From Hydrogenophaga crocea (GTDB taxonomy: Bacteria > Pseudomonadota > Gammaproteobacteria > Burkholderiales > Burkholderiaceae_C): a stretch of 64,000 bases of DNA. The DNA is taken from NCBI RefSeq assembly GCF_011388215.1, contig NZ_CP049989.1:3906001-3970000 (forward strand), in the 5' to 3' direction. Numbering within the stretch: position 1 is the stretch's first letter; the number at the start of each line of letters is the position of its first letter. The position numbers and the translations under genes were made by a program. Below are positions 1 through 64,000 of the stretch, piece after piece. The notes beneath the pieces were generated by a model, which was given only the letters and a program-made list of their open reading frames with translations, was not told where the DNA came from and searched no databases.

Positions 1-325
1 TGCTGGTGCGCGCCGAGGTTTCGCTCAGGTCCTGGTCGTTCACCTTGGCCTCGGCCGGCCGCGCGTTGAGCATGGACAGCGCCGAGGTCAGCAGCAGCAT
101 GCCGCCGCCCACCTGGAAGCTCGCGAGCGAGATCGAGAAGAACTCGAGGATCTGCAGGCCCACCAGCGCGCAGGTGGCGATGACCGCGAACGCGCTGAAG
201 GCCGAGATCATCACCGTGCGCTGGCGCTGCTGGCGGCTGAAGCCCTGCGTGTAGTGGATGAAGAAGGGCACGATCGCCAGCGGGTTGACGATGGCGAGCA
301 GGGTGATGAGGGGCTTGAAGTCCAT
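1..325 (-). CDS. MarC-family integral membrane protein (3' part cut off by window edge)
   Basis: The minus-strand frame starts at the ATG at 325 and runs off the left edge, giving 108 residues. It begins MDFKPLITLLAIVNPLAIVP, the hallmark N-terminus of the MarC/YchE (UPF0056) family, whose members are inner-membrane proteins of about 200 residues with six helices and no settled function. Three hydrophobic stretches are visible (roughly residues 4-20, 38-60 and 68-82), and GGGMLLL near residue 70 also fits the family. The C-terminal half lies outside the window. MarC was named for antibiotic resistance, but that role is not supported for the family, so none is assigned here. Confidence 0.85.
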   Translation of the reverse strand, partial: MDFKPLITLLAIVNPLAIVPFFIHYTQGFSRQQRQRTVMISAFSAFAVIATCALVGLQILEFFSISLASFQVGGGMLLLTSALSMLNARPAEAKVNDQDLSETSARTS

Positions 326-362
326 GGCGGCGGCGGGTGAACGCGCCGCATTGTGCTTCGCT

Positions 363-833
363 TCAGGCCGGCTGTGCCGGCTGCCTCAGCCGAAACATGC
401 CATAGCCTTCCATGCGCAGCACCGCGTCGCCGTGCTGGTTGAACATCTCCCAGGTGGTGCGCACCAGGCCCACGTCGGGGCGCTTGGCCATCACGCGCTT
501 TTCGGTGATGGTGTGGCGCAGCGAGAGCGTGTCGCCCGGGTAGACCGGCTTGAGCCACTTCAGGCTGTCCAGCCCCGGCGAGCCCAGGCTCGAGGTCTCG
601 TGCAAAAAGTTCGTGACCATGAGCCGCATGGCCATGGCGCAGGTGTGCCAGCCGCTCGCGCAGAGCGCGCCGAACACCGAGTCCTTCGCGGCCTCGGGGT
701 CGAGGTGGAAGGGCTGCGGGTCGAACTGGCTCGCAAAGGCCACGATCTCTTCGGCGGTGGGCGTGATGCTGCCGAGGTCGCGCACCTCGTCGACCGCGAG
801 GTCTTCCCAGAAATACTTGGGGGTCTGCTTCAT
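363..833 (-). CDS. MaoC-family dehydratase (R-hotdog fold)
   Basis: This 156-residue protein has the MaoC/FAS1-type R-specific enoyl hydratase hallmarks: the region FASQFDPQPFHLD near residues 38-50 carries the Asp-x5-His catalytic pair, followed by VFGALCASGWHT. The family hydrates or dehydrates enoyl-CoA thioesters; the exact substrate cannot be read from sequence. Its ATG shares one base with the TGA of the upstream SDR gene (TGATG), so the two are translationally coupled and probably act on the same acyl or keto substrate. The length matches single-domain MaoC proteins. The start is fixed by that overlap. Confidence 0.9.
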   Translation of the reverse strand: MKQTPKYFWEDLAVDEVRDLGSITPTAEEIVAFASQFDPQPFHLDPEAAKDSVFGALCASGWHTCAMAMRLMVTNFLHETSSLGSPGLDSLKWLKPVYPGDTLSLRHTITEKRVMAKRPDVGLVRTTWEMFNQHGDAVLRMEGYGMFRLRQPAQPA

Positions 834-1582
834 CACCGGCCTCCGGAGACGTCGATCAGCGCGCCCGTGGTGTAGCTGGCCGCATCCGAGAGCAGCCAGG
901 CGATCAGGCCGGCCACCTCGTCGGCCTTGCCCGCGCGCTGCATGGGGATCATGGGCGCGAGCTCCTTCGGCCGCTCGGGCCGGCCGCCGCTGGCGTGGAT
1001 CTCGGTCTCGATCAGGCCCGGCCGCACCGCGTTCACGCGCACGCCTTCGGTGGCGAGTTCGCGCGCCAGGCCGATGGTGAAGCTGTCGATCGCGCCCTTG
1101 CTCGCCGCGTAGTCCACGTACTCGGTGGCCGAGCCCAGGCGCGCGGCCACGCTCGAGAGGTTCACGATGGAGCCGCCGCTGCCGCCGTGCCTGGTGCTCA
1201 TGCGCCGCACCGCCTCGCGCGCGCACAGAAAGCTGCCGATCACGTTGATGTCGAACATGCGCTTCCAGCGCGCCACGCTCATTTCGTCGAGCCGGGCGCG
1301 CTGGTCGACCACGCCCGCGTTGTTCACCAGACCGGTGAGGCGGCCGAACTTGGCGTCGACCTGCTCGAACATGCGCAGCACCTGCGCCTCGTCGGCCACG
1401 TCGGCCTGCACCGCCATGGCCCGCCCGCCCGCGGCGCGGATCGCGCGCACCACCTCGTCGGCCGCGAGCGAGTTCGCGGCGTAGTTGACCGCCACCGCCC
1501 AGCCCGCCTGCGCGGCCAGCTGGCAGGTCCGCGCGCCGATGCCGCGCGAGCCGCCCGTGACCAGCAACACCTTGTCCGTCAT
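833..1582 (-). CDS. SDR-family NAD(P)-dependent oxidoreductase
   Basis: A classical short-chain dehydrogenase of 249 residues. TGGSRGIG (residues 9-16) is the dinucleotide-binding loop, NNAG lies at 87-90, Ser143/144 falls in NLSS, and Tyr158-x3-Lys162 completes the catalytic set. The ATG at 1582 is preferred over an upstream in-frame start at 1639 because a GGAG ribosome-binding site precedes it by about 8 nt and the protein then starts in the usual MTDKVLLVTGG style. It overlaps the MaoC gene by one base. The pairing suggests a 3-oxoacyl or 3-hydroxyacyl reductase partnered with a hydratase, but the substrate is not determined. Confidence 0.92.
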   Translation of the reverse strand: MTDKVLLVTGGSRGIGARTCQLAAQAGWAVAVNYAANSLAADEVVRAIRAAGGRAMAVQADVADEAQVLRMFEQVDAKFGRLTGLVNNAGVVDQRARLDEMSVARWKRMFDINVIGSFLCAREAVRRMSTRHGGSGGSIVNLSSVAARLGSATEYVDYAASKGAIDSFTIGLARELATEGVRVNAVRPGLIETEIHASGGRPERPKELAPMIPMQRAGKADEVAGLIAWLLSDAASYTTGALIDVSGGR

Positions 1583-1687
1583 ACCCTGTCTCCTGCAACG
1601 TTCACGCGCATGGCGTACAAGATCGCCTGCGCCGCCCACCCCCCTGGCGGGCGTTGCCGATGATTACAACAGCCAACGGAGACCGCC

Positions 1688-2287
1688 ATGCGTCGCCAGG
1701 TCGACTACTTCTTCGCCACCATGAGCCCCTGGGCTTACCTGGGCCATGCGCGCTTCGTGCGCCTGGCCGCCAACGCCGGCGCCGAGGTGCGCGTGCGCCC
1801 CATGGACCTGGGCAAGATCTTCCCGCTCTCGGGCGGGCTGCCGCTGGCCAAGCGCGCGCCGCAGCGCCAGGCCTACCGGCTGGTGGAGCTGCGCCGCTTC
1901 AGCGAATGGCTGCAGCTGCCGCTCAACCTGCAACCGCGGTACTTTCCGGTGGCGGGCGACCCCTCGGCCCGCCTCATCAGCGTGGTGGCCGAGCGCGACG
2001 GCAGCGCGGCCGCGCTGCACCTGAGCGGCGCGGTGCTGGCCGCGGTGTGGGCGCACGAGCAGGACATCGCCGACCCGGCCACGCTGGCCGCGCTGCTGCA
2101 GCAGACCGGGCTGAGCGCCGAGCGCCTGGCCGAGTCGCAGACCGACGCGGCCCAGGCGCTGGCCGACGCCCACACCCAGGCCGCGATCGACGCCGGCGTG
2201 TTCGGTGCGCCGAGCTACGTGATCGAGGGCGAGCTGTTCTGGGGCCAGGACCGGCTCGACTTCGTGGAGCGCCGCTTGCTGGCCTGA
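1688..2287 (+). CDS. 2-hydroxychromene-2-carboxylate isomerase family (DsbA-like GST kappa fold)
   Basis: The 199-residue protein starts with [13 protein letters not shown], in which Ser13 sits where thiol-disulfide DsbA proteins carry their active Cys. It ends with [10 protein letters not shown] and [12 protein letters not shown], the C-terminal signature of the HCCA isomerase/GST kappa family. These enzymes are glutathione-dependent and known from naphthalene degradation, but most chromosomal members have unknown substrates. GGAG lies about 6 nt before the ATG. It is divergent from the SDR/MaoC pair and is followed 41 nt later by a dienelactone hydrolase, which fits an aromatic or xenobiotic catabolic context without proving it. 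Confidence 0.88.
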
Positions 2288-2328
2288 GCCCTTTCCCTTT
2301 TTCGTTCAACGCACAGGAGCACAAGACC

Positions 2329-3015
2329 ATGGGCAAGACCCTCACCCTCCAGGCCGCCGACGGCCACCGCTTCCCCGCCTACGTGGCCGAGCCCGCGGGC
2401 CAGCCCAAAGGCGGCATCGTGGTGCTGCAGGAGATCTTCGGCGTCAACGCGCACATCCGCGCCGTGGCCGACGGCTACGCCGCCGCGGGCTACTTCGTGG
2501 TGGCGCCCGCCACCTTCTCGCGCATCGGCAAGGGCGAGGTGGAGCTGGGCTACACCGAGGCCGACATGAAGGAGGGCATGGGCCTGAAGGCCGCTGTCGA
2601 GGCGCTGCCCGCACCCGGCGTGATCGCCGACATCCAGGCCGCGGTGGACCACGCGGCCCAGGCCGGCAAGGTCGGCATCGTGGGCTATTGCTGGGGCGGC
2701 CTGCTCACCTGGCGCGCGGCCGCGCTGGTCAAGGGCCTGAGCGCCGCGGTGCCGTATTACGGCGGCGGCGTGACCACGCCCGAGGAGGCCGCGCGCCAGC
2801 CGCAGGTGCCGGTGCTCGCGCACTTCGGCGAACAGGACCACTGGATCCCGCTCGACACGGTGGCGGCCTTCAAGCAGGCGCAGCCCGCGGTCGAGGTGCA
2901 GGTGTACGCGGCCAACCACGGCTTCAACTGCGACCACCGCGGCTCCTACGACAAGACCTCGGCCGATCTCGCTCGCGAGCGCACCCTCGCGTTCTTCGCC
3001 AAGCACGTGGGCTGA
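2329..3015 (+). CDS. Dienelactone hydrolase family protein
   Basis: An alpha/beta hydrolase of 228 residues with the dienelactone hydrolase triad: Cys121 in GYCWGG, Asp170 in FGEQDHWIP and His197 in [10 protein letters not shown], plus Glu35 in LQEIFGV that positions the nucleophile. The family opens the lactone ring of dienelactones made from chlorocatechols, but many paralogues have other ester or lactone substrates. An AGGAG site precedes the ATG. It lies in a tandem run with the isomerase upstream and an amidohydrolase only 2 nt downstream, so one transcript is likely. There is no signal peptide, so it should be cytoplasmic. Confidence 0.92.
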
Positions 3016-3017
3016 GC

Positions 3018-3926
3018 ATGAAGCGGGCCGCGCTGGCGCTGCTGCTCGGGCTGGGCGCGATGGGCATGGCCGCGGCGCAGTACCGCGGCCCGCTGTTCGA
3101 CGCCCACCTGCACTACAACACCGAGGCCTGCCCGCACGAGGCAACGCCCGTGCCGGCCTGCCCGCACCCGCTGGCCGACGTGCTCGATCGCATGCAGCGC
3201 AATGGCGTGCGTGCGGTGCTGGCGAACTCGCGGCCCAACGACGGCACGCTCGCGCTGGCCAAGGCGCAGGACGCCACGCGCGCGGCCGGCGTCACGGTGG
3301 TGCCCTTCGTGCGGCTCTACCGCAACCGCGACGACTACAACAACTGGTTCCGCGACCCGAGCATCGTGGCGATGGTGAACACCGAGCTCGCGCGCGGCAC
3401 ACCGGCCGGCCCCTACCGCGGCCTGGGTGAGTTCCACCTCTACGACAGCGCCAACGCCGACGGCCCGGTGGCCCGGGAGCTCATGGCGCTGGCCGATGAA
3501 AAAGGCCTCGCGGTGCTGGCGCACGTGGACGACGTGGCGGTGGAAAAGCTCATGGCGCACACGCCGTCGAAGGGCCGCCAGCTGCGCCTGATCTGGGCCC
3601 ACACGGGCATCGGCGGCACGTCGGCGGCGCGGGTGGACGCGCTGTTCGCGCGCTTTCCCGGCCTGCACGGCGAGCTCTCGTACCGCCCGGGGCTGACCTG
3701 CGGCGAGGGCACGCTGTGCCCCGAGTGGCGCGCGCTGCTGCTCAAGTACCCCGACCGCTTCCTGATCGGCTCGGACACCTGGGTGAACCAGCGCTGGCAG
3801 GCCTACGACGGCCTGATGCAGGGCTACCGCGCCTGGCTGGGCACGCTGCCGCCCGAGGTGGCGAAGAAGATCGCCTGGGACAACGGCGCAGCGCTTTTCG
3901 GCCTGCCCGAGCCCGCGCCGCGCTGA
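3018..3926 (+). CDS. Exported metal-dependent amidohydrolase (TIM-barrel)
   Basis: This 302-residue protein starts with a clear Sec signal peptide (Lys-Arg, hydrophobic core to about residue 16, AAA before Gln21), so the mature enzyme should be periplasmic. FDAHLHYN puts two candidate metal-binding histidines at 30 and 32. [13 protein letters not shown] and LIGSDTW supply later barrel positions in the order expected of the amidohydrolase superfamily (PF04909-like). Four cysteines in the mature part could form disulfides. It starts 2 nt after the dienelactone hydrolase stop. The substrate is unknown. Confidence 0.82.
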
Positions 3927-3941
3927 GCCCGGGCCGCCCGG

Positions 3942-5054
3942 CTAGCGGCCCGACGACGAGCGCAGGTAGCGCTTGCGCCAGAAGTACACGCTGAGTCCCA
4001 CCGCCACGAACACCATCGAGCCCATCGCCCACCAGAAGCCACCGCGCTCGTGGATGAAGGGGATGAACTCGAAGTTCATGCCGAAGATGCCCGCGATCAG
4101 GTTGAGCGGCAGGAACACGGCGGTGAGCGCCGTGAGCGTGCGCATGATGTCGTTGGTGCGGTTGCTCTGCGCCGAGAAGTGCATCTGCACCGCGGTCTCG
4201 GCGTTCTGTTCGAGCCGGCGCACGTGGTGCACCACGCGTTCGATGTGTTCGAGCACGTCGCGGCTGCGCACCTTGAGCAGTTCCAGCCCGCGCTGGCCGC
4301 CGATGGCCTCGCCGGCTTCCCAGTCTTCGAGCGCCTCGGTCCAGTCCTGGATGGCGCTGCGCTGGTCTTCGCAGATCTCGTCGAGCTGGTGCAGCGAGAT
4401 GCGCGCGTCCAGCAGCGAGTTCCAGTTGGTGAAGCGCGTGCGCGGGCTCAGCAGCTCGGCCTGCCAGTGATCGAGCTGGCGCGTGAGCTCGCGCCGCAGG
4501 TCGAGGTAGCCGTCGACCATGTGGTTCACGATGCGCAGCATCTGGTCGGCGGGGCTCGTGGGCAGGCCCGCGCCCGCGTTGCGCGAGGGCAGGCCGGCGC
4601 TCGCGAGCAGGCGCGCCGCGTACTGGTCGAGCACGCCGCAGCCCGCGGGGTGCACGGTCACGAGCACGCGGTCGAACACCGCGAAGCCCACCGGACTGGT
4701 GTCGATGCGTCGCAGCACCGGCGGGCCGCCGCGGCGCACCGGCTCGGTGAGCACCGCGCCGGGCTGGGCCATGTCGGTTTCGGACTGGCCCGCGGCGAGG
4801 CGGCGAAACACCAGGATGTCGTACTGCGAGGTGTAGTCGTAGTGCGAGGGCAGCTGGTTGTTGAGCAGGTCGGACACGTGCAGGTCGACCAGCGTGGTCC
4901 CGCACATCACCTGCAGCGCGGCCTGCACGTGGCCGTGTTCGAGCTCGAACTCGCGCCGTCCGCAGGCCACCCAGACGAAGCCGCGCGGCGGCAGCACCAG
5001 GGGCAGGGTGTGCGTCTCGGTGACCGCGCCGGGCTGGACGTGGAAGACCCGCAT
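3942..5054 (-). CDS. corA: CorA-family magnesium/divalent cation transporter
   Basis: A 370-residue protein whose C-terminus carries the family signature GMN at residues 325-327, placed at the end of the first of two closely spaced transmembrane helices. The long N-terminal part is soluble and helix-rich, as in the cytoplasmic funnel of pentameric CorA channels. The usual MPEL loop is replaced by a charged segment (FEFIPFIHER), as in CorA paralogues such as ZntB-like proteins, so zinc or other metals are possible substrates. It follows hemB after 16 nt on the same strand, so the two are probably co-transcribed. The assignment to the family is firm; the exact ion is inferred. Confidence 0.88.
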   Translation of the reverse strand: MRVFHVQPGAVTETHTLPLVLPPRGFVWVACGRREFELEHGHVQAALQVMCGTTLVDLHVSDLLNNQLPSHYDYTSQYDILVFRRLAAGQSETDMAQPGAVLTEPVRRGGPPVLRRIDTSPVGFAVFDRVLVTVHPAGCGVLDQYAARLLASAGLPSRNAGAGLPTSPADQMLRIVNHMVDGYLDLRRELTRQLDHWQAELLSPRTRFTNWNSLLDARISLHQLDEICEDQRSAIQDWTEALEDWEAGEAIGGQRGLELLKVRSRDVLEHIERVVHHVRRLEQNAETAVQMHFSAQSNRTNDIMRTLTALTAVFLPLNLIAGIFGMNFEFIPFIHERGGFWWAMGSMVFVAVGLSVYFWRKRYLRSSSGR

Positions 5055-5070
5055 GCGTGGGGCCGCGGTG

Positions 5071-6250
<1,180 letters not shown>

Positions 6251-7411
6251 ATGGATTCACGGAACACAGCCTTGAAACGTCCTATGGCCACGCCCAAAAA
6301 AGACCAGCCAGGCGCCGCCGGAGCGGCGGGCTCGTTGCGCAGCAACGAGACCTGGTCGTTGTCGGAGCACGCGCCTGCCCTGCTGGCTTCGGCGGCGGAG
6401 CAGATCGGTGAAGCCCTGCAGGTGCTGCAGGGCGGCATCGACCAGTTGCAGGCCCAGAGCCGGCTGGGCCCGCAGGCCCAGTGGGCGCTGAGCGTGCCCA
6501 TGCACCGCATCAAGCGCCTCACGGTGGTGATGCAGCAATTGCAGCGCTTCCACTCGGGCCGCATCCGCCAGTCGCACGAGAAGGTCGACCTGGCGCGCGT
6601 GGCCGAAGACTGCCTGCAGGACCGCCGCAAGGAGTTCGCGCTGCTCGGCGTCGAGATGCGCCGCAAGCTCAAGCCGGTCGACGTGCTGATCGACCCCACC
6701 GTGGCGCATGCCTTCCTCAGTGCATTGGTCGACTGGGCCCTGCCGCTGGGCCGTCGCATCGACGTGCGCGTGGACGTGAACCACTGGCCGCCGCACGCGC
6801 GCCTGCAGGTGCGCATCCACAACGACGGTGCGCCGCCCTCGTCGGCCGCGCCGGTGCTCGACAACCTCGACTGGGCGCTGGCGCGCCAGATCGGGGCCAC
6901 GGCGGGCGGCATCGACCTGCAGCGCGAGGTGACGGCTGAAGGCATCACCGCGATCGCCCTGTTCCATCGCACCGCGCAGTCGGTCGACGGCATCTCGGCC
7001 ATCGACCTCACCGCCGACGACCCCACCTCGGCCTTCAAGTCGCTGCAGGGCATCTACGCGCTGGTGATCTCGCCCGCGCTGCAGGTGCGCGCCGACGTGC
7101 GCGACGCGCTGCGCGAGATCGGCGTGGCCGCCGACAGCGTGGTGGACCTGCAGCAGGCCGCCGACGCGGTGCGCCACCGCATGCCCAGCATCGTGGTGAT
7201 CGACGCCGACCTGCGCGGCCCCGCGTTCGACCGCTTCCGCAGCCAGTTGCTGCGCGAGGCCATGGACATGCCCTTCGTGGAGATTTCGGGCGACGACAGC
7301 GCGTTCGCGATGTCCGGCTTCAGCGAGACCTCGATGGCCAGCGTGGGCCGCGGCAGCATCCGCGAATCGCTGGGCACGGCGGTGATGTTCGAGCTCGCGA
7401 AGTCGATCTGA
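6251..7411 (+). CDS. Degenerate histidine-kinase-like protein with C-terminal pseudo-receiver
   Basis: A 386-residue soluble protein without signal peptide or membrane helix. Residues about 45-125 look like a dimerisation helical hairpin, but no HExxTP-type phosphoacceptor box is present. Residues 140-240 resemble a GHKL ATPase: IHNDGAPP stands where the G1 box would be and LARQIGATAGGIDLQRE resembles the last helix and strand, while the N-box asparagine is replaced (SALVDWAL). Residues 267-386 resemble a response-regulator receiver with an aspartate in VVIDADL (318 or 320), but the N-terminal acidic pair is missing. It probably signals without canonical phosphotransfer. A second ATG at 6284 is possible; neither start has a strong ribosome-binding site. 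Confidence 0.7.
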   Translation: MDSRNTALKRPMATPKKDQPGAAGAAGSLRSNETWSLSEHAPALLASAAEQIGEALQVLQGGIDQLQAQSRLGPQAQWALSVPMHRIKRLTVVMQQLQRFHSGRIRQSHEKVDLARVAEDCLQDRRKEFALLGVEMRRKLKPVDVLIDPTVAHAFLSALVDWALPLGRRIDVRVDVNHWPPHARLQVRIHNDGAPPSSAAPVLDNLDWALARQIGATAGGIDLQREVTAEGITAIALFHRTAQSVDGISAIDLTADDPTSAFKSLQGIYALVISPALQVRADVRDALREIGVAADSVVDLQQAADAVRHRMPSIVVIDADLRGPAFDRFRSQLLREAMDMPFVEISGDDSAFAMSGFSETSMASVGRGSIRESLGTAVMFELAKSI

Positions 7412-7452
7412 CCCGCAACCGGTTTTGAGGCGCGGCCGGGACGGCCGCAACA

Positions 7453-7479
7453 GAGAAGGGCGCCACTGGCGCCCTTCTC
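7453..7479. terminator. Bidirectional rho-independent terminator
   Basis: A perfect 12-bp stem (GAGAAGGGCGCC at 7453-7464 and its complement at 7468-7479) with a 3-nt ACT loop, followed by a pyrimidine run. It lies between the convergent kinase-like gene (ends 7411) and the small hypothetical gene (ends 7500), so it can serve both. Confidence 0.85.
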
Positions 7480-7499
7480 GCTTCTCTGGGGGCAGGCGA

Positions 7500-7811
7500 T
7501 CAGCCGGCGTCGAGGGATGCCACCAGCGCTTCGCCCCAGGCCCAGGGGCCGGTGAGCGTCACGGTCACGGCCAGCCAGTCGCCGTCGCGCTGCTCGTGCA
7601 CGTCGGCGTCCCAGACGCCACCCTCGTCGAGCGGCCCGCGCGGGCCCGGGCTCAGGCGCTCGGCGCGCGCGAGCACCGCCTGCACCTCGGCCATCAGCGC
7701 GGCGCGCTCGGCCTCGCGCACGCTGGCCATGGCCTCCCAGGTGCCTGTGCCCTCGCCGTCGTCGCTGGCGTCGAAGATCAGGTAGTGCAGGGTCGGGGGG
7801 TGTGGCTTCAT
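7500..7811 (-). CDS. Conserved small hypothetical protein (103 aa)
   Basis: The frame from the ATG at 7811 encodes MKPHPPTLHYLIFDASDDGE..., an acidic soluble protein without signal peptide or recognised domain. It is rich in Ala, Glu and Trp, with a mid region (AERAALMAEVQAVLARAERL) that looks helical. Many beta-proteobacteria carry a similar small protein with LIFDxSDDxEG near the N-terminus; that is recollection, not a search. Upstream in-frame starts exist but would overlap the divergent zeta-like gene and look non-coding. No function can be assigned. Confidence 0.7.
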   Translation of the reverse strand: MKPHPPTLHYLIFDASDDGEGTGTWEAMASVREAERAALMAEVQAVLARAERLSPGPRGPLDEGGVWDADVHEQRDGDWLAVTVTLTGPWAWGEALVASLDAG

Positions 7812-7847
7812 GGGGGTGGGGGTGTTCGTGGCAGGGGCATCACCATA

Positions 7848-8579
7848 ATGCCGCGGCACATGTCCATGCCCAGGATCATCATCATCGCGGGCCCCAACGG
7901 CGCCGGCAAAACCACTTTCGCACGCGAGTATCTGCCGCAGGAAGCGGGGTGCACCACCTTCGTGAATGCCGACCTGATCGCGGCGGGCCTTTCGCCCTTT
8001 GCACCCGAACAGGCGGCGCTGCAGGCGGGCCGCCTGATGCTCGCGGCCATCGCGCGCCATGTGGCTTCCCTGACCCCCTTTGCCTTCGAGACCACCCTGT
8101 CAGGCCGGGCCTACGCGCAGCAGATACCCAGTTGGCAGCGCGCGGGCTTCGTCGTTGAGCTGCTGTACCTGGGGCTACCCAGCGCGGACATGGCGGTGGC
8201 GCGGGTGGTAGAGCGCGTGCGACAGGGCGGGCATGCCATTCCAGAGGCCACCATCCGACGACGGTTCGAGACCGGGCGCCGTCTGCTGGTGTCGCTGTAC
8301 CAGCCGCTGGTGGATCGATGGGCCGTCTATGACAGCGCCGGGGAGGTCCCCGTGCTGCTGGAGTGGAGCGGCCGCGGCACACCGCAGTCCACCGAACCCA
8401 CACCTGTGTATGGCCGTCGGCCGGACACCGGCCCCGCAGACTTCAGCGGCGCGACCGCCGCGCTGCGGCGCGCGGCCGCACGCGCCCGTGAGCTGGCCGA
8501 GCAGACCGGCACCGATCTGGTGGTGGTCCGCGCCGGGCGCCTGGTGCGGTTGACCCCCGGCCGCAAAGGCCGGGGTTGA
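7848..8579 (+). CDS. Zeta-toxin-like P-loop kinase (COG4185 type)
   Basis: The 243-residue protein has a Walker A motif GPNGAGKT at residues 15-22 after a hydrophobic strand, then FVNADLIAAGLSPF, FETTLSGR (80-87) and GGHAIPEATIRRRF (128-141). This is the motif order of the COG4185 predicted kinases related to zeta toxins, which in the characterised cases phosphorylate UDP-amino sugars. The start is supported by AGGGG about 10 nt before the ATG at 7848; ATGs at 7860 and 7866 are alternatives. A basic-to-hydrophobic tail (199-243) follows a Pro/Gly linker. No separate antitoxin is adjacent. It runs convergent with glcB. Toxicity is not demonstrated by sequence. Confidence 0.8.
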   Translation: MPRHMSMPRIIIIAGPNGAGKTTFAREYLPQEAGCTTFVNADLIAAGLSPFAPEQAALQAGRLMLAAIARHVASLTPFAFETTLSGRAYAQQIPSWQRAGFVVELLYLGLPSADMAVARVVERVRQGGHAIPEATIRRRFETGRRLLVSLYQPLVDRWAVYDSAGEVPVLLEWSGRGTPQSTEPTPVYGRRPDTGPADFSGATAALRRAAARARELAEQTGTDLVVVRAGRLVRLTPGRKGRG

Positions 8580-8591
8580 AGCGGACCGGCC

Positions 8592-10796
8592 TCAGCCCGC
8601 CTTCACCTTCAGGCGCCAGGCGTGCAGCAGCGGCTCGGTGTAGCCGCTGGGCTGTTCCTTGCCCTTGAACACCAGGTCGAGCGCGGCCTGGTAGGCCTTG
8701 CTCGTCTTGGCGTTGCCGGCCAGCGGGCGGTAGAGCTTGTCGCCGGCGTTCTGCTTGTCCACCTTGGCGGCCATGCGCTCGAAGGTCTCGCGCACCTGCG
8801 CTTCGGTGACCACGCCGTGGTGCAGCCAGTTGGCGATGTGCTGGCTGCTGATGCGCAGCGTGGCGCGGTCTTCCATCAGGCCCACGTCGTTGATGTCGGG
8901 CACCTTGGAGCAGCCCACGCCCTGGTCGACCCAGCGCACCACGTAGCCCAGGATGCCCTGCACGTTGTTGTCGAGCTCGGCCTGTTTCTCGGCCGCGCTC
9001 CAGTTCGGGCTGGTGCTCACCGGCACGGTGAGCAGGCCGGTGAGCAGGTTGTCGCGTTCCTGGTCGGCGTTGGTCTTCTCGAGTTCCTTCTGCACGTCGC
9101 GCACCAGCACCTGGTGGTAGTGCATGGCGTGCAGCGTGGCGCCCGTGGGGCTGGGCACCCAGGCGGTGTTGGCGCCGGCCTTGGGGTGGGCGATCTTCTG
9201 CTTGAGCATCTCGGCCATCAGGTCGGGCATGGCCCACATGCCCTTGCCGATCTGCGCCTTGCCGCGCAGGCCGCACGACAGGCCCACCAGCACGTTGTTG
9301 CGCTCATAGGCCTGAATCCAGGCGCTGCTCTTCATGTCGCCCTTGCGCACCATGGGGCCGGCCAGCATGGCGGTGTGCATCTCGTCGCCCGTGCGGTCGA
9401 GGAAGCCGGTGTTGATGAAGGCCACGCGGTCTGCCGCGGCGGCGATGCAGGCCTTGAGGTTGACCGAGGTGCGGCGCTCCTCGTCCATGATGCCCAGCTT
9501 CACCGTGGCCTGCGGCAGGCCCAGCAGCTGCTCGACGCGGCCGAACAGCTCGGCCGCGAAAGCCACTTCGCGCGGGCCGTGCATCTTGGGCTTGACGATG
9601 TAGACCGAGCCCTTGCGCGAGTTGCGCAGCGGGTGCTTCTTGTCCTTCTTCAGGTCGTGGATCGCGATCGCGGTGGTGATGACCGCGTCCATGATGCCCT
9701 CGGGGATCTCCTGCGCGTCGGGGCCCCAGAGGATCGCGGGGTTGGTCATGAGGTGGCCCACGTTGCGCACGAACAGCAGCGAGCGGCCGTGCAGGCGCAC
9801 CGCCTTCTTGCCGTTGGGGGCGGTGTACTCGCGGTCGCCATTGAGGCCGCGCGTCATCACCCGGCCGCCCTTCTCGAACGACTCGGTCAGCGTGCCCTTG
9901 AGGATGCCCAGCCAGTTGCGGTAGGCCAGCAGCTTGTCTTCGGCGTCCACCGCGGCCACCGAGTCCTCGAGGTCGAGGATGGTGGACAGCGCGGCCTCGA
10001 CCACCAGGTCGCTCACGCCCGCCGGGTCGGTCTTGCCGATCGGGGTGTCGGGGCGGATCTGGATCTCCAGGTGCAGGCCGTTGTGCTGCAGCAGCACCGC
10101 GCTCGGGGCCTTGGCCTCGCCCTGGTAGCCGATGAATTGCGAAGCGTCTTCGAGTTTGCTGGTCTTGCCGTCGGCCAGCGTGACCACGAGCTCGCCGTCT
10201 TTCACGCGGTAGCCGCGCGAGCCCACGTGCGAGCCCTTCTTGAGCGGCGCGGTGCGGTCGAGCACATGGCGCGCGTACTCGATGACCTTGGCGCCCCGCT
10301 TGGGGTTGTAGCCGCCCTTGGGGCCGACCTTCTCGGTGCCTTTTTCTTCGGCGATCGCGTCGGTGCCGTAGAGCGCGTCGTAGAGCGATCCCCAGCGTGC
10401 ATTGGCCGCATTGAGCGCGTAGCGCGCGTTCAGGATCGGCACCACCAGCTGCGGGCCGGCCTGCACCGCGAGCTCGTCGTCCACGTTCTTCGTGGTGGCC
10501 TTGACCTTGCCCGGGTCGGGCACGAGGTAGCCGATGGTTTCGAGGAACTTGCGGTAGGCCGCCATGTCGCGCACCGGGCCGGGGTTGGCGCTGTGCCAGG
10601 TGTCGAGCTCGGCCTGAAGGCGGTCGCGTTCGGACAGCAGCGCGGCGTTCTTGGGCGCCAGTGCGCGCACCAGCGTGTCGAAGCCCTGCCAGAACGCGGC
10701 GGGCGCGACGCCGGTGCCGGGCAGCACCTCGGCGTTGATGAAGTCGTGCAGCGCGGTGTCGACCTGCAGGCTGTGGATCGTGGTGCGGTTCGTCAT
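8592..10796 (-). CDS. glcB: Malate synthase G
   Basis: The 734-residue length is that of isoform G (isoform A is about 540). Diagnostic segments include [46 protein letters not shown] repeats of the barrel and [16 protein letters not shown]. The enzyme joins glyoxylate and acetyl-CoA to give malate, allowing growth on glycolate, allantoin breakdown products or C2 compounds. A GGAG site precedes the ATG by about 7 nt. The gene lies 33 nt after the HAD-like gene in the same direction, with a LysR regulator divergent upstream, so the HAD-like gene and glcB are probably one operon. Confidence 0.97.
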
Positions 10797-10829
10797 GCAA
10801 AGGCTCCGGAGGCGATGAAGAAAAAGGGA

Positions 10830-11525
10830 TCAGAAGAAATCGAGCACTGCGCGCAGGTTGGTCCCGATCGCGGTGGGCTGGGTGTCGAGCTGTTCGAAAG
10901 GCAGGTTGGCGCGGTTGACCCACAAGGTCTGGTAGCCGAACCAGGTGGCGCCAAGCACGTCCCAGGCGTTCGCGCTCACGAACAGGATCTGCGAGCGCGG
11001 CAGGCCCGTGGCCTGCTCGCCCAGCGCATACAGCTGCGGCGAGACCTTGTAGGCGCGTGCGTCCTCGGCGCTGATCACGGGGTCGAGCAGGCCATCGAGC
11101 CCGGCGCTGCGCAAGGCGATGCCCAGCATCTCGGGGTCGCCGTTCGAGAGGATGCCGGTGGTCACGCCCTGCAGCCGCAGCGCCTGGATCACCTCGCGGT
11201 TCTCGGGAAAGGCCGAGAGGTGGCGGTACTGGTTCATGAGGCTGGCCGCGGCCGGTTCGTAAGCGGCCCAGTCGTCCACGGCCTGCGGCACCAGGGCCTG
11301 GATGGCGTAGCGCAGCGCGCGCTCGGTGAGCTCCCAGAACGGGCGGTGGCGCGCGGGGTCGCCGCACATGGTCACCAGGCGCGAGTAGTCGATCTGGCGC
11401 TCGCGCCAGAGCACGGCGAGCCGCGCGCCGCGGCCGGGAAACAGCTGTTCCGCGCGCAGGCCCACGCTGTACACGTCGAACAGCGTGCCGTAGGCGTCGA
11501 AGAGCACGGCCTGGGGTTTGGGCAT
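10830..11525 (-). CDS. Haloacid dehalogenase type II-like hydrolase (L-2-haloacid dehalogenase family)
   Basis: A 231-residue HAD-superfamily enzyme: the nucleophile Asp10 lies in AVLFDAYGTLFDV, ILSNGDPEML gives the second motif and VSANAWDVLGATWFGY the C-terminal acidic motif with the Asn/Trp pattern of type II 2-haloacid dehalogenases. The family hydrolyses 2-haloacids to 2-hydroxyacids. Its position before glcB suggests glycolate- or glyoxylate-related substrates; haloacetate would give glycolate, but that is inference. The start at 11525 removes 29 unlikely residues of a longer frame that would reach into the promoter region. Confidence 0.9.
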   Translation of the reverse strand: MPKPQAVLFDAYGTLFDVYSVGLRAEQLFPGRGARLAVLWRERQIDYSRLVTMCGDPARHRPFWELTERALRYAIQALVPQAVDDWAAYEPAAASLMNQYRHLSAFPENREVIQALRLQGVTTGILSNGDPEMLGIALRSAGLDGLLDPVISAEDARAYKVSPQLYALGEQATGLPRSQILFVSANAWDVLGATWFGYQTLWVNRANLPFEQLDTQPTAIGTNLRAVLDFF

Positions 11526-11560
11526 GGGGCGTACTCTATTGCTGACCTCGGAAATCATTG

Positions 11561-11577
11561 ATGGCGCATCGCGCCAT
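11561..11577. promoter_or_regulatory. Perfect 7-bp inverted repeat, likely LysR operator
   Basis: ATGGCGC and GCGCCAT flank a 3-nt spacer in the 95-nt divergent gap between the HAD-like/glcB unit and the LysR gene. A compact dyad midway between divergent starts is the normal site for a LysR-type regulator acting on its neighbour and on itself. A possible -10 (TGTAAT at 11598-11603) for the LysR gene lies just downstream. Confidence 0.5.
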
Positions 11578-11620
11578 TTATCCATGACTTTTTTGGGTGT
11601 AATCTGCGCCACCCGACGCC

Positions 11621-12550
11621 ATGGACAAACTCAAACAGCTCGAAACCTTCGTCTCCGTGGCCAGCCGCGGCAGCCTCACGGCGGCGGCGCGCGCCGAATC
11701 GGTGGCGCCGGCCATCATCGGCCGCCGGCTCGACGCGCTCGAGGCGCGGCTGGGGGTGAAGCTGCTGGTGCGCACCACGCGGCGCATCTCGCTCACGCAC
11801 GAGGGCAGCGCCTTCCTCGAAGACTGCCAGCGGTTGCTGACCGACCTCGCCAACGCCGAAGCCAGCGTGAGCGCGGGCGGCGTGAAGGCCAGCGGCCACC
11901 TGCGCATCACCGCGCCCGCGGGCTTCGGCCGGCGCCACGTGGCGCCGCTGGTGCCGCGCTTTCGCGAACTGCATCCCGAGGTCACGGTCTCGCTCAACCT
12001 GTCCGACCGCGTGGTGGACGTGGCCGGTGAAGGCTACGACTGCGCGGTGCGCGTGGGCGACCTGCCCGACTCCTCGCTGGTGAGCCTGCGCCTGGCCGAC
12101 AACCGCCGGCTCTGCGTGGCCGCGCCGGCCTACCTGCAGCGCCGCGGCACGCCCGCGCTGCCCGCCGAGCTGGCCCGGCACGACTGCCTCACGCTCTCCA
12201 GCGACGCCTCGCAGACCCGCGGCTGGGCGTTCTCATTGCCGGTGGAGGGCGGCGAAGCGGGCCAGCGCGAGGTGCACTACCTGCGCCCCTCGGGCCCGAT
12301 GGACTGCAGCGACGGCCAGGTGCTGCACGAGTGGTGCCTGGCCGGCCTGGGCCTGGCCTGGCGCAGCACCTGGGAGGTGGAGGCCGACATCCGGGCCGGC
12401 CGCCTGGTGAGCGTGCTCGACGCCTTCGCAGCGCCGCCCAACGGCATCTACGCGCTGTTTCCGCAGCGCAAGCACCTGGCGCTGCGGGTGCGCCTGTGGA
12501 TCGATTTCCTCAAGCACGAGTACGGCCGCAGCGACTACTGGCGCGGCTGA
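11621..12550 (+). CDS. LysR-family transcriptional regulator, putative glcB regulator
   Basis: A 309-residue LysR regulator: the N-terminal winged helix (LETFVSVASRGSLTAAA followed by the recognition helix around RRLDALEARLGVKLLVRTTR) and the C-terminal effector domain from about residue 92 (HLRITAPAGFGRRHVAPLVP). The subtype with RISLTHEG and GYDCAVRVGDLPDSSLVSLRL belongs to the large group often annotated as D-malate or glycine regulators; the effector is unknown. It is divergent from the HAD-like/glcB pair with a 17-nt dyad between, so control of that unit is likely. It ends convergent with argO. Confidence 0.93.
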   Translation: MDKLKQLETFVSVASRGSLTAAARAESVAPAIIGRRLDALEARLGVKLLVRTTRRISLTHEGSAFLEDCQRLLTDLANAEASVSAGGVKASGHLRITAPAGFGRRHVAPLVPRFRELHPEVTVSLNLSDRVVDVAGEGYDCAVRVGDLPDSSLVSLRLADNRRLCVAAPAYLQRRGTPALPAELARHDCLTLSSDASQTRGWAFSLPVEGGEAGQREVHYLRPSGPMDCSDGQVLHEWCLAGLGLAWRSTWEVEADIRAGRLVSVLDAFAAPPNGIYALFPQRKHLALRVRLWIDFLKHEYGRSDYWRG

Positions 12551-12568
12551 AGCGGCCGCGCGCGGGGT

Positions 12569-13195
12569 TCAGAACAGGCTGGCGAGCAGCCAGGCCGCGG
12601 TGCCCCACATCATCAGCGCCACCAGGCCGTCGAGCAGGCGCCACAGGTGCAGCGAGTTGAGCCGGCGGCCCATCCAGAAGGCCGCCGCGCCGAGCACGGT
12701 GAACCAGATCACCGAGCCGGTGGCCGCGCCCAGACCGAAGACCTCGCTCGCGGGGCCGTAGGCCAGCGAAGCGGTGCCGATCAGCACGGCGGTGTCGAGC
12801 CAGGCGTGCGGGTTGAGCCACGAGAACGCGAGTGCCGAGAGCACGGCCTGCTTGCGCGAGGTGGGCGGCGGCGCGAGCGGCTGGCCGTCGGCGCTGCGCG
12901 GCGCGGCGGAGCGGAAGCGCTGGAAGGCCTGCCAGCCGTACACGCCCAGGAACAGCACGCCCGCGCCGATCAGCGCACCCTGCAGCTTGTCCGACAGGCC
13001 GCCCAGCTGGGCCAGGCCGAGCACACCGAGCGCGATCAGCACGATGTCGGCCAGCGCGCAGACCGCCACCGTGAGCCACAGGTGCTGGCGCTGCAGGCCC
13101 ATGCGCAGCACGTGCGCGTTCTGCGGGCCGATGGCCATGATCAGGGACAGGCTCAGCACCATGCCGGCGGAGAAAACGGGAAAGCTCAGGGTCAT
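12569..13195 (-). CDS. argO: Arginine exporter of the LysE/ArgO family
   Basis: A 208-residue membrane protein with six predicted hydrophobic segments. The N-terminus (SLSLIMAIGPQNAHVLRMGL) holds the GPQN(A/S) signature shared by LysE and ArgO amino-acid exporters, and SWLNPHAWLDT near residue 125 is the second family hallmark. The divergent neighbour is an ArgP-type LysR regulator and argS lies beyond it, which makes export of arginine or a toxic analogue the natural reading. In Escherichia coli, ArgP activates argO when arginine is plentiful. The start at 13195 gives the normal length. Confidence 0.9.
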   Translation of the reverse strand: MTLSFPVFSAGMVLSLSLIMAIGPQNAHVLRMGLQRQHLWLTVAVCALADIVLIALGVLGLAQLGGLSDKLQGALIGAGVLFLGVYGWQAFQRFRSAAPRSADGQPLAPPPTSRKQAVLSALAFSWLNPHAWLDTAVLIGTASLAYGPASEVFGLGAATGSVIWFTVLGAAAFWMGRRLNSLHLWRLLDGLVALMMWGTAAWLLASLF

Positions 13196-13282
13196 GATCG
13201 GCTCGCGCAGGGAAACGGGTCGGCGGGGAACAAGGGGTGACAGCGGGCCGCATGGTGCCGCAAACGGGGCTGGTGTTTAATC

Positions 13283-13298
13283 GAGTTGATTCGAACTC
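13283..13298. promoter_or_regulatory. Inverted repeat in argO/argP divergent region
   Basis: GAGTT and AACTC flank 6 nt (GATTCG) in the gap between argO and argP. The sequence is AT-richer than its surroundings and begins 27 nt upstream of the argP ATG at 13325, so it could be an autoregulatory ArgP site or overlap a promoter. The match to a known ArgP site is not tested. Confidence 0.35.
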
Positions 13299-13324
13299 CA
13301 TTCGCTCAATTCCTTTTTAAGCAA

Positions 13325-14233
13325 ATGCTCGATCCCCGCCAACTCGAAGCCCTGGCCGCCGTGGTGGAGCACGGCGGCTTCGGCCCGGCCGCCCAGGCGC
13401 TCAAGCTCACGCTCGCGGCGGTCTCGTTGCGCATCAAGTCGCTCGAAGACCAGCTGGGCCAGCGCCTGCTGGTGCGCGGCAAGCGGGTGCGCGCCACGCC
13501 CGCGGGCCAGGCCCTGCTGGGCCACGTGAAGCAGGTGCGCCTGATGGAGGCCGACCTGCTGGCCGGTCTGCGCGGCGGCGAGGCGCGCGCGGGCGAGCGC
13601 TGGCAGAGCCTGTCGGTGGCGATCAACGCCGATTCGGTGTCGAGCTGGTTTCTGCCCGGCGTGGCGCCGCTGCTGGCGCGCCAGCGCCTCTTGCTCGAGA
13701 TCGTCATCGACGACCAGGACCACACGCACGACGCCCTCAAGCGCGGCGACGTGATGGGCTGCGTGACCACGCGCGCCGACGCCATGCGCGGCTGCGTGGC
13801 CGAGCCGCTGGGCGTGATGCGCTACCACTGCGTGGCCTCGGCCGCGGTGGTGCAGCGCTGCCGCACGCCCCGCGGCGCGCTGTCGCCGCACAAGCTGCTG
13901 GCCCAGCCCGCGGTGATCTTCAACCGCAAGGACGCGCTGCAGGACGCGTTTCTCGAGCAGCACATCGGCCTGAAGCAGCCCGCCTACCCGCGCCACTACG
14001 TGCCCGCGGTGGAGTCGTTCGAGACCGCGATCGAGCTCGGCCTGGGCTGGGGCATGGTGCCCGAGCAGCACCTGCCCAAACACCCCACGCTGACCGAGCT
14101 GCTGCCCGGCGCCACGGTGGACGTGGCGCTGTACTGGCAGCACTGGGCGCACGAGCCGCCGTCGGCGCAGCGCCTGACGGCCGCCGTGAAGGCCGCGGCG
14201 CGCGAGCGGCTGGCACCCCTGGCCGCCGCCTAA
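13325..14233 (+). CDS. argP: LysR-family regulator ArgP
   Basis: The 302-residue protein starts MLDPRQLEALAAVVEHGGFG, with the recognition helix region ALKLTLAAVSLRIKSLEDQLG. ADSVSSWFLPGVAPLL and ESFETAIELGLGWGMVPEQ in the effector domain are typical of ArgP (IciA), the arginine/lysine-responsive activator of argO. The ATG at 13325 is preferred over a TTG at 13286 that would add 13 residues. It is divergent from argO and sits 9 nt before argS, an arrangement that unites arginine sensing, export and charging. Confidence 0.92.
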   Translation: MLDPRQLEALAAVVEHGGFGPAAQALKLTLAAVSLRIKSLEDQLGQRLLVRGKRVRATPAGQALLGHVKQVRLMEADLLAGLRGGEARAGERWQSLSVAINADSVSSWFLPGVAPLLARQRLLLEIVIDDQDHTHDALKRGDVMGCVTTRADAMRGCVAEPLGVMRYHCVASAAVVQRCRTPRGALSPHKLLAQPAVIFNRKDALQDAFLEQHIGLKQPAYPRHYVPAVESFETAIELGLGWGMVPEQHLPKHPTLTELLPGATVDVALYWQHWAHEPPSAQRLTAAVKAAARERLAPLAAA

Positions 14234-14242
14234 AATCCCGCG

Positions 14243-15916
14243 ATGCTCCAGATCCAACAAGACCTGCTCGCCGCGCTGGCCGCCGAGCTGGAAAAAATCA
14301 GCCCCGGCGCGGGCGCGAAGGCCGCGTTCGAATCGCCCAAGGTGGCCGCGCACGGCGACTTCGCCGTCACCGCGGCCATGCAGCTGGCCAAGCCGCTCAA
14401 GCTCAACCCGCGCGCCGTGGGCGAGCAGCTGCGCGCCGCGCTGCTCGCGCAGCCGCCCTACGAGCGCTGGGTCGAGGCGATCGATATCGCCGGCCCGGGC
14501 TTCATCAACATCCGCCTCAAGCCCGAGGCCAAGCAGCAGGTGGTGCGCGAGGTGCTGGGCGCGGGCGCGCACTACGGCCGCCAGCCCGACAACGGCCAGC
14601 GCCTGATGGTGGAGTTCGTGTCCGCCAACCCCACGGGCCCGCTGCACGTGGGCCACGGCCGCCAGGCCGCGCTCGGCGACGCCATCTGCAACCTCTACGA
14701 GACGCAGGGCTGGCGCGTGCACCGCGAGTTCTATTACAACGACGCGGGCGTGCAGATCAACACCCTGGCCACCTCCACGCAGCTGCGCGCCCAGGGCCTC
14801 AAGCCGGGTGACGCGGGCTGGCCCGAAGCGGCCTACAACGGCGACTACATCCAGGACATCGCCAACGACTTCCTCGCGAAGAAGACCGTGCAGGCCGACG
14901 ACCGCGCCTTCACCGCCAGCGGCGACGCCAACGACCTCGACGGCATCCGCCAGTTCGCCGTGGCCTACCTGCGCCACGAACAGGACCTCGACCTGCAGGC
15001 CTTCGCGGTCAAGTTCGACCACTACTACCTCGAGTCCAGCCTGTACACCAGCGGGCGCGTCGAGGCCGCGGTGAACCGGTTGATCGCCAACGGCAAGACC
15101 TACGAGCAGGACGGCGCGCTGTGGCTGCGCAGCACCGACTACGGCGACGACAAGGACCGCGTGATGCGCAAGTCCGACGGCTCGTACACCTACTTCGTGC
15201 CCGACGTGGCCTACCACATCGCCAAGTGGGAGCGCGGCTTCACCAAGGTGGTGAACATCCAGGGCACCGACCACCACGGCACCATCGCGCGCGTGCGCGC
15301 CGGCCTGCAGGCCGCCGACGTGGGCATTCCCCAGGGCTACCCCGACTACGTGCTGCACACCATGGTGCGCGTGGTGCGCGGCGGCCAGGAGGTGAAGATC
15401 AGCAAGCGCGCCGGCAGCTACGTGACGCTGCGCGACCTGATCGAATGGACCAGCAAGGACGCGGTGCGCTTCTTCCTGCTCAGCCGCAAGCCCGACACCG
15501 AATACACCTTCGACGTCGACCTGGCCGTGCAGCAGAACAACGACAACCCTGTGTACTACGTGCAGTACGCGCACGCGCGCATCTGCTCGGTGCTCGCGGG
15601 TTGGGGCGGCGACGTCGCCACGCTGGTCGAGGCCGACCTGTCGCCGCTCGACAGCGCGCCCGCGCAGGCGCTGATGCGCCAGCTCGCCAAGTACCCCGAG
15701 ATGCTCAGTGCCGCCGCGCGCGACTTCGCGCCGCACGACGTCACCTTCTACCTGCGCGAGCTTGCCGCGAGTTACCACAGTTACTACGACGCCGAGCGCA
15801 TCCTGGTCGATGATGAGCGCGTCAAACGCGCGCGGCTGGCGCTGGTCGCGGCCACCGCACGCGTGCTGCACAATGGCCTGGCCGTGCTGGGCGTGAGCGC
15901 CCCGCAGAAGATGTAG
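14243..15916 (+). CDS. argS: Arginyl-tRNA synthetase
   Basis: A class I aminoacyl-tRNA synthetase of 557 residues that charges tRNA-Arg. The Add1-type N-terminal domain occupies about residues 1-105. The HIGH-class motif is HVGHG at 135-139 within [16 protein letters not shown], and the KMSKS-class motif appears as [14 protein letters not shown]. The C-terminal anticodon-binding helices end with [14 protein letters not shown], the usual ArgS terminus. The ATG at 14243 follows argP by 9 nt, so read-through from argP is likely. Confidence 0.98.
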
Positions 15917-15931
15917 TTGCCCGCGAGCCCC

Positions 15932-16663
15932 ATGAAGAAATCCGCCTCCTCCAAATCCCGCAGCAGCAGCCTGGGTGGCACGCTGATCGGCCTGGCGATC
16001 GGCCTGCTCGTGGGCCTGGCCGCGGCGCTCGCGGTGGCCGTGTACGTCACGCGCGTGCCGGTGCCCTTCGTCGACCGCGGCCTCACGCGCAGCGCCGAAG
16101 ACGACGCCAAGGAAGCCGAGCGCAACAAGGGCTGGAACCCCAACCGCAGCATCAGCGGCATGCCCGCGGCCAGCGGTGCGCCCACCCCGCCGCCGGTCAC
16201 CACACCGGGCAGCGAAGGCGCGATCTCGGTGCCGCCCGCCGATGGCCGGCCCCTGCCGCCCAACACCAACGCCTCCAAGGACCCGCTGGGCGACCTCGTG
16301 AATTCGCGCCTTGCCCAGCAACCGGCGGCCGCACCCGCACCCGCGACTGCGCCGGCCGCTGCCGCCGCGCCCAAGGCCGGTGCCGCGGCCCCCGCTGCGG
16401 GCGGTGACGCCGGCGTGGGCGCCGACCCCTTCACCTACTTCGTGCAGGCCGGCGCCTTCCGCAGCCCGGACGACGCCGAGGCCCAGCGCGCGCGCCTGGC
16501 CATGCTGGGCATCTCGGCCAACATCGACGAGCGCGAGCAGAACGGGCGCACCGTGTACCGCGTGCGCGTGGGCCCGTTCGCGCAGAAGGCGCTGGCCGAC
16601 CTCACGATCGAGCAGCTGCAGGTCAACAAGGTCGACGCCGCGCTGGTGCGCGTGCAACGCTGA
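15932..16663 (+). CDS. SPOR-domain membrane protein (FtsN/DedD-like)
   Basis: A 243-residue single-pass inner-membrane protein. The short basic N-terminus is followed by one transmembrane helix (about residues 17-40), then a long Pro/Ala/Gly-rich periplasmic linker (about 45-165) and a C-terminal SPOR domain beginning FTYFVQAGAFRS and containing ANIDEREQNGRTVYRVRVGPF. SPOR domains bind glycan strands lacking stem peptides at the division septum, so a cell-division role is likely. The ATG at 15932 lies 16 nt after the argS stop; an in-frame TTG at 15917 is less likely. Confidence 0.9.
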   Translation: MKKSASSKSRSSSLGGTLIGLAIGLLVGLAAALAVAVYVTRVPVPFVDRGLTRSAEDDAKEAERNKGWNPNRSISGMPAASGAPTPPPVTTPGSEGAISVPPADGRPLPPNTNASKDPLGDLVNSRLAQQPAAAPAPATAPAAAAAPKAGAAAPAAGGDAGVGADPFTYFVQAGAFRSPDDAEAQRARLAMLGISANIDEREQNGRTVYRVRVGPFAQKALADLTIEQLQVNKVDAALVRVQR

Positions 16664-16741
16664 GGCGGCGCGGGGCGCGCGGGAACTTTCCCCCGCCAGC
16701 CCTGCCCAAGCGCTCGTTCCCAACGACGGAGTTCTTCTTCC

Positions 16742-17362
16742 ATGTACCGCCGCGATTTCACCCTTTCCCTGCTGGCCAGCGGGGCTGCGCTGCCCGCCTT
16801 CGCCCAGCGCGTCGCCCCGCGCGAGGGCACCGAGTACCAGCGCCTGCCCAAGCCGGCGCCGGTCGACACGCCCGCCGGCAAGATCGAGGTGGTGGAGTTC
16901 TTCGCCTACTCCTGCGTGCACTGCTTCAACTTCGAGCCGCTGCTCGAAGACTGGGAGAAGCGCCTGCCCGCCGACGTGGTGCTGCGCCGCACGCCCGTGG
17001 CCTTCTCGCCGGCCTTCGTGCCCATGCAGAAGCTGTACTACACGCTCGAATCCATGGGTCTGGTGGGCCGCCTGCACGCCGCGGTGTTCAAGGCCATCCA
17101 CGTCGATCGCCTGCCCCTGACCACCGACGGCCCCATCACCGACTGGGTGGTGCGCCAGGGCGTGGACCGCGCCAAGTTCACCGAGGCCTTCAACAGCGGC
17201 GCCGTGATGACCAAGGCCTCGCGCGCTGCCGCCCTGCAGGACGCCTATGCCGTCGAAGGCACGCCCGCGCTGGGCGTGGCGGGCCGCTTCACCGTGCCCG
17301 GCCAGGGCCCCAACACGCTGGTGGTCGCCAACGCGCTGATCGCCAACGTGCGCAAAGGCTGA
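16742..17362 (+). CDS. dsbA: Thiol:disulfide interchange protein DsbA/DsbL
   Basis: A periplasmic disulfide oxidase of 206 residues. The active site C58-V-H-C61 lies in FFAYSCVHCFNFEP, and the cis-proline loop is VEGTPALGV. The signal peptide runs to about Ala21 (PAFA before Gln22). It begins with the pair Arg3-Arg4 followed by Asp-Phe, a partial twin-arginine pattern, so Tat rather than Sec export cannot be excluded. The protein would accept electrons from folding envelope proteins, here perhaps including the LptD assembly pathway. It stands alone between the SPOR gene and lptA, 78 nt after the former. Confidence 0.93.
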   Translation: MYRRDFTLSLLASGAALPAFAQRVAPREGTEYQRLPKPAPVDTPAGKIEVVEFFAYSCVHCFNFEPLLEDWEKRLPADVVLRRTPVAFSPAFVPMQKLYYTLESMGLVGRLHAAVFKAIHVDRLPLTTDGPITDWVVRQGVDRAKFTEAFNSGAVMTKASRAAALQDAYAVEGTPALGVAGRFTVPGQGPNTLVVANALIANVRKG

Positions 17363-17384
17363 GGCCGGCGGCAAAAAAGTCTCG

Positions 17385-17407
17385 CGCCGGGTCGCCCTGG
17401 CCCGGCG
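17385..17407 (+). terminator. Possible terminator hairpin after dsbA
   Basis: CGCCGGG (17385-17391) can pair with CCCGGCG (17401-17407) across a 9-nt loop, 22 nt past the dsbA stop. No T-run follows, so it may be a rho-dependent end or an mRNA-stabilising stem. A -10-like TAGAAT at 17427-17432 just downstream could serve lptA. Confidence 0.3.
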
Positions 17408-17457
17408 ATCGGCGCACCGGGGTGTTTAGAATGGCATGCAAGTTTCGTGCCCTCCAT

Positions 17458-18093
17458 ATGCCCCGCCGCCCACGCTCCCACCCCCTGTCCGCCGCCCTGC
17501 TCGCCGCAGGCCTGGCCGTTTGCGGCGTGGCCGCGCACGCCGAGCAGGCCGACCGGCTCAAGCCGCTCAACGCCGAGGCCGACAACCTGCGCTACGACGA
17601 CGCGCGGCAGGTCAGCATCTTCACGGGCAACGTGGTGATCACCAAAGGCACCATCGTGATCCGCGGTGCGCAGGTCGAGGTGCGGCAGGACGCGCAGGGC
17701 AACCAGTTCGGCATCGTGCAGGGCAGCCCGGGCTACTTCAAGCAAAAGCGCGAAGGGGTCAACGAGTTCATCGAAGGCGAGGGCAAGCGCATCGAGTACG
17801 ACAGCCGTGCCGACACCGTGCGCTTCATCGGCGACGCCGTGATGCGCCGCTACCTGGGCACGCAGCTCAACGACGAGACCCGGGGCAACGTGATCGTGTA
17901 CGACAACCGCAACGAGGTCTTCACCGTCGACGGCAACCCCGGCGGCGGTAACACCACGGGCACGCTGGGTGGCCGCGTGCGCGCCACGCTCACGCCCATG
18001 CCGCGCCCCGGTGAGCCGGGCGCCGTGCCCACGCCGCCGGCCTCGAGCACACCGCTGCGGCCCTCGGGCTCGATGGGAGGGGCCCGTCCGTGA
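17458..18093 (+). CDS. lptA: Lipopolysaccharide transport periplasmic protein LptA
   Basis: LptA forms the periplasmic bridge that carries lipopolysaccharide from LptBFGC to LptDE. The 211-residue frame has a signal peptide (Arg-rich start, cleavage after AAHA near residue 28) and an OstA-fold body: [34 protein letters not shown] and [23 protein letters not shown] strands. The C-terminus is a Pro-rich tail. The ATG at 17458 begins the signal peptide; GTG 17422 and ATG 17431 upstream in frame are possible but overlap a -10-like element. It overlaps lptB by 4 nt (GTGA). No lptC lies upstream. Confidence 0.92.
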
Positions 18094-18887
18094 GGGGGGC
18101 TTCGCCGGTCTCCGATTTCGCCCCCACCGAGTTCATCCCCGGGGGCACCAGCCGCTTGCAGGCGCGCGGCCTCAAGAAGGCCTACGGCAGCCGCCTGGTG
18201 GTCAAGGACGTGTCGCTCTCGGTCGACAAGGGTGAGGTCGTGGGTCTGCTGGGCCCCAACGGCGCGGGCAAGACCACCTCGTTCTACATGCTCGTGGGCC
18301 TGCTGCGCGCCGATGGCGGGCAGATCCTGCTCGATGGCCAGCCCATCGAACGGCTGCCCATCCACCGCCGCGCGCGCCTGGGCCTGGGCTACCTGCCGCA
18401 GGAGGCCTCGATCTTCCGCAAGCTCACCGTGGCGCAGAACGTGCGCGCCGTGCTCGAGCTGCAGGAAGACGAACGCGGCCGCGCGCTGGGCAGCGCCGCG
18501 ATCGAACAGCGCCTGGACGCGCTGCTGCGCGACCTGCACGTCGAGCACCTGCGCGATTCGCCCGCGCCCGCGCTCTCGGGCGGCGAGCGCCGCCGCGTCG
18601 AGATCGCGCGCGCCCTGGCCACCAGCCCGCGCTTCATCCTGCTCGACGAGCCCTTCGCGGGCATCGACCCGATCGCGGTGATCGAAATCCAGCGCATCAT
18701 CGGTTTCCTCAAGTCGCGCGGCATCGGCGTGCTCATCACCGACCACAACGTGCGAGAGACCCTGGGCATCTGCGACCGGGCCTACATCATCAACGACGGC
18801 CACGTGCTCACCAGCGGCACGCCGTCGGAGATCGTCGAGAACGCGGACGTGCGCCGCGTGTACCTCGGCGAACACTTCAAGATGTGA
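18090..18887 (+). CDS. lptB: LPS export ABC transporter ATPase LptB
   Basis: The cytoplasmic ATPase that powers LPS extraction by LptFG. Walker A GPNGAGKT is at residues 55-62, the ABC signature LSGGE at 162-166 and Walker [13 protein letters not shown] from 183. The [10 protein letters not shown] and DRAYIINDG segments are specific to LptB. The 265-residue length includes about 20 extra N-terminal residues compared with the 241-residue Escherichia coli protein. The GTG start overlaps the lptA stop by 4 nt, and the stop overlaps the rpoN start by one base, so lptA-lptB-rpoN are tightly coupled. Confidence 0.96.
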
Positions 18888-20503
18888 TGAAGCAGAGCCT
18901 GTCGCTGCGCGTCTCCCAGCACCTGGCGCTCACGCCCCAGCTGCAGCAGTCGATCCGCCTGCTGCAGCTGTCCACGCTGGAGATGGCGCAGGAGGTCGAG
19001 CAGATGCTCGACGAAAACCCCTTTCTGGAGCGCAGCGAGGACGGCAGCGAACGCGAGGCCTTCGGCGTCGACGGCGCGGCCGACGCGCCGGTGAGCGCGG
19101 GCGAGCAGATCGCCGACGCGGCTTTGGTGGCCACGGCCGGCACCGGCGATGCGGTGGCCGACAGCGCCGACGCGGGCGATGCCGACGCGCTCGAGGCGCG
19201 CCTGGACGGCGCGAGCCCGGTCGAAGAAAGCTGGGAGGGCGACGGCTCGGTGGAGATCGCGCCCGACGACAGCGAGTGGGGCGGTGACGCGCCCGCGCGC
19301 ACCAGCGGCAGCGGCGACGACGACGAGACCGCGAGCGCGGCCGAGCTCGCGCGCTCGCAGGTCTCGCTGCAGGACCACCTGCACGAGCAGGCGCGCTGCA
19401 TGCGCCTGGGCGACGAAGACCGCGCGGCCCTGGTCTTCCTGATCGAATCGCTCAACGACGACGGCTACCTCGACGACAGCCTCGAGGCCCTGGTGCCCGC
19501 GTTCCTGCAACTGCTGGGCCGTCCCTTGCCCGACGACCCCGAGGCCGCGCTCGAAGCGCGCGAGGCCGCCGAGCAGCAGTTGCGCACCGCGCTGCAGTGG
19601 CTGCAGCACATGGACCCGCCCGGCGTGGGCGCGCGCGACCTCGCGGAATGCCTGCGGCTACAGATCCTGGAGCTGCGCAACACGCCCGAGGCGCGCGCCG
19701 CGCTCGCGCTGTGCGGCCAGCCGCTCGAGCTCGTGGCCAAGCGCGACATCCGCAAGCTGTGCAGCGCCTGCCGGCTCGACGACGAGACCGTGCGCGCCGC
19801 GCTCGCGCTGATCGCGCGGCTCGAACCCAAGCCCGGCCGGCGCTTCGTCGACGTCGAGCGCAACATCGTCGTGCCGGACGTGATCGTCACGCGCGCGGGC
19901 CGCGGCTTCAAGGTCATCCTCAACCCCGACGTGATGCCGCGATTGCGCGTGCACGACGTCTACGCCAACGCCCTGCGGCAGAACCGCGGCGGGCGCGACA
20001 GCGGCGGCGAAGGCGGCCACGCGGCCATGCAGCAGCGGCTGCAGGAAGCGCGCTGGTTCATCAAGAACATCCAGCAGCGCTTCGACACCATCCTGCGCGT
20101 GTCCAGCGCCATCGTCGAACGCCAGCGCAACTTCTTCATGCACGGCGAGCTCGCCATGCGCCCGCTGGTGCTGCGCGAGATCGCCGACGAGCTCGGCCTG
20201 CACGAATCCACCATCAGCCGCGTGACCACCGCGAAGTACATGGCCACGCCCTTCGGCACCTACGAGCTCAAGTACTTCTTCGGCTCCTCGCTGGGCACCG
20301 AAACCGGCGGCAACGCCTCGAGCACCGCGGTGCGCGCGCTGCTCAAGCAGTTCATTGCCGCCGAAGAGGCCAGCAAGCCGCTGTCGGACAACCAGCTGTC
20401 CGACCTGCTCAAGGAGCAGGGCATCGAGTGCGCGCGCCGCACCGTGGCCAAGTACCGCGAGGCCATGCGCATCGCCCCCGCGAACCTGCGCAAATCCCTG
20501 TGA
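18887..20503 (+). CDS. rpoN: RNA polymerase sigma-54 factor
   Basis: Sigma-54 directs transcription from -24/-12 promoters and needs enhancer-binding activators. Region I at the N-terminus is Gln/Leu-rich (LSLRVSQHLALTPQLQQSIRL). Region II, about residues 45-165, is unusually long, acidic and Ala/Gly-rich. The core-binding and DNA-binding domains follow, with the helix-turn-helix LHESTISRVTTAKYMATPFG and the RpoN box ARRTVAKYR at 516-524. At 538 residues it exceeds the 477 of Escherichia coli, the excess being the acidic linker. The ATG shares a base with the lptB stop; a GTG one codon earlier is possible. The NtrY gene at the right end may act through this sigma factor. Confidence 0.97.
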   Translation: MKQSLSLRVSQHLALTPQLQQSIRLLQLSTLEMAQEVEQMLDENPFLERSEDGSEREAFGVDGAADAPVSAGEQIADAALVATAGTGDAVADSADAGDADALEARLDGASPVEESWEGDGSVEIAPDDSEWGGDAPARTSGSGDDDETASAAELARSQVSLQDHLHEQARCMRLGDEDRAALVFLIESLNDDGYLDDSLEALVPAFLQLLGRPLPDDPEAALEAREAAEQQLRTALQWLQHMDPPGVGARDLAECLRLQILELRNTPEARAALALCGQPLELVAKRDIRKLCSACRLDDETVRAALALIARLEPKPGRRFVDVERNIVVPDVIVTRAGRGFKVILNPDVMPRLRVHDVYANALRQNRGGRDSGGEGGHAAMQQRLQEARWFIKNIQQRFDTILRVSSAIVERQRNFFMHGELAMRPLVLREIADELGLHESTISRVTTAKYMATPFGTYELKYFFGSSLGTETGGNASSTAVRALLKQFIAAEEASKPLSDNQLSDLLKEQGIECARRTVAKYREAMRIAPANLRKSL

Positions 20504-21813
20504 ACCAGCTACAGCTCTTTCTGCCTTGCGCCGCCGGCGTCGAGGACTTCCTCGCCGCCGAGGTGCAGCGCATCACCGGTGTCGGGCAACTGCAGCGCTC
20601 GCGCGGCGGCGTCTCGCTCGAAGCCTCGTGGCGCGATGCGCTGCGCCTGAACCTGCACAGCCGGCTCGCGCAGCGCGTGCTGGTGCGCCTGTGGCACGGC
20701 CCCTACCGCGACGAGCGCGACCTCTACGACGCGGCCATGGACGTGGCCTGGGAGATCTGGTTCACGCCGCAGCAGACCATCAAGGTCGAGCTCACGGCCC
20801 AGCACAGCCCGCTGCAGAGCCTGAACTTCGCGGCGCTCAAGCTCAAGGACGCGGTCTGCGACCGCTTCCGCGACAAGCGCGGTGAACGCCCCAGCGTGGA
20901 CACGCAGCGCCCCGACGTGCGCCTGTTCGGCCACCTCACGGCCGAGACCCTCACGCTCTACATCGACACCACGGGCGAGCCGCTGTTCAAGCGCGGCTGG
21001 CGCGAAGACAAGGGCGATGCGCCGCTGAAAGAGACCCTGGCCGCGGCCATGATCGCCGCCACCGGCTGGGACGCCAGCGCCGACCAGCCACTGGACGCCA
21101 TCGCGCCGCTCTACGACCCCTGCTGTGGCAGCGGCACGGTGGTGATCGAGGCCGCCCAGATCGCGCTCCACATCGCACCCGGCCTGCGCCGGCGCTTCGC
21201 CTTCGAACGCCTGCTGCCCTTTCAGGCCCACGTGTGGCAGGCCCTCAAGGCCGACGCGGTGGCGCAGCAGCGCGAATGGCCCGCGGGCCACGCGCCCATC
21301 GTGTTCGGCAGCGACGTGTCCTTTCGCATGGTCGACTTCGCGCAGCGCAACGCCGAGCGCGCAGGCGTCGCCCATGCGGTCGAACTGCGCGGCGGCGACG
21401 CCTTGCAGCGCACGCCGCCCACCGCGCGCCCCGGCGTGCTGCTGCTCAACCCACCCTATGGCGAGCGCATCGCGGCCGCCGGCGTGGCCGGTGAGAACGC
21501 GGCCGCGCGCGCGCAGCGCATGGCGCCACGCGCGCCGCGCACCTTCACCGTGGGCGCGCCGCGGCCCGCCCCCGCAGGCCAGGGCCGCGAAAGCGCGCAG
21601 ATGGCCGACGGCAGCGACGGCAGCGATTTCTTCAACCGCCTCGCCGCGCACTGGAAGACCCACTACGCGGGCTGGAGCGCCTGGTTGCTCACGCCCGATT
21701 TCAAGCTGCCCGGCAAGATGCGCTTCAAGGAGTCGCGCCGCGTGCCGCTGTGGAACGGCCCCATCGAATGCCGGCTGTTCCGCTTCGACCTCGTGGCGCG
21801 CGCGCAAGCCTGA
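20500..21813 (+). CDS. rlmL: THUMP-domain class I methyltransferase (RlmL-like 23S rRNA m2G methyltransferase)
   Basis: The 437-residue protein has an N-terminal ferredoxin-like/THUMP part (about 1-165) and a C-terminal SAM-dependent methyltransferase with motif I DPCCGSGT (206-213) and the catalytic NPPY at 317-320. It matches the RlmL (YcbY N-terminal)/YpsC family that methylates G2445 of 23S rRNA; the C-terminal RlmK half of the Escherichia coli fusion is absent. A disordered Ala/Pro/Arg-rich insert follows NPPY (about 325-370). The GTG start overlaps the rpoN stop by 4 nt. The family is firm; the exact nucleotide is inferred. Confidence 0.85.
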   Translation: MNQLQLFLPCAAGVEDFLAAEVQRITGVGQLQRSRGGVSLEASWRDALRLNLHSRLAQRVLVRLWHGPYRDERDLYDAAMDVAWEIWFTPQQTIKVELTAQHSPLQSLNFAALKLKDAVCDRFRDKRGERPSVDTQRPDVRLFGHLTAETLTLYIDTTGEPLFKRGWREDKGDAPLKETLAAAMIAATGWDASADQPLDAIAPLYDPCCGSGTVVIEAAQIALHIAPGLRRRFAFERLLPFQAHVWQALKADAVAQQREWPAGHAPIVFGSDVSFRMVDFAQRNAERAGVAHAVELRGGDALQRTPPTARPGVLLLNPPYGERIAAAGVAGENAAARAQRMAPRAPRTFTVGAPRPAPAGQGRESAQMADGSDGSDFFNRLAAHWKTHYAGWSAWLLTPDFKLPGKMRFKESRRVPLWNGPIECRLFRFDLVARAQA

Positions 21814-21814
21814 C

Positions 21815-22249
21815 ATGGCCATCGACACCGCCCTGGTGCTCGACACCAACATCGCCCTCGATCTCTTCGTCTTCGACGACCCCGCGACCGCACCCCTGCG
21901 CGCGCGCATCGAGGCGCAGCCCGGCACCTGGCTGGCCACGGCCGCCATGCGTGAAGAACTCGTGCGCGTGCTCGCCTACCCGCAGATCGCGCGCCGCCTC
22001 CAAGCGCAGGCGCGGCCCTCGCAGGACGTGCTCGAGGCCTTCGACCGCTGCGCGCGCCTGGTGCCCGAGGCGCCCAAGTCGGCCTACACCTGCAAGGACG
22101 CCGACGACCAGAAGTTCATCGACCTCGCCTCGGCGCACCGCGCCACACTGGTGAGCAAGGACGACGCCGTGCTGTGCATGGCCAGGCGCCTGTCGCGCCT
22201 GGGCGCGACCGTGTGCCGCGAATGGAAGGAGCCCGTGCATGCGCCGTGA
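21815..22249 (+). CDS. PIN-domain protein, putative toxin-antitoxin toxin component
   Basis: A 144-residue PIN domain with the full set of acidic residues: Asp10 in LVLDTN, Glu48 in MREELVRVL, Asp95/97/98 in CKDADDQKFIDLA and Asp116/117 in LVSKDDAVL. This matches the PIN subfamily annotated as putative toxin-antitoxin toxin (TIGR00305), which are Mg-dependent ribonucleases. No antitoxin gene is beside it. It starts one base after the rlmL-like stop and overlaps the next gene by 11 nt, so it is embedded in a conserved housekeeping operon. A housekeeping RNase role is as likely as toxicity. Confidence 0.88.
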   Translation: MAIDTALVLDTNIALDLFVFDDPATAPLRARIEAQPGTWLATAAMREELVRVLAYPQIARRLQAQARPSQDVLEAFDRCARLVPEAPKSAYTCKDADDQKFIDLASAHRATLVSKDDAVLCMARRLSRLGATVCREWKEPVHAP

Positions 22250-23366
22250 ACCGGTGTTCGCCCTGGTGGCCCTGGCGGCCGCGCTCAGCGGCCCGCCCGC
22301 GCAGGCCGTGCCGCGCTGCGAGCTCAACGGCGAAAGCGTGAACCCCAACAACGGCCACACCACCGCGGGCAAGAGCGGCGTGATGCGCTGCACCGACGGC
22401 GACGGCATGGTGCGCCTGCGCGAACAGACGCTGCGCGACGGCCGCTTCGTGGGCCCGGTGGTGGTGGTGACGGCCGACGGCGAGCGGCGCGAGTTCAGCG
22501 TGAACGAACGCGGCAACCGGCATGGCGTGGCGCGCACCTTCGACGCGCGCGGCACGCTGCGCCAGGAAGAAAACCTCGACGACGGCAGCGCCGTGGGCGT
22601 GCAGAAGACCTTTGCCGAGGCCGGGTACCTGCAGACCCTGCGCTTCGTGGCCGATCGCCGCACGCTGCTGAGCATCGGCTACCTCGCCGACGGCACGCTC
22701 AGCGAGCTGCGTTGCGCGCCGGTGTCCTTGGTGCCGCAGGACCGCGAGGTCTGCGGCCATGCGGGCCGCGCGGCCGAGGTCACGCTGTACCGCGAACCGG
22801 GCAAGCCCTCCGGCAGCGTGAGCCACCTGCAGGGGCAGTTGCAGCGGCAGACCGTGCTCGATCGCGAAGGCCGGCTGGTGCGCGACGAAACCCTGCGCGA
22901 AGGCCGCCGCGTCAAGCGCGTCTACTACGCCTCGGGCAGGCCGCGCTCCGAAACCGATTTCATCGAACGCGACCCCAACGGCCCGGGCGGGCGCGAAGGC
23001 GTGGCGCGCGAATGGCACGAGAGCGGCCAGCTGACGCAGGAAACGCACTGGGCCGAGGGCTACGAGCAGCGCGTGCAGCAGTGGTACCTCAACGGCCAGC
23101 CCAAGCTGCGCCAGCAGACCCGCCGCGAGGGCCGCGACCAGGAGCGCACCACCGAGAGCTTCTGGGACAACGGCCGCCCCGCGGCCGTGAACACCGAGCG
23201 CAACGGCCGCCTCTGGGGCTGGCAGAAGTACTTCAGCGAAGACGGCGTGCTGCTGCGCGAAGACGAACACGGCGAGCGCGGCCTGCTGCTGCGGCGCAAG
23301 CGCTACAACGCACAGGGTGTGCTCGAGCGCGAAGAGCGCTTCCTCGAAGACGGCTCGCGCATCTGA
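22239..23366 (+). CDS. Exported YwqK-like/MORN-variant repeat protein
   Basis: The 375-residue protein has a signal peptide (RREPVFALVALAAALSGPPAQA, likely cut after AQA near 24), so it is periplasmic or outer-membrane exposed. The body is made of tandem MORN-like units in which short beta hairpins recur around patterns such as GTLRQEENLDDG, NGQPKLRQQTRR, DNGRPAAVNTERN and EDGVLLREDEHG. This is the COG2849 type, often labelled toxin-antitoxin YwqK antitoxin, a label that rests on weak evidence. It overlaps the PIN gene by 11 nt. A cysteine pair near the N-terminus may form a disulfide. Function unknown. Confidence 0.8.
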   Translation: MRREPVFALVALAAALSGPPAQAVPRCELNGESVNPNNGHTTAGKSGVMRCTDGDGMVRLREQTLRDGRFVGPVVVVTADGERREFSVNERGNRHGVARTFDARGTLRQEENLDDGSAVGVQKTFAEAGYLQTLRFVADRRTLLSIGYLADGTLSELRCAPVSLVPQDREVCGHAGRAAEVTLYREPGKPSGSVSHLQGQLQRQTVLDREGRLVRDETLREGRRVKRVYYASGRPRSETDFIERDPNGPGGREGVAREWHESGQLTQETHWAEGYEQRVQQWYLNGQPKLRQQTRREGRDQERTTESFWDNGRPAAVNTERNGRLWGWQKYFSEDGVLLREDEHGERGLLLRRKRYNAQGVLEREERFLEDGSRI

Positions 23367-23384
23367 GCGTCGCGCGCGCGACGC
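23367..23384. terminator. Perfect 18-nt palindrome between convergent genes
   Basis: GCGTCGCGC is followed directly by its complement, immediately after the stop of the YwqK-like gene and 10 nt before the end of the converging glutamate-synthase-like gene. A stem here could stop transcription in both directions, but no T-run is present and a loop would consume the centre. Confidence 0.35.
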
Positions 23385-23393
23385 CTCGTGCGC

Positions 23394-25019
23394 TCAGGCC
23401 GGCAGCGAAAAGCTCTCGGCGCTCGCGCGCCGCCACCAGGTGGTGAACACCGCGTGCTCGCCCTCGGGGTCGTCGTCGAGCAGCGCGCCCGGCGCCGTGG
23501 TGGGCAGCAGGTTGGCGAGCAGGCGCACCTCGTTGTCGCTCACGCGCCGCACCAGGTGCTGGGCCGTGATCTCGCCCGGGTGGCGCAGGCCCGCAGCCTG
23601 TACCAGTTCCTGCAGCGCGCGCAGCGTGTTCTGGTGAAAGCGCCACACGCGCTCGGCCTTGTCGGGCACCACCAGCGCCTGCTGGCGCAGCGGGTCCTGG
23701 GTGGTCACGCCCGTGGGGCACTGGCCGGTGTGGCAGCTCTGCGCCTGGATGCAACCGAGCGCGAACATGAAGCCGCGCGCGCTGTTGCACCAGTCGGCGC
23801 CGATCGCGAGCGCGCGCGCGATGTCGAAGGCGCTCACCACCTTGCCCGCACAGCCCACGCGGATGCGCTCGCGCAGGTTCACGCCCACCAGCGTGTTGTG
23901 CACCAGGCGCAGGCCTTCCTGCAGCGGCGCGCCCACGTGGTCGATGAACTCCAGCGGCGCCGCACCGGTGCCGCCCTCGGCACCGTCGACCACGATGAAG
24001 TCCGGCGTGATGCCGGTCTTGAGCATGGCCTTGACGATCGCGAACCACTCCCAGGGGTGGCCGATGCACAGCTTGAAGCCCACGGGCTTGCCGCCCGAGA
24101 GCTGGCGAAGCCGCGCGATGAAGGCGAGCATATCCAGCGGCGTGCCGAAGGCGCTGTGCGCGGCGGGCGAGACGCAGTCCACGCCCTCGGGCACGCCGCG
24201 CGCGGCCGCGATTTCGGCCGTCACCTTGGCGCCGGGCAGCACGCCGCCGTGGCCGGGCTTGGCGCCCTGGCTCAGCTTGAGCTCGATCATCTTCACCTGC
24301 GGATCGAGTGCGTTGGCCACGAACTTCTCCTCGCTGAAGCGGCCGTCGTCGCTGCGGCAGCCGAAGTAGCCCGAGCCGATCTCCCAGATCAGGTCGCCAC
24401 CGTGCAGGCGGTGCCATGCCGAGATCGAGCCCTCGCCGGTGTCGTGCGCGAAGCGGCCGCGCGCCGCGCCCGCGTTGAGCGCCTGGATCGCGTTGGCCGA
24501 CAGCGCGCCGAAGCTCATGGCCGAGATGTTGAAGACGCTGGCCTCGTAGGGCTGGCTGCAATCGGGCCCGCCGATGGTGATGCGGAAGTCGTGCGTGGGC
24601 AGCACGGTGGGCGCGATCGAGTGGTTGATCCACTCGTGGCCGTTGGCCTTCATGTCGCGCTGCGAGCCGAAGGGGCGCTTGTCGGTCTCGCCCTTGGCGC
24701 GCGCGTAGACCAGGCTGCGCTGGCTGCGCGAGAAGGGCTGGGCCTCGGTGTCGCTTTCGATGAAGTACTGCCGGATCTCGGGCCGCACGTACTCGAGCAT
24801 GAAGCGCAGGTGCCCGATCACCGGGTAGTTGCGCAGCACCGCCTTGCGCGTCTGGCGCAGGTCCCACACGCCCAGCGCGGTGAGCGCCCCGAACAGCAGG
24901 AACCAGCCGCCGCCGACGCCGAAGGCCACCCACGTGAACAGGCTCAGCAAGGCGATCACGGCGCACACGGCGAGCGCCGTGTAGCGGACGGGGTAGAGGG
25001 CATTGAGTCGTTCGAGCAT
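23394..25019 (-). CDS. Membrane-anchored FMN-binding glutamate synthase-family protein
   Basis: The 541-residue protein has one or two N-terminal transmembrane helices (about residues 12-50) and then a GltS-type TIM barrel with FMN-binding segments NISAMSFGALS, GEGSISAWH, GAKPGHGGVLPG and DGAEGGTGAAP. CHTGQCPTGV carries cysteines of the 3Fe-4S-type loop of glutamate synthases. It lacks the amidotransferase domain of GltB, so it is a stand-alone synthase-domain protein whose reaction is unknown; relatives occur widely in proteobacteria. It is transcribed alone, divergent from the small gene at 25177. Confidence 0.9.
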   Translation of the reverse strand: MLERLNALYPVRYTALAVCAVIALLSLFTWVAFGVGGGWFLLFGALTALGVWDLRQTRKAVLRNYPVIGHLRFMLEYVRPEIRQYFIESDTEAQPFSRSQRSLVYARAKGETDKRPFGSQRDMKANGHEWINHSIAPTVLPTHDFRITIGGPDCSQPYEASVFNISAMSFGALSANAIQALNAGAARGRFAHDTGEGSISAWHRLHGGDLIWEIGSGYFGCRSDDGRFSEEKFVANALDPQVKMIELKLSQGAKPGHGGVLPGAKVTAEIAAARGVPEGVDCVSPAAHSAFGTPLDMLAFIARLRQLSGGKPVGFKLCIGHPWEWFAIVKAMLKTGITPDFIVVDGAEGGTGAAPLEFIDHVGAPLQEGLRLVHNTLVGVNLRERIRVGCAGKVVSAFDIARALAIGADWCNSARGFMFALGCIQAQSCHTGQCPTGVTTQDPLRQQALVVPDKAERVWRFHQNTLRALQELVQAAGLRHPGEITAQHLVRRVSDNEVRLLANLLPTTAPGALLDDDPEGEHAVFTTWWRRASAESFSLPA

Positions 25020-25176
25020 CGTGGGGCCCTGGGTGGGGGATCGGCTTGGGCGCGAAATGGTGCCTGGGCATTATTTGCCAGTCGGGGGCCGGTCCGAACA
25101 ATGGCTTGCACACCCCGCCGCGCGTGGCAGGCCGAGCGGTCCGGGTTCCTGCCCATCCGCCTGCGTGGAGCCGACC

Positions 25177-25386
25177 ATGTTTCCCATCCTCATGGACGAA
25201 CCGGATTCGATGAAGGTGCCGCCAGCCAGCTGGCAGTTGCTGCAGAACGCCTGGCGACCCGCGGCACCGCGGGCCGAACGGCGCGACGTGCGCGCGCGCC
25301 GCGAGCAGGCCCGCGAAGCGCCCGCGCCCACGCCGCTGGCCACGCTGGCCTTCGGCCTCACCGGTCAGCCGCCGCGCCCGCACTGA
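25177..25386 (+). CDS. Small hypothetical protein (69 aa)
   Basis: An ATG at 25177 preceded by TGGAG at a 6-nt distance opens a 69-residue frame starting MFPILMDEPDSMKVPPASWQ. The middle is rich in Arg/Ala (ERRDVRARREQAREA) and the end is Pro-rich. The sequence does not match a family I know. A proper ribosome-binding site and a promoter-sized gap upstream (25020-25176) support coding, but the frame is short enough to be chance in this GC-rich DNA. The rest of the 432-nt gap around it shows no other gene; a TATTTGCC-containing AT-rich patch near 25070 may be part of the divergent promoter region. Confidence 0.5.
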   Translation: MFPILMDEPDSMKVPPASWQLLQNAWRPAAPRAERRDVRARREQAREAPAPTPLATLAFGLTGQPPRPH

Positions 25387-25451
25387 CCGCCGCCGCCGGG
25401 GGCGGCGCACTACACTGGCGGCCTTTTGCCGCCGCCCGGCCCACCGTCCCC

Positions 25452-26243
25452 ATGAGCCAAGACCCTGGCGCGCCGCTGCAAGGCGCCGACTTCGAAGAAC
25501 TCGACACGCTGCTCGACGAGCTGCGCACGCGCGACGACGAGGTGCCCGAATGGGAGTTCCTCGAAGGGGCCATGGCCGCGCTGGTCTGCACGCGCCGGCC
25601 GGTGCCGGCCTCGGAATGGCTGCCCCTGCTGCTCGGCACGGGCGATCTGCCCACGCTGCCGCAGGCCGAGGGCACGCACTTTCCGAACACCGCGGCCTAC
25701 GAGCGCTTCATGGCGCTGTGGGCGAGGCGTGAGGCCGAGGTGCGCCAGGCCCTGGCCACCGAGGTGCAAGGCCTCGACGACGAGCGCAGCTACCACCCCG
25801 AGGTGATGGACGTGCGCGGCGCGCTCGCTGCGCTGCCCGAGGCCGAGCGCCCGCCCGCCGACCAGCCCGTGCCGTCCTACGGCCAGGTGTGGGCGCTGGG
25901 CTTCCTGTTCGTGGTCGAGCAGTGGGACGACGACTGGGCCCTGCCGCGCGACCGCGAAACCGCGCAGTGGATCGAAGAAGCGCTCGACACCATCGACGTG
26001 CTCACCCAGGACGACACGGGCAAGCCCTCGGTGAACCTGCACGACGAGCAGGCCCCGCCCAGCGTGAGCGAAGCGCGCATCGACGAGTTCGCGGCGGCCC
26101 TGTGGGCGGTGTACGACCTGCACCGCATCTGGCGCAGCCTGGGGCCGCGCGTGCAGCCGCTGCGCCAGCAGGCCACGCCCGGCCGCAACGATCCGTGCTG
26201 GTGCGGCAGCGGCCAGAAATTCAAGAAGTGCCACGGCGCCTGA
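25452..26243 (+). CDS. UPF0149/YecA-family protein with C-terminal SEC-C zinc motif
   Basis: The 263-residue protein has an acidic UPF0149 (YgfB/YecA) helical domain over about residues 10-215 and ends with NDPCWCGSGQKFKKCHG. Cys249, Cys251, Cys260 and His261 there form the SEC-C zinc-binding motif also found at the C-terminus of SecA. Such proteins have been suggested to interact with SecA, SecB or the ribosome; YecA of Escherichia coli binds SecYEG-related complexes. The start at 25452 is the only ATG giving the normal N-terminus. It stands alone and converges with the GST gene. Confidence 0.9.
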   Translation: MSQDPGAPLQGADFEELDTLLDELRTRDDEVPEWEFLEGAMAALVCTRRPVPASEWLPLLLGTGDLPTLPQAEGTHFPNTAAYERFMALWARREAEVRQALATEVQGLDDERSYHPEVMDVRGALAALPEAERPPADQPVPSYGQVWALGFLFVVEQWDDDWALPRDRETAQWIEEALDTIDVLTQDDTGKPSVNLHDEQAPPSVSEARIDEFAAALWAVYDLHRIWRSLGPRVQPLRQQATPGRNDPCWCGSGQKFKKCHGA

Positions 26244-26258
26244 GCGCCGCGCGCCGCT

Positions 26259-26921
26259 TCAGCCCAGCAGCTCGAACGGGCCGCCCTTGTCGATCGCGCG
26301 GTGGTAGGCCGGGCGGTCGTGGATGCGCTGCAGCCAGTCCATCAGGCGCGGGCGGCTGTTGTCGAGGCCGCCGCGCGCGGCCGCGGCCTCGATCGGGAAG
26401 CTCATCTGCACGTCGGCCGCGCTGAAGGCCGGGCCCGCGAACCACGGTGAGCTGGCGAGCTCGGCCTCGAGGAAGTCGAGGTGGGTGCGCAGGTTGGGCG
26501 TGATGAAGCGCCCTTTCACCGTGGCCGAGATGGCCTTGGCCACGGGGCGCACGATCAGGGGCGCTTTCTCCACCTGATCGAACACCAGCTTGAGCAGCAG
26601 CGGCGGCATCAGCGAGCCCTCGGCGTAATGCATCCAGTAGCGGTAGCGCTGGAACTCGGGCGTGCCCGGTTCAGGGCGCAGCTGCGGGCCGTGGCGCTCC
26701 ACCAGGGTTTCGATGATCGCGCCCGATTCGGCCAGCACCAGGGGGCCGTCGGTGACCACGGGCGACTTGCCGAGCGGGTGCACCTTCTTGAGCTCGGGCG
26801 GAGCGAGCATGGTCTTGGGGTCGCGCTCGTAGCGCACGATCTCATAGGGCAGGCCCAGCTCTTCGAGCAGCCAGAGCACGCGCTGCGAGCGCGAGTGGTT
26901 GAGGTGGTGGACGCGGATCAT
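26259..26921 (-). CDS. Glutathione S-transferase family protein
   Basis: The 220-residue protein has an N-terminal thioredoxin-like domain beginning MIRVHHLNHSRSQRVLWLLEE, with Ser12 at the position of the catalytic Ser/Tyr. The cis-proline and glutathione-binding segment is GKSPVVTDGPLVLAESGAI. An all-helical C-terminal domain follows, with the conserved FSAADVQMSFPIE helix cap. This N-terminus resembles the yeast Gtt1-like GST class. Substrate not known. It runs downstream of a LysR gene on the same strand after a 52-nt gap. Confidence 0.92.
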   Translation of the reverse strand: MIRVHHLNHSRSQRVLWLLEELGLPYEIVRYERDPKTMLAPPELKKVHPLGKSPVVTDGPLVLAESGAIIETLVERHGPQLRPEPGTPEFQRYRYWMHYAEGSLMPPLLLKLVFDQVEKAPLIVRPVAKAISATVKGRFITPNLRTHLDFLEAELASSPWFAGPAFSAADVQMSFPIEAAAARGGLDNSRPRLMDWLQRIHDRPAYHRAIDKGGPFELLG

Positions 26922-26973
26922 GGGTATGGCCTGCTCGGGTTGGGTGGTGTGCCCGCAGTATGCCGCGCCGGCC

Positions 26974-27864
26974 TCAGGCCAGGGCCTCGGGCAGGGCGTT
27001 CGCGAGCAGGTCCCACACCGCGCGGATGCGCGGGTTGCTGCGGATCTCGCGGTGCACCACGAGCCACACGGGCAGTGGCGGGATCGGCAGACCAGGCAGC
27101 ACCTGCACCAGGCCGGGCCGCTGGCGCGCCGCGTAGCGCGCGATGAAGCCGATGCCCAGGCCCGCGGCCACCAGGGCCTCGCCGGCCATGAGGTCGTCGG
27201 TGCGCAGGGCGAAGTGCTCGCGCCCGACCGCCAGCCCCATCTGCGCGAAGCCGCGCAGGATGTCGGTCTGCCGGTCGTTGCCGATCAGCTCGTGTTGCAG
27301 CAGGTCGGCGGGCTGGCGCGGCGTGCCGCGCCGGCGCAGGTAGTCCTGGTGGGCGTAGGCGCCCAGGCCCACCTGGCCCACGCGGCGGCTCACGAGCGAG
27401 CCCTGGTCGGGCCGCACCATGCGGATCGCGATGTCGGCCTCGCGCTGCAGCAGGTTGCTCACCGCGTTGCTCACCACCAGTTCGACCTGGATGTCGGGCC
27501 ACTGCAGCCGCAGGCCTTGCAGGATGGGCGGCAGCAGCACGCAGGCGACGGGCTGGCTGGCGCTGATGCGCACCGTGCCGGGCAGCACGCGCTGCGCGCC
27601 ACTGGCCTGGCGCCCGAGCTGGTCGGCCGCCGCCGCCATGGCGCGCGCGGCGTCGGCCAGGCGGGTCGCGTCGGGCGTGGGCAGCAGGCCGCGGCCGGTG
27701 CGCTCGAACAGCGTCAGGCCCAGTTGCGCTTCGAGTTCGGCGATGTGCCGGCCCAGCGTGGGCTGGTGCATGTCCAGCGCGCGGGCGGCGCCCATCAGGC
27801 TGCCCTGGTCGAGCGCCGCCAGGAACGAGCGGATCAGTGTCCAGTTGAAGTTGGCCTCATTCAT
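26974..27864 (-). CDS. LysR-family transcriptional regulator
   Basis: The 296-residue protein starts MNEANFNWTLIRSFLAALDQGS and has the LysR winged helix (LMGAARALDMHQPTLGRHIAELEAQLG) and an effector domain beginning near residue 88 (GTVRISASQPVACVLLPP). The ATG at 27864 is chosen because the longer frame starting at 27933 would cover the promoter dyad of the divergent gene. It is divergently oriented to an exported nitroreductase-like gene, which is its probable target. The effector cannot be read from sequence. Confidence 0.93.
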   Translation of the reverse strand: MNEANFNWTLIRSFLAALDQGSLMGAARALDMHQPTLGRHIAELEAQLGLTLFERTGRGLLPTPDATRLADAARAMAAAADQLGRQASGAQRVLPGTVRISASQPVACVLLPPILQGLRLQWPDIQVELVVSNAVSNLLQREADIAIRMVRPDQGSLVSRRVGQVGLGAYAHQDYLRRRGTPRQPADLLQHELIGNDRQTDILRGFAQMGLAVGREHFALRTDDLMAGEALVAAGLGIGFIARYAARQRPGLVQVLPGLPIPPLPVWLVVHREIRSNPRIRAVWDLLANALPEALA

Positions 27865-27885
27865 GGATGCATGGCTGATATCCCT

Positions 27886-27903
27886 ATTCATGGAATTGTG
27901 AAT
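27886..27903. promoter_or_regulatory. Inverted repeat between LysR gene and nitroreductase-like gene
   Basis: ATTCA and TGAAT flank 8 nt, and the match extends outward to CCC/GGG with one mismatch. It fits the T-N11-A class of LysR boxes, lies 22 nt upstream of the regulator's ATG and about 50 nt upstream of the divergent gene's ATG. Likely operator for both genes. Confidence 0.5.
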
Positions 27904-27953
27904 GGGTGAGCGGCTCACCACAATCCGGCTCACCGCATCAACAGGAGCCTTTC

Positions 27954-29111
27954 ATGGACCGCCGTTCCCTCTTGCGCATCGCTGGTGGTGGCGCCATCGC
28001 CGCCGCGCTCGCCCCGGTCGCGGGCTGCAGCAGTGCGCTGCCCCCGCAGGCCCTGGCCGCCTGGCGTGGCCCGGGCGACGAGCCCGATGTGCGGCGCTGG
28101 ATCCTCGCCCACGCCATCCTGGCGCCGCATTCGCACAACCTGCAGAGCTGGCTGGTGGACCTCTCGGTGCCCGACCAGATCACGCTGCGCATCGACCGCG
28201 AACGCCTGCTGCCGCAGACCGACCCCCTGTCGCGCCAGATGATGATGAGCCAGGGGACCTTCATCGAACTGCTCGACCAGGCCGCGCGCGAAAAGGGCCT
28301 GCGCGCGGACATCGCCCTGTTTCCCGACGGCGTGTTCGGCCCTGCCGCGGTCGACGACCGGCCGATCGCCCGCATCCGGCTGATTCCCGATGCCGGCGTG
28401 CGCCGCGACCCGCTGTTCGCGCAGGTGTTCCTGCGCCGCACCAACCGCGAGGCCTACGCCCCCCAGGTGCCGAGCGCCGAGTCGCAGCGGGCCATCGGGC
28501 AGGCCAGTGCGGGGCAGGGGATGCGCGTGGGTTTCGTGACGAGCGATGAGCCGGCGCTCATCGCGCAGCACCGGCGCATCGCGCTCGAGGCCTGGCGCAT
28601 CGAACTTACCACGCCGCGCACGCTGCTCGAGTCGTACCGGGTGCTGCGCATCGGCCCGAAGGAGATCGCGGCGCACCGCGACGGCATTTCGCTCAACGAC
28701 CCGCTGGTGCGTGCGCTGACCCAGGTGGGCCTGTTCGACCGCAGCGTGGCGCCCGCGCCGGGCGACCGCACGATCACGCGCCAGATCGACGACTTCGGCG
28801 CCCGCCTGACGGCCACGCCGGCCTTCTACTGGCTGATCACCGAGGGCAACGACCGGATCACGCAGGTCAATGCCGGCCGCGCCTGGGTGCGCGCCCAGCT
28901 CGCGGCCACGGCCCAGGGCCTGTCCATGCAACCCATTTCGCAGGCCCTGCAGGAGTTCCCCGAGGTGCAGGCGCCTTACCGCGAGATCCACGACCTGCTG
29001 GGTGCGCCGGCGCCGCGCCACACGGTGCAGATGTGGGCCCGCCTGGGGCAGGGGCCGGCCATCGGGCCCGCCCCGCGGCGCGGCGTGGATGCCCACCTGC
29101 GCGCCGCCTGA
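27954..29111 (+). CDS. Exported Acg/nitroreductase-like lipoprotein
   Basis: The 385-residue protein starts with a twin-arginine-type signal (RRSLLRIAGGG) ending in a lipobox V-A-G-C with Cys25, so it is probably a Tat-exported, lipid-anchored periplasmic protein. The body begins RRWILAHAILAPHSHNLQSW, resembling the FMN-binding start of nitroreductases (PSAHNTQPW type), and continues as the Acg-like family seen in mycobacteria and proteobacteria. The mid part (AESQRAIGQASAGQGMRVG, TRQIDDFGARLTATPAFYW) fits that family. AGGAG precedes the ATG. The divergent LysR gene is its probable regulator. Whether FMN is bound is not shown. Confidence 0.8.
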   Translation: MDRRSLLRIAGGGAIAAALAPVAGCSSALPPQALAAWRGPGDEPDVRRWILAHAILAPHSHNLQSWLVDLSVPDQITLRIDRERLLPQTDPLSRQMMMSQGTFIELLDQAAREKGLRADIALFPDGVFGPAAVDDRPIARIRLIPDAGVRRDPLFAQVFLRRTNREAYAPQVPSAESQRAIGQASAGQGMRVGFVTSDEPALIAQHRRIALEAWRIELTTPRTLLESYRVLRIGPKEIAAHRDGISLNDPLVRALTQVGLFDRSVAPAPGDRTITRQIDDFGARLTATPAFYWLITEGNDRITQVNAGRAWVRAQLAATAQGLSMQPISQALQEFPEVQAPYREIHDLLGAPAPRHTVQMWARLGQGPAIGPAPRRGVDAHLRAA

Positions 29112-29126
29112 AGCGGCCGCCGCAGC

Positions 29127-30272
29127 TCAGGCCGTGAGCTCGAACGCGGCGCTGGCCACGGCCACGCCGTTGACCAGCAGGTCCACCGCGTGGCGGCCCG
29201 GGTACAGGCGCCGCGTGGTGACCTCGCGCAGCGAATGCGATTTCTGCAGCGCGCGGACTTCGCCGGGCGCGAGCTCGAGCTTCCAGCCCTTGAACACCTT
29301 GGGCGCGCTCGCGCCGTTGGCCTTCACGTGGTGCACCGCGTAGTCGACCACCAGGGTCTGCGGCGCGCGCGCGTTGCTGCGCAGCGTGGCCTGGAGCGCC
29401 ACCGCGCCGCCCACGGCCACGCGCGCCGGGGCGATGGCCAGCGTGGCCTCGCCCTGCAGCCCCTGCGACAGCCCCCAGGCCGCGAGCGTGGGCGCGTGGC
29501 CGGCCTTGATGAGGCCGCGGCTCGCATGGCGCAGCAGCGCCTCGCGCTGCGCGCCGGCGCGCGCGCGGTGCTCGCGCACCCACTCGGCCACCAGCCCGGG
29601 GTGGTCCTTGGCGATGTCGTTGAGGTGGTTGGCCACGCTGCGGCGCACGTAGGCGCTGGGGTCGTCCTGCAGCGCGCGCAGCAGCGGCAGCGTGGGTGAA
29701 GGGTCGATCACCAGGGCCTGCAGCCGCAGGCCCCAGGGCAGGCGCGGGCGGCTGCCCTCGCTCGCGAGCCGGCGCACGTGCGCGCTGGGGTCGCGCGTCC
29801 AGCGCTGCAGCACGGGCCACACGGCCTCGGGCTGCTGGTGGATGAAGGGCCGGATGGCGAACTCGCCCGTGAAGCGCTGGGTGATCGCGTGCAGGCACTG
29901 CAGCGCGCGCTCGGGCTGGGCCTGGCCCTGGCGCGCCACCCATTCACCGGTGCCCCAGAGCGCCCAGCCCGCGATGCCCTCGGGGTGCAGCGCGCCCTGC
30001 AGGCCCACGGGTTCGCCGTCGGCGTCGATGGCCAGCGGCGGCGCAAGCGCGGCCTCGATCAGCCCGCAGGCGCGGTCGAAGTCGTCGGGCAGCGTGGCCT
30101 GCAGCGCGTCGGCCCAGCGCAGCGCGCGGGCCTTGAACTCGAGCGCGTCCAGGCCCTCGCTCACCAGCGCCTCGAAGCGCGGTGCGTCGAAGCCGCGCCA
30201 GTGGCGGCGCAGGTGCAGCGCGGCGTGGCGCGCGGTGGCGGGGTTGATGAGGTTCTTGAACGGCTCGGCCAT
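29127..30272 (-). CDS. HEAT-repeat DNA alkylation repair (AlkD-like) protein
   Basis: A 381-residue protein with HEAT-like helical repeats through about residue 260 (VWPVLQRWTRDPSAHVRRLASEG, LLRALQDDPSAYVRRSVANHLND). HEAT repeats of this kind occur in AlkC/AlkD 3-alkyladenine DNA glycosylases. The second unit VRRSVANHLNDIAKDHPGLV is the usual family marker. The C-terminal 100 residues form a beta-rich domain (LAIAPARVAVGGAVALQATL) similar to a fibronectin/Ig-like fold seen in AlkC relatives. It follows pncC by 6 nt in a minus-strand operon with pgpA. The glycosylase activity is inferred. Confidence 0.8.
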   Translation of the reverse strand: MAEPFKNLINPATARHAALHLRRHWRGFDAPRFEALVSEGLDALEFKARALRWADALQATLPDDFDRACGLIEAALAPPLAIDADGEPVGLQGALHPEGIAGWALWGTGEWVARQGQAQPERALQCLHAITQRFTGEFAIRPFIHQQPEAVWPVLQRWTRDPSAHVRRLASEGSRPRLPWGLRLQALVIDPSPTLPLLRALQDDPSAYVRRSVANHLNDIAKDHPGLVAEWVREHRARAGAQREALLRHASRGLIKAGHAPTLAAWGLSQGLQGEATLAIAPARVAVGGAVALQATLRSNARAPQTLVVDYAVHHVKANGASAPKVFKGWKLELAPGEVRALQKSHSLREVTTRRLYPGRHAVDLLVNGVAVASAAFELTA

Positions 30273-30278
30273 GGCGGC

Positions 30279-30761
30279 TCAGGGCAGGCGCTGCAGCAGG
30301 CCCGCGAGCGCGTGCGCCACCGTGGCGCGGCGCACCGCGGCGCGGTCGCCGTCGAAGCGCTGGCGCTCGGTGAACACGCCGGCCGGCGTGCACCAGCCGA
30401 ACCACACCGTGCCCACCGGCTTCTCGGGCGAGCCGCCGGTGGGGCCGGCCACACCGGTGACGGCCACTGCGCAACGCGCGGCCGAGCGCTCGACCGCGCC
30501 GCGCGCCATGGCGCGCGCCACCGGCTCGCTCACCGCGCCGTGCGCGGCGATGAGTTCGGCCGGCACGCCGAGCAGCTCGGTCTTGGCCAGGTTCGAGTAG
30601 CTCACGAAGCCGCGCTCGAACCAGTCGCTGGAGCCGCTGAGATCGGTGCAGGCGCCCGCGATCAGGCCGCCGGTGCAGCTCTCGGCGGTGGCCATCATCC
30701 AGTTGCGCTCGCGCAGGCGCGCCGACAGGGCGTCGAGGGTGGCGGGCAGGGTGTCTTGCAT
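30279..30761 (-). CDS. pncC: Nicotinamide-nucleotide amidohydrolase PncC (CinA C-terminal domain)
   Basis: The 160-residue protein consists only of the CinA C-terminal domain: ATAESCTGGLIAG with the catalytic Ser/Thr segment, the Lys-containing segment SNLAKTELLGVP, and AVTGVAGPTGGSPEKPVGTV. It deamidates nicotinamide mononucleotide to nicotinate mononucleotide for NAD recycling. It lies 16 nt after pgpA and 6 nt before the AlkD-like gene, the usual betaproteobacterial order being thiL-pgpA-pncC. Confidence 0.95.
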   Translation of the reverse strand: MQDTLPATLDALSARLRERNWMMATAESCTGGLIAGACTDLSGSSDWFERGFVSYSNLAKTELLGVPAELIAAHGAVSEPVARAMARGAVERSAARCAVAVTGVAGPTGGSPEKPVGTVWFGWCTPAGVFTERQRFDGDRAAVRRATVAHALAGLLQRLP

Positions 30762-30777
30762 GGGTGGGCCGCTCGGG

Positions 30778-31287
30778 TCAGAAGCGCCAGAGCGCGATCA
30801 CGAGCAGCGTGCACAGCGCGGCCGCGAAGTCGTCGAGCAGGATGCCGAAGCCGCCGCGCGGGCCGAAGCCCTTGAAGGTCTGGTCGGCCCAGGCCATGGG
30901 CCCGACCTTGACCGCGTCGAACAGCCGGAACAGCGCGAAGGCCGCGAGCTGGGCCCAGAAGCCCGCGGGCGCGATCAGCCAGAGCACGAGCCAGAAGGCG
31001 ACCACCTCGTCCCACACGATGTGGCCCGAGTCGGCCACGCCCAGGTGCTGTGCGGTGACGGTGCAGGCCCACCAGCCGATCAGCGTGGCGACCGCGAGCA
31101 GCAGGCCCCATGCGGGGTGCGGCACCACGGGTTCGAGCGCCAGCCAGGCCACCCAGGCCCACAGCGTGCCCGCGGTGCCGGGCGCCACGCGCGCCAGGCC
31201 CGCGCCCGCGCCGAGCGCGATGAAGTGGGCGGGGTGGGCGAAGAGGAAGCGCCAGGTGGGGCGGGCGAGCGGGGCGGCGGAGGGCAT
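30778..31287 (-). CDS. pgpA: Phosphatidylglycerophosphatase A
   Basis: An inner-membrane lipid phosphatase that removes phosphate from phosphatidylglycerophosphate. The 169-residue protein carries GLARVAPGTAGTLWAW, DSGHIVWDEVVAFW and FRLFDAVKVGPMAWADQTFKG-like segments of the PgpA family. Conserved acidic residues (D, E) fall in the latter two. Hydrophobic segments alternate with short loops. The ATG at 31287 is used; a GTG at 31308 with a G-rich stretch before it would add 7 residues. Confidence 0.93.
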   Translation of the reverse strand: MPSAAPLARPTWRFLFAHPAHFIALGAGAGLARVAPGTAGTLWAWVAWLALEPVVPHPAWGLLLAVATLIGWWACTVTAQHLGVADSGHIVWDEVVAFWLVLWLIAPAGFWAQLAAFALFRLFDAVKVGPMAWADQTFKGFGPRGGFGILLDDFAAALCTLLVIALWRF

Positions 31288-31321
31288 GCGTGGATGATAG
31301 GGGCGCACCCCCCGCCAGCGC

Positions 31322-31960
31322 TCAGTGCGGCGCGCCCTCGGCGGTGGGCAGGGCGGCCGTGGACCAGCGGCGCAGCGTGTCGGCCTGTTCCTGGATCGCC
31401 TTGACCATGCGCGTGAGCGCGTCCTGCGCGGCGCGCTTGGACGACAGCGAGAAATCGCTCTTGAACTCGTCGAACTCGGCGCGGCCCTCGCCCTGCACGC
31501 GCACCGTGGTGATGGTGCGCGTGCCCTTGCTGTCGCGGAACGCGAATTCGAGCGTGACGGTGAACACCGTGGGCGGCCAGGTGAACAGGCTGGGCGAGTA
31601 CGAGGTGGTGGTGATCTCGGGCGTGACGACGACGGTGGCCGGATCGGTGCCCACGCGCGGGTCGCTCAGGCTGCTGGCAAGGCTGGCGCGCGTGAAGACC
31701 TCGCCGAGCGCGATGTACATGCCGGTCTGCAGGTCCTTGTAGGGCTTGTAGCTCACCTTGTCGCCACCGCCGCCGGGCGTGACCACCTCTTGCGCGAGCT
31801 GGGCGTCGCTCACCACCAGCACCACGGGGCGGTCGATCTTCTGGCCGCCGCCCTTGCCCATGAGCTGGGCGGGATCGGGCGTGAGCTGGATGGGGTGGGC
31901 GCAGCCGCCGAGCACGAACAGCACGGCCAGGGCGAAGAGGGCAAGCAGGCGGGAGGGCAT
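31322..31960 (-). CDS. Putative lipoprotein, 212 aa
   Basis: The N-terminus is a lipoprotein signal (RLLALFALAVLFVLGGC, Cys20 in the lipobox L-G-G-C), so it is probably anchored in a membrane facing the periplasm. The mature part starts AHPIQLTPDPAQL and is beta-rich, with TVVVTPEITTTSYSPSLFTW in the middle and a helical C-terminus (DALTRMVKAIQEQADTL). Family unknown to me. It is preceded 9 nt upstream by another lipoprotein gene on the same strand, so they form a pair. Confidence 0.78.
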   Translation of the reverse strand: MPSRLLALFALAVLFVLGGCAHPIQLTPDPAQLMGKGGGQKIDRPVVLVVSDAQLAQEVVTPGGGGDKVSYKPYKDLQTGMYIALGEVFTRASLASSLSDPRVGTDPATVVVTPEITTTSYSPSLFTWPPTVFTVTLEFAFRDSKGTRTITTVRVQGEGRAEFDEFKSDFSLSSKRAAQDALTRMVKAIQEQADTLRRWSTAALPTAEGAPH

Positions 31961-31969
31961 GGGGGGTCC

Positions 31970-32542
31970 TTATTGCAGGGCGGCGATGAAGGCGGGGTCG
32001 GCCCAGAGCTTGCCGATCAGCTGTTGCACGAGCACGGGGTATTGCTGCACCGCGCGCGGGATGGCCACGGCGCCGACGAAGGAGGAATCCCAGGTGGCTT
32101 CGGCGCGTTTGACGGCCTCGTAGCGCGTCTGCCCGGCGCGCTTGACCACGAAGCTGGCCTCGATGTGGCCGCTGTTGGTGGAGAAGCCGCCGGCCGCGAT
32201 GTCGTTGCTCAGCAGCTGGCCGCTGATCTCGAGCGGCGAGGCCGGATCGAGCTTGCCCGCGAGCTGCAGTTCCACGCGCAGGGCCTCGGCCAGGTAGGCC
32301 GCGTAGTCGTTGCCCACGGGCGAGGTCATGGGGCTGCCGCGCAGGCCGATGCTGTTGCCGCCCGTGGCGCCCGGCTTCACGCTGAAGCTGCCCAGCGCCG
32401 CCGGCCGGATGCCGCTGTTGCGCGCGCGCTCGATGCCGCTGGCGTCGGGCGAATAGGCGGGCGCATTGAGGGCGCAGCCGTGCAGCAGGGCGACCAGCAG
32501 CACGAGCACGAGGGACGCGAGTCGGGTCATGGGAAGGCGCAT
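31970..32542 (-). CDS. Putative lipoprotein, 190 aa
   Basis: The signal MRLPMTRLASLVLVLLVALLHGC has a lipobox with Cys23 (L-H-G-C); an ATG four codons downstream at 32530 is an alternative start. The mature domain, starting ALNAPAYSPDAS, contains RVELQLAGKLDPASPLEISG and ASFVVKRAGQTRYEAVK. It resembles envelope lipoproteins that share a YajG/GNA-like fold. It precedes the second lipoprotein by 9 nt. The 141-nt gap between its start and thiL holds no gene and may contain its promoter. Confidence 0.75.
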   Translation of the reverse strand: MRLPMTRLASLVLVLLVALLHGCALNAPAYSPDASGIERARNSGIRPAALGSFSVKPGATGGNSIGLRGSPMTSPVGNDYAAYLAEALRVELQLAGKLDPASPLEISGQLLSNDIAAGGFSTNSGHIEASFVVKRAGQTRYEAVKRAEATWDSSFVGAVAIPRAVQQYPVLVQQLIGKLWADPAFIAALQ

Positions 32543-32683
32543 GGTGTGAGGCCTCGGAAGGTTGGGGGCGGGACGGCGCAGCCATCGTAGACGAGCGCAC
32601 CCGTTGGCGAAGCCTCGGCCTGCGCGGGTGTTGCCCGCCATCGACACCGGCAGGCACCTGCGCGACAGCCGCCCCGCGGCGCG

Positions 32684-33652
32684 TCAGTCGGCCGCGAAGT
32701 GGTCGAAGCCGCGCGTGCGCAGCGGCACGGCCTGGCGCTGCGCATCGAGCACGCGCAGCCCCGGCGCCGCCGTGATGCGGCCGATGCGCGTCACCGCCAC
32801 GCCGGTCTGTGCGCCCGCTGCGCGCACGGCGGCGTGCGCGGCCGGGTCGGCGGTGAACAGCAGCTCGTAGTCGTCGCCGCCCGCGAGCAGGCAGTCGAGC
32901 CGGTGCGGCCGGTCCAGCGCCTGCAGCGCGGGCGCCACGGGCAGCGCGTCGGCCTCGATCTCGGCGCCCACGCCGCTGGCTTCGAGGATGTGGCCGATGT
33001 CGCCCGCCAGGCCGTCGCTCACGTCGAGCGCGGCGTGCACGCCCGGGGTCGCGGCCAGGGCCTGGCCGAGCGCGAGGCGCGGCGTGGGGCGGTCCATGCG
33101 GTCGGCCACCGCGGCCAGTTCGCCGCGCGCCCAGGCTTCGCCGCGGCGCAGCGCGAGCGCCAGCCGCGCCTCGCCGGTGCGGCCGCTGAGCCAGAGCTCG
33201 TCGCCCGCGCGCGCGGCATTGCGGCGCAGCGCCTGGCCGGGGCGCCGTTCGCCGAACACGGTGATGCACAGGTTGAGCGGGCCGCGCGTGGTGTCGCCGC
33301 CCACCAGCGGGCAGGCGTGCGCGTCGGCCAGCGCGAACAGGCCGCGCGCGAAGGCCGCGAGCCAGGCCTCGTCGGCCGCGGGCAGCGCGAGCGCCAGCGT
33401 GAAGCCCAGCGGCCGCGCGCCCATGGCCGCGAGGTCCGACAGGTTCACCGCCAGCGCCTTGTGGCCCAGCGCCTCGGGCTCGGCGCCGGCGAAGAAGTGC
33501 CGGCCTTCGACCAGCATGTCGGTGCTGATGGCGAGCAGGTGGCCCGGCGTGGGCCGCAGCAGCGCGCAGTCGTCGCCCACGCCGAGCACCACCGCTTCGG
33601 GCGCCGGCGCGGGGCGCGTGAAGTGGCGCGCGATGAGTTCGAACTCGCCCAT
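32684..33652 (-). CDS. thiL: Thiamine-monophosphate kinase
   Basis: ThiL phosphorylates thiamine phosphate to the active diphosphate. The 322-residue protein begins MGEFELIARHF and has the AIR-synthase-like motifs VLGVGDDCALL, STDMLVEGRHFF, NLSDLAAMGARPLG, VGGDTTRGPLN and ALDVSDGLAGDIGHI. The ATG at 33652 sits 8 nt downstream of the gcr stop on the same strand. In many beta-proteobacteria thiL precedes pgpA; here the two lipoprotein genes are inserted. Confidence 0.96.
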   Translation of the reverse strand: MGEFELIARHFTRPAPAPEAVVLGVGDDCALLRPTPGHLLAISTDMLVEGRHFFAGAEPEALGHKALAVNLSDLAAMGARPLGFTLALALPAADEAWLAAFARGLFALADAHACPLVGGDTTRGPLNLCITVFGERRPGQALRRNAARAGDELWLSGRTGEARLALALRRGEAWARGELAAVADRMDRPTPRLALGQALAATPGVHAALDVSDGLAGDIGHILEASGVGAEIEADALPVAPALQALDRPHRLDCLLAGGDDYELLFTADPAAHAAVRAAGAQTGVAVTRIGRITAAPGLRVLDAQRQAVPLRTRGFDHFAAD

Positions 33653-33660
33653 GCGCGGCC

Positions 33661-35640
33661 TCAGGCCGCGCTGGCGGCCGGGGGCACGCGCGGCGGCACC
33701 AGGAAGGACAGCGGCGCGGCGCGCAGCCGGCGGCGGATGGCCGCGCCGATCACCTGGCGGTTGGTGGTGCTGACCGCCTGCGCCTGCAGCGCGAGGCGGA
33801 ACGCGAGGTAGAAGCTCACCGTGAGGTTGAGCGGGCCGATGAACAGCACCGAGGCCGCGGCCCACCAGAACTCGGGCATGCGCAGCACCTCCAGGCCGAT
33901 GGCGAAGCCGGCCGCGGTGAGCTGGCCCGCCGACAGGGTGACGTGGCGCACGTCCAGCCCCAGGCCGAAGAACTGCGCGAAGGCCGGCACCAGGCCGAGC
34001 ATGAAACCCAGCGAGATGTTGGCCGCCAGGCCCGACATGTTGGTGCGCAGCCAGGCGGCCCAGCGCGCCGCGCGCGCGCGGCCGAGCACGCGCGTGAAGC
34101 GCGGGTTGTGGGCGATCGCCGAGTCGAGGTTGTGCAGCACGAACCAGTTCTCCACCCAGCCCGCGACGATGCTGCTGGCGAACAGCAGCACGCCGGTGAA
34201 GGCCGCGAAGAACAGCGTGGGGCCGAGCAGGTGCAGGTCGTGCATCACGTGCATGGCCTTCTCGGGGCCGATGATGGCTTCGCCGCGGAAGAACTGCAGC
34301 AGCGCGCTGATCAGCAGCACGGTGGGAATGACCATGCCGATGTTGCCCAGGATGGCCGCGATCTGCGAGCGGAACAGGTGGGCGATCTCGTCGACGAAAC
34401 GCCGCACCGCGCCCGTGGCCTTGATGTCCTTGAGCTTGGCGACCATGGCCGGCGCGGTGACCGCGGGCTGCTTGGTGGCCACGGTCCAGTGCAGCAGCAT
34501 CACGAGCACGAAGCAGGCCGCGTAGTTGAAGCCGGCCGCGAAGCCGCCCCAGAAGGCCGACAGGCCCAGGCCGTAGAGCGCGAACTTGATCCAGGTGGTG
34601 AAGGCGATGATGAAGCCGCCGCCCGCGGCCTTGCCCAGCATTTCCTTGTACTCGGCGGCGTTGCGCGTGATGTAGTGCTCGCCGCTCTCGGCGCTGCGCT
34701 CGGCCACCTTGGCCGCCGTGAGGTGCGAGCTGCTCGCGATGAGCGCGCGCAGGCTGCGGTTTTCGATGCCGACCTGCGCGAGGTCGCCGAGCAGCGCGGC
34801 GTTGGCGCGGCCCGATTCGCTCGCGAGCAGGCAGTCGAGCAACTGCTTGATGCGCACGATGCGCTCGCGCAGCTGGCGCAGCCGGAACACGATGCCCACC
34901 GAAATGCCGTGCTCTTCGAGGTGGTGGTAGACCGAGTAGGCCGCGTGGCGGCAGGCATCGAGCTGCTCGCGCAGGCGCTCGGCGGCCTGCGCGGCCTCTT
35001 CGCTGCGCGGGCCGTGCACGCGCACCTCGCGGCGCAGCGCTTCGAAGGTCGAGGGCAGTTCGTGGAAAGGCCGCGCGGCGCGCGCCTCGTCGGACATGCG
35101 GATGCGGATCTCGGCCGCGAAGCCGGTGGCGCTGACCTGGCTCACGCAGCAGGTGAGGGCGTCCATCAGCGCGTCGTTCCACACCGGCTCGGCCTGCCCG
35201 GGCAGCGTGGCGCCCAGGCGCTGCAGCGTGGTGGTGTCCAGGGCCTTGATCCAGCGCACGTCGAAGCGCGAGGGCAGCAGCAGCGAGAACAGGTCGGCGA
35301 GGTCGCGCGTTTCGGGCGTGCCGGGCAGCAGCTTGCGGCGCAGCCGGTGGCCGAATTCGCTCAGGAAGGCGGTGCGCGGGGCGAAGCCGAAATCGGCCAG
35401 CAGGGGCGTGAGGTCGACCGTGGCGATGAAGGCGCGCAGCCAGCGGTGCCAACGCTCGCGCAGCGCCGGGTCGGCTTCCAGCGCCGAGACGAAGGCGCGC
35501 ACGCGCTCGACGCTGGTCGCCACCTCGGCCGCGTCGCCGCGCACCCAGGCCAGGGCGTCCATGAGCCAGAGGTGGCGCTGGGCCAGCGGGGCCTCGGGCG
35601 CGAGGGTGTCGAGCAGCTGCTGCAGGTCCATGCGGGGCAT
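33661..35640 (-). CDS. Gcr-family membrane protein (commonly called site-specific recombinase)
   Basis: The 659-residue protein is soluble and helical over about residues 1-330 and then has several hydrophobic segments ([72 protein letters not shown] and others). It matches the COG4389 Gcr family, which databases label site-specific recombinase after a Neisseria gene although no recombinase motif is present; it should be treated as a membrane protein of unknown role. The start at 35640 or 35631 is not settled by a ribosome-binding site. It lies between apaG and thiL, 11 nt after apaG. Confidence 0.85.
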
Positions 35641-35651
35641 CGGCCGGGCGC

Positions 35652-36047
35652 TCAGTGCAGCACGCGCGGCGGGGCGTCCATGCCGCCGTCGGCGCGCAGC
35701 GCGAACTCGGGCACCGGCGATTCGAAGCGCTCGCCGTCCTCGCCCACGCAGAAGAAGCTGCCGCGCATGCTGCCGGTGGGCGTGCGCAGCCGCGTGCCGC
35801 TGGTGTACTGGAACGACTCGCCGGGGCGCAGCAGCGGCTGGTGGCCCACCACGCCCAGGCCCTTCACCTCTTCGGTCTGGCCATGGGCGTCTTCGATGAT
35901 CCAGTGGCGCGCGATCAGCTGGGCCGTGACCTCGCCGGCGTTGGTGATGGTGATGGTGTACGCGAAGGCGTAGAGGTCTTCCTCGGGCGCGGACTGCTCG
36001 CTGAGGTACTGGGGCTCCGCCTCGCAGGTGAAGAGGTGCTTGGGCAT
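35652..36047 (-). CDS. apaG: ApaG (Co2+/Mg2+ efflux protein, DUF525)
   Basis: A 131-residue beta-sandwich with the family core [40 protein letters not shown] and [17 protein letters not shown]. Length and sequence match ApaG, a fibronectin-like protein of debated role. The start MPKHLF at 36047 is chosen; an ATG three codons upstream is possible. It is divergent from rpe with a 90-nt gap and heads the minus-strand block leading into gcr. Confidence 0.95.
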
Positions 36048-36137
36048 GGGCGGCATGTTACCTGCGGCCCGCCTTTCCGAGCCCGGCCTGAGACAATGCG
36101 CGCCGAGTCCGAACCCCGCTGCCCGAACCGCCCCGCC

Positions 36138-36815
36138 ATGACCACCTTCCGCATCGCCCCGTCCATCCTCTCGGCCGACTTCGCCCGCCTGGGCGAGGAG
36201 GTCCGCCACGTCGTCGCCGCGGGCGCCGACTGGATCCACTTCGACGTGATGGACAACCATTACGTGCCCAACCTCACCTTCGGCCCCATGGTGTGCCAGG
36301 CGCTCAAGCCGCACGCGAAGAAGCCCGACGGCACGCCGGCCCCGATCGACGTGCACCTGATGGTGCAGCCCGTGGACGCGCTGGCCCAGGCCTTCGCCGA
36401 CGCCGGCGCCGACCTCATCAGCTTCCACCCCGATGCGAGCACCCACGTGCACCGCAGCGTGCAGGCCATCAAGGCGCGCGGCCTCAAGGCCGGCCTCACC
36501 TTCAATCCCGGCGCGCCGCTCGACGTGCTCGACTGGCTGATCGACGACATCGACCTGATCCTGATCATGAGCGTGAACCCGGGCTTCGGCGGCCAGGGCT
36601 TCATCGACTCGGCGCTGCGCAAGATCGAGCAGGCGCGCAAGCGCATCGAGGCCAGCGGCAAGGACATCCGCCTCGAGGTCGACGGCGGCATCAAGCCCGA
36701 CAACATCCGCCGCGTGGCCGACGCGGGCGCCGACACCTTCGTGGCCGGCAGCGCGATCTTCGGCAAGCCCGACTACAAGGCCGTGATCGACCAGATGCGC
36801 GCGGCGCTCGGATGA
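36138..36815 (+). CDS. rpe: Ribulose-phosphate 3-epimerase
   Basis: Interconverts ribulose-5-phosphate and xylulose-5-phosphate in the pentose phosphate and Calvin cycles. The 225-residue TIM barrel starts [19 protein letters not shown] with the metal/active-site Asp in [44 protein letters not shown] and [11 protein letters not shown] follow. The catalytic aspartates are in DVMD and DGGI. It overlaps gph by 4 nt (ATGA). Confidence 0.97.
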
Positions 36816-37483
36816 TCGGGCGCATCCAGGCCCTCATGGTCGACCTCGACGGCACGATGGTCGACACGCTCGGTGACTTCGACGCCGCCCTCAACCGCAC
36901 CCTGGCCGACCTCGCGCGCCCCCCGGTGGCACGCGCCGACATCGAGCGCATGGTGGGCAAGGGCTCGATGCACCTGATCCGCTCGGCACTGCAGCACGGC
37001 GGGCTCGACGCCGAGGCCGCGCAGTCGCTGCTCGATCGGGCCTGGGCCCGCTACCAGGCGCACTACCAGGCGGTCAACGGCCAGCACAGCGCGGTCTACC
37101 CGGGCGTGGCCGAAGGCCTGGCGGCGCTGGCCGCGCGCGGGCTGCCGCTGGCCTGCCTCACCAACAAGCCGCTGGCCTTCGCGCGCGAGCTGCTGGCGCG
37201 CAAGGGCCTGGCCGGGCACTTCCGGCACGTGTTCGGCGGCGACAGCTTCGCGCGCAGCAAGCCCGACCCGCTGCCGCTGATCGAGACCTGCCGCGCGCTG
37301 GGCACCGCGCCTGCGAACACGCTGATGGTGGGCGATTCGCTCAACGACGCGCAGGCCGCGCGCGCCGCCGGCTGCCCGGTGGTGCTGGTGCGCTACGGCT
37401 ACAACCACGGCGAGCCGATCGCACACGCCCCGCACGACCGGCTCATCGATTCGCTGGCCGAGCTCGATGCGCTGATCGCCTGA
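36812..37483 (+). CDS. gph: Phosphoglycolate phosphatase
   Basis: A 223-residue HAD-superfamily phosphatase: the nucleophile Asp is in [16 protein letters not shown] gives the second motif and [14 protein letters not shown] the third. It removes 2-phosphoglycolate, a side product of rubisco or DNA repair. The pairing with rpe (4-nt overlap) and nearby trp genes is common in proteobacteria. It ends 6 nt from the convergent chalcone-isomerase-like gene. Confidence 0.95.
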
Positions 37484-37489
37484 ACGCGC

Positions 37490-38098
37490 TCAGGGCTGCT
37501 TCTTGCCCACGCCCAGCAGCGCGTCCTTGAGCTGCCAGTCGGCCGGCTTGGGGCCGAGCCAGATGCGCAGCAGCGCATCGTAGAACTCGGGCTCCTTGAA
37601 GGGCTCGCCCTCGACCTGGCCGCGCACGGTGAGCACCGTGCCGGTGCCGGGCAGCCAGTCGACGGTGAAGGTGTCGCCCTTGTTGAGCTTCTTGTGGGCG
37701 GCAAAGATCTGGCTCATGCGCAGCACGCCCGGGATCAGCTTGGAAAACGCCGCGCGGTCCATGTTGTCCTCGATGCCGCGCGAGAACAGCTTGCCGAGCT
37801 CGGTGGCGTCGATGTCGCGCAGCATGGTGATGGTGATGCGCTTGGGCCCGGCCGTGCCCAGCACGCCCTCGGTCGTGGTGGCCTTGGCCGTCAGGTAGAG
37901 CCCGGCCGTGTAGACCTGGAACACCGCCTTGTAGCGAACACCCGCGCCGTTGAGCACCAGCGGACTGCCGCCCACCGTGGCGCGATCCTGCAGCGTCACG
38001 CCGGCGAGCTCCACGGGGGCGGCCAGCGCGGGCAGGCTGGCGAGCAGCGCGCCGCCAAGGACCAGCGCGCGCAGCGGGGAGAGGGGGTTGGGCACCAT
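37490..38098 (-). CDS. Exported chalcone-isomerase-like protein
   Basis: The 202-residue protein has a signal peptide (LRALVLGGALLASLPALAA, cleaved after about residue 27) and a chalcone-isomerase-like body: ELAGVTLQDRATVGGSPLVLNG, YKAVFQVYTAGLYL, ITITMLRDIDATELGKLFSRG. Bacterial members of this fold are periplasmic and do not make flavonoids; many bind fatty acids. A dyad GAACG-GT-CGTTC lies 23 nt upstream of the ATG, the pattern of TetR-type operators. It is divergent from the trp leader. Confidence 0.88.
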   Translation of the reverse strand: MVPNPLSPLRALVLGGALLASLPALAAPVELAGVTLQDRATVGGSPLVLNGAGVRYKAVFQVYTAGLYLTAKATTTEGVLGTAGPKRITITMLRDIDATELGKLFSRGIEDNMDRAAFSKLIPGVLRMSQIFAAHKKLNKGDTFTVDWLPGTGTVLTVRGQVEGEPFKEPEFYDALLRIWLGPKPADWQLKDALLGVGKKQP

Positions 38099-38120
38099 GA
38101 TCGGATTCGCCTCCAGAAGT

Positions 38121-38132
38121 GAACGGTCGTTC
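38121..38132. promoter_or_regulatory. TetR-type palindrome upstream of chalcone-isomerase-like gene
   Basis: GAACG-GT-CGTTC is a perfect 5-bp dyad with a 2-nt centre, the form seen in operators of many TetR-family regulators of acyl-CoA or fatty-acid genes. It lies in the gap between the minus-strand gene start (38098) and the trp leader promoter. The cognate regulator is not in the window. Confidence 0.35.
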
Positions 38133-38231
38133 GATTTCCTGCATTGTCCCGGCGCCTTGCGGGCTTGACCAGCGGGTAAGGCCCGAGGCGCGCGCGGTGG
38201 TGAACGGGCTTATCGGCCTGTCGCGGTGCTT

Positions 38232-38240
38232 TGTTATAGT
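38232..38240 (+). promoter_or_regulatory. Extended -10 promoter of the trp operon
   Basis: TGTTATAGT combines the extended -10 TGn element with the hexamer TATAGT. No good -35 hexamer lies at the usual distance, which an extended -10 can tolerate. Transcription would start near 38246-38249, at or just before the leader-peptide ATG, so the leader mRNA would have little or no 5' UTR. Confidence 0.6.
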
Positions 38241-38248
38241 GCGCCACC

Positions 38249-38332
38249 ATGTTTCGTCCCTGCACGCTCACCCTCGGCTCGCAGCCGCGCCATTTCGGCG
38301 GGGGAGCCTGGCCCTGGCGCAAGCCAGCCTGA
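38249..38332 (+). CDS. trpL: Putative trp operon leader peptide (TrpL-like), 27 aa
   Basis: A 27-codon frame (ATG 38249 to TGA 38330-38332) encodes MFRPCTLTLG... and ends GGGAWPWRKPA with Trp21 and Trp23, two Trp codons at 38309-38311 and 38315-38317 separated by one Pro codon. This is the classic design of a trp attenuator leader, in which ribosome stalling at Trp codons selects between alternative RNA stems. It starts about 8 nt after an extended -10 element, so it may be leaderless like the Sinorhizobium trpL. It is followed by hairpins before trpE at 38486. It is too short for ordinary gene calling. Confidence 0.7.
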   Translation: MFRPCTLTLGSQPRHFGGGAWPWRKPA

Positions 38333-38475
38333 ACGTGCACACCTCCCCCCGCGGGGACCGGCCGGGCGCCTGAGCGCCGCGCTTCTCCGCAACGCCCCCC
38401 GGCAGCGCGCCTGCCGGACCGACAGGAACCCCCGGCCCACCCGCTGCGCGCAGCGCCTCCGTGGCCCCGGACGGA
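38314..38475 (+). promoter_or_regulatory. trpE attenuator/leader region with successive hairpins
   Basis: Within the 153 nt between the leader stop and trpE there are several strong stems. CTGGC-GCAA-GCCAG (38314-38327) covers the second Trp codon. GGCGC-CTGA-GCGCC (38365-38378) is followed by a short TTCT. CCGGCAG-cgcgc-CTGCCGG (38399-38417) and a 14-nt palindrome (38442-38455) come next. TCCGT/ACGGA (38458-38475) hides the GGA before trpE. The GGCGC over the Trp codon can also pair with GCGCC of the later stem, giving the mutual exclusion expected of an attenuator. No long U-run is seen, so termination may be rho-dependent or translational. Confidence 0.5.
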
Positions 38476-38485
38476 TGGAACGAAC

Positions 38486-39985
38486 ATGATCACCGAACTC
38501 GAATTCAAGAGCCTCACCCAGCAGGGCTACAACCGCATCCCGCTGATGCTCGAGGCCTTCGCCGACCTCGAAACCCCGCTCTCCCTGTACCTCAAGCTCG
38601 CGCACGGCCGCGGCGACGGCCGCCACAGCTTCCTGCTCGAATCGGTGGTGGGCGGCGAGCGCTTCGGCCGCTACAGCTTCATCGGCCTGCCCGCGCGCAC
38701 CCTGCTGCGCGCCAGCGGCTTCGGTGCCGACGCGAAGACCGAGGTGGTGCGCGACGGCGAGGTGGTGGAGACGAACCGCGGCAACCCGCTCGACTTCATC
38801 GCCGCCTACCAGCAGCGCTTCAAGGTGGCGCTGCGGCCCGGCCTGCCGCGCTTTTGCGGCGGCCTGGCGGGCTATTTCGGCTACGACGCGGTGCGCCACA
38901 TCGAGAAGAAGCTCGAGCACAGCTGCCCGCCCGACACCCTGGGCTGCCCCGACATCCTGCTGCTGCAGTGCGAGGAGCTCGCGGTCATCGACAACCTGTC
39001 GGGCAAGCTCTACCTCATCGTCTACGCCGACCCGGGCCAGCCCGAGGCCTACAGCAACGCCAAGAAGCGGCTGCGCGAGCTCAAGGAGTCGCTCAAGTAT
39101 TCGGTGAGCGCGCCGCAGGTGAAGGCCACGCAGGCGCACCCGGCCGAGCGCGGCTTTGCCAAGGCCGACTACCTGGCCGCGGTGGAGCGCGCCAAGGAGC
39201 TCATCGCCGCGGGCGACTTCATGCAGGTGCAGGTGGGTCAGCGCATCCAGAAGCGCTACACCGAGTCGCCGCTGTCGCTGTACCGCGCGCTGCGCTCGCT
39301 CAACCCCTCGCCCTACATGTACTACTACCACTTCGGCGACTTCCACGTGGTGGGGGCGAGCCCGGAGATCCTGGTGCGCCAGGAGCACACCGACGAGGGG
39401 CAGAAGGTGACGATACGGCCGCTCGCGGGCACGCGCCCGCGCGGCGCCACGCCCGAGAAAGACAAGGCCACCGAGGTCGAACTCGTCAACGACCCCAAGG
39501 AGCGCGCCGAGCACGTGATGCTGATCGACCTCGCGCGCAACGACATCGGCCGCATCGCGAAGACCGGCAGCGTGAAGGTGACCGAGGCCTTCGTGGTCGA
39601 GCGCTACAGCCACGTGATGCACATCGTGAGCAACGTCGAGGGCATCCTCAACGACGGCATGACCAACATGGACGTGCTCAAGGCCACCTTCCCCGCGGGC
39701 ACGCTCACGGGCGCGCCCAAGGTGCACGCCATGGAGCTCATCGACCGGCTCGAGCCGGTCAAGCGCGGCATCTACGGCGGCGCCTGCGGCTACCTGAGCT
39801 ACGCGGGCGACATGGACGTGGCGATCGCCATCCGCACCGCGATCGTGAAGGACCAGACGCTGTACGTGCAGGCCGCGGCCGGCGTGGTCGCCGACTCGGT
39901 GCCCGAGATGGAGTGGCGCGAAACGGAGCACAAGGCGCGCGCGCTGCTGCGCGCGGCCGAACTGGTCGAGGAGGGTCTGGAATGA
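38486..39985 (+). CDS. trpE: Anthranilate synthase component I
   Basis: TrpE makes anthranilate from chorismate with ammonia supplied by TrpG. The 499-residue protein carries LLES at residues 50-53, the feedback-inhibition motif for tryptophan binding. Its catalytic domain contains [39 protein letters not shown] and VSNVEG with the expected metal/chorismate residues. It is not fused to TrpG. The ATG is preceded by a weak GGATGG site partly hidden in a hairpin. It overlaps trpG by 4 nt (ATGA). Confidence 0.98.
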
Positions 39986-40575
39986 GCGCGATCAAGGTCC
40001 TGATGGTGGACAACTACGACTCGTTCACCTTCAACATCGTGCAGTACCTGGGCGAGCTCGGCGCCGAGGTGACCGTGCTGCGCAACGACGAGGTCACGGT
40101 CGATGAACTGCAGGCCCGGCTCGACGCCGGCCGCATGGATCGGCTGGTGATCTCGCCCGGCCCGTGCTCGCCGGCCGAGGCCGGCATCTCGGTGCCGGCC
40201 ATCCGCCACTTCGCGGGCAAGCTGCCCATCCTCGGCGTGTGCCTGGGCCACCAGAGCATCGGCGCGGCCTTCGGCGGCACCATCGTGCGCGCGCAGCAGC
40301 TCATGCACGGCAAGACCAGCGAGATCACCACCACGCAGCGCGGCGTGTTCGCGGGCCTGCCCGAGCGCTTCACCGTGAACCGCTACCACTCGCTCGCGAT
40401 CCGCCGCGCCGACTGCCCGGCCGAGCTCGAGGTGACGGCCTGGACCGACGACGGCGAGATCATGGGCGTGAAGCACAAGAGCCTGGCCATCGAAGGCGTG
40501 CAGTTCCACCCCGAGAGCATCCTCACCGAACACGGCCACGCCATGCTGCGCAACTTCCTGGAGCAGGTCGCATGA
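39982..40575 (+). CDS. trpG: Anthranilate synthase component II (glutamine amidotransferase)
   Basis: A 197-residue class I glutamine amidotransferase with the triad Cys87 in GVCLGHQS, His176 and Glu178 in VQFHPESIL. It supplies ammonia to TrpE; it may be shared with para-aminobenzoate synthase as in other bacteria lacking pabA. It overlaps trpE and ltaE by 4 nt at each end, so all three are translationally coupled. Confidence 0.97.
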
Positions 40576-41648
40576 ACACCGTCGACCTGCGCAGCGACAC
40601 CGTCACCCAGCCCACCGCCGCCATGCGCGAGGCCATGATGGCCGCGCCGCTGGGCGACGACGTGTTCGGCGACGACCCCTCGGTGAACGCGCTGCAGGAG
40701 CAGATCGCTGCGCTCACCGGCAAGGAGGCCGCGCTGTTCATGAGCAGCGGCACCCAGAGCAACCTCTGCGGCATGATGGCCCACTGCGGTCGCGGCGACG
40801 AATACATCGTGGGCCAGAACGCCCACACCTACCGCTACGAAGGCGGCGGCGCTGCGGTGCTGGGCAGCATCCAGCCGCAGCCGCTCGCGCAGGACGCGCA
40901 AGGCCTCATGAAGCCCGCCGATGTCGAGGCCGCGATCAAGCCCGACGACCCGCACTTCGCGCGCACGCGGCTGCTCTGCCTGGAGAACACCTGGAACGGG
41001 CACGTGATGCCCGAGGCCTACCTGCGCGAGATGACCGCGCTTGCGCGCCGACACGGCCTGACGGTGCACCTGGACGGCGCGCGCGTGTTCAACGCGGCCG
41101 TGCACAACGCAGGCCCGGGCGGTGACCCGTTCGCGGCGCTGCGCGCCATCACCGACCTGTTCGACAGCGTGTCCGTGTGTTTCAGCAAGGGCCTGGGCGC
41201 GCCCGTGGGCTCGGCGCTGTGCGGCCCGCGCGAATTCATCGAGCGCGCGCGCCGCTGGCGCAAGATGGTGGGTGGCGGCCTGCGCCAGGCCGGCCTGCTC
41301 GCGGCCGCGGCCTCGCACGCGCTCGACCACCACGTGCACCGTCTGGCCGACGACCACGCGCTCGCGCAGCGCCTGGCGCACGGCCTGGCGGGCATCGACG
41401 GCCTGAGCGTGCGCTCGGCGCAGACCAACATCGTGTTCGTCGACGTGGCCGGCGGCCGCGGCCCCGACCTGCTCGCGCACCTGCAGCGCGACGGCGTGCT
41501 CGCCACCGGCCTGATCGGTGTGCGCTTCGTGACCCACCTGGGCGTGGACGCGCCCGGCATCGACCGCGCCATCGCGAGCGCGCGCGCGTTCTTCGACCAG
41601 GCCGAGCCCCAAGGCGCCGCGCAGGCGCGCGGCCCCGCCGTCTACTGA
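40572..41648 (+). CDS. ltaE: Low-specificity L-threonine aldolase
   Basis: A 358-residue PLP enzyme that cleaves threonine or allo-threonine to glycine and acetaldehyde. [12 protein letters not shown] at the N-terminus and [10 protein letters not shown] (167-176) are family signatures; the PLP lysine is Lys206 in [13 protein letters not shown]. It overlaps trpG by 4 nt, placing it inside the trp operon between trpG and trpD. Its link to tryptophan synthesis is unclear; glycine or serine supply is a possible reason. Confidence 0.95.
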
Positions 41649-41661
41649 GCCGGAGCGCGCC

Positions 41662-42318
41662 ATGCCCGAACTGCCGCAACTGCTCCTGTTCATCGCGGCC
41701 GGCTGGCTGCTCAACCTCACGCCCGGGCCCGATGTGCTCTACATCGTGAGCCACGGCCTGCGCAGCGGTGCGCGCGCGGGCACTGCGGCCGCGCTGGGCA
41801 TCGTGGCCGGCTGCTTCGTGCACGTGTTCGCCGCCGCCGCGGGCCTGAGCGCGCTGCTCGCCACCTCGGCCACCGCGTTCACCCTGGTGAAGTGGGTCGG
41901 CGCCGCCTACCTGCTGTGGATGGGTGTGAAGTTGCTGTTCTCGCGCGGTGGACGGCTCGACCTGGGCGCTGCCGCTGCGCCCGAGGCCACCGCGCGCCTC
42001 GACCTCTGGGCCATCTGGCGCCGCGGCTTCCTCACCAACGTGCTCAATCCCAAGGTGGCGCTGTTCTTCCTGGCCTTCGTGCCGCAGTTCATCCGGCCCG
42101 ACGCCGCACACCCCGCGCTCGCCTTTCTGTGGCTCGGCGTGCTGTTCAACCTGAATTCGTTGCCGATCAACCTCGGCTACGCCTGGCTCGCGGCCTGGGC
42201 CGCGCGGCGCGTGCACGCGTTGCAGCGCGCCATGGGTTGGATGGACCGCGCCGCCGGTCTGATGTTCATCGGCTTCGGCCTGCGCCTGGCGCTCGCCGAT
42301 CACCCCACGAAACCTTGA
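41662..42318 (+). CDS. LysE-family amino-acid exporter
   Basis: The 218-residue membrane protein starts [20 protein letters not shown] and has the RhtB/LysE hallmark [20 protein letters not shown] near residues 18-37, then [18 protein letters not shown] and [21 protein letters not shown] segments. Six hydrophobic stretches are seen. GGAG precedes the ATG by 7 nt. It lies between ltaE and trpD in the trp operon and may export threonine, homoserine or aromatic amino acids; the substrate is not known. A separate ArgO-type LysE member is encoded at 12569-13195. Confidence 0.9.
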
Positions 42319-42329
42319 GGAGACTTCGC

Positions 42330-43379
42330 ATGGTCCAACGCATCCACCACATCACGCCGCAGGAGGCCCTGCAGCGCACCATCGAGCACCGCGAGATCTT
42401 CCACGACGAGATGCTGCACCTCATGCGCCTCATCATGGGCGGCGAGATGTCGCCCGTGATGATGGCCGCGCTCATCACCGGCCTGCGCGTGAAGAAGGAA
42501 ACCATCGGCGAGATCACTGCGGCCGCGCAGGTGATGCGCGAGTTCTCGACCAAGGTGCACGTGGCCGACAAAACCCACCTGGTCGACATCGTGGGCACGG
42601 GCGGCGACGGCTCGCACACCTTCAACATCTCGACCTGCAGCATGTTCGTGGCCGCGGCCGCGGGCGCGCGCGTGAGCAAGCACGGCGGGCGCAGCGTGTC
42701 GAGCAAGAGCGGCAGCGCCGACGTGCTCGAAAGCCTGGGCGTGAACATCAACCTGACGCCCGAGCAGATCGCGCGCTGCATCGAGCAGGTGGGCGTGGGC
42801 TTCATGTTCGCGCCGAATCACCACCCGGCCATGAAGAACGTCGCGCCGGTGCGGCGCGAGCTGGGCATCAAGACCATCTTCAACATCCTGGGGCCGCTCA
42901 CCAACCCGGCCTCGGCGCCCAACATCCTCATGGGTGTGTTCCACCCCGACCTCGTGGGCATCCAGGTGCGCGCGCTGCAGCGCCTGGGCGCGGAGCATGC
43001 GCTCGTGGTGTACGGCCGCGACGGCATGGACGAGGTCTCGCTGGGCGCGGCCACCATGGTGGGCGAGCTGCGCAACGGCGAGATCGTCGAATACGAGATC
43101 CACCCCGAGGACTTCGGCATGACCATGGCGGGCAGCCGAGCGCTGCGCGTGGAAACGCCCGAGGCCTCACGCGCCATGCTGCTCGGCGTGCTCGAACGCC
43201 GCGACGACCCGGCCCTGAAGGCCGCGAGCGAGATCGTGGTGCTCAACGCGGGCGTGGCGCTGTACGCGGCCAACGTCGCCACCGACATCGGGGCGGGCAT
43301 TGCGCTGGCGCGCCGCACGCTCGAATCGGGCGCGGCCCTGGCCAAGCTCGAGCAGCTCAAGGCCTTCGCGGCCGCGTGA
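42330..43379 (+). CDS. trpD: Anthranilate phosphoribosyltransferase
   Basis: TrpD transfers phosphoribosyl from PRPP to anthranilate. The 349-residue protein has the glycine-rich PRPP loop GTGGDG at 89-94, the KHGGRS segment at 117-122 (usual KHGNRS), and [11 protein letters not shown]. The final [16 protein letters not shown] helix is also typical. GAGGAG precedes the ATG by about 7 nt. It is followed by trpC after 10 nt. Confidence 0.97.
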
Positions 43380-43389
43380 AGGAGCGGGC

Positions 43390-44190
43390 ATGAGCGACAT
43401 CCTGAACAAGATCGTGGCCACCAAGCGCGAGGAAGTGGCCGCCGCGAAGAAGAAGAAACCGCTCGAGGTGGTGCGGGCCGATGCCGAGAGTCGTGTGCTC
43501 ACGCGCGACTTCGTGGGCGCGCTGCGCGCCAAGATCGCGGCGGGCCAGGCCGCGGTGATCGCCGAGGTCAAGAAGGCCAGCCCGAGCAAGGGCGTGCTGC
43601 GCGAGAACTTCATTCCCGCCGACATCGCGCAGAGCTACGCCGATGGCGACGGCAAGGTCAGCGCGGCCTGCCTGTCGGTGCTCACCGACCGCCAGTACTT
43701 CCAGGGCTCACCCGATTTCCTCAAGCAGGCGCGCGCGAGCTGTGACCTGCCCGTGCTGCGAAAGGATTTCCTGGTCGACGCCTACCAGGTCTATGAGGCG
43801 CGCGCGATGGGCGCCGACGCCATCCTGCTGATCGCGGCCTGCCTCGACGACGCGCAGATGGCCGAGTTCGAGGCCATCGCGCGCTCGCTCGACATGGCGG
43901 TGCTGGTCGAGGTGCACGATGGCGACGAACTGCAGCGCGCGCTCAAGCTCAAGACACCGCTGGTGGGCGTGAACAACCGCAACCTGCGCACCTTCGAGGT
44001 CTCGCTCGACACCACGCTGGGCCTGCTGCCCGAGCTGCCGGCCGACCGGCTGCTCGTGACCGAGTCGGGCATTCTCACGCGCGCCGACGTGCAGACCCTG
44101 CGCGCGGCCGGCGTGAACGCCTTTCTGGTGGGCGAGGCCTTCATGCGCGCCGACGAGCCCGGCATGGCGCTGGCCGAACTGTTCGCATGA
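43390..44190 (+). CDS. trpC: Indole-3-glycerol phosphate synthase
   Basis: A TIM-barrel enzyme of 266 residues that closes the indole ring. The active-site lysines are in [10 protein letters not shown] (59-68) and [25 protein letters not shown] and [13 protein letters not shown] segments complete the site, with [10 protein letters not shown] near the end. It is a single-domain TrpC without the PRAI (TrpF) fusion seen in enterobacteria. trpF, trpB and trpA are not in the window. It overlaps ung by 4 nt. Confidence 0.97.
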
Positions 44191-44876
44191 GGCTGACGCA
44201 CGCGGATCCCGCGCGCTGGCCGGTGGCCCCGGGCTGGGCGCCCGAGGTGGGCGCCTTCTTCGCCTCGCCGCGCGGCCAGGCGCTCACGCACTTCCTGCGG
44301 CAGCGGCTGCAGCAGGGCGCCACCATCTACCCGCCCGAGCCGTTGAGGGCCCTCGCGCTCACGCCGCCCGAGGCGGTGCGCGTGGTCATCCTGGGCCAGG
44401 ACCCGTACCACGGCCCGGGTCAGGCCGAGGGGCTGGCGTTCTCCGTGGCGCCCGGTGTGCCCTTTCCGCCCAGCCTGCGCAACATCTTCGTCGAGCGCCA
44501 GCGCGATCTGGGGCTGCAACCGCCCCTGAGCGGCTCGCTCAGGCCCTGGGCCCAACAAGGCGTTTTGCTGCTCAACACCTGTCTCACGGTCGAAGACGGA
44601 AAGCCCGCCAGCCATGCCGGTCAGGGTTGGGAAGCGCTCACTGATGCGATCATCGCCCGGGTGGCCGGGCAGCCAACGCCCACCGCTTTTCTGCTCTGGG
44701 GCGCGCACGCCCAGAAGAAGGCCGCGCTCGTTGGCGGCCAGCACCGCGTCTTCATGGCCAACCACCCCTCGCCCTTGTCGGCACGCCGCGGGCCTGTGCC
44801 TTTCATCGGCTGCGGGCATTTCGGCCTGGTCAACCAGTGGCTGGCGGGGCAGGGACGGCCCGCGATCGATTGGTAA
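44187..44876 (+). CDS. ung: Uracil-DNA glycosylase
   Basis: A family 1 UDG of 229 residues that removes uracil from DNA. The water-activating Asp72 is in [16 protein letters not shown] and His193 lies in [11 protein letters not shown], the leucine-loop motif; [14 protein letters not shown] is the third hallmark. It overlaps the trpC stop by 4 nt (ATGA), a common trp-ung arrangement in Comamonadaceae. Sequence after its stop leads into the tRNA promoter. Confidence 0.96.
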
Positions 44877-44908
44877 CGTGCGGGATCTGGCCGACCGACA
44901 TTTTTCCA

Positions 44909-44917
44909 TGGCATAAT
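44909..44917 (+). promoter_or_regulatory. Probable promoter of the tRNA-tuf operon
   Basis: TGGCATAAT is an extended -10 element (TGn plus CATAAT), 15 nt upstream of tRNA-Tyr. No strong -35 is seen at 17 nt. G/C-rich sequence (CGTCGGC) right after it could be a discriminator under stringent control, as common for tRNA genes. Confidence 0.5.
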
Positions 44918-44932
44918 CGTCGGCTGCGCTAC

Positions 44933-45018
44933 GGAGGGGTGCCCGAGTGGCTAAAGGGGGCAGACTGTAAATCTGTTGGCTTACGCCTACGCTGGTTCGA
45001 ATCCAGCCTCCTCCACCA
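44933..45018 (+). tRNA. tRNA-Tyr (anticodon GTA)
   Basis: An 86-nt cloverleaf with a 7-bp acceptor (GGAGGGG/CTCCTCC), the long variable arm of type II tRNAs, a T-arm GCTGG-TTCGAAT-CCAGC, anticodon loop CTGTAAA with GTA at 44967-44969, and encoded CCA. It heads the cluster Tyr-Gly-Thr-tuf. Confidence 0.97.
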
Positions 45019-45047
45019 AGCGCGATCCGAATGGCATGTCAGCCCGG

Positions 45048-45121
45048 GCGGGAGTAGTTCAATGGTAGAACCCCAGCCTTCCAAGCTGATGACGCGGGTT
45101 CGATTCCCGTCTCCCGCTCCA
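45048..45121 (+). tRNA. tRNA-Gly (anticodon TCC)
   Basis: A 74-nt cloverleaf: acceptor GCGGGAG/CTCCCGC, anticodon loop CTTCCAA with TCC at 45080-45082, T-loop GGGTTCGATTCCC and encoded CCA. It lies 29 nt after tRNA-Tyr. Confidence 0.97.
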
Positions 45122-45178
45122 TGCCGGCCGGGTGTTGTTTGAATGGTTTTCGAGCATCGGGCGCGTGCCCGGTGCTTC

Positions 45179-45253
<75 letters not shown>

Positions 45254-45305
45254 GTTGCTTGATCGTTGATCGGTATTTCGGCAATTTCGTTTTTGGAGCT
45301 GAAAA

Positions 45306-46496
<1,191 letters not shown>

Positions 46497-46526
46497 TCGC
46501 CTGGGCAACCAGGGCAACAGCCGCGT

Positions 46527-46602
46527 AGGGGTATAGCTCAATTGGCAGAGCGTCGGTCTCCAAAACCGAAGGTTGGGGGTTCGATTCCCTCTGCCCCTGC
46601 CA
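46527..46602 (+). tRNA. tRNA-Trp (anticodon CCA)
   Basis: A 76-nt cloverleaf: acceptor AGGGGTA/TGCCCCT, anticodon loop CTCCAAA with CCA at 46560-46562, T-loop GGGGGTTCGATTCCCTC, encoded CCA. It lies 30 nt after tuf. Its proximity to secE-nusG matches the betaproteobacterial arrangement. Confidence 0.97.
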
Positions 46603-46652
46603 CCTGACAGGAACCGCATCCGTCCGATCCGATCACCTGTTTCGTGGATCAC

Positions 46653-46719
46653 AAGCCCACCGAAGTCGCTGAGACCTCTGGTGGGCTTGCGTGTCTCATG
46701 CCCCCGGGGTGCGCACCCC
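46653..46719 (+). promoter_or_regulatory. Tandem stem structures between tRNA-Trp and secE
   Basis: AAGCCCACC (46653-46661) pairs with GGTGGGCTT (46680-46688) over an 18-nt loop, followed by a perfect palindrome GGGGTGCGCACCCC (46706-46719). They lie 50 nt after tRNA-Trp and before secE (46749). The first ends in a short GCGTGTCT and may partly terminate the tRNA transcript. No firm promoter for secE is seen in the 146-nt gap. Confidence 0.4.
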
Positions 46720-46748
46720 GCGGTCCGAACAACCATCGTCTGAATCTC

Positions 46749-47129
46749 ATGGCCTCCTCCGACGTTCAAACCGTTTCTTCTGGCGCCGACAAAGCCAAGC
46801 TGGGCTTGGCCGTGGCGTTGGTGCTGGGCGGTTTCGTGGCCTTCTACCTGCTGGGTGGCCGCGGCGCGTTGGCCCAGTGGGGCGCGCTGATCGTCGCGCT
46901 CGCCGCGGGCATCGCGGTGTTCGCGGTGTCCGAGTCGGGCAAGCAGCTGATCGCTTTTGGCCGCGACTCGTGGAAAGAGGTCAAGAAGGTGGTGTGGCCG
47001 GCCCGCAAGGAAGCCATGCAGATGACCGCCTACGTGTTCGTCTTCGTGGTGGTGATGGCGATCTTCCTGTGGCTGACCGACAAAACGCTGGAATGGGTCT
47101 TCTACGACCTGATCCTGCGCTGGAGATGA
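46749..47129 (+). CDS. secE: Preprotein translocase subunit SecE
   Basis: The 126-residue protein has three hydrophobic stretches, the last after the family signature [20 protein letters not shown], where the conserved amphipathic helix binds SecY. The 3-helix form is that of gamma- and beta-proteobacteria. It precedes nusG by 4 nt, the normal pairing. The ATG at 46749 follows a pyrimidine-rich stretch without a strong SD. Confidence 0.96.
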
Positions 47130-47133
47130 CCCA

Positions 47134-47709
47134 ATGACCGAACAACAGACGTCCGTGGCCCAGCTGGCCCCCGCCGAAGGCATGCGCTGGTATGTGGTGC
47201 ATGCCTATTCGGGCATGGAGAAGGCCGCCGAGCGCAACATCATCGAGCGCATCAACCGCGCCGGCATGCAGGACAAGTTCGGCCGCATCCTCGTGCCCAC
47301 CGAAGAGGTGGTCGAGGTCAAGAACGGCCAGAAGCGCACCACCGAACGCAAGTTCTTCCCCGGCTACGTGCTGGTGGAAATGGTGATGGACGACGACACC
47401 TGGCACCTGATCAAGCACACCAACAAGGTGACCGGCTTCGTCGGCGGTGCCAAGAACCGCCCCGTGCCCATCTCGGAAGAGGACGTTCAGAAGATCGTCA
47501 GCCAGATGCAGGAAGGCACCGACAAGCCGCGCCACAAGGTGGAGTTCGTGGTGGGCGAGTACGTGCGCGTCAAGGAAGGCCCGTTCACCGACTTCAACGG
47601 CACGGTCGAAGAAGTCAACTACGAGAAGAACAAGATGCGCGTGTCGGTGACCATCTTCGGTCGCGCCACGCCGGTCGAGCTCGAATTCAGCCAGGTCGAA
47701 AAGACCTGA
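47134..47709 (+). CDS. nusG: Transcription termination/antitermination factor NusG
   Basis: The 191-residue protein has the NGN domain ([20 protein letters not shown]) and the C-terminal KOW domain ([18 protein letters not shown]). NusG binds RNA polymerase clamp helices, stimulates elongation and couples to Rho and S10. It starts 4 nt after secE. A strong terminator-like hairpin lies right after its stop. Confidence 0.98.
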
Positions 47710-47717
47710 TCGTTTCC

Positions 47718-47757
47718 GGCGTTCGCGGGTCGGCCCGACGCGAGCGCCTTGATTTTT
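47718..47757 (+). terminator. Rho-independent terminator-like hairpin between nusG and rplK
   Basis: GGCGTTCGCG (47718-47727) pairs with CGCGAGCGCC (47739-47748) with one GU pair; an inner TCG/CGA pair after a GG bulge closes a GCC loop. TTGATTTTT follows at once. This is the form of an intrinsic terminator. It lies 9 nt after the nusG stop and 63 nt before rplK, and no clear promoter for rplK is seen in between. Confidence 0.7.
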
Positions 47758-47819
47758 CCGGGTCCCCAAGCGCGAGGAGGTGGCTGATACCCACCGTTTG
47801 AACTCGCAGGAGCTGAAAC

Positions 47820-48251
47820 ATGGCGAAGAAAATCGTCGGCTTCATCAAGCTGCAGGTGCCAGCTGGTAAGGCCAACCCCTCCCCCCCGATCGGTCCGGCG
47901 CTGGGTCAGCGCGGCCTGAACATCATGGAGTTCTGCAAGGCGTTCAACGCCCAGACCCAGGGCGTCGAGCCCGGTCTGCCGCTGCCCGTGGTGATCACGG
48001 CCTTCGCGGACAAGAGCTTCACCTTCATCATCAAGACGCCGCCGGCGACGACCCTGATCAAGAAGGCCATCAAGCTCGACAAGGGCTCTTCGGTGCCCAA
48101 CAAGAACAAGGTCGGCAAGATCACCCGGGCCCAGCTCGAGGAAATCGCCAAGACCAAGATGAAGGACATGACCGCTGCCGACGTGGACGCCGCCGTGCGC
48201 ACGATCGCCGGTTCGGCCCGTTCGATGGGCGTGATCGTGGAGGGCGTGTAA
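47820..48251 (+). CDS. rplK: 50S ribosomal protein L11
   Basis: The 143-residue protein starts [20 protein letters not shown] and contains the Pro-rich segment [22 protein letters not shown] of the L11 N-terminal domain (thiostrepton-binding stalk base). AGGAG precedes the ATG. It abuts rplA without a gap. Confidence 0.99.
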
Positions 48252-48947
48252 ATGGCCAAGCTCACCAAAAAGCAGAAACTGTCCGAAGGCAAGGTCGACA
48301 GCAACAAGCTGTACCCCCTGACCGACGCCCTGAAGATCGTTCAGGAATTCGCCACCGCCAAGTTCGATGAGTCGATCGACGTCTCGATCCAGCTCGGCGT
48401 GGACGCCAAGAAGTCCGACCAGGTGGTGCGCGGCGCCGTCGTGATGCCCAACGGCACCGGCAAGACCAAGCGCGTGGCCGTGTTCGCCCAGGGCGCCAAG
48501 GCCGAAGAAGCCAAGGCCGCCGGTGCCGACATCGTCGGCATGGACGACCTCGCCGCTTCGGTGAAGGCCGGCAACATCGATTTCGATGTCGTCATCGCCT
48601 CGCCCGACGCGATGCGCGTGGTCGGTACGCTGGGTCAGGTGCTCGGTCCCCGTGGCCTGATGCCCAACCCCAAGGTCGGCACCGTGACGCCCGACGTGGC
48701 CACCGCCGTGAAGAATGCCAAGGCCGGTCAGGTGCAGTTCCGCGTCGACAAGGCCGGCATCATCCACGGCACCATTGGCCGCCGCTCGTTCGACGCCGCC
48801 AAGCTGCAAGGCAACCTGCTGGCGCTGATCGATGCCCTGAACAAGGCCAAGCCGGCCACCAGCAAGGGTGTGTACCTGCGCAAGCTGGCCGTCTCGTCGA
48901 CCATGGGTGTGGGCGTCCGCGTGGACACCCAGACGCTGTCGGCCTGA
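48252..48947 (+). CDS. rplA: 50S ribosomal protein L1
   Basis: The 231-residue L1 stalk protein has the signature [20 protein letters not shown] and [19 protein letters not shown]. In Escherichia coli L1 represses translation of its own rplK-rplA message. It begins on the base after the rplK stop. Confidence 0.99.
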
Positions 48948-48961
48948 TGGTTTGAAGAATT

Positions 48962-49190
48962 CGGGCGGCCTCGGCCGCCCGGGTGTGGTGGGTCCGGGGC
49001 GGGCGGCAACGCCGGCACCGGGGCCATCCAAGACCGTTGGCGTGGGCCTTCACGGGCCCACTTAATTCCCCACCGGGGGCCAACGCAGATGGCGATCCCG
49101 CCGCTGAAAGAAATCCCAGGGTTTCGGACATCGGTTGATCGCTGCAATGAGGCGTGTGAAGGGTGGCAACACCCCCGCACATTGAAGGAG
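48962..49190 (+). promoter_or_regulatory. rplJ leader (L10-type ribosomal protein leader) with two strong stems
   Basis: The 249-nt gap between rplA and rplJ has a 9-bp stem CGGGCGGCC/GGCCGCCCG (48962-48981) just after rplA and a 7-bp stem GTGGGCC/GGCCCAC (49042-49061). The latter is followed by an AT-rich stretch and a conserved-looking region up to the rplJ start. An L10-leader RNA that binds L10(L12)4 is the expected autoregulatory element here. The first stem may end or attenuate the rplKA transcript. The match to the RNA family model was not tested. Confidence 0.55.
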
Positions 49191-49196
49191 TGAACC

Positions 49197-49703
49197 TTGA
49201 GTCTGAATCGCAGTGAGAAAGAAGCGGTCATCACCGAAGTGACCGGCCTCGCCGCCAAAGCTCAAACCCTCGTGATCGCGGAATACCGCGGCATCACGGT
49301 CGCTTCCATGGACAAGTTGCGTGTGACCGCCCGCAACAGCGGCGTGAGCCTGAGCGTGTTGAAAAACACCCTGGCCCGCCGTGCGGTCGCCGGCAGCCCG
49401 TTCGAGGTCGTGGCCGACAAGATGACCGGTCCGCTGGTCTACGGCTTCTCCGAAGACGCTGTGGCCGCCGCCAAGGTGGTGGCCGAGTTCGCGAAGACCA
49501 ACGACAAGCTGGTCATCCGCGGCGGTGTCTACGCGGGCAAGGCGCTGGACGTCGAAGGTGTGAAGCAGCTCGCCAGCATCCCCTCGAAAGAGGTCCTGCT
49601 CGCGCAGCTTTGTGGCCTGCTCAAATCGCCGATCTCCCGCACCGCGGTGGTCCTCGGCGCGCTGGCCGCGAAAAAAGGCGAAGGCGAAACCGCTGCCGCC
49701 TGA
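49197..49703 (+). CDS. rplJ: 50S ribosomal protein L10
   Basis: A 168-residue stalk protein starting [18 protein letters not shown] and containing [17 protein letters not shown], typical of L10 that anchors L7/L12 dimers. It uses a TTG start (49197) preceded by GGAG, about 6 nt away; the TTG initiation may help translational control by the leader. It is followed by rplL after 45 nt. Confidence 0.98.
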
Positions 49704-49748
49704 GCGCGCGCAGTGTCCCCCCATTCAACCGATTGATAGGAAACCCAA

Positions 49749-50126
49749 ATGGCATTCGATAAAGACGCATTTCTGACCGCCCTGGACAGCATGTCGGTCA
49801 TGGAACTCAACGACCTGGTGAAAGCCATCGAAGAGAAGTTCGGCGTGAGCGCCGCGGCCATGGCCGCTCCGGCCGCCGCCGGTGGTGGCGCCGCTGCCGC
49901 CGCCGCTGAAGAGAAGACCGAATTCAACGTCGTGCTGACCGACGCCGGCGCCAACAAGGTGTCCGTCATCAAGGCCGTGCGCGAAATCACCGGTCTGGGC
50001 CTGAAAGAAGCCAAAGACCTGGTCGACGGCGCGCCCAAGAACGTGAAAGAAGGCATTGCCAAGGCCGATGCCGAAGCCGCCGTCAAGAAGCTGGTGGAAG
50101 CCGGCGCCAAGGCCGAGCTCAAGTAA
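49749..50126 (+). CDS. rplL: 50S ribosomal protein L7/L12
   Basis: A 125-residue stalk protein with N-terminal dimerisation helix ([20 protein letters not shown]), an Ala-rich hinge (about 38-55) and the C-terminal factor-binding domain [20 protein letters not shown] ... [20 protein letters not shown]. It is the last ribosomal gene before rpoB. Confidence 0.99.
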
Positions 50127-50141
50127 TCCGCTCGACCCCGC

Positions 50142-50192
50142 AGGCTGGAGTGCTCGAAAGGGCCTCCAGCCTTGTGTGCTTTCAGAGCACAC
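50142..50192 (+). promoter_or_regulatory. Tandem hairpins between rplL and rpoB
   Basis: AGGCTGGAG/CTCCAGCCT (50142-50150 and 50164-50172) and GTGTGCT/AGCACAC (50174-50180 and 50186-50192) form two adjacent stems at the 5' part of the 262-nt gap between rplL and rpoB. They sit where Escherichia coli has the rpoBC attenuator and an RNase III site. The first is not followed by a long T-run, so it would set the rplL/rpoB ratio by partial termination or processing. Confidence 0.55.
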
Positions 50193-50388
50193 CTGAAATG
50201 GACCTCGGCACGAAGCCCCGGGATCCCTTTCAAGTGTTTTCTGACCCCGACTGCAGAAGACCACTTGGTTCGGGCCCGCGTGCAATGCGCGGGCCGTCCG
50301 CCATCGGTTGGTAGAGGCCAGCCACCAAGCTCGTCAGCGCAGCGCGCCGCTGACCGACAGTCGCCAAGACCTCAAGCCCGGAGATCTC

Positions 50389-54507
<4,119 letters not shown>

Positions 54508-54532
54508 TCCACTGAAGTAAAGGAAAGCTCAC

Positions 54533-58747
<4,215 letters not shown>

Positions 58748-58770
58748 TCCGCCGCGTTCGTCCGCAAGGC

Positions 58771-58805
58771 AAGGCCCCCGGTCGCAAGGCCGGGGGCCTT
58801 TCTTT
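58771..58805 (+). terminator. Rho-independent terminator after rpoC
   Basis: An 11-bp GC-rich stem AAGGCCCCCGG/CCGGGGGCCTT with an 8-nt loop (tcgcaagg) is followed by TCTTTCT. It closes the rplKAJL-rpoBC operon, 24 nt after the rpoC stop. Confidence 0.92.
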
Positions 58806-58874
58806 CTGCGGCGCCGGGGCTTGCGGCAAGATCGCCGGCGCGCGCATGGCGCGCACACACGAGGAGTGGGAACG

Positions 58875-59468
58875 ATGAGCGTTGCGCAATGGGTCTTGCT
58901 GGTGCTGGTGCTGGTCATCGGCTTCTGGGCCGTCGGGGCCTACAACCGGCTGGTGCGCCTGCGCAACGGCATCGCGAACGCCTTTGCGCAGATCGACGTG
59001 CAGCTCAAGCGCCGCCACGACCTGGTTCCCAACCTCGTGGAAGTGGCGCGCAAGTACCTCGCGCACGAAGCCCAGACGCTCGAGGCCGTGATCGCCGCGC
59101 GCAACCAGGCGCGCACCGCCGAGCAGGCCGCCTCGGGCGCGCCGCTGGCCGCGGGCGTCATGGGCACGCTGTCGGGCGCCGAGCAGCTGCTCGGCGGCGC
59201 GATCGGGCGCCTCATGGCGGTGGCCGAGGACTATCCCGAACTCAAGGCCGACGCCACCATGCGCGAGCTCAGCGAAGAGCTCGCGAGCACCGAGAACCGC
59301 ATCGGCTTCGCGCGCCAGGCCTACAACGACCACACCCTGGCCTACAACGACGCGGTGCAGGAATTCCCGGCGCTGATCGTGGCGCGCCTGTTCGGCTTCA
59401 CGCCGCAGGCCATGCTCGAATCGACCACCAGCGACGCCGAGCGGCAGCCCGTGCGGGTGCAGTTCTGA
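58875..59468 (+). CDS. LemA family protein
   Basis: A 197-residue protein with one N-terminal transmembrane helix (QWVLLVLVLVIGFWAVGAY) followed by the LemA core YNRLVRLRNGIANAFAQIDV, KRRHDLVPNLVEVARKYL and AYNDHTLAYNDAVQEFPA. LemA proteins of bacteria span the inner membrane; their role is not settled. A GAGGAG site lies about 10 nt before the ATG. It is followed after 25 nt by an M48 peptidase gene, a pairing found in many bacteria. Confidence 0.93.
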   Translation: MSVAQWVLLVLVLVIGFWAVGAYNRLVRLRNGIANAFAQIDVQLKRRHDLVPNLVEVARKYLAHEAQTLEAVIAARNQARTAEQAASGAPLAAGVMGTLSGAEQLLGGAIGRLMAVAEDYPELKADATMRELSEELASTENRIGFARQAYNDHTLAYNDAVQEFPALIVARLFGFTPQAMLESTTSDAERQPVRVQF

Positions 59469-59493
59469 GCGGCCGCGGCCGGCCCGGCGCGCG

Positions 59494-60519
59494 ATGCGTT
59501 TCTTCGAGTCCCAACGCGAGGCCCGCGCGCGCAGCCGGCGCCTGGTGCTGGCCTTCGGGCTCACGGTGCTGCTGCTGGTGCTCGCGGTCAACCTCGCGCT
59601 CGCGCTCGGCTGGTGGCTCAGCGGGGGCTTCTTCTTCTCCGGGCCGCTGCGGTTCCCGCGCCACTTCTGGGCCGTCAACACCGGCATGACGCTGTTCTTC
59701 GTGCTCGGGGGCTGGTGGCTCGAGACCTCGCAGCTGCAGCACCAGGGCGCGGTGCGGTTGGCCGAACGCATGGGCGCACGCGCGCTCAGGCCCTCGGGCG
59801 AGCCGGCCGAGCAGCGCTTTGCGAACATCGTGGACGAACTCGCCATCGCCTCGGGCCTGCCGCGGCCGCAGGCCATGGTGGTGGCGCGCGACGCCGCCAT
59901 CAACGCCTTCGCCACCGGCTGGGACGCCGACGGTGCGGTCGTGGCCGTCACCCAGGGCGCACTCGACCAGCTCACGCGCGAAGAGTTGCAAGGCCTGGTG
60001 GCGCACGAGCTTGGCCACATCGGCGAGGGTGACACCCGGCTGAACCTGCGCCTCGCCGGCATGGTGTTCGGCCTCGAAATGGTCTACCGGCTCGGGCAGC
60101 GCCTGCTCGAACCGGACGAACGCGGCGGCCGCTTCCTGTGGGCCGTGATGGGTTTCTTCCTGATGGTCGCGGGCTGGCTCGGCTGGATCGCGGGCCATGC
60201 GCTGCAGGCCGCGGTGTCGCGCCAGCGCGAGTTCCTCGCCGACGCGCGCGCCGTGCAATGGACGCGCAGCCGCGACGGCCTGGGCGGGGTGCTGCGCAAG
60301 GTCATGACGCAGCAGCGCGAAGGCGTCGAAGCGCGCGCCATCGGCGCGCCGCTGCAGCACCTGCTGCTGGTCGGCAACGCCCCCGGCCGGCTCGACCGCT
60401 GGCTCGATTCGCACCCGCCGCTGGCCGAGCGCGTGCGCCGCATCTATGGCCGGCCCATGGGCCCGTTGCCGCTCGCGCGGCCCGAGCCCGTGGGCGATCC
60501 CACCGCCCACCCCGCATGA
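59494..60519 (+). CDS. M48-family membrane metalloprotease
   Basis: A 341-residue protein with two N-terminal membrane helices (about 17-40 and 62-80), the zinc motif HELGH in LVAHELGHIGEGDT near residue 172, and two more hydrophobic segments near 212-240. The third zinc ligand is likely Glu in REFLADARAVQ. It resembles HtpX-like M48 proteins. It lies after lemA and overlaps rsmB by 4 nt. Confidence 0.9.
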   Translation: MRFFESQREARARSRRLVLAFGLTVLLLVLAVNLALALGWWLSGGFFFSGPLRFPRHFWAVNTGMTLFFVLGGWWLETSQLQHQGAVRLAERMGARALRPSGEPAEQRFANIVDELAIASGLPRPQAMVVARDAAINAFATGWDADGAVVAVTQGALDQLTREELQGLVAHELGHIGEGDTRLNLRLAGMVFGLEMVYRLGQRLLEPDERGGRFLWAVMGFFLMVAGWLGWIAGHALQAAVSRQREFLADARAVQWTRSRDGLGGVLRKVMTQQREGVEARAIGAPLQHLLLVGNAPGRLDRWLDSHPPLAERVRRIYGRPMGPLPLARPEPVGDPTAHPA

Positions 60520-61859
60520 GCGCTCCGTCCGTTTCCCCCTCAGCCCCCACCCTGGGCCAGCAGCTCGCGCACACGGCCCGCGCCGTGCTCGCGGTGCGCC
60601 AGGGCCGCTCGCTCACCGACGCACTGGCCGATGTGCCCGCACCACTGCGCGCGGGCGTGCAGGCGCTGGCCTTTCACACGCTGCGCGAGCTCGGCACCTG
60701 CGAAGCCCTGGTCGCACAGCTCGCCGAGCGCGCGCCGCCACCGCCCCTGCGCGCGCTGATGTGCGCGGCGCTGGCGCTGCTGACCGCACCCGACGCGCCC
60801 GGCGCGCGCTACGCGGCGCACACCGTGGTCGACCAGGCGGTGCGCGCGGCGCAGCACGAGCCGCGCTGGCAGCGCCAGGCCGGCTTCCTCAACGCCTGCC
60901 TGCGCCGCTACCTGCGCGAAACCGAGGCCCTGCGCGCCGCGGTGGCGAGCGACCCGGTGGCGCAGTGGAACCACCCGCGCTGGTGGATCGAACGCGTGCA
61001 GCGCGACCACCCCGAGGCCTGGCGGGGCATCCTCACGGCCAACAACCACCCCGGGCCCATGACCCTGCGCGTGAACCGCCGCCGCACCACGCGCGAGGCG
61101 CTGGCGCAGGCGCTCGCGCAGCAGGGTGTGGCCAGCCGCGCGGTGGGCGACGACGGTCTGGAGCTTGCGCGGGCCCTGCCCGTGGAGCAGCTGCCCGGCT
61201 TCGCCGCCGGCGATTGCTCGGTGCAGGACGAGGCTGCCCAGCTCGCCGTCCCGCTGCTGCTGCAAGGCCTGCCCGCCGGGACGCGCCCGCGCGTGCTCGA
61301 CGCCTGCGCCGCGCCCGGCGGCAAGACCGCGCACCTGCTCGAGCGCGCCGACGCCGATCTGCTCGCGCTCGACGTCGACCCGCAGCGCTGCCAGCGCATC
61401 ACCGACAACCTGCAGCGCCTGGGCCTGCAGGCCGACGTGCGCTGCGCCGACGCCGCACAGCCGGCCACCTGGTGGGACGGCCGGCCCTTCGATGCCATCC
61501 TGCTCGACGCGCCGTGCACCGCCTCGGGCATCGTGCGCCGCCACCCCGACGTGCGCTGGCTGCGCCGCGACAGCGACGTGGCCGCGCTCGCGCGCACCCA
61601 GCGCGCGCTGCTCGACGCCCTCTGGCCGCTGCTGTGCGAAGGCGGTCGGCTGGTGTACGCCACCTGCTCGGTGTTCCGCGCCGAGGGCAGCGAGCAGCTG
61701 CAAGCGTTCCTTCAGCGCCACACCGACGCGCTTTCCGCCCCCGCCCCGGGCCACCTGTTGCCAGGGCTTCCCGATACGGTGGGGGAGTTCAACGACAATC
61801 GATCGCGTGGACCGGACGGCTTCTATTACGCCTGCATCGACAAGGCCCGCGCCCGCTGA
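60516..61859 (+). CDS. rsmB: 16S rRNA (cytosine-967-C5) methyltransferase
   Basis: RsmB methylates C967 of 16S rRNA. The 447-residue protein has a NusB-like N-terminal domain (about 10-150) and a Nol1/Nop2/Sun methyltransferase with DACAAPGGKTAHLLE, DAPCTASGIVRRHPD (catalytic Cys) and ATCSVFRAEG (second Cys). GTG or ATG start is settled by the ATGA overlap with the peptidase gene at 60516. It leads into the DUF4390 gene. Confidence 0.96.
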   Translation: MSAPSVSPSAPTLGQQLAHTARAVLAVRQGRSLTDALADVPAPLRAGVQALAFHTLRELGTCEALVAQLAERAPPPPLRALMCAALALLTAPDAPGARYAAHTVVDQAVRAAQHEPRWQRQAGFLNACLRRYLRETEALRAAVASDPVAQWNHPRWWIERVQRDHPEAWRGILTANNHPGPMTLRVNRRRTTREALAQALAQQGVASRAVGDDGLELARALPVEQLPGFAAGDCSVQDEAAQLAVPLLLQGLPAGTRPRVLDACAAPGGKTAHLLERADADLLALDVDPQRCQRITDNLQRLGLQADVRCADAAQPATWWDGRPFDAILLDAPCTASGIVRRHPDVRWLRRDSDVAALARTQRALLDALWPLLCEGGRLVYATCSVFRAEGSEQLQAFLQRHTDALSAPAPGHLLPGLPDTVGEFNDNRSRGPDGFYYACIDKARAR

Positions 61860-61884
61860 ACCCGGCCGAGCCGGCCGTGGCGGC

Positions 61885-62511
61885 GTGGTACGCACGCTGC
61901 ATGCCGCGTGGCGCGCACTGGCGCTGGTCCTGCTGCTCGGCCTGCCACTGGCCTGGTCGCAGCCGCCCGAGGTCCGCCAGCTGTCGCTGCAGCGCACCCC
62001 CGAAGCCCTCTACCTCAACGCCCGGCTCGGCATCGCGCCGCACGGCGCGGTGCAGGATGCGCTGCTCAAGGGCGTGCCGCTGTACTTCGTGTGGGAGGCC
62101 ACGGTGCTGCGCGAACGCTGGTACTGGACCGACCGCCGCGTCGCGGCGCAGCGCCGCGTGCTGCGCCTGGCCTACCAGCCGCTGACGCGGCTCTGGCGCG
62201 TGAGCCTGTCGACCGACAACGGCGGCGGCACCGGCGGCGCCGGCCTGCAGTACGCGCTGCACCAGAACCACGACACCCTGGAAGAGGCGCTGGCCGCGAT
62301 CGGCCGCGCCTCGCGCTGGCGCCTGGCCGACGCCGGCCAGCTCGAACCCGGCGCCGAGCACCACGTGCAATTCGACTTCCGCCTCGACCTGACCCTGCTG
62401 CCGCGGCCGTTCCAGATCGGCCTGGGCTCGCAGGCCGAGTGGTCCATGCAGTTCAGCCAGGAACTGCAGGTGCCCAACGCGCCCACGGCCGAAACCGCGT
62501 CCGATTCGTGA
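61885..62511 (+). CDS. DUF4390 domain protein with signal peptide
   Basis: The 208-residue frame starts at a GTG (61885), giving VRTLHAAWRALALVLLLGLP, a hydrophobic signal (cleavage likely after WSQ near 28). The body is the DUF4390 family: SLQRTPEALYLNARLGIA, LKGVPLYFVWEATVLRERWY and RVLRLAYQPLTRLWRVSL are typical. Function unknown. The stop overlaps the ntrY start by 4 nt (GTGA), and rsmB lies upstream, an order conserved in beta-proteobacteria, suggesting envelope or NtrYX-linked work. No ribosome-binding site is clear. Confidence 0.85.
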   Translation: MVRTLHAAWRALALVLLLGLPLAWSQPPEVRQLSLQRTPEALYLNARLGIAPHGAVQDALLKGVPLYFVWEATVLRERWYWTDRRVAAQRRVLRLAYQPLTRLWRVSLSTDNGGGTGGAGLQYALHQNHDTLEEALAAIGRASRWRLADAGQLEPGAEHHVQFDFRLDLTLLPRPFQIGLGSQAEWSMQFSQELQVPNAPTAETASDS

Positions 62512-64000
62512 ACCCGCTGCACCCCCATTCCCCCAAGCCCGCGGCCCTGCGCTGGGCGGTGGTGGCCGGGCTGATCTTCATGACCGGCCTGGGCATGGTG
62601 CTGCTGTTCCTGCTCACGCTGGGCACGCGCAACAGCGCTTTCTACGAGCGCAACTTCGCGTTGCTGGTGTCCATCAACGTGGCCGCGGCCGTCGGCCTGG
62701 GCCTGGTGATCCTGTGGCTCGCGGTGCGGCTGTTCGTGCGCCTCAAGCGCGGCAAGTTCGGCAGCCGCCTGCTGGTCAAGCTCGCGGCCATCATCGGCCT
62801 GGTGGGGATCCTGCCGGGCCTGCTGATCTACACCGTGTCGTACCAGTTCGTGGCGCGCTCCATCGAGAGCTGGTTCGACGTGCGCGTGGAGAGCGCGCTG
62901 GCCGCGGGCCTGAACCTGGGGCGCACCACGCTCGACACCCTGGCCGCCGACGCCGCCAACAAGACCCGCGTGGCCGCCGACAGCCTGGCGCGCCAGAACA
63001 ACAGCGGCGCCGTGCTCGCGCTCGACCGCGTGCGCGAGCAGCTCGGCGCCACCGATGTGGTGCTGTTCAGTGCCGCGGGCCAGCCCCTGGGCAGCGCCGG
63101 CAGTTCGCGCTTCGACATCGCGCCCGAGCGACCCTCGGCCGCCACCTTGCGCAACGTGCGCAGCAACCGCGTGCTGGCCCAGATCGAAGGGCTCGAAGAC
63201 GCCGACGCGGGCGACCTGCAATCGGCCCTGGCCGCGAACCACGCGCGCGTGAAGGTGCTCGCGCTGGTCAATCCGCCCAGCTTCAGCTTCGACGCCGAGC
63301 CGCGCTTCCTGCAGGTGGTGGTGCCCTTGCCCTCGCCACTGATCATCGACGCGCTGGCCGTGCAGGCGGCCAACCGCGAGTACCAGGAACGCGCGCTGGC
63401 GCGCGAAGGCCTGCGCAGCATGTACATCGGCACGCTCACGCTCGCGCTGTGCCTGGCGGTGTTCGGCGCGGTGCTGCTCGCGGTGCTGCTGGGCAACCAG
63501 CTGATCCGCCCGCTCATCGTGCTGGCCGAGGGCATGCGCGAGGTGGCGGCGGGCAACCTCACGCCCAAGGCCGCGCTGCCCTCGCGCGACGAGCTCGCCG
63601 GTCTCACGCGCACCTTCGCCCACATGACGCAGGACCTGGCCGACGCGCGCGAGGCGGTGCAGCACAGCATGACCCAGGTCGACGCCGCGCGCGAAAACCT
63701 GCAGACCATTCTCGACAACCTCACCGCGGGCGTGGTGGTGTTCGACGAACAGGGCCGGCTGGTGAGCGCCAATCCCGGCGCCGCGCGCATCCTGCACGCC
63801 CCGCTCAACGTGCACCTGGGCGAGCCCATCACCGAGGTGCCCGGGCTCGAGGCCCTGGCCAGCGGCGTGTTGCAGCAGTTCGAGCGCTTCCTGGCCGAAG
63901 ACACGCCGCACGAGGGTGGCTACTGGCTGCAGTCCTTCGAACTCAGCGCCGACAACCAGACCTCGTTCGACCAGACCATCACGCTGATCGCGCGCGGCGC
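62508..64000 (+). CDS. ntrY: NtrY-like sensor histidine kinase (N-terminal part; runs off right edge)
   Basis: The GTG at 62508 overlaps the DUF4390 stop and opens a frame of at least 497 residues without a stop before the window end. Three hydrophobic helices (about 14-39, 50-77 and 92-112) precede a periplasmic region (about 113-303), another helix (305-328), a HAMP domain (about 330-382, NQLIRPLIVLAEGMREVAAG) and a PAS domain starting near residue 400 (TILDNLTAGVVVFDEQGR). The kinase domain lies outside. Order and topology are those of NtrY of the NtrYX system. The partner ntrX probably follows outside. rpoN is also in the window (18887-20503). Confidence 0.9.
   Translation, partial: MNPLHPHSPKPAALRWAVVAGLIFMTGLGMVLLFLLTLGTRNSAFYERNFALLVSINVAAAVGLGLVILWLAVRLFVRLKRGKFGSRLLVKLAAIIGLVGILPGLLIYTVSYQFVARSIESWFDVRVESALAAGLNLGRTTLDTLAADAANKTRVAADSLARQNNSGAVLALDRVREQLGATDVVLFSAAGQPLGSAGSSRFDIAPERPSAATLRNVRSNRVLAQIEGLEDADAGDLQSALAANHARVKVLALVNPPSFSFDAEPRFLQVVVPLPSPLIIDALAVQAANREYQERALAREGLRSMYIGTLTLALCLAVFGAVLLAVLLGNQLIRPLIVLAEGMREVAAGNLTPKAALPSRDELAGLTRTFAHMTQDLADAREAVQHSMTQVDAARENLQTILDNLTAGVVVFDEQGRLVSANPGAARILHAPLNVHLGEPITEVPGLEALASGVLQQFERFLAEDTPHEGGYWLQSFELSADNQTSFDQTITLIARG

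Follow-up and report, generated by a model that had tools for sequence, protein, structure and literature searches.

A probable leaderless, ribosome-sensed tryptophan attenuator upstream of trpE in Hydrogenophaga crocea and its relatives

Introduction

The trpL leader peptide of Escherichia coli has neighbouring Trp codons and is encoded at the start of the trp operon; trpL carries both a Shine-Dalgarno (SD) sequence and a U-run terminator. A trpLE(G) attenuator has been described in Sinorhizobium meliloti, where the transcript begins with the leader ATG and trpE is attenuated (PMC7298713). Trp leaders have been named in Corynebacterium and Streptomyces of the Actinobacteria (PMC4833913), and, of the classes surveyed in PMC5343134, only gammaproteobacteria were reported to have the TrpR repressor.

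In the present study, we analyzed a stretch of 64,000 nucleotides from Hydrogenophaga crocea, hereafter referred to as the window, for which an initial annotation had proposed a leaderless trp attenuator in front of trpE. The genome is 4.56 Mb in size, and its nearest named relatives belong to Hydrogenophaga, with TrpE identities of up to 97%. Our sequence comparisons suggest that the element is likely a ribosome-sensed, leaderless trp attenuator of trpE. The window leader resembles E. coli trpL and Rfam family RF00513 in its neighbouring Trp codons and its position at the same operon start, whereas it has neither the SD sequence nor the U-run terminator. In common with S. meliloti trpLE(G), the window has a short and presumably leaderless trp leader ORF ahead of a trpE that would be attenuated (PMC7298713). 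In contrast, the Trp codons of S. meliloti are consecutive, while they are arranged as W-P-W in the window and as W-P-W, W-L-W or W-S-W in its family; a transcription terminator is depicted for S. meliloti, while the window has no U-run; and pairing of the leader 5' end with a downstream segment, termed P1 here, is unmentioned in the passages of PMC7298713 considered, which concern an alpha-type rather than a beta-type lineage. The leaders of Actinobacteria have Trp-dependent attenuation by a leader ORF in common with the window, but the lineage is distant and its leaders are known here by description (PMC4833913). The initial annotation had known of no case in this lineage. Our literature search, mostly of open literature at the title and abstract level with subscription papers largely outside its scope, likewise revealed no trp leader described for this order, although subscription papers on attenuators and the attenuator database cited in PMC1173090 may list cases; a leaderless trp attenuator is apparently undescribed in this lineage.

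Results and discussion

The trpE locus and its leader reading frame

The gene for anthranilate synthase component I (trpE) occupies positions 38486-39985 of the plus strand, and its product passed the NCBIfam equivalog TIGR00564 with 535.1 bits against a cut-off of 517.7, in addition to matching PF00425 and PF04715. It is followed on the same strand by a trpG-type glutamine amidotransferase gene (39986-40575, start approximate; PF00117, 1.1e-59), two unrelated genes, and then genes with trpD and trpC domains. The two intervening genes (40578-42315) are a PF01212 lyase-type gene, which we take to be threonine-aldolase-like, and a LysE-type translocator gene (PF01810). The minus strand carries a chalcone-isomerase-like gene (PF16036, 37490-38098) divergent from the trp promoter and upstream of it, and a tRNA-Trp(CCA) gene (46527-46602) is located approximately 8 kb downstream on the same strand as trpE, near those of tRNA-Tyr, -Gly and -Thr.

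The leader ORF spans 38249-38332 on the plus strand and encodes 27 codons, MFRPCTLTLGSQPRHFGGGAWPWRKPA followed by a stop. Its two Trp codons are codon 21 (TGG, 38309-38311) and codon 23 (TGG, 38315-38317), with 20 codons ahead of the first and no run of consecutive Trp codons; the initial annotation had placed the frame and both codons exactly. It had also placed the ATG about 8 nt after an extended -10 element, which we confirmed: the element TGTTATAGT (38232-38240, plus strand) contains the hexamer TATAGT, and the ATG at 38249 follows 8 nt past it. Between the leader stop and trpE, 153 nt of untranslated leader RNA (38333-38485, plus strand) are C-rich (72 C, 49 G), and the SD core of trpE in the window is only 3 nt long.

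The leader ORF had no Pfam or NCBIfam match. Across the 64 kb on both strands, the combination of TGnTAnnnT with an ATG frame of 10-50 codons starting 5-11 nt further on was found once, at this leader. Frames with W-W are not rare: among the short ATG frames of the window, 15 of 172 on one strand and 11 of 293 on the other were of this kind (nested starts counted separately); a chance frame was ruled out because the leader is conserved upstream of trpE in the family. RF00513 (Trp_leader) was absent from the window at the Rfam cut-off and from all 150 genomes of an order sample above the gathering threshold, while three of 14 controls matched, E. coli included, and one passed; sub-threshold matches (E <= 0.1) were seen in 107 of the 150 order genomes, including that of the window. 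No Rfam family was found in 20 relatives, and membership in a known RNA family was rejected at Rfam thresholds.

Conservation of the leader in the family of the window

The TrpE search covered 299 genomes of the family, including that of the window, and 286 of them matched. We examined 130 trpE upstream regions (30 + 100 loci), which represent the more similar part of the family. Families are given working numbers (f1, f4, f8 and so on), f1 being the family of the window. In 125 of the 130 regions, a -10-like site was followed by a leader with W-x-W-R, and a stricter parse, which also drops L116, kept 124. Since both parses seek TGG-N3-TGG, the fair count of Trp conservation was taken from the misses. 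Two of these, L086 and L123, still have recognizable leaders, so that both TGG codons are kept in 126 of 127: the first in all 127, and the second in all except L086, which has a Cys codon and reads W-P-C (by eye). In L123, additional sequence lies between promoter and leader, which reads W-P-W-C (by eye). The Trp codons of the proposed leader are therefore conserved in relatives. By eye, trpE of L073 directly follows an upstream coding region and no leader was seen there, and L111 and L122 have no leader, yet retain the TTTGCTACACTT promoter within approximately 50 nt of trpE. Among the named relatives, the leader was found in 79 of 80, including Hydrogenophaga pseudoflava, and the single miss (L251) is truncated by a contig end.

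Alignment of the 124 strictly parsed leaders revealed the extended -10 consensus TTTGCTACACT, with the hexamer TACACT in 108 and a related one in 16, and no information at -35. The spacing between hexamer and start was 6-9 nt in 119 of the 124, and the start codon was ATG in 123 and GTG in one. An SD core of at least 4 nt preceded one of the 124 leaders, compared with 83 of the 124 trpE starts. The first Trp codon is 16 codons from the start in 85 of the 124; in the 79 parsed named relatives, this distance was 16 codons in 30, 20 in 33 and 24 in 16. A presumably leaderless Trp leader ahead of trpE, as the initial annotation had suggested, is strongly supported because the Trp codons are kept, the spacing between promoter and ATG is steady, the SD sequence is absent, conservation is deep, and the leader was lost as a unit in L111 and L122. 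The transcript would begin with the ATG at 38249 or directly beside it, and a ribosome would load on the bare 5' AUG and read the leader; when charged tRNA-Trp is short, it would stall at the two UGG codons, as their conservation suggests. L111 and L122 are natural leader losses with the extended -10 kept and offer useful natural controls.

Leaders in other families of the order

The order sample of 150 genomes contained 138 with TrpE, four of them from f1, and 66 of the other 134, spread over families, were examined. We searched for ATG frames of 6-45 codons whose last 20 residues include two Trp no more than two positions apart and whose stop lies within 400 nt of trpE. Such frames were found upstream of trpE in 42 of the 66, compared with 2 on the reverse strand and 2.5 +/- 1.7 in shuffles, with 28 of 42 families represented, although some of the counted frames look like chance frames inside upstream genes (such as L164, L169, L170, L180, L212 and L217). 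Leaders of f4, f5, f8, f22, f32, f33 and others have, like that of the window, neighbouring Trp codons ahead of trpE, and the usual endings are W-R-W-R, W-R-W-W or W-L-W-R-R-W. In f22 (L175, L176 and L183), the leaders are ultra-compact and fit into approximately the last 100 nt before trpE: about 15 codons end in W-R-W-R, and trpE begins about 50 nt past the leader stop. By eye, a hairpin with GUUUUUC behind it (GUUUAUUC in L183) apparently includes the Trp codons in its 5' arm.

The family leader model R1 matched 78 of 120 f32 genomes, and a pattern derived from f8 leaders matched 62 of 116 f8 genomes. For closer comparison, we used 30 f32 loci, which are the best R1 hits and include nine from one genus, and 30 f8 loci, of which 7 were left unparsed. 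The SD sequence was absent in all 30 f32 and all 23 parsed f8 leaders, and the start-to-Trp distance in both families was 16-17 codons. A hairpin with a U-rich tail was present in 9 of the 23 parsed f8 and 12 of the 30 f32 loci, compared with 12 of 124 in f1, where a slightly different rule was applied. A hairpin and U-run were also recognized by eye in f4 members (L166, L168 and L174) and in L160. Because these leaders have ordinary U-run terminators, transcription attenuation looks ancestral.

Outside f1, R1 matched 9 of 399 order genomes at E <= 0.01. A G-A-W-P-W-R leader was read in three f32 and three f3 matches, and trpE was placed behind the match in G415, G349 and G432, and by eye for the third f3 match. 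Matches in f40, f10 and f25 did not look like trp leaders and were set aside. In a phylum sample, R1 matched 9 of 299 genomes at E <= 0.001 (eight f1, one f32). When the genome of the window was searched for further leader copies, the next best R1 match had an E-value of 0.036, compared with 5.6e-9 for the leader. In one f8 genome, two leader-pattern matches on the minus strand (G1172:C25:16829-16852 and 17064-17087) lie 235 nt apart and perhaps form a tandem leader. If our reading is correct, leader-peptide Trp attenuation, leaderless where checked, would be widespread in an order where the literature search found it undescribed, and the missing control of trpE by Trp would thereby be accounted for in many environmental and host-associated species.

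Local RNA structure around the Trp codons

The initial annotation had described competing GC-rich stems, including one over the second Trp codon. This hairpin, CTGGCGCAAGCCAG (38314-38327, plus strand), appears in the predicted fold and is near-invariant in 28 Hydrogenophaga-type leaders; the stems overall are no stabler than shuffled sequences, as the whole leader fold had a z-score of -0.16 and 83 of 200 dinucleotide shuffles at least equalled it. Of five sub-regions folded, only that with the hairpin CCGGCAGCGCGCCTGCCGG (38399-38417, plus strand) stood out (z -2.07), and the others ranged from -0.78 to 0.84; by eye, a CCGGCAG..CTGACCGG-like hairpin is present in many Hydrogenophaga-type leaders. 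In a local fold, GGCGGGGGAG (38297-38306), right before Trp codon 1, is a candidate partner of CTCCCCCCGC (38343-38352), 11 nt past the leader stop, both on the plus strand. By eye, most Hydrogenophaga-type leaders retain a C-rich stretch at CTCCCCCCGC, and the local fold of 38300-38360 was not above shuffles (z 0.84).

In alignment A2 (39 sequences), the hairpin CCGGGG-loop-CCCUGG at the Trp codons was paired in 100% of cells, with the first TGG in its loop. It was the sole structure recovered by RNAalifold with default settings from the 39 rows, and a RIBOSUM variant of RNAalifold in Python applied to 56 rows closed P1 as well. No family-wide alternative pairing governed by ribosome position was seen; P1 and the hairpins are conserved in relatives.

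The residues around the Trp codons would also fit a TnaC-like sensor, in which the nascent peptide R-G-A-W-P-W-R arrests the ribosome on free Trp rather than on uncharged tRNA: the residue before the first Trp is Ala in 124 of 124 leaders and that after the second is Arg in 124 of 124, the latter being partly forced by the parse. However, the middle residue varies (Pro in 115, Leu in 8, Ser in 1), and in other families W-R-W-R or W-L-W-R occurs within different surroundings. The two codons before Ala are near-fixed at silent positions as well (CGG in 115, GGA in 114), as is the CCC UGG that follows, which the hairpin itself would require. Arrest in high Trp would moreover act in the wrong direction on a biosynthetic gene if it were not coupled differently, and we regard such a sensor as extremely improbable.

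A leader acting chiefly as a structured or trans-acting small RNA, as rnTrpL does in Sinorhizobium, with Trp codons of little consequence in cis, would account for the covariation of P1, the near-fixed silent sites and the kept hairpins, and P1 would then join the 5' end of a terminated leader RNA to its 3' tail. Yet the first TGG stays while the wobble base of the preceding Ala codon in the same loop varies (GCC 100, GCT 16, GCA 6, GCG 2), tandem Trp codons are the feature common to the order, and a role in trans does not preclude one in cis. We consider this explanation very unlikely and retain the ribosome-sensed attenuator as the preferred reading.

Pairing of the leader 5' end with a downstream segment

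In predicted folds, the first nucleotides of leaders in the family fold onto a motif before trpE. In the predicted fold of the window, the 5' strand of the candidate long-range helix P1 is GTTTCGTCC (38251-38259) and the 3' strand is GGATGGAAC (38473-38481), both on the plus strand; the latter overlaps the trpE ribosome-binding region, and the modeled duplex has an energy of -12.9 kcal/mol. Because 31 Hydrogenophaga sequences gave a non-significant z-score of 1.4 in the within-genus test, P1 in the window and its genus is a candidate and not an established helix.

In other family members, the best 5'-end partner lies mostly 40-80 nt before trpE. We compared the pairing of each 5' strand with its own target and with the targets of species having another 5' strand, using 163 distinct sequences of the family without Hydrogenophaga (nt 1-13 against -80 to -40). 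The own pairing averaged -8.43 kcal/mol versus -7.10 kcal/mol for the swapped one (mean percentile 0.649, z 6.6), which was the best of six target windows; the other five gave z-scores of 0.1 to 5.2, with 0.7 for the last 30 nt before trpE, and control segments gave 1.4 and -0.1. An earlier swap test of 40 non-consensus 5' strands had a mean percentile of 0.68, with 29 of 40 above 0.5 and a z-score of 4.0 (controls -0.7 to 1.5). These z-scores ignore relatedness.

In alignment A2, P1 was paired in 83.8% of cells with both-side changes at 2 of 9 pairs, and two further helices were paired in 85.7% and 82.7%. Taken over four helices, 88.1% of cells pair, a value as high in 1 of 500 shuffles and at most 47.4% in slid versions. 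The covariation score was 0.100, which 6 of 500 shuffles reached and slid versions did not (maximum 0.048). The 14 double-change cells were matched by none of 500 shuffles but by one slid version, and the 7 pairs with a double change were equalled by 38 of 500 shuffles and all six slid versions.

Exact complements of at least 8 nt between the leader start and downstream sequence were present in 39 of 124 f1 leaders (nt 1-20; shuffled 0.7%, swapped 9.8%), in 23 of 30 f32 leaders (nt 1-32; shuffled 2.7%, swapped 19%) and in 21 of 23 parsed f8 leaders (nt 1-32; shuffled 2.8%, swapped 38%). When nt 1-5 were excluded, 26 f32 and 21 f8 leaders still had a complement of at least 7 nt, which in every f8 case belonged to the U-rich tail type. 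Among the compensatory types were CAAAAAACGG:CCGTTTTTTG, TAAAAAACGG:CCGTTTTTTA and AACAGAAAACGGA:TCCGTTTTCTGTT in f32, ACAACAAACGA:TCGTTTGTTGT in f8, and GTTCATTC:GAATGAAC, TGTTTATTC:GAATAAACA and TCTAAACA:TGTTTAGA in f1. The commonest 7-mer after the Trp codons in f1 is GAATGAA (46 of 124 leaders). In 10 of the 30 f32 loci, the complement (GCGTTTGC or ATGCGTTTGC) directly follows the leader stop and is not behind a hairpin, and 8 of the 21 f8 leaders have another longest complement, for example ATGTTTCTC with GAGAAACAT. Seven f8 leaders (such as L346 and L350, nt 1-9) have as their longest complement ATGTTTCTC or TGTTTCTC with GAGAAACA(T), approximately 100 nt past the leader stop, perhaps a second 5'-end pairing nearer trpE. 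The covariation, the compensatory changes and the swap tests support the view that, in relatives, roughly the first 20-30 nt of the leader pair with a segment further downstream. We found no description of such a 5'-end foldback in the literature searched.

The mean U fraction of the P1 3' strand was 0.68 in f8, 0.52 in f32 and 0.18 in f1 (56 of 124 leaders). In 20 of the 21 f8 and f32 loci with a U-tailed hairpin, the tail region has 6-13 nt complementary to the leader start, the 6-letter matches being weak. Because of this complementarity and because the f1 3' strand is not U-rich, pairing of the 5' end seems to outlast the U-run; we infer that the f1 helix is homologous to that of f8 and f32. 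The families, with a U-run frequent in f8 and f32 and mostly missing in f1, would then form a natural series for following how an attenuator changes its output.

The pairing also suggests a testable model in which ribosomes queue on the leaderless mRNA, and a queue, rather than the stalled ribosome itself, would keep trpE on. The first 20-30 nt of the leader would be both the ribosome landing site and the 5' strand of P1, whose partner in many relatives is the tail behind a hairpin. A Trp stall 16-17 codons from the AUG, as in most relatives (20 in the window), would leave room for one follower, whose footprint would cover the P1 5' strand, and P1 would form only when no follower is parked. 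Selection would have kept this pairing while the U-run, the 3' strand in relatives, vanished in the family of the window. The spacing of 20 codons in the window and the f32 partners right after the leader stop lower the odds slightly, and we judge queue sensing to be quite unlikely.

Possible output of the proposed attenuator

According to the preferred reading, the ribosome stalled at the Trp codons, possibly with a second one behind it, would refold the downstream leader RNA so that trpE is expressed; when Trp is ample, the ribosome would run off and trpE expression would be cut, most likely through premature transcription termination. The initial annotation had seen no obvious U-run and left the output in doubt, and the comparison agreed with it. 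No U-run terminator was present in 37800-38700 of the window, and in the family one was found between the first Trp codon and trpE in 12 of 124 leaders, compared with 5.4 expected from shuffles. A classical U-run terminator was rejected on these counts as a general rule in f1.

Without such a terminator in most of the family, control could instead be translational, the leader 5' end or another segment hiding the trpE ribosome-binding site until ribosomes held on the leader free it, with no termination. The predicted pairing of the 5' end in the window is of this kind, and covering the 5' end of the window leader (L001) raised the modeled openness of the SD region from 0.28 to 0.47-0.48. With only a ribosome halted at Trp codon 1, openness nevertheless stayed at 0.28, and the mean shift over 124 leaders was +0.02 (24 up and 5 down by more than 0.05), which argues against a general translational switch. 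The within-genus test gave no significant support for pairing with the ribosome-binding site, and outside the genus the partner region with support lies further upstream of trpE than the last 30 nt. The initial annotation had also proposed a stem hiding this site; as argued from the GC-rich sequence of the window, this was not supported, the stems being no stabler than shuffles and the stalled-ribosome model giving hardly any change in access to the start of trpE. SD sequestration as a general output was unsupported by the occlusion model, and we regard translational attenuation as unlikely.

For the attenuator itself, we somewhat favor premature termination without a U-run, probably aided by Rho. 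Most members of the family cannot use a classical U-run terminator, and our first guess for them is termination aided by Rho within the C-rich stretch. C exceeds G after the leader stop in 116 of 124 leaders, compared with 88 inside the leader ORF and 26 before the leader; this excess is compatible with Rho but not specific to it, and in relatives the C-rich stretch is also structured, with conserved helices.
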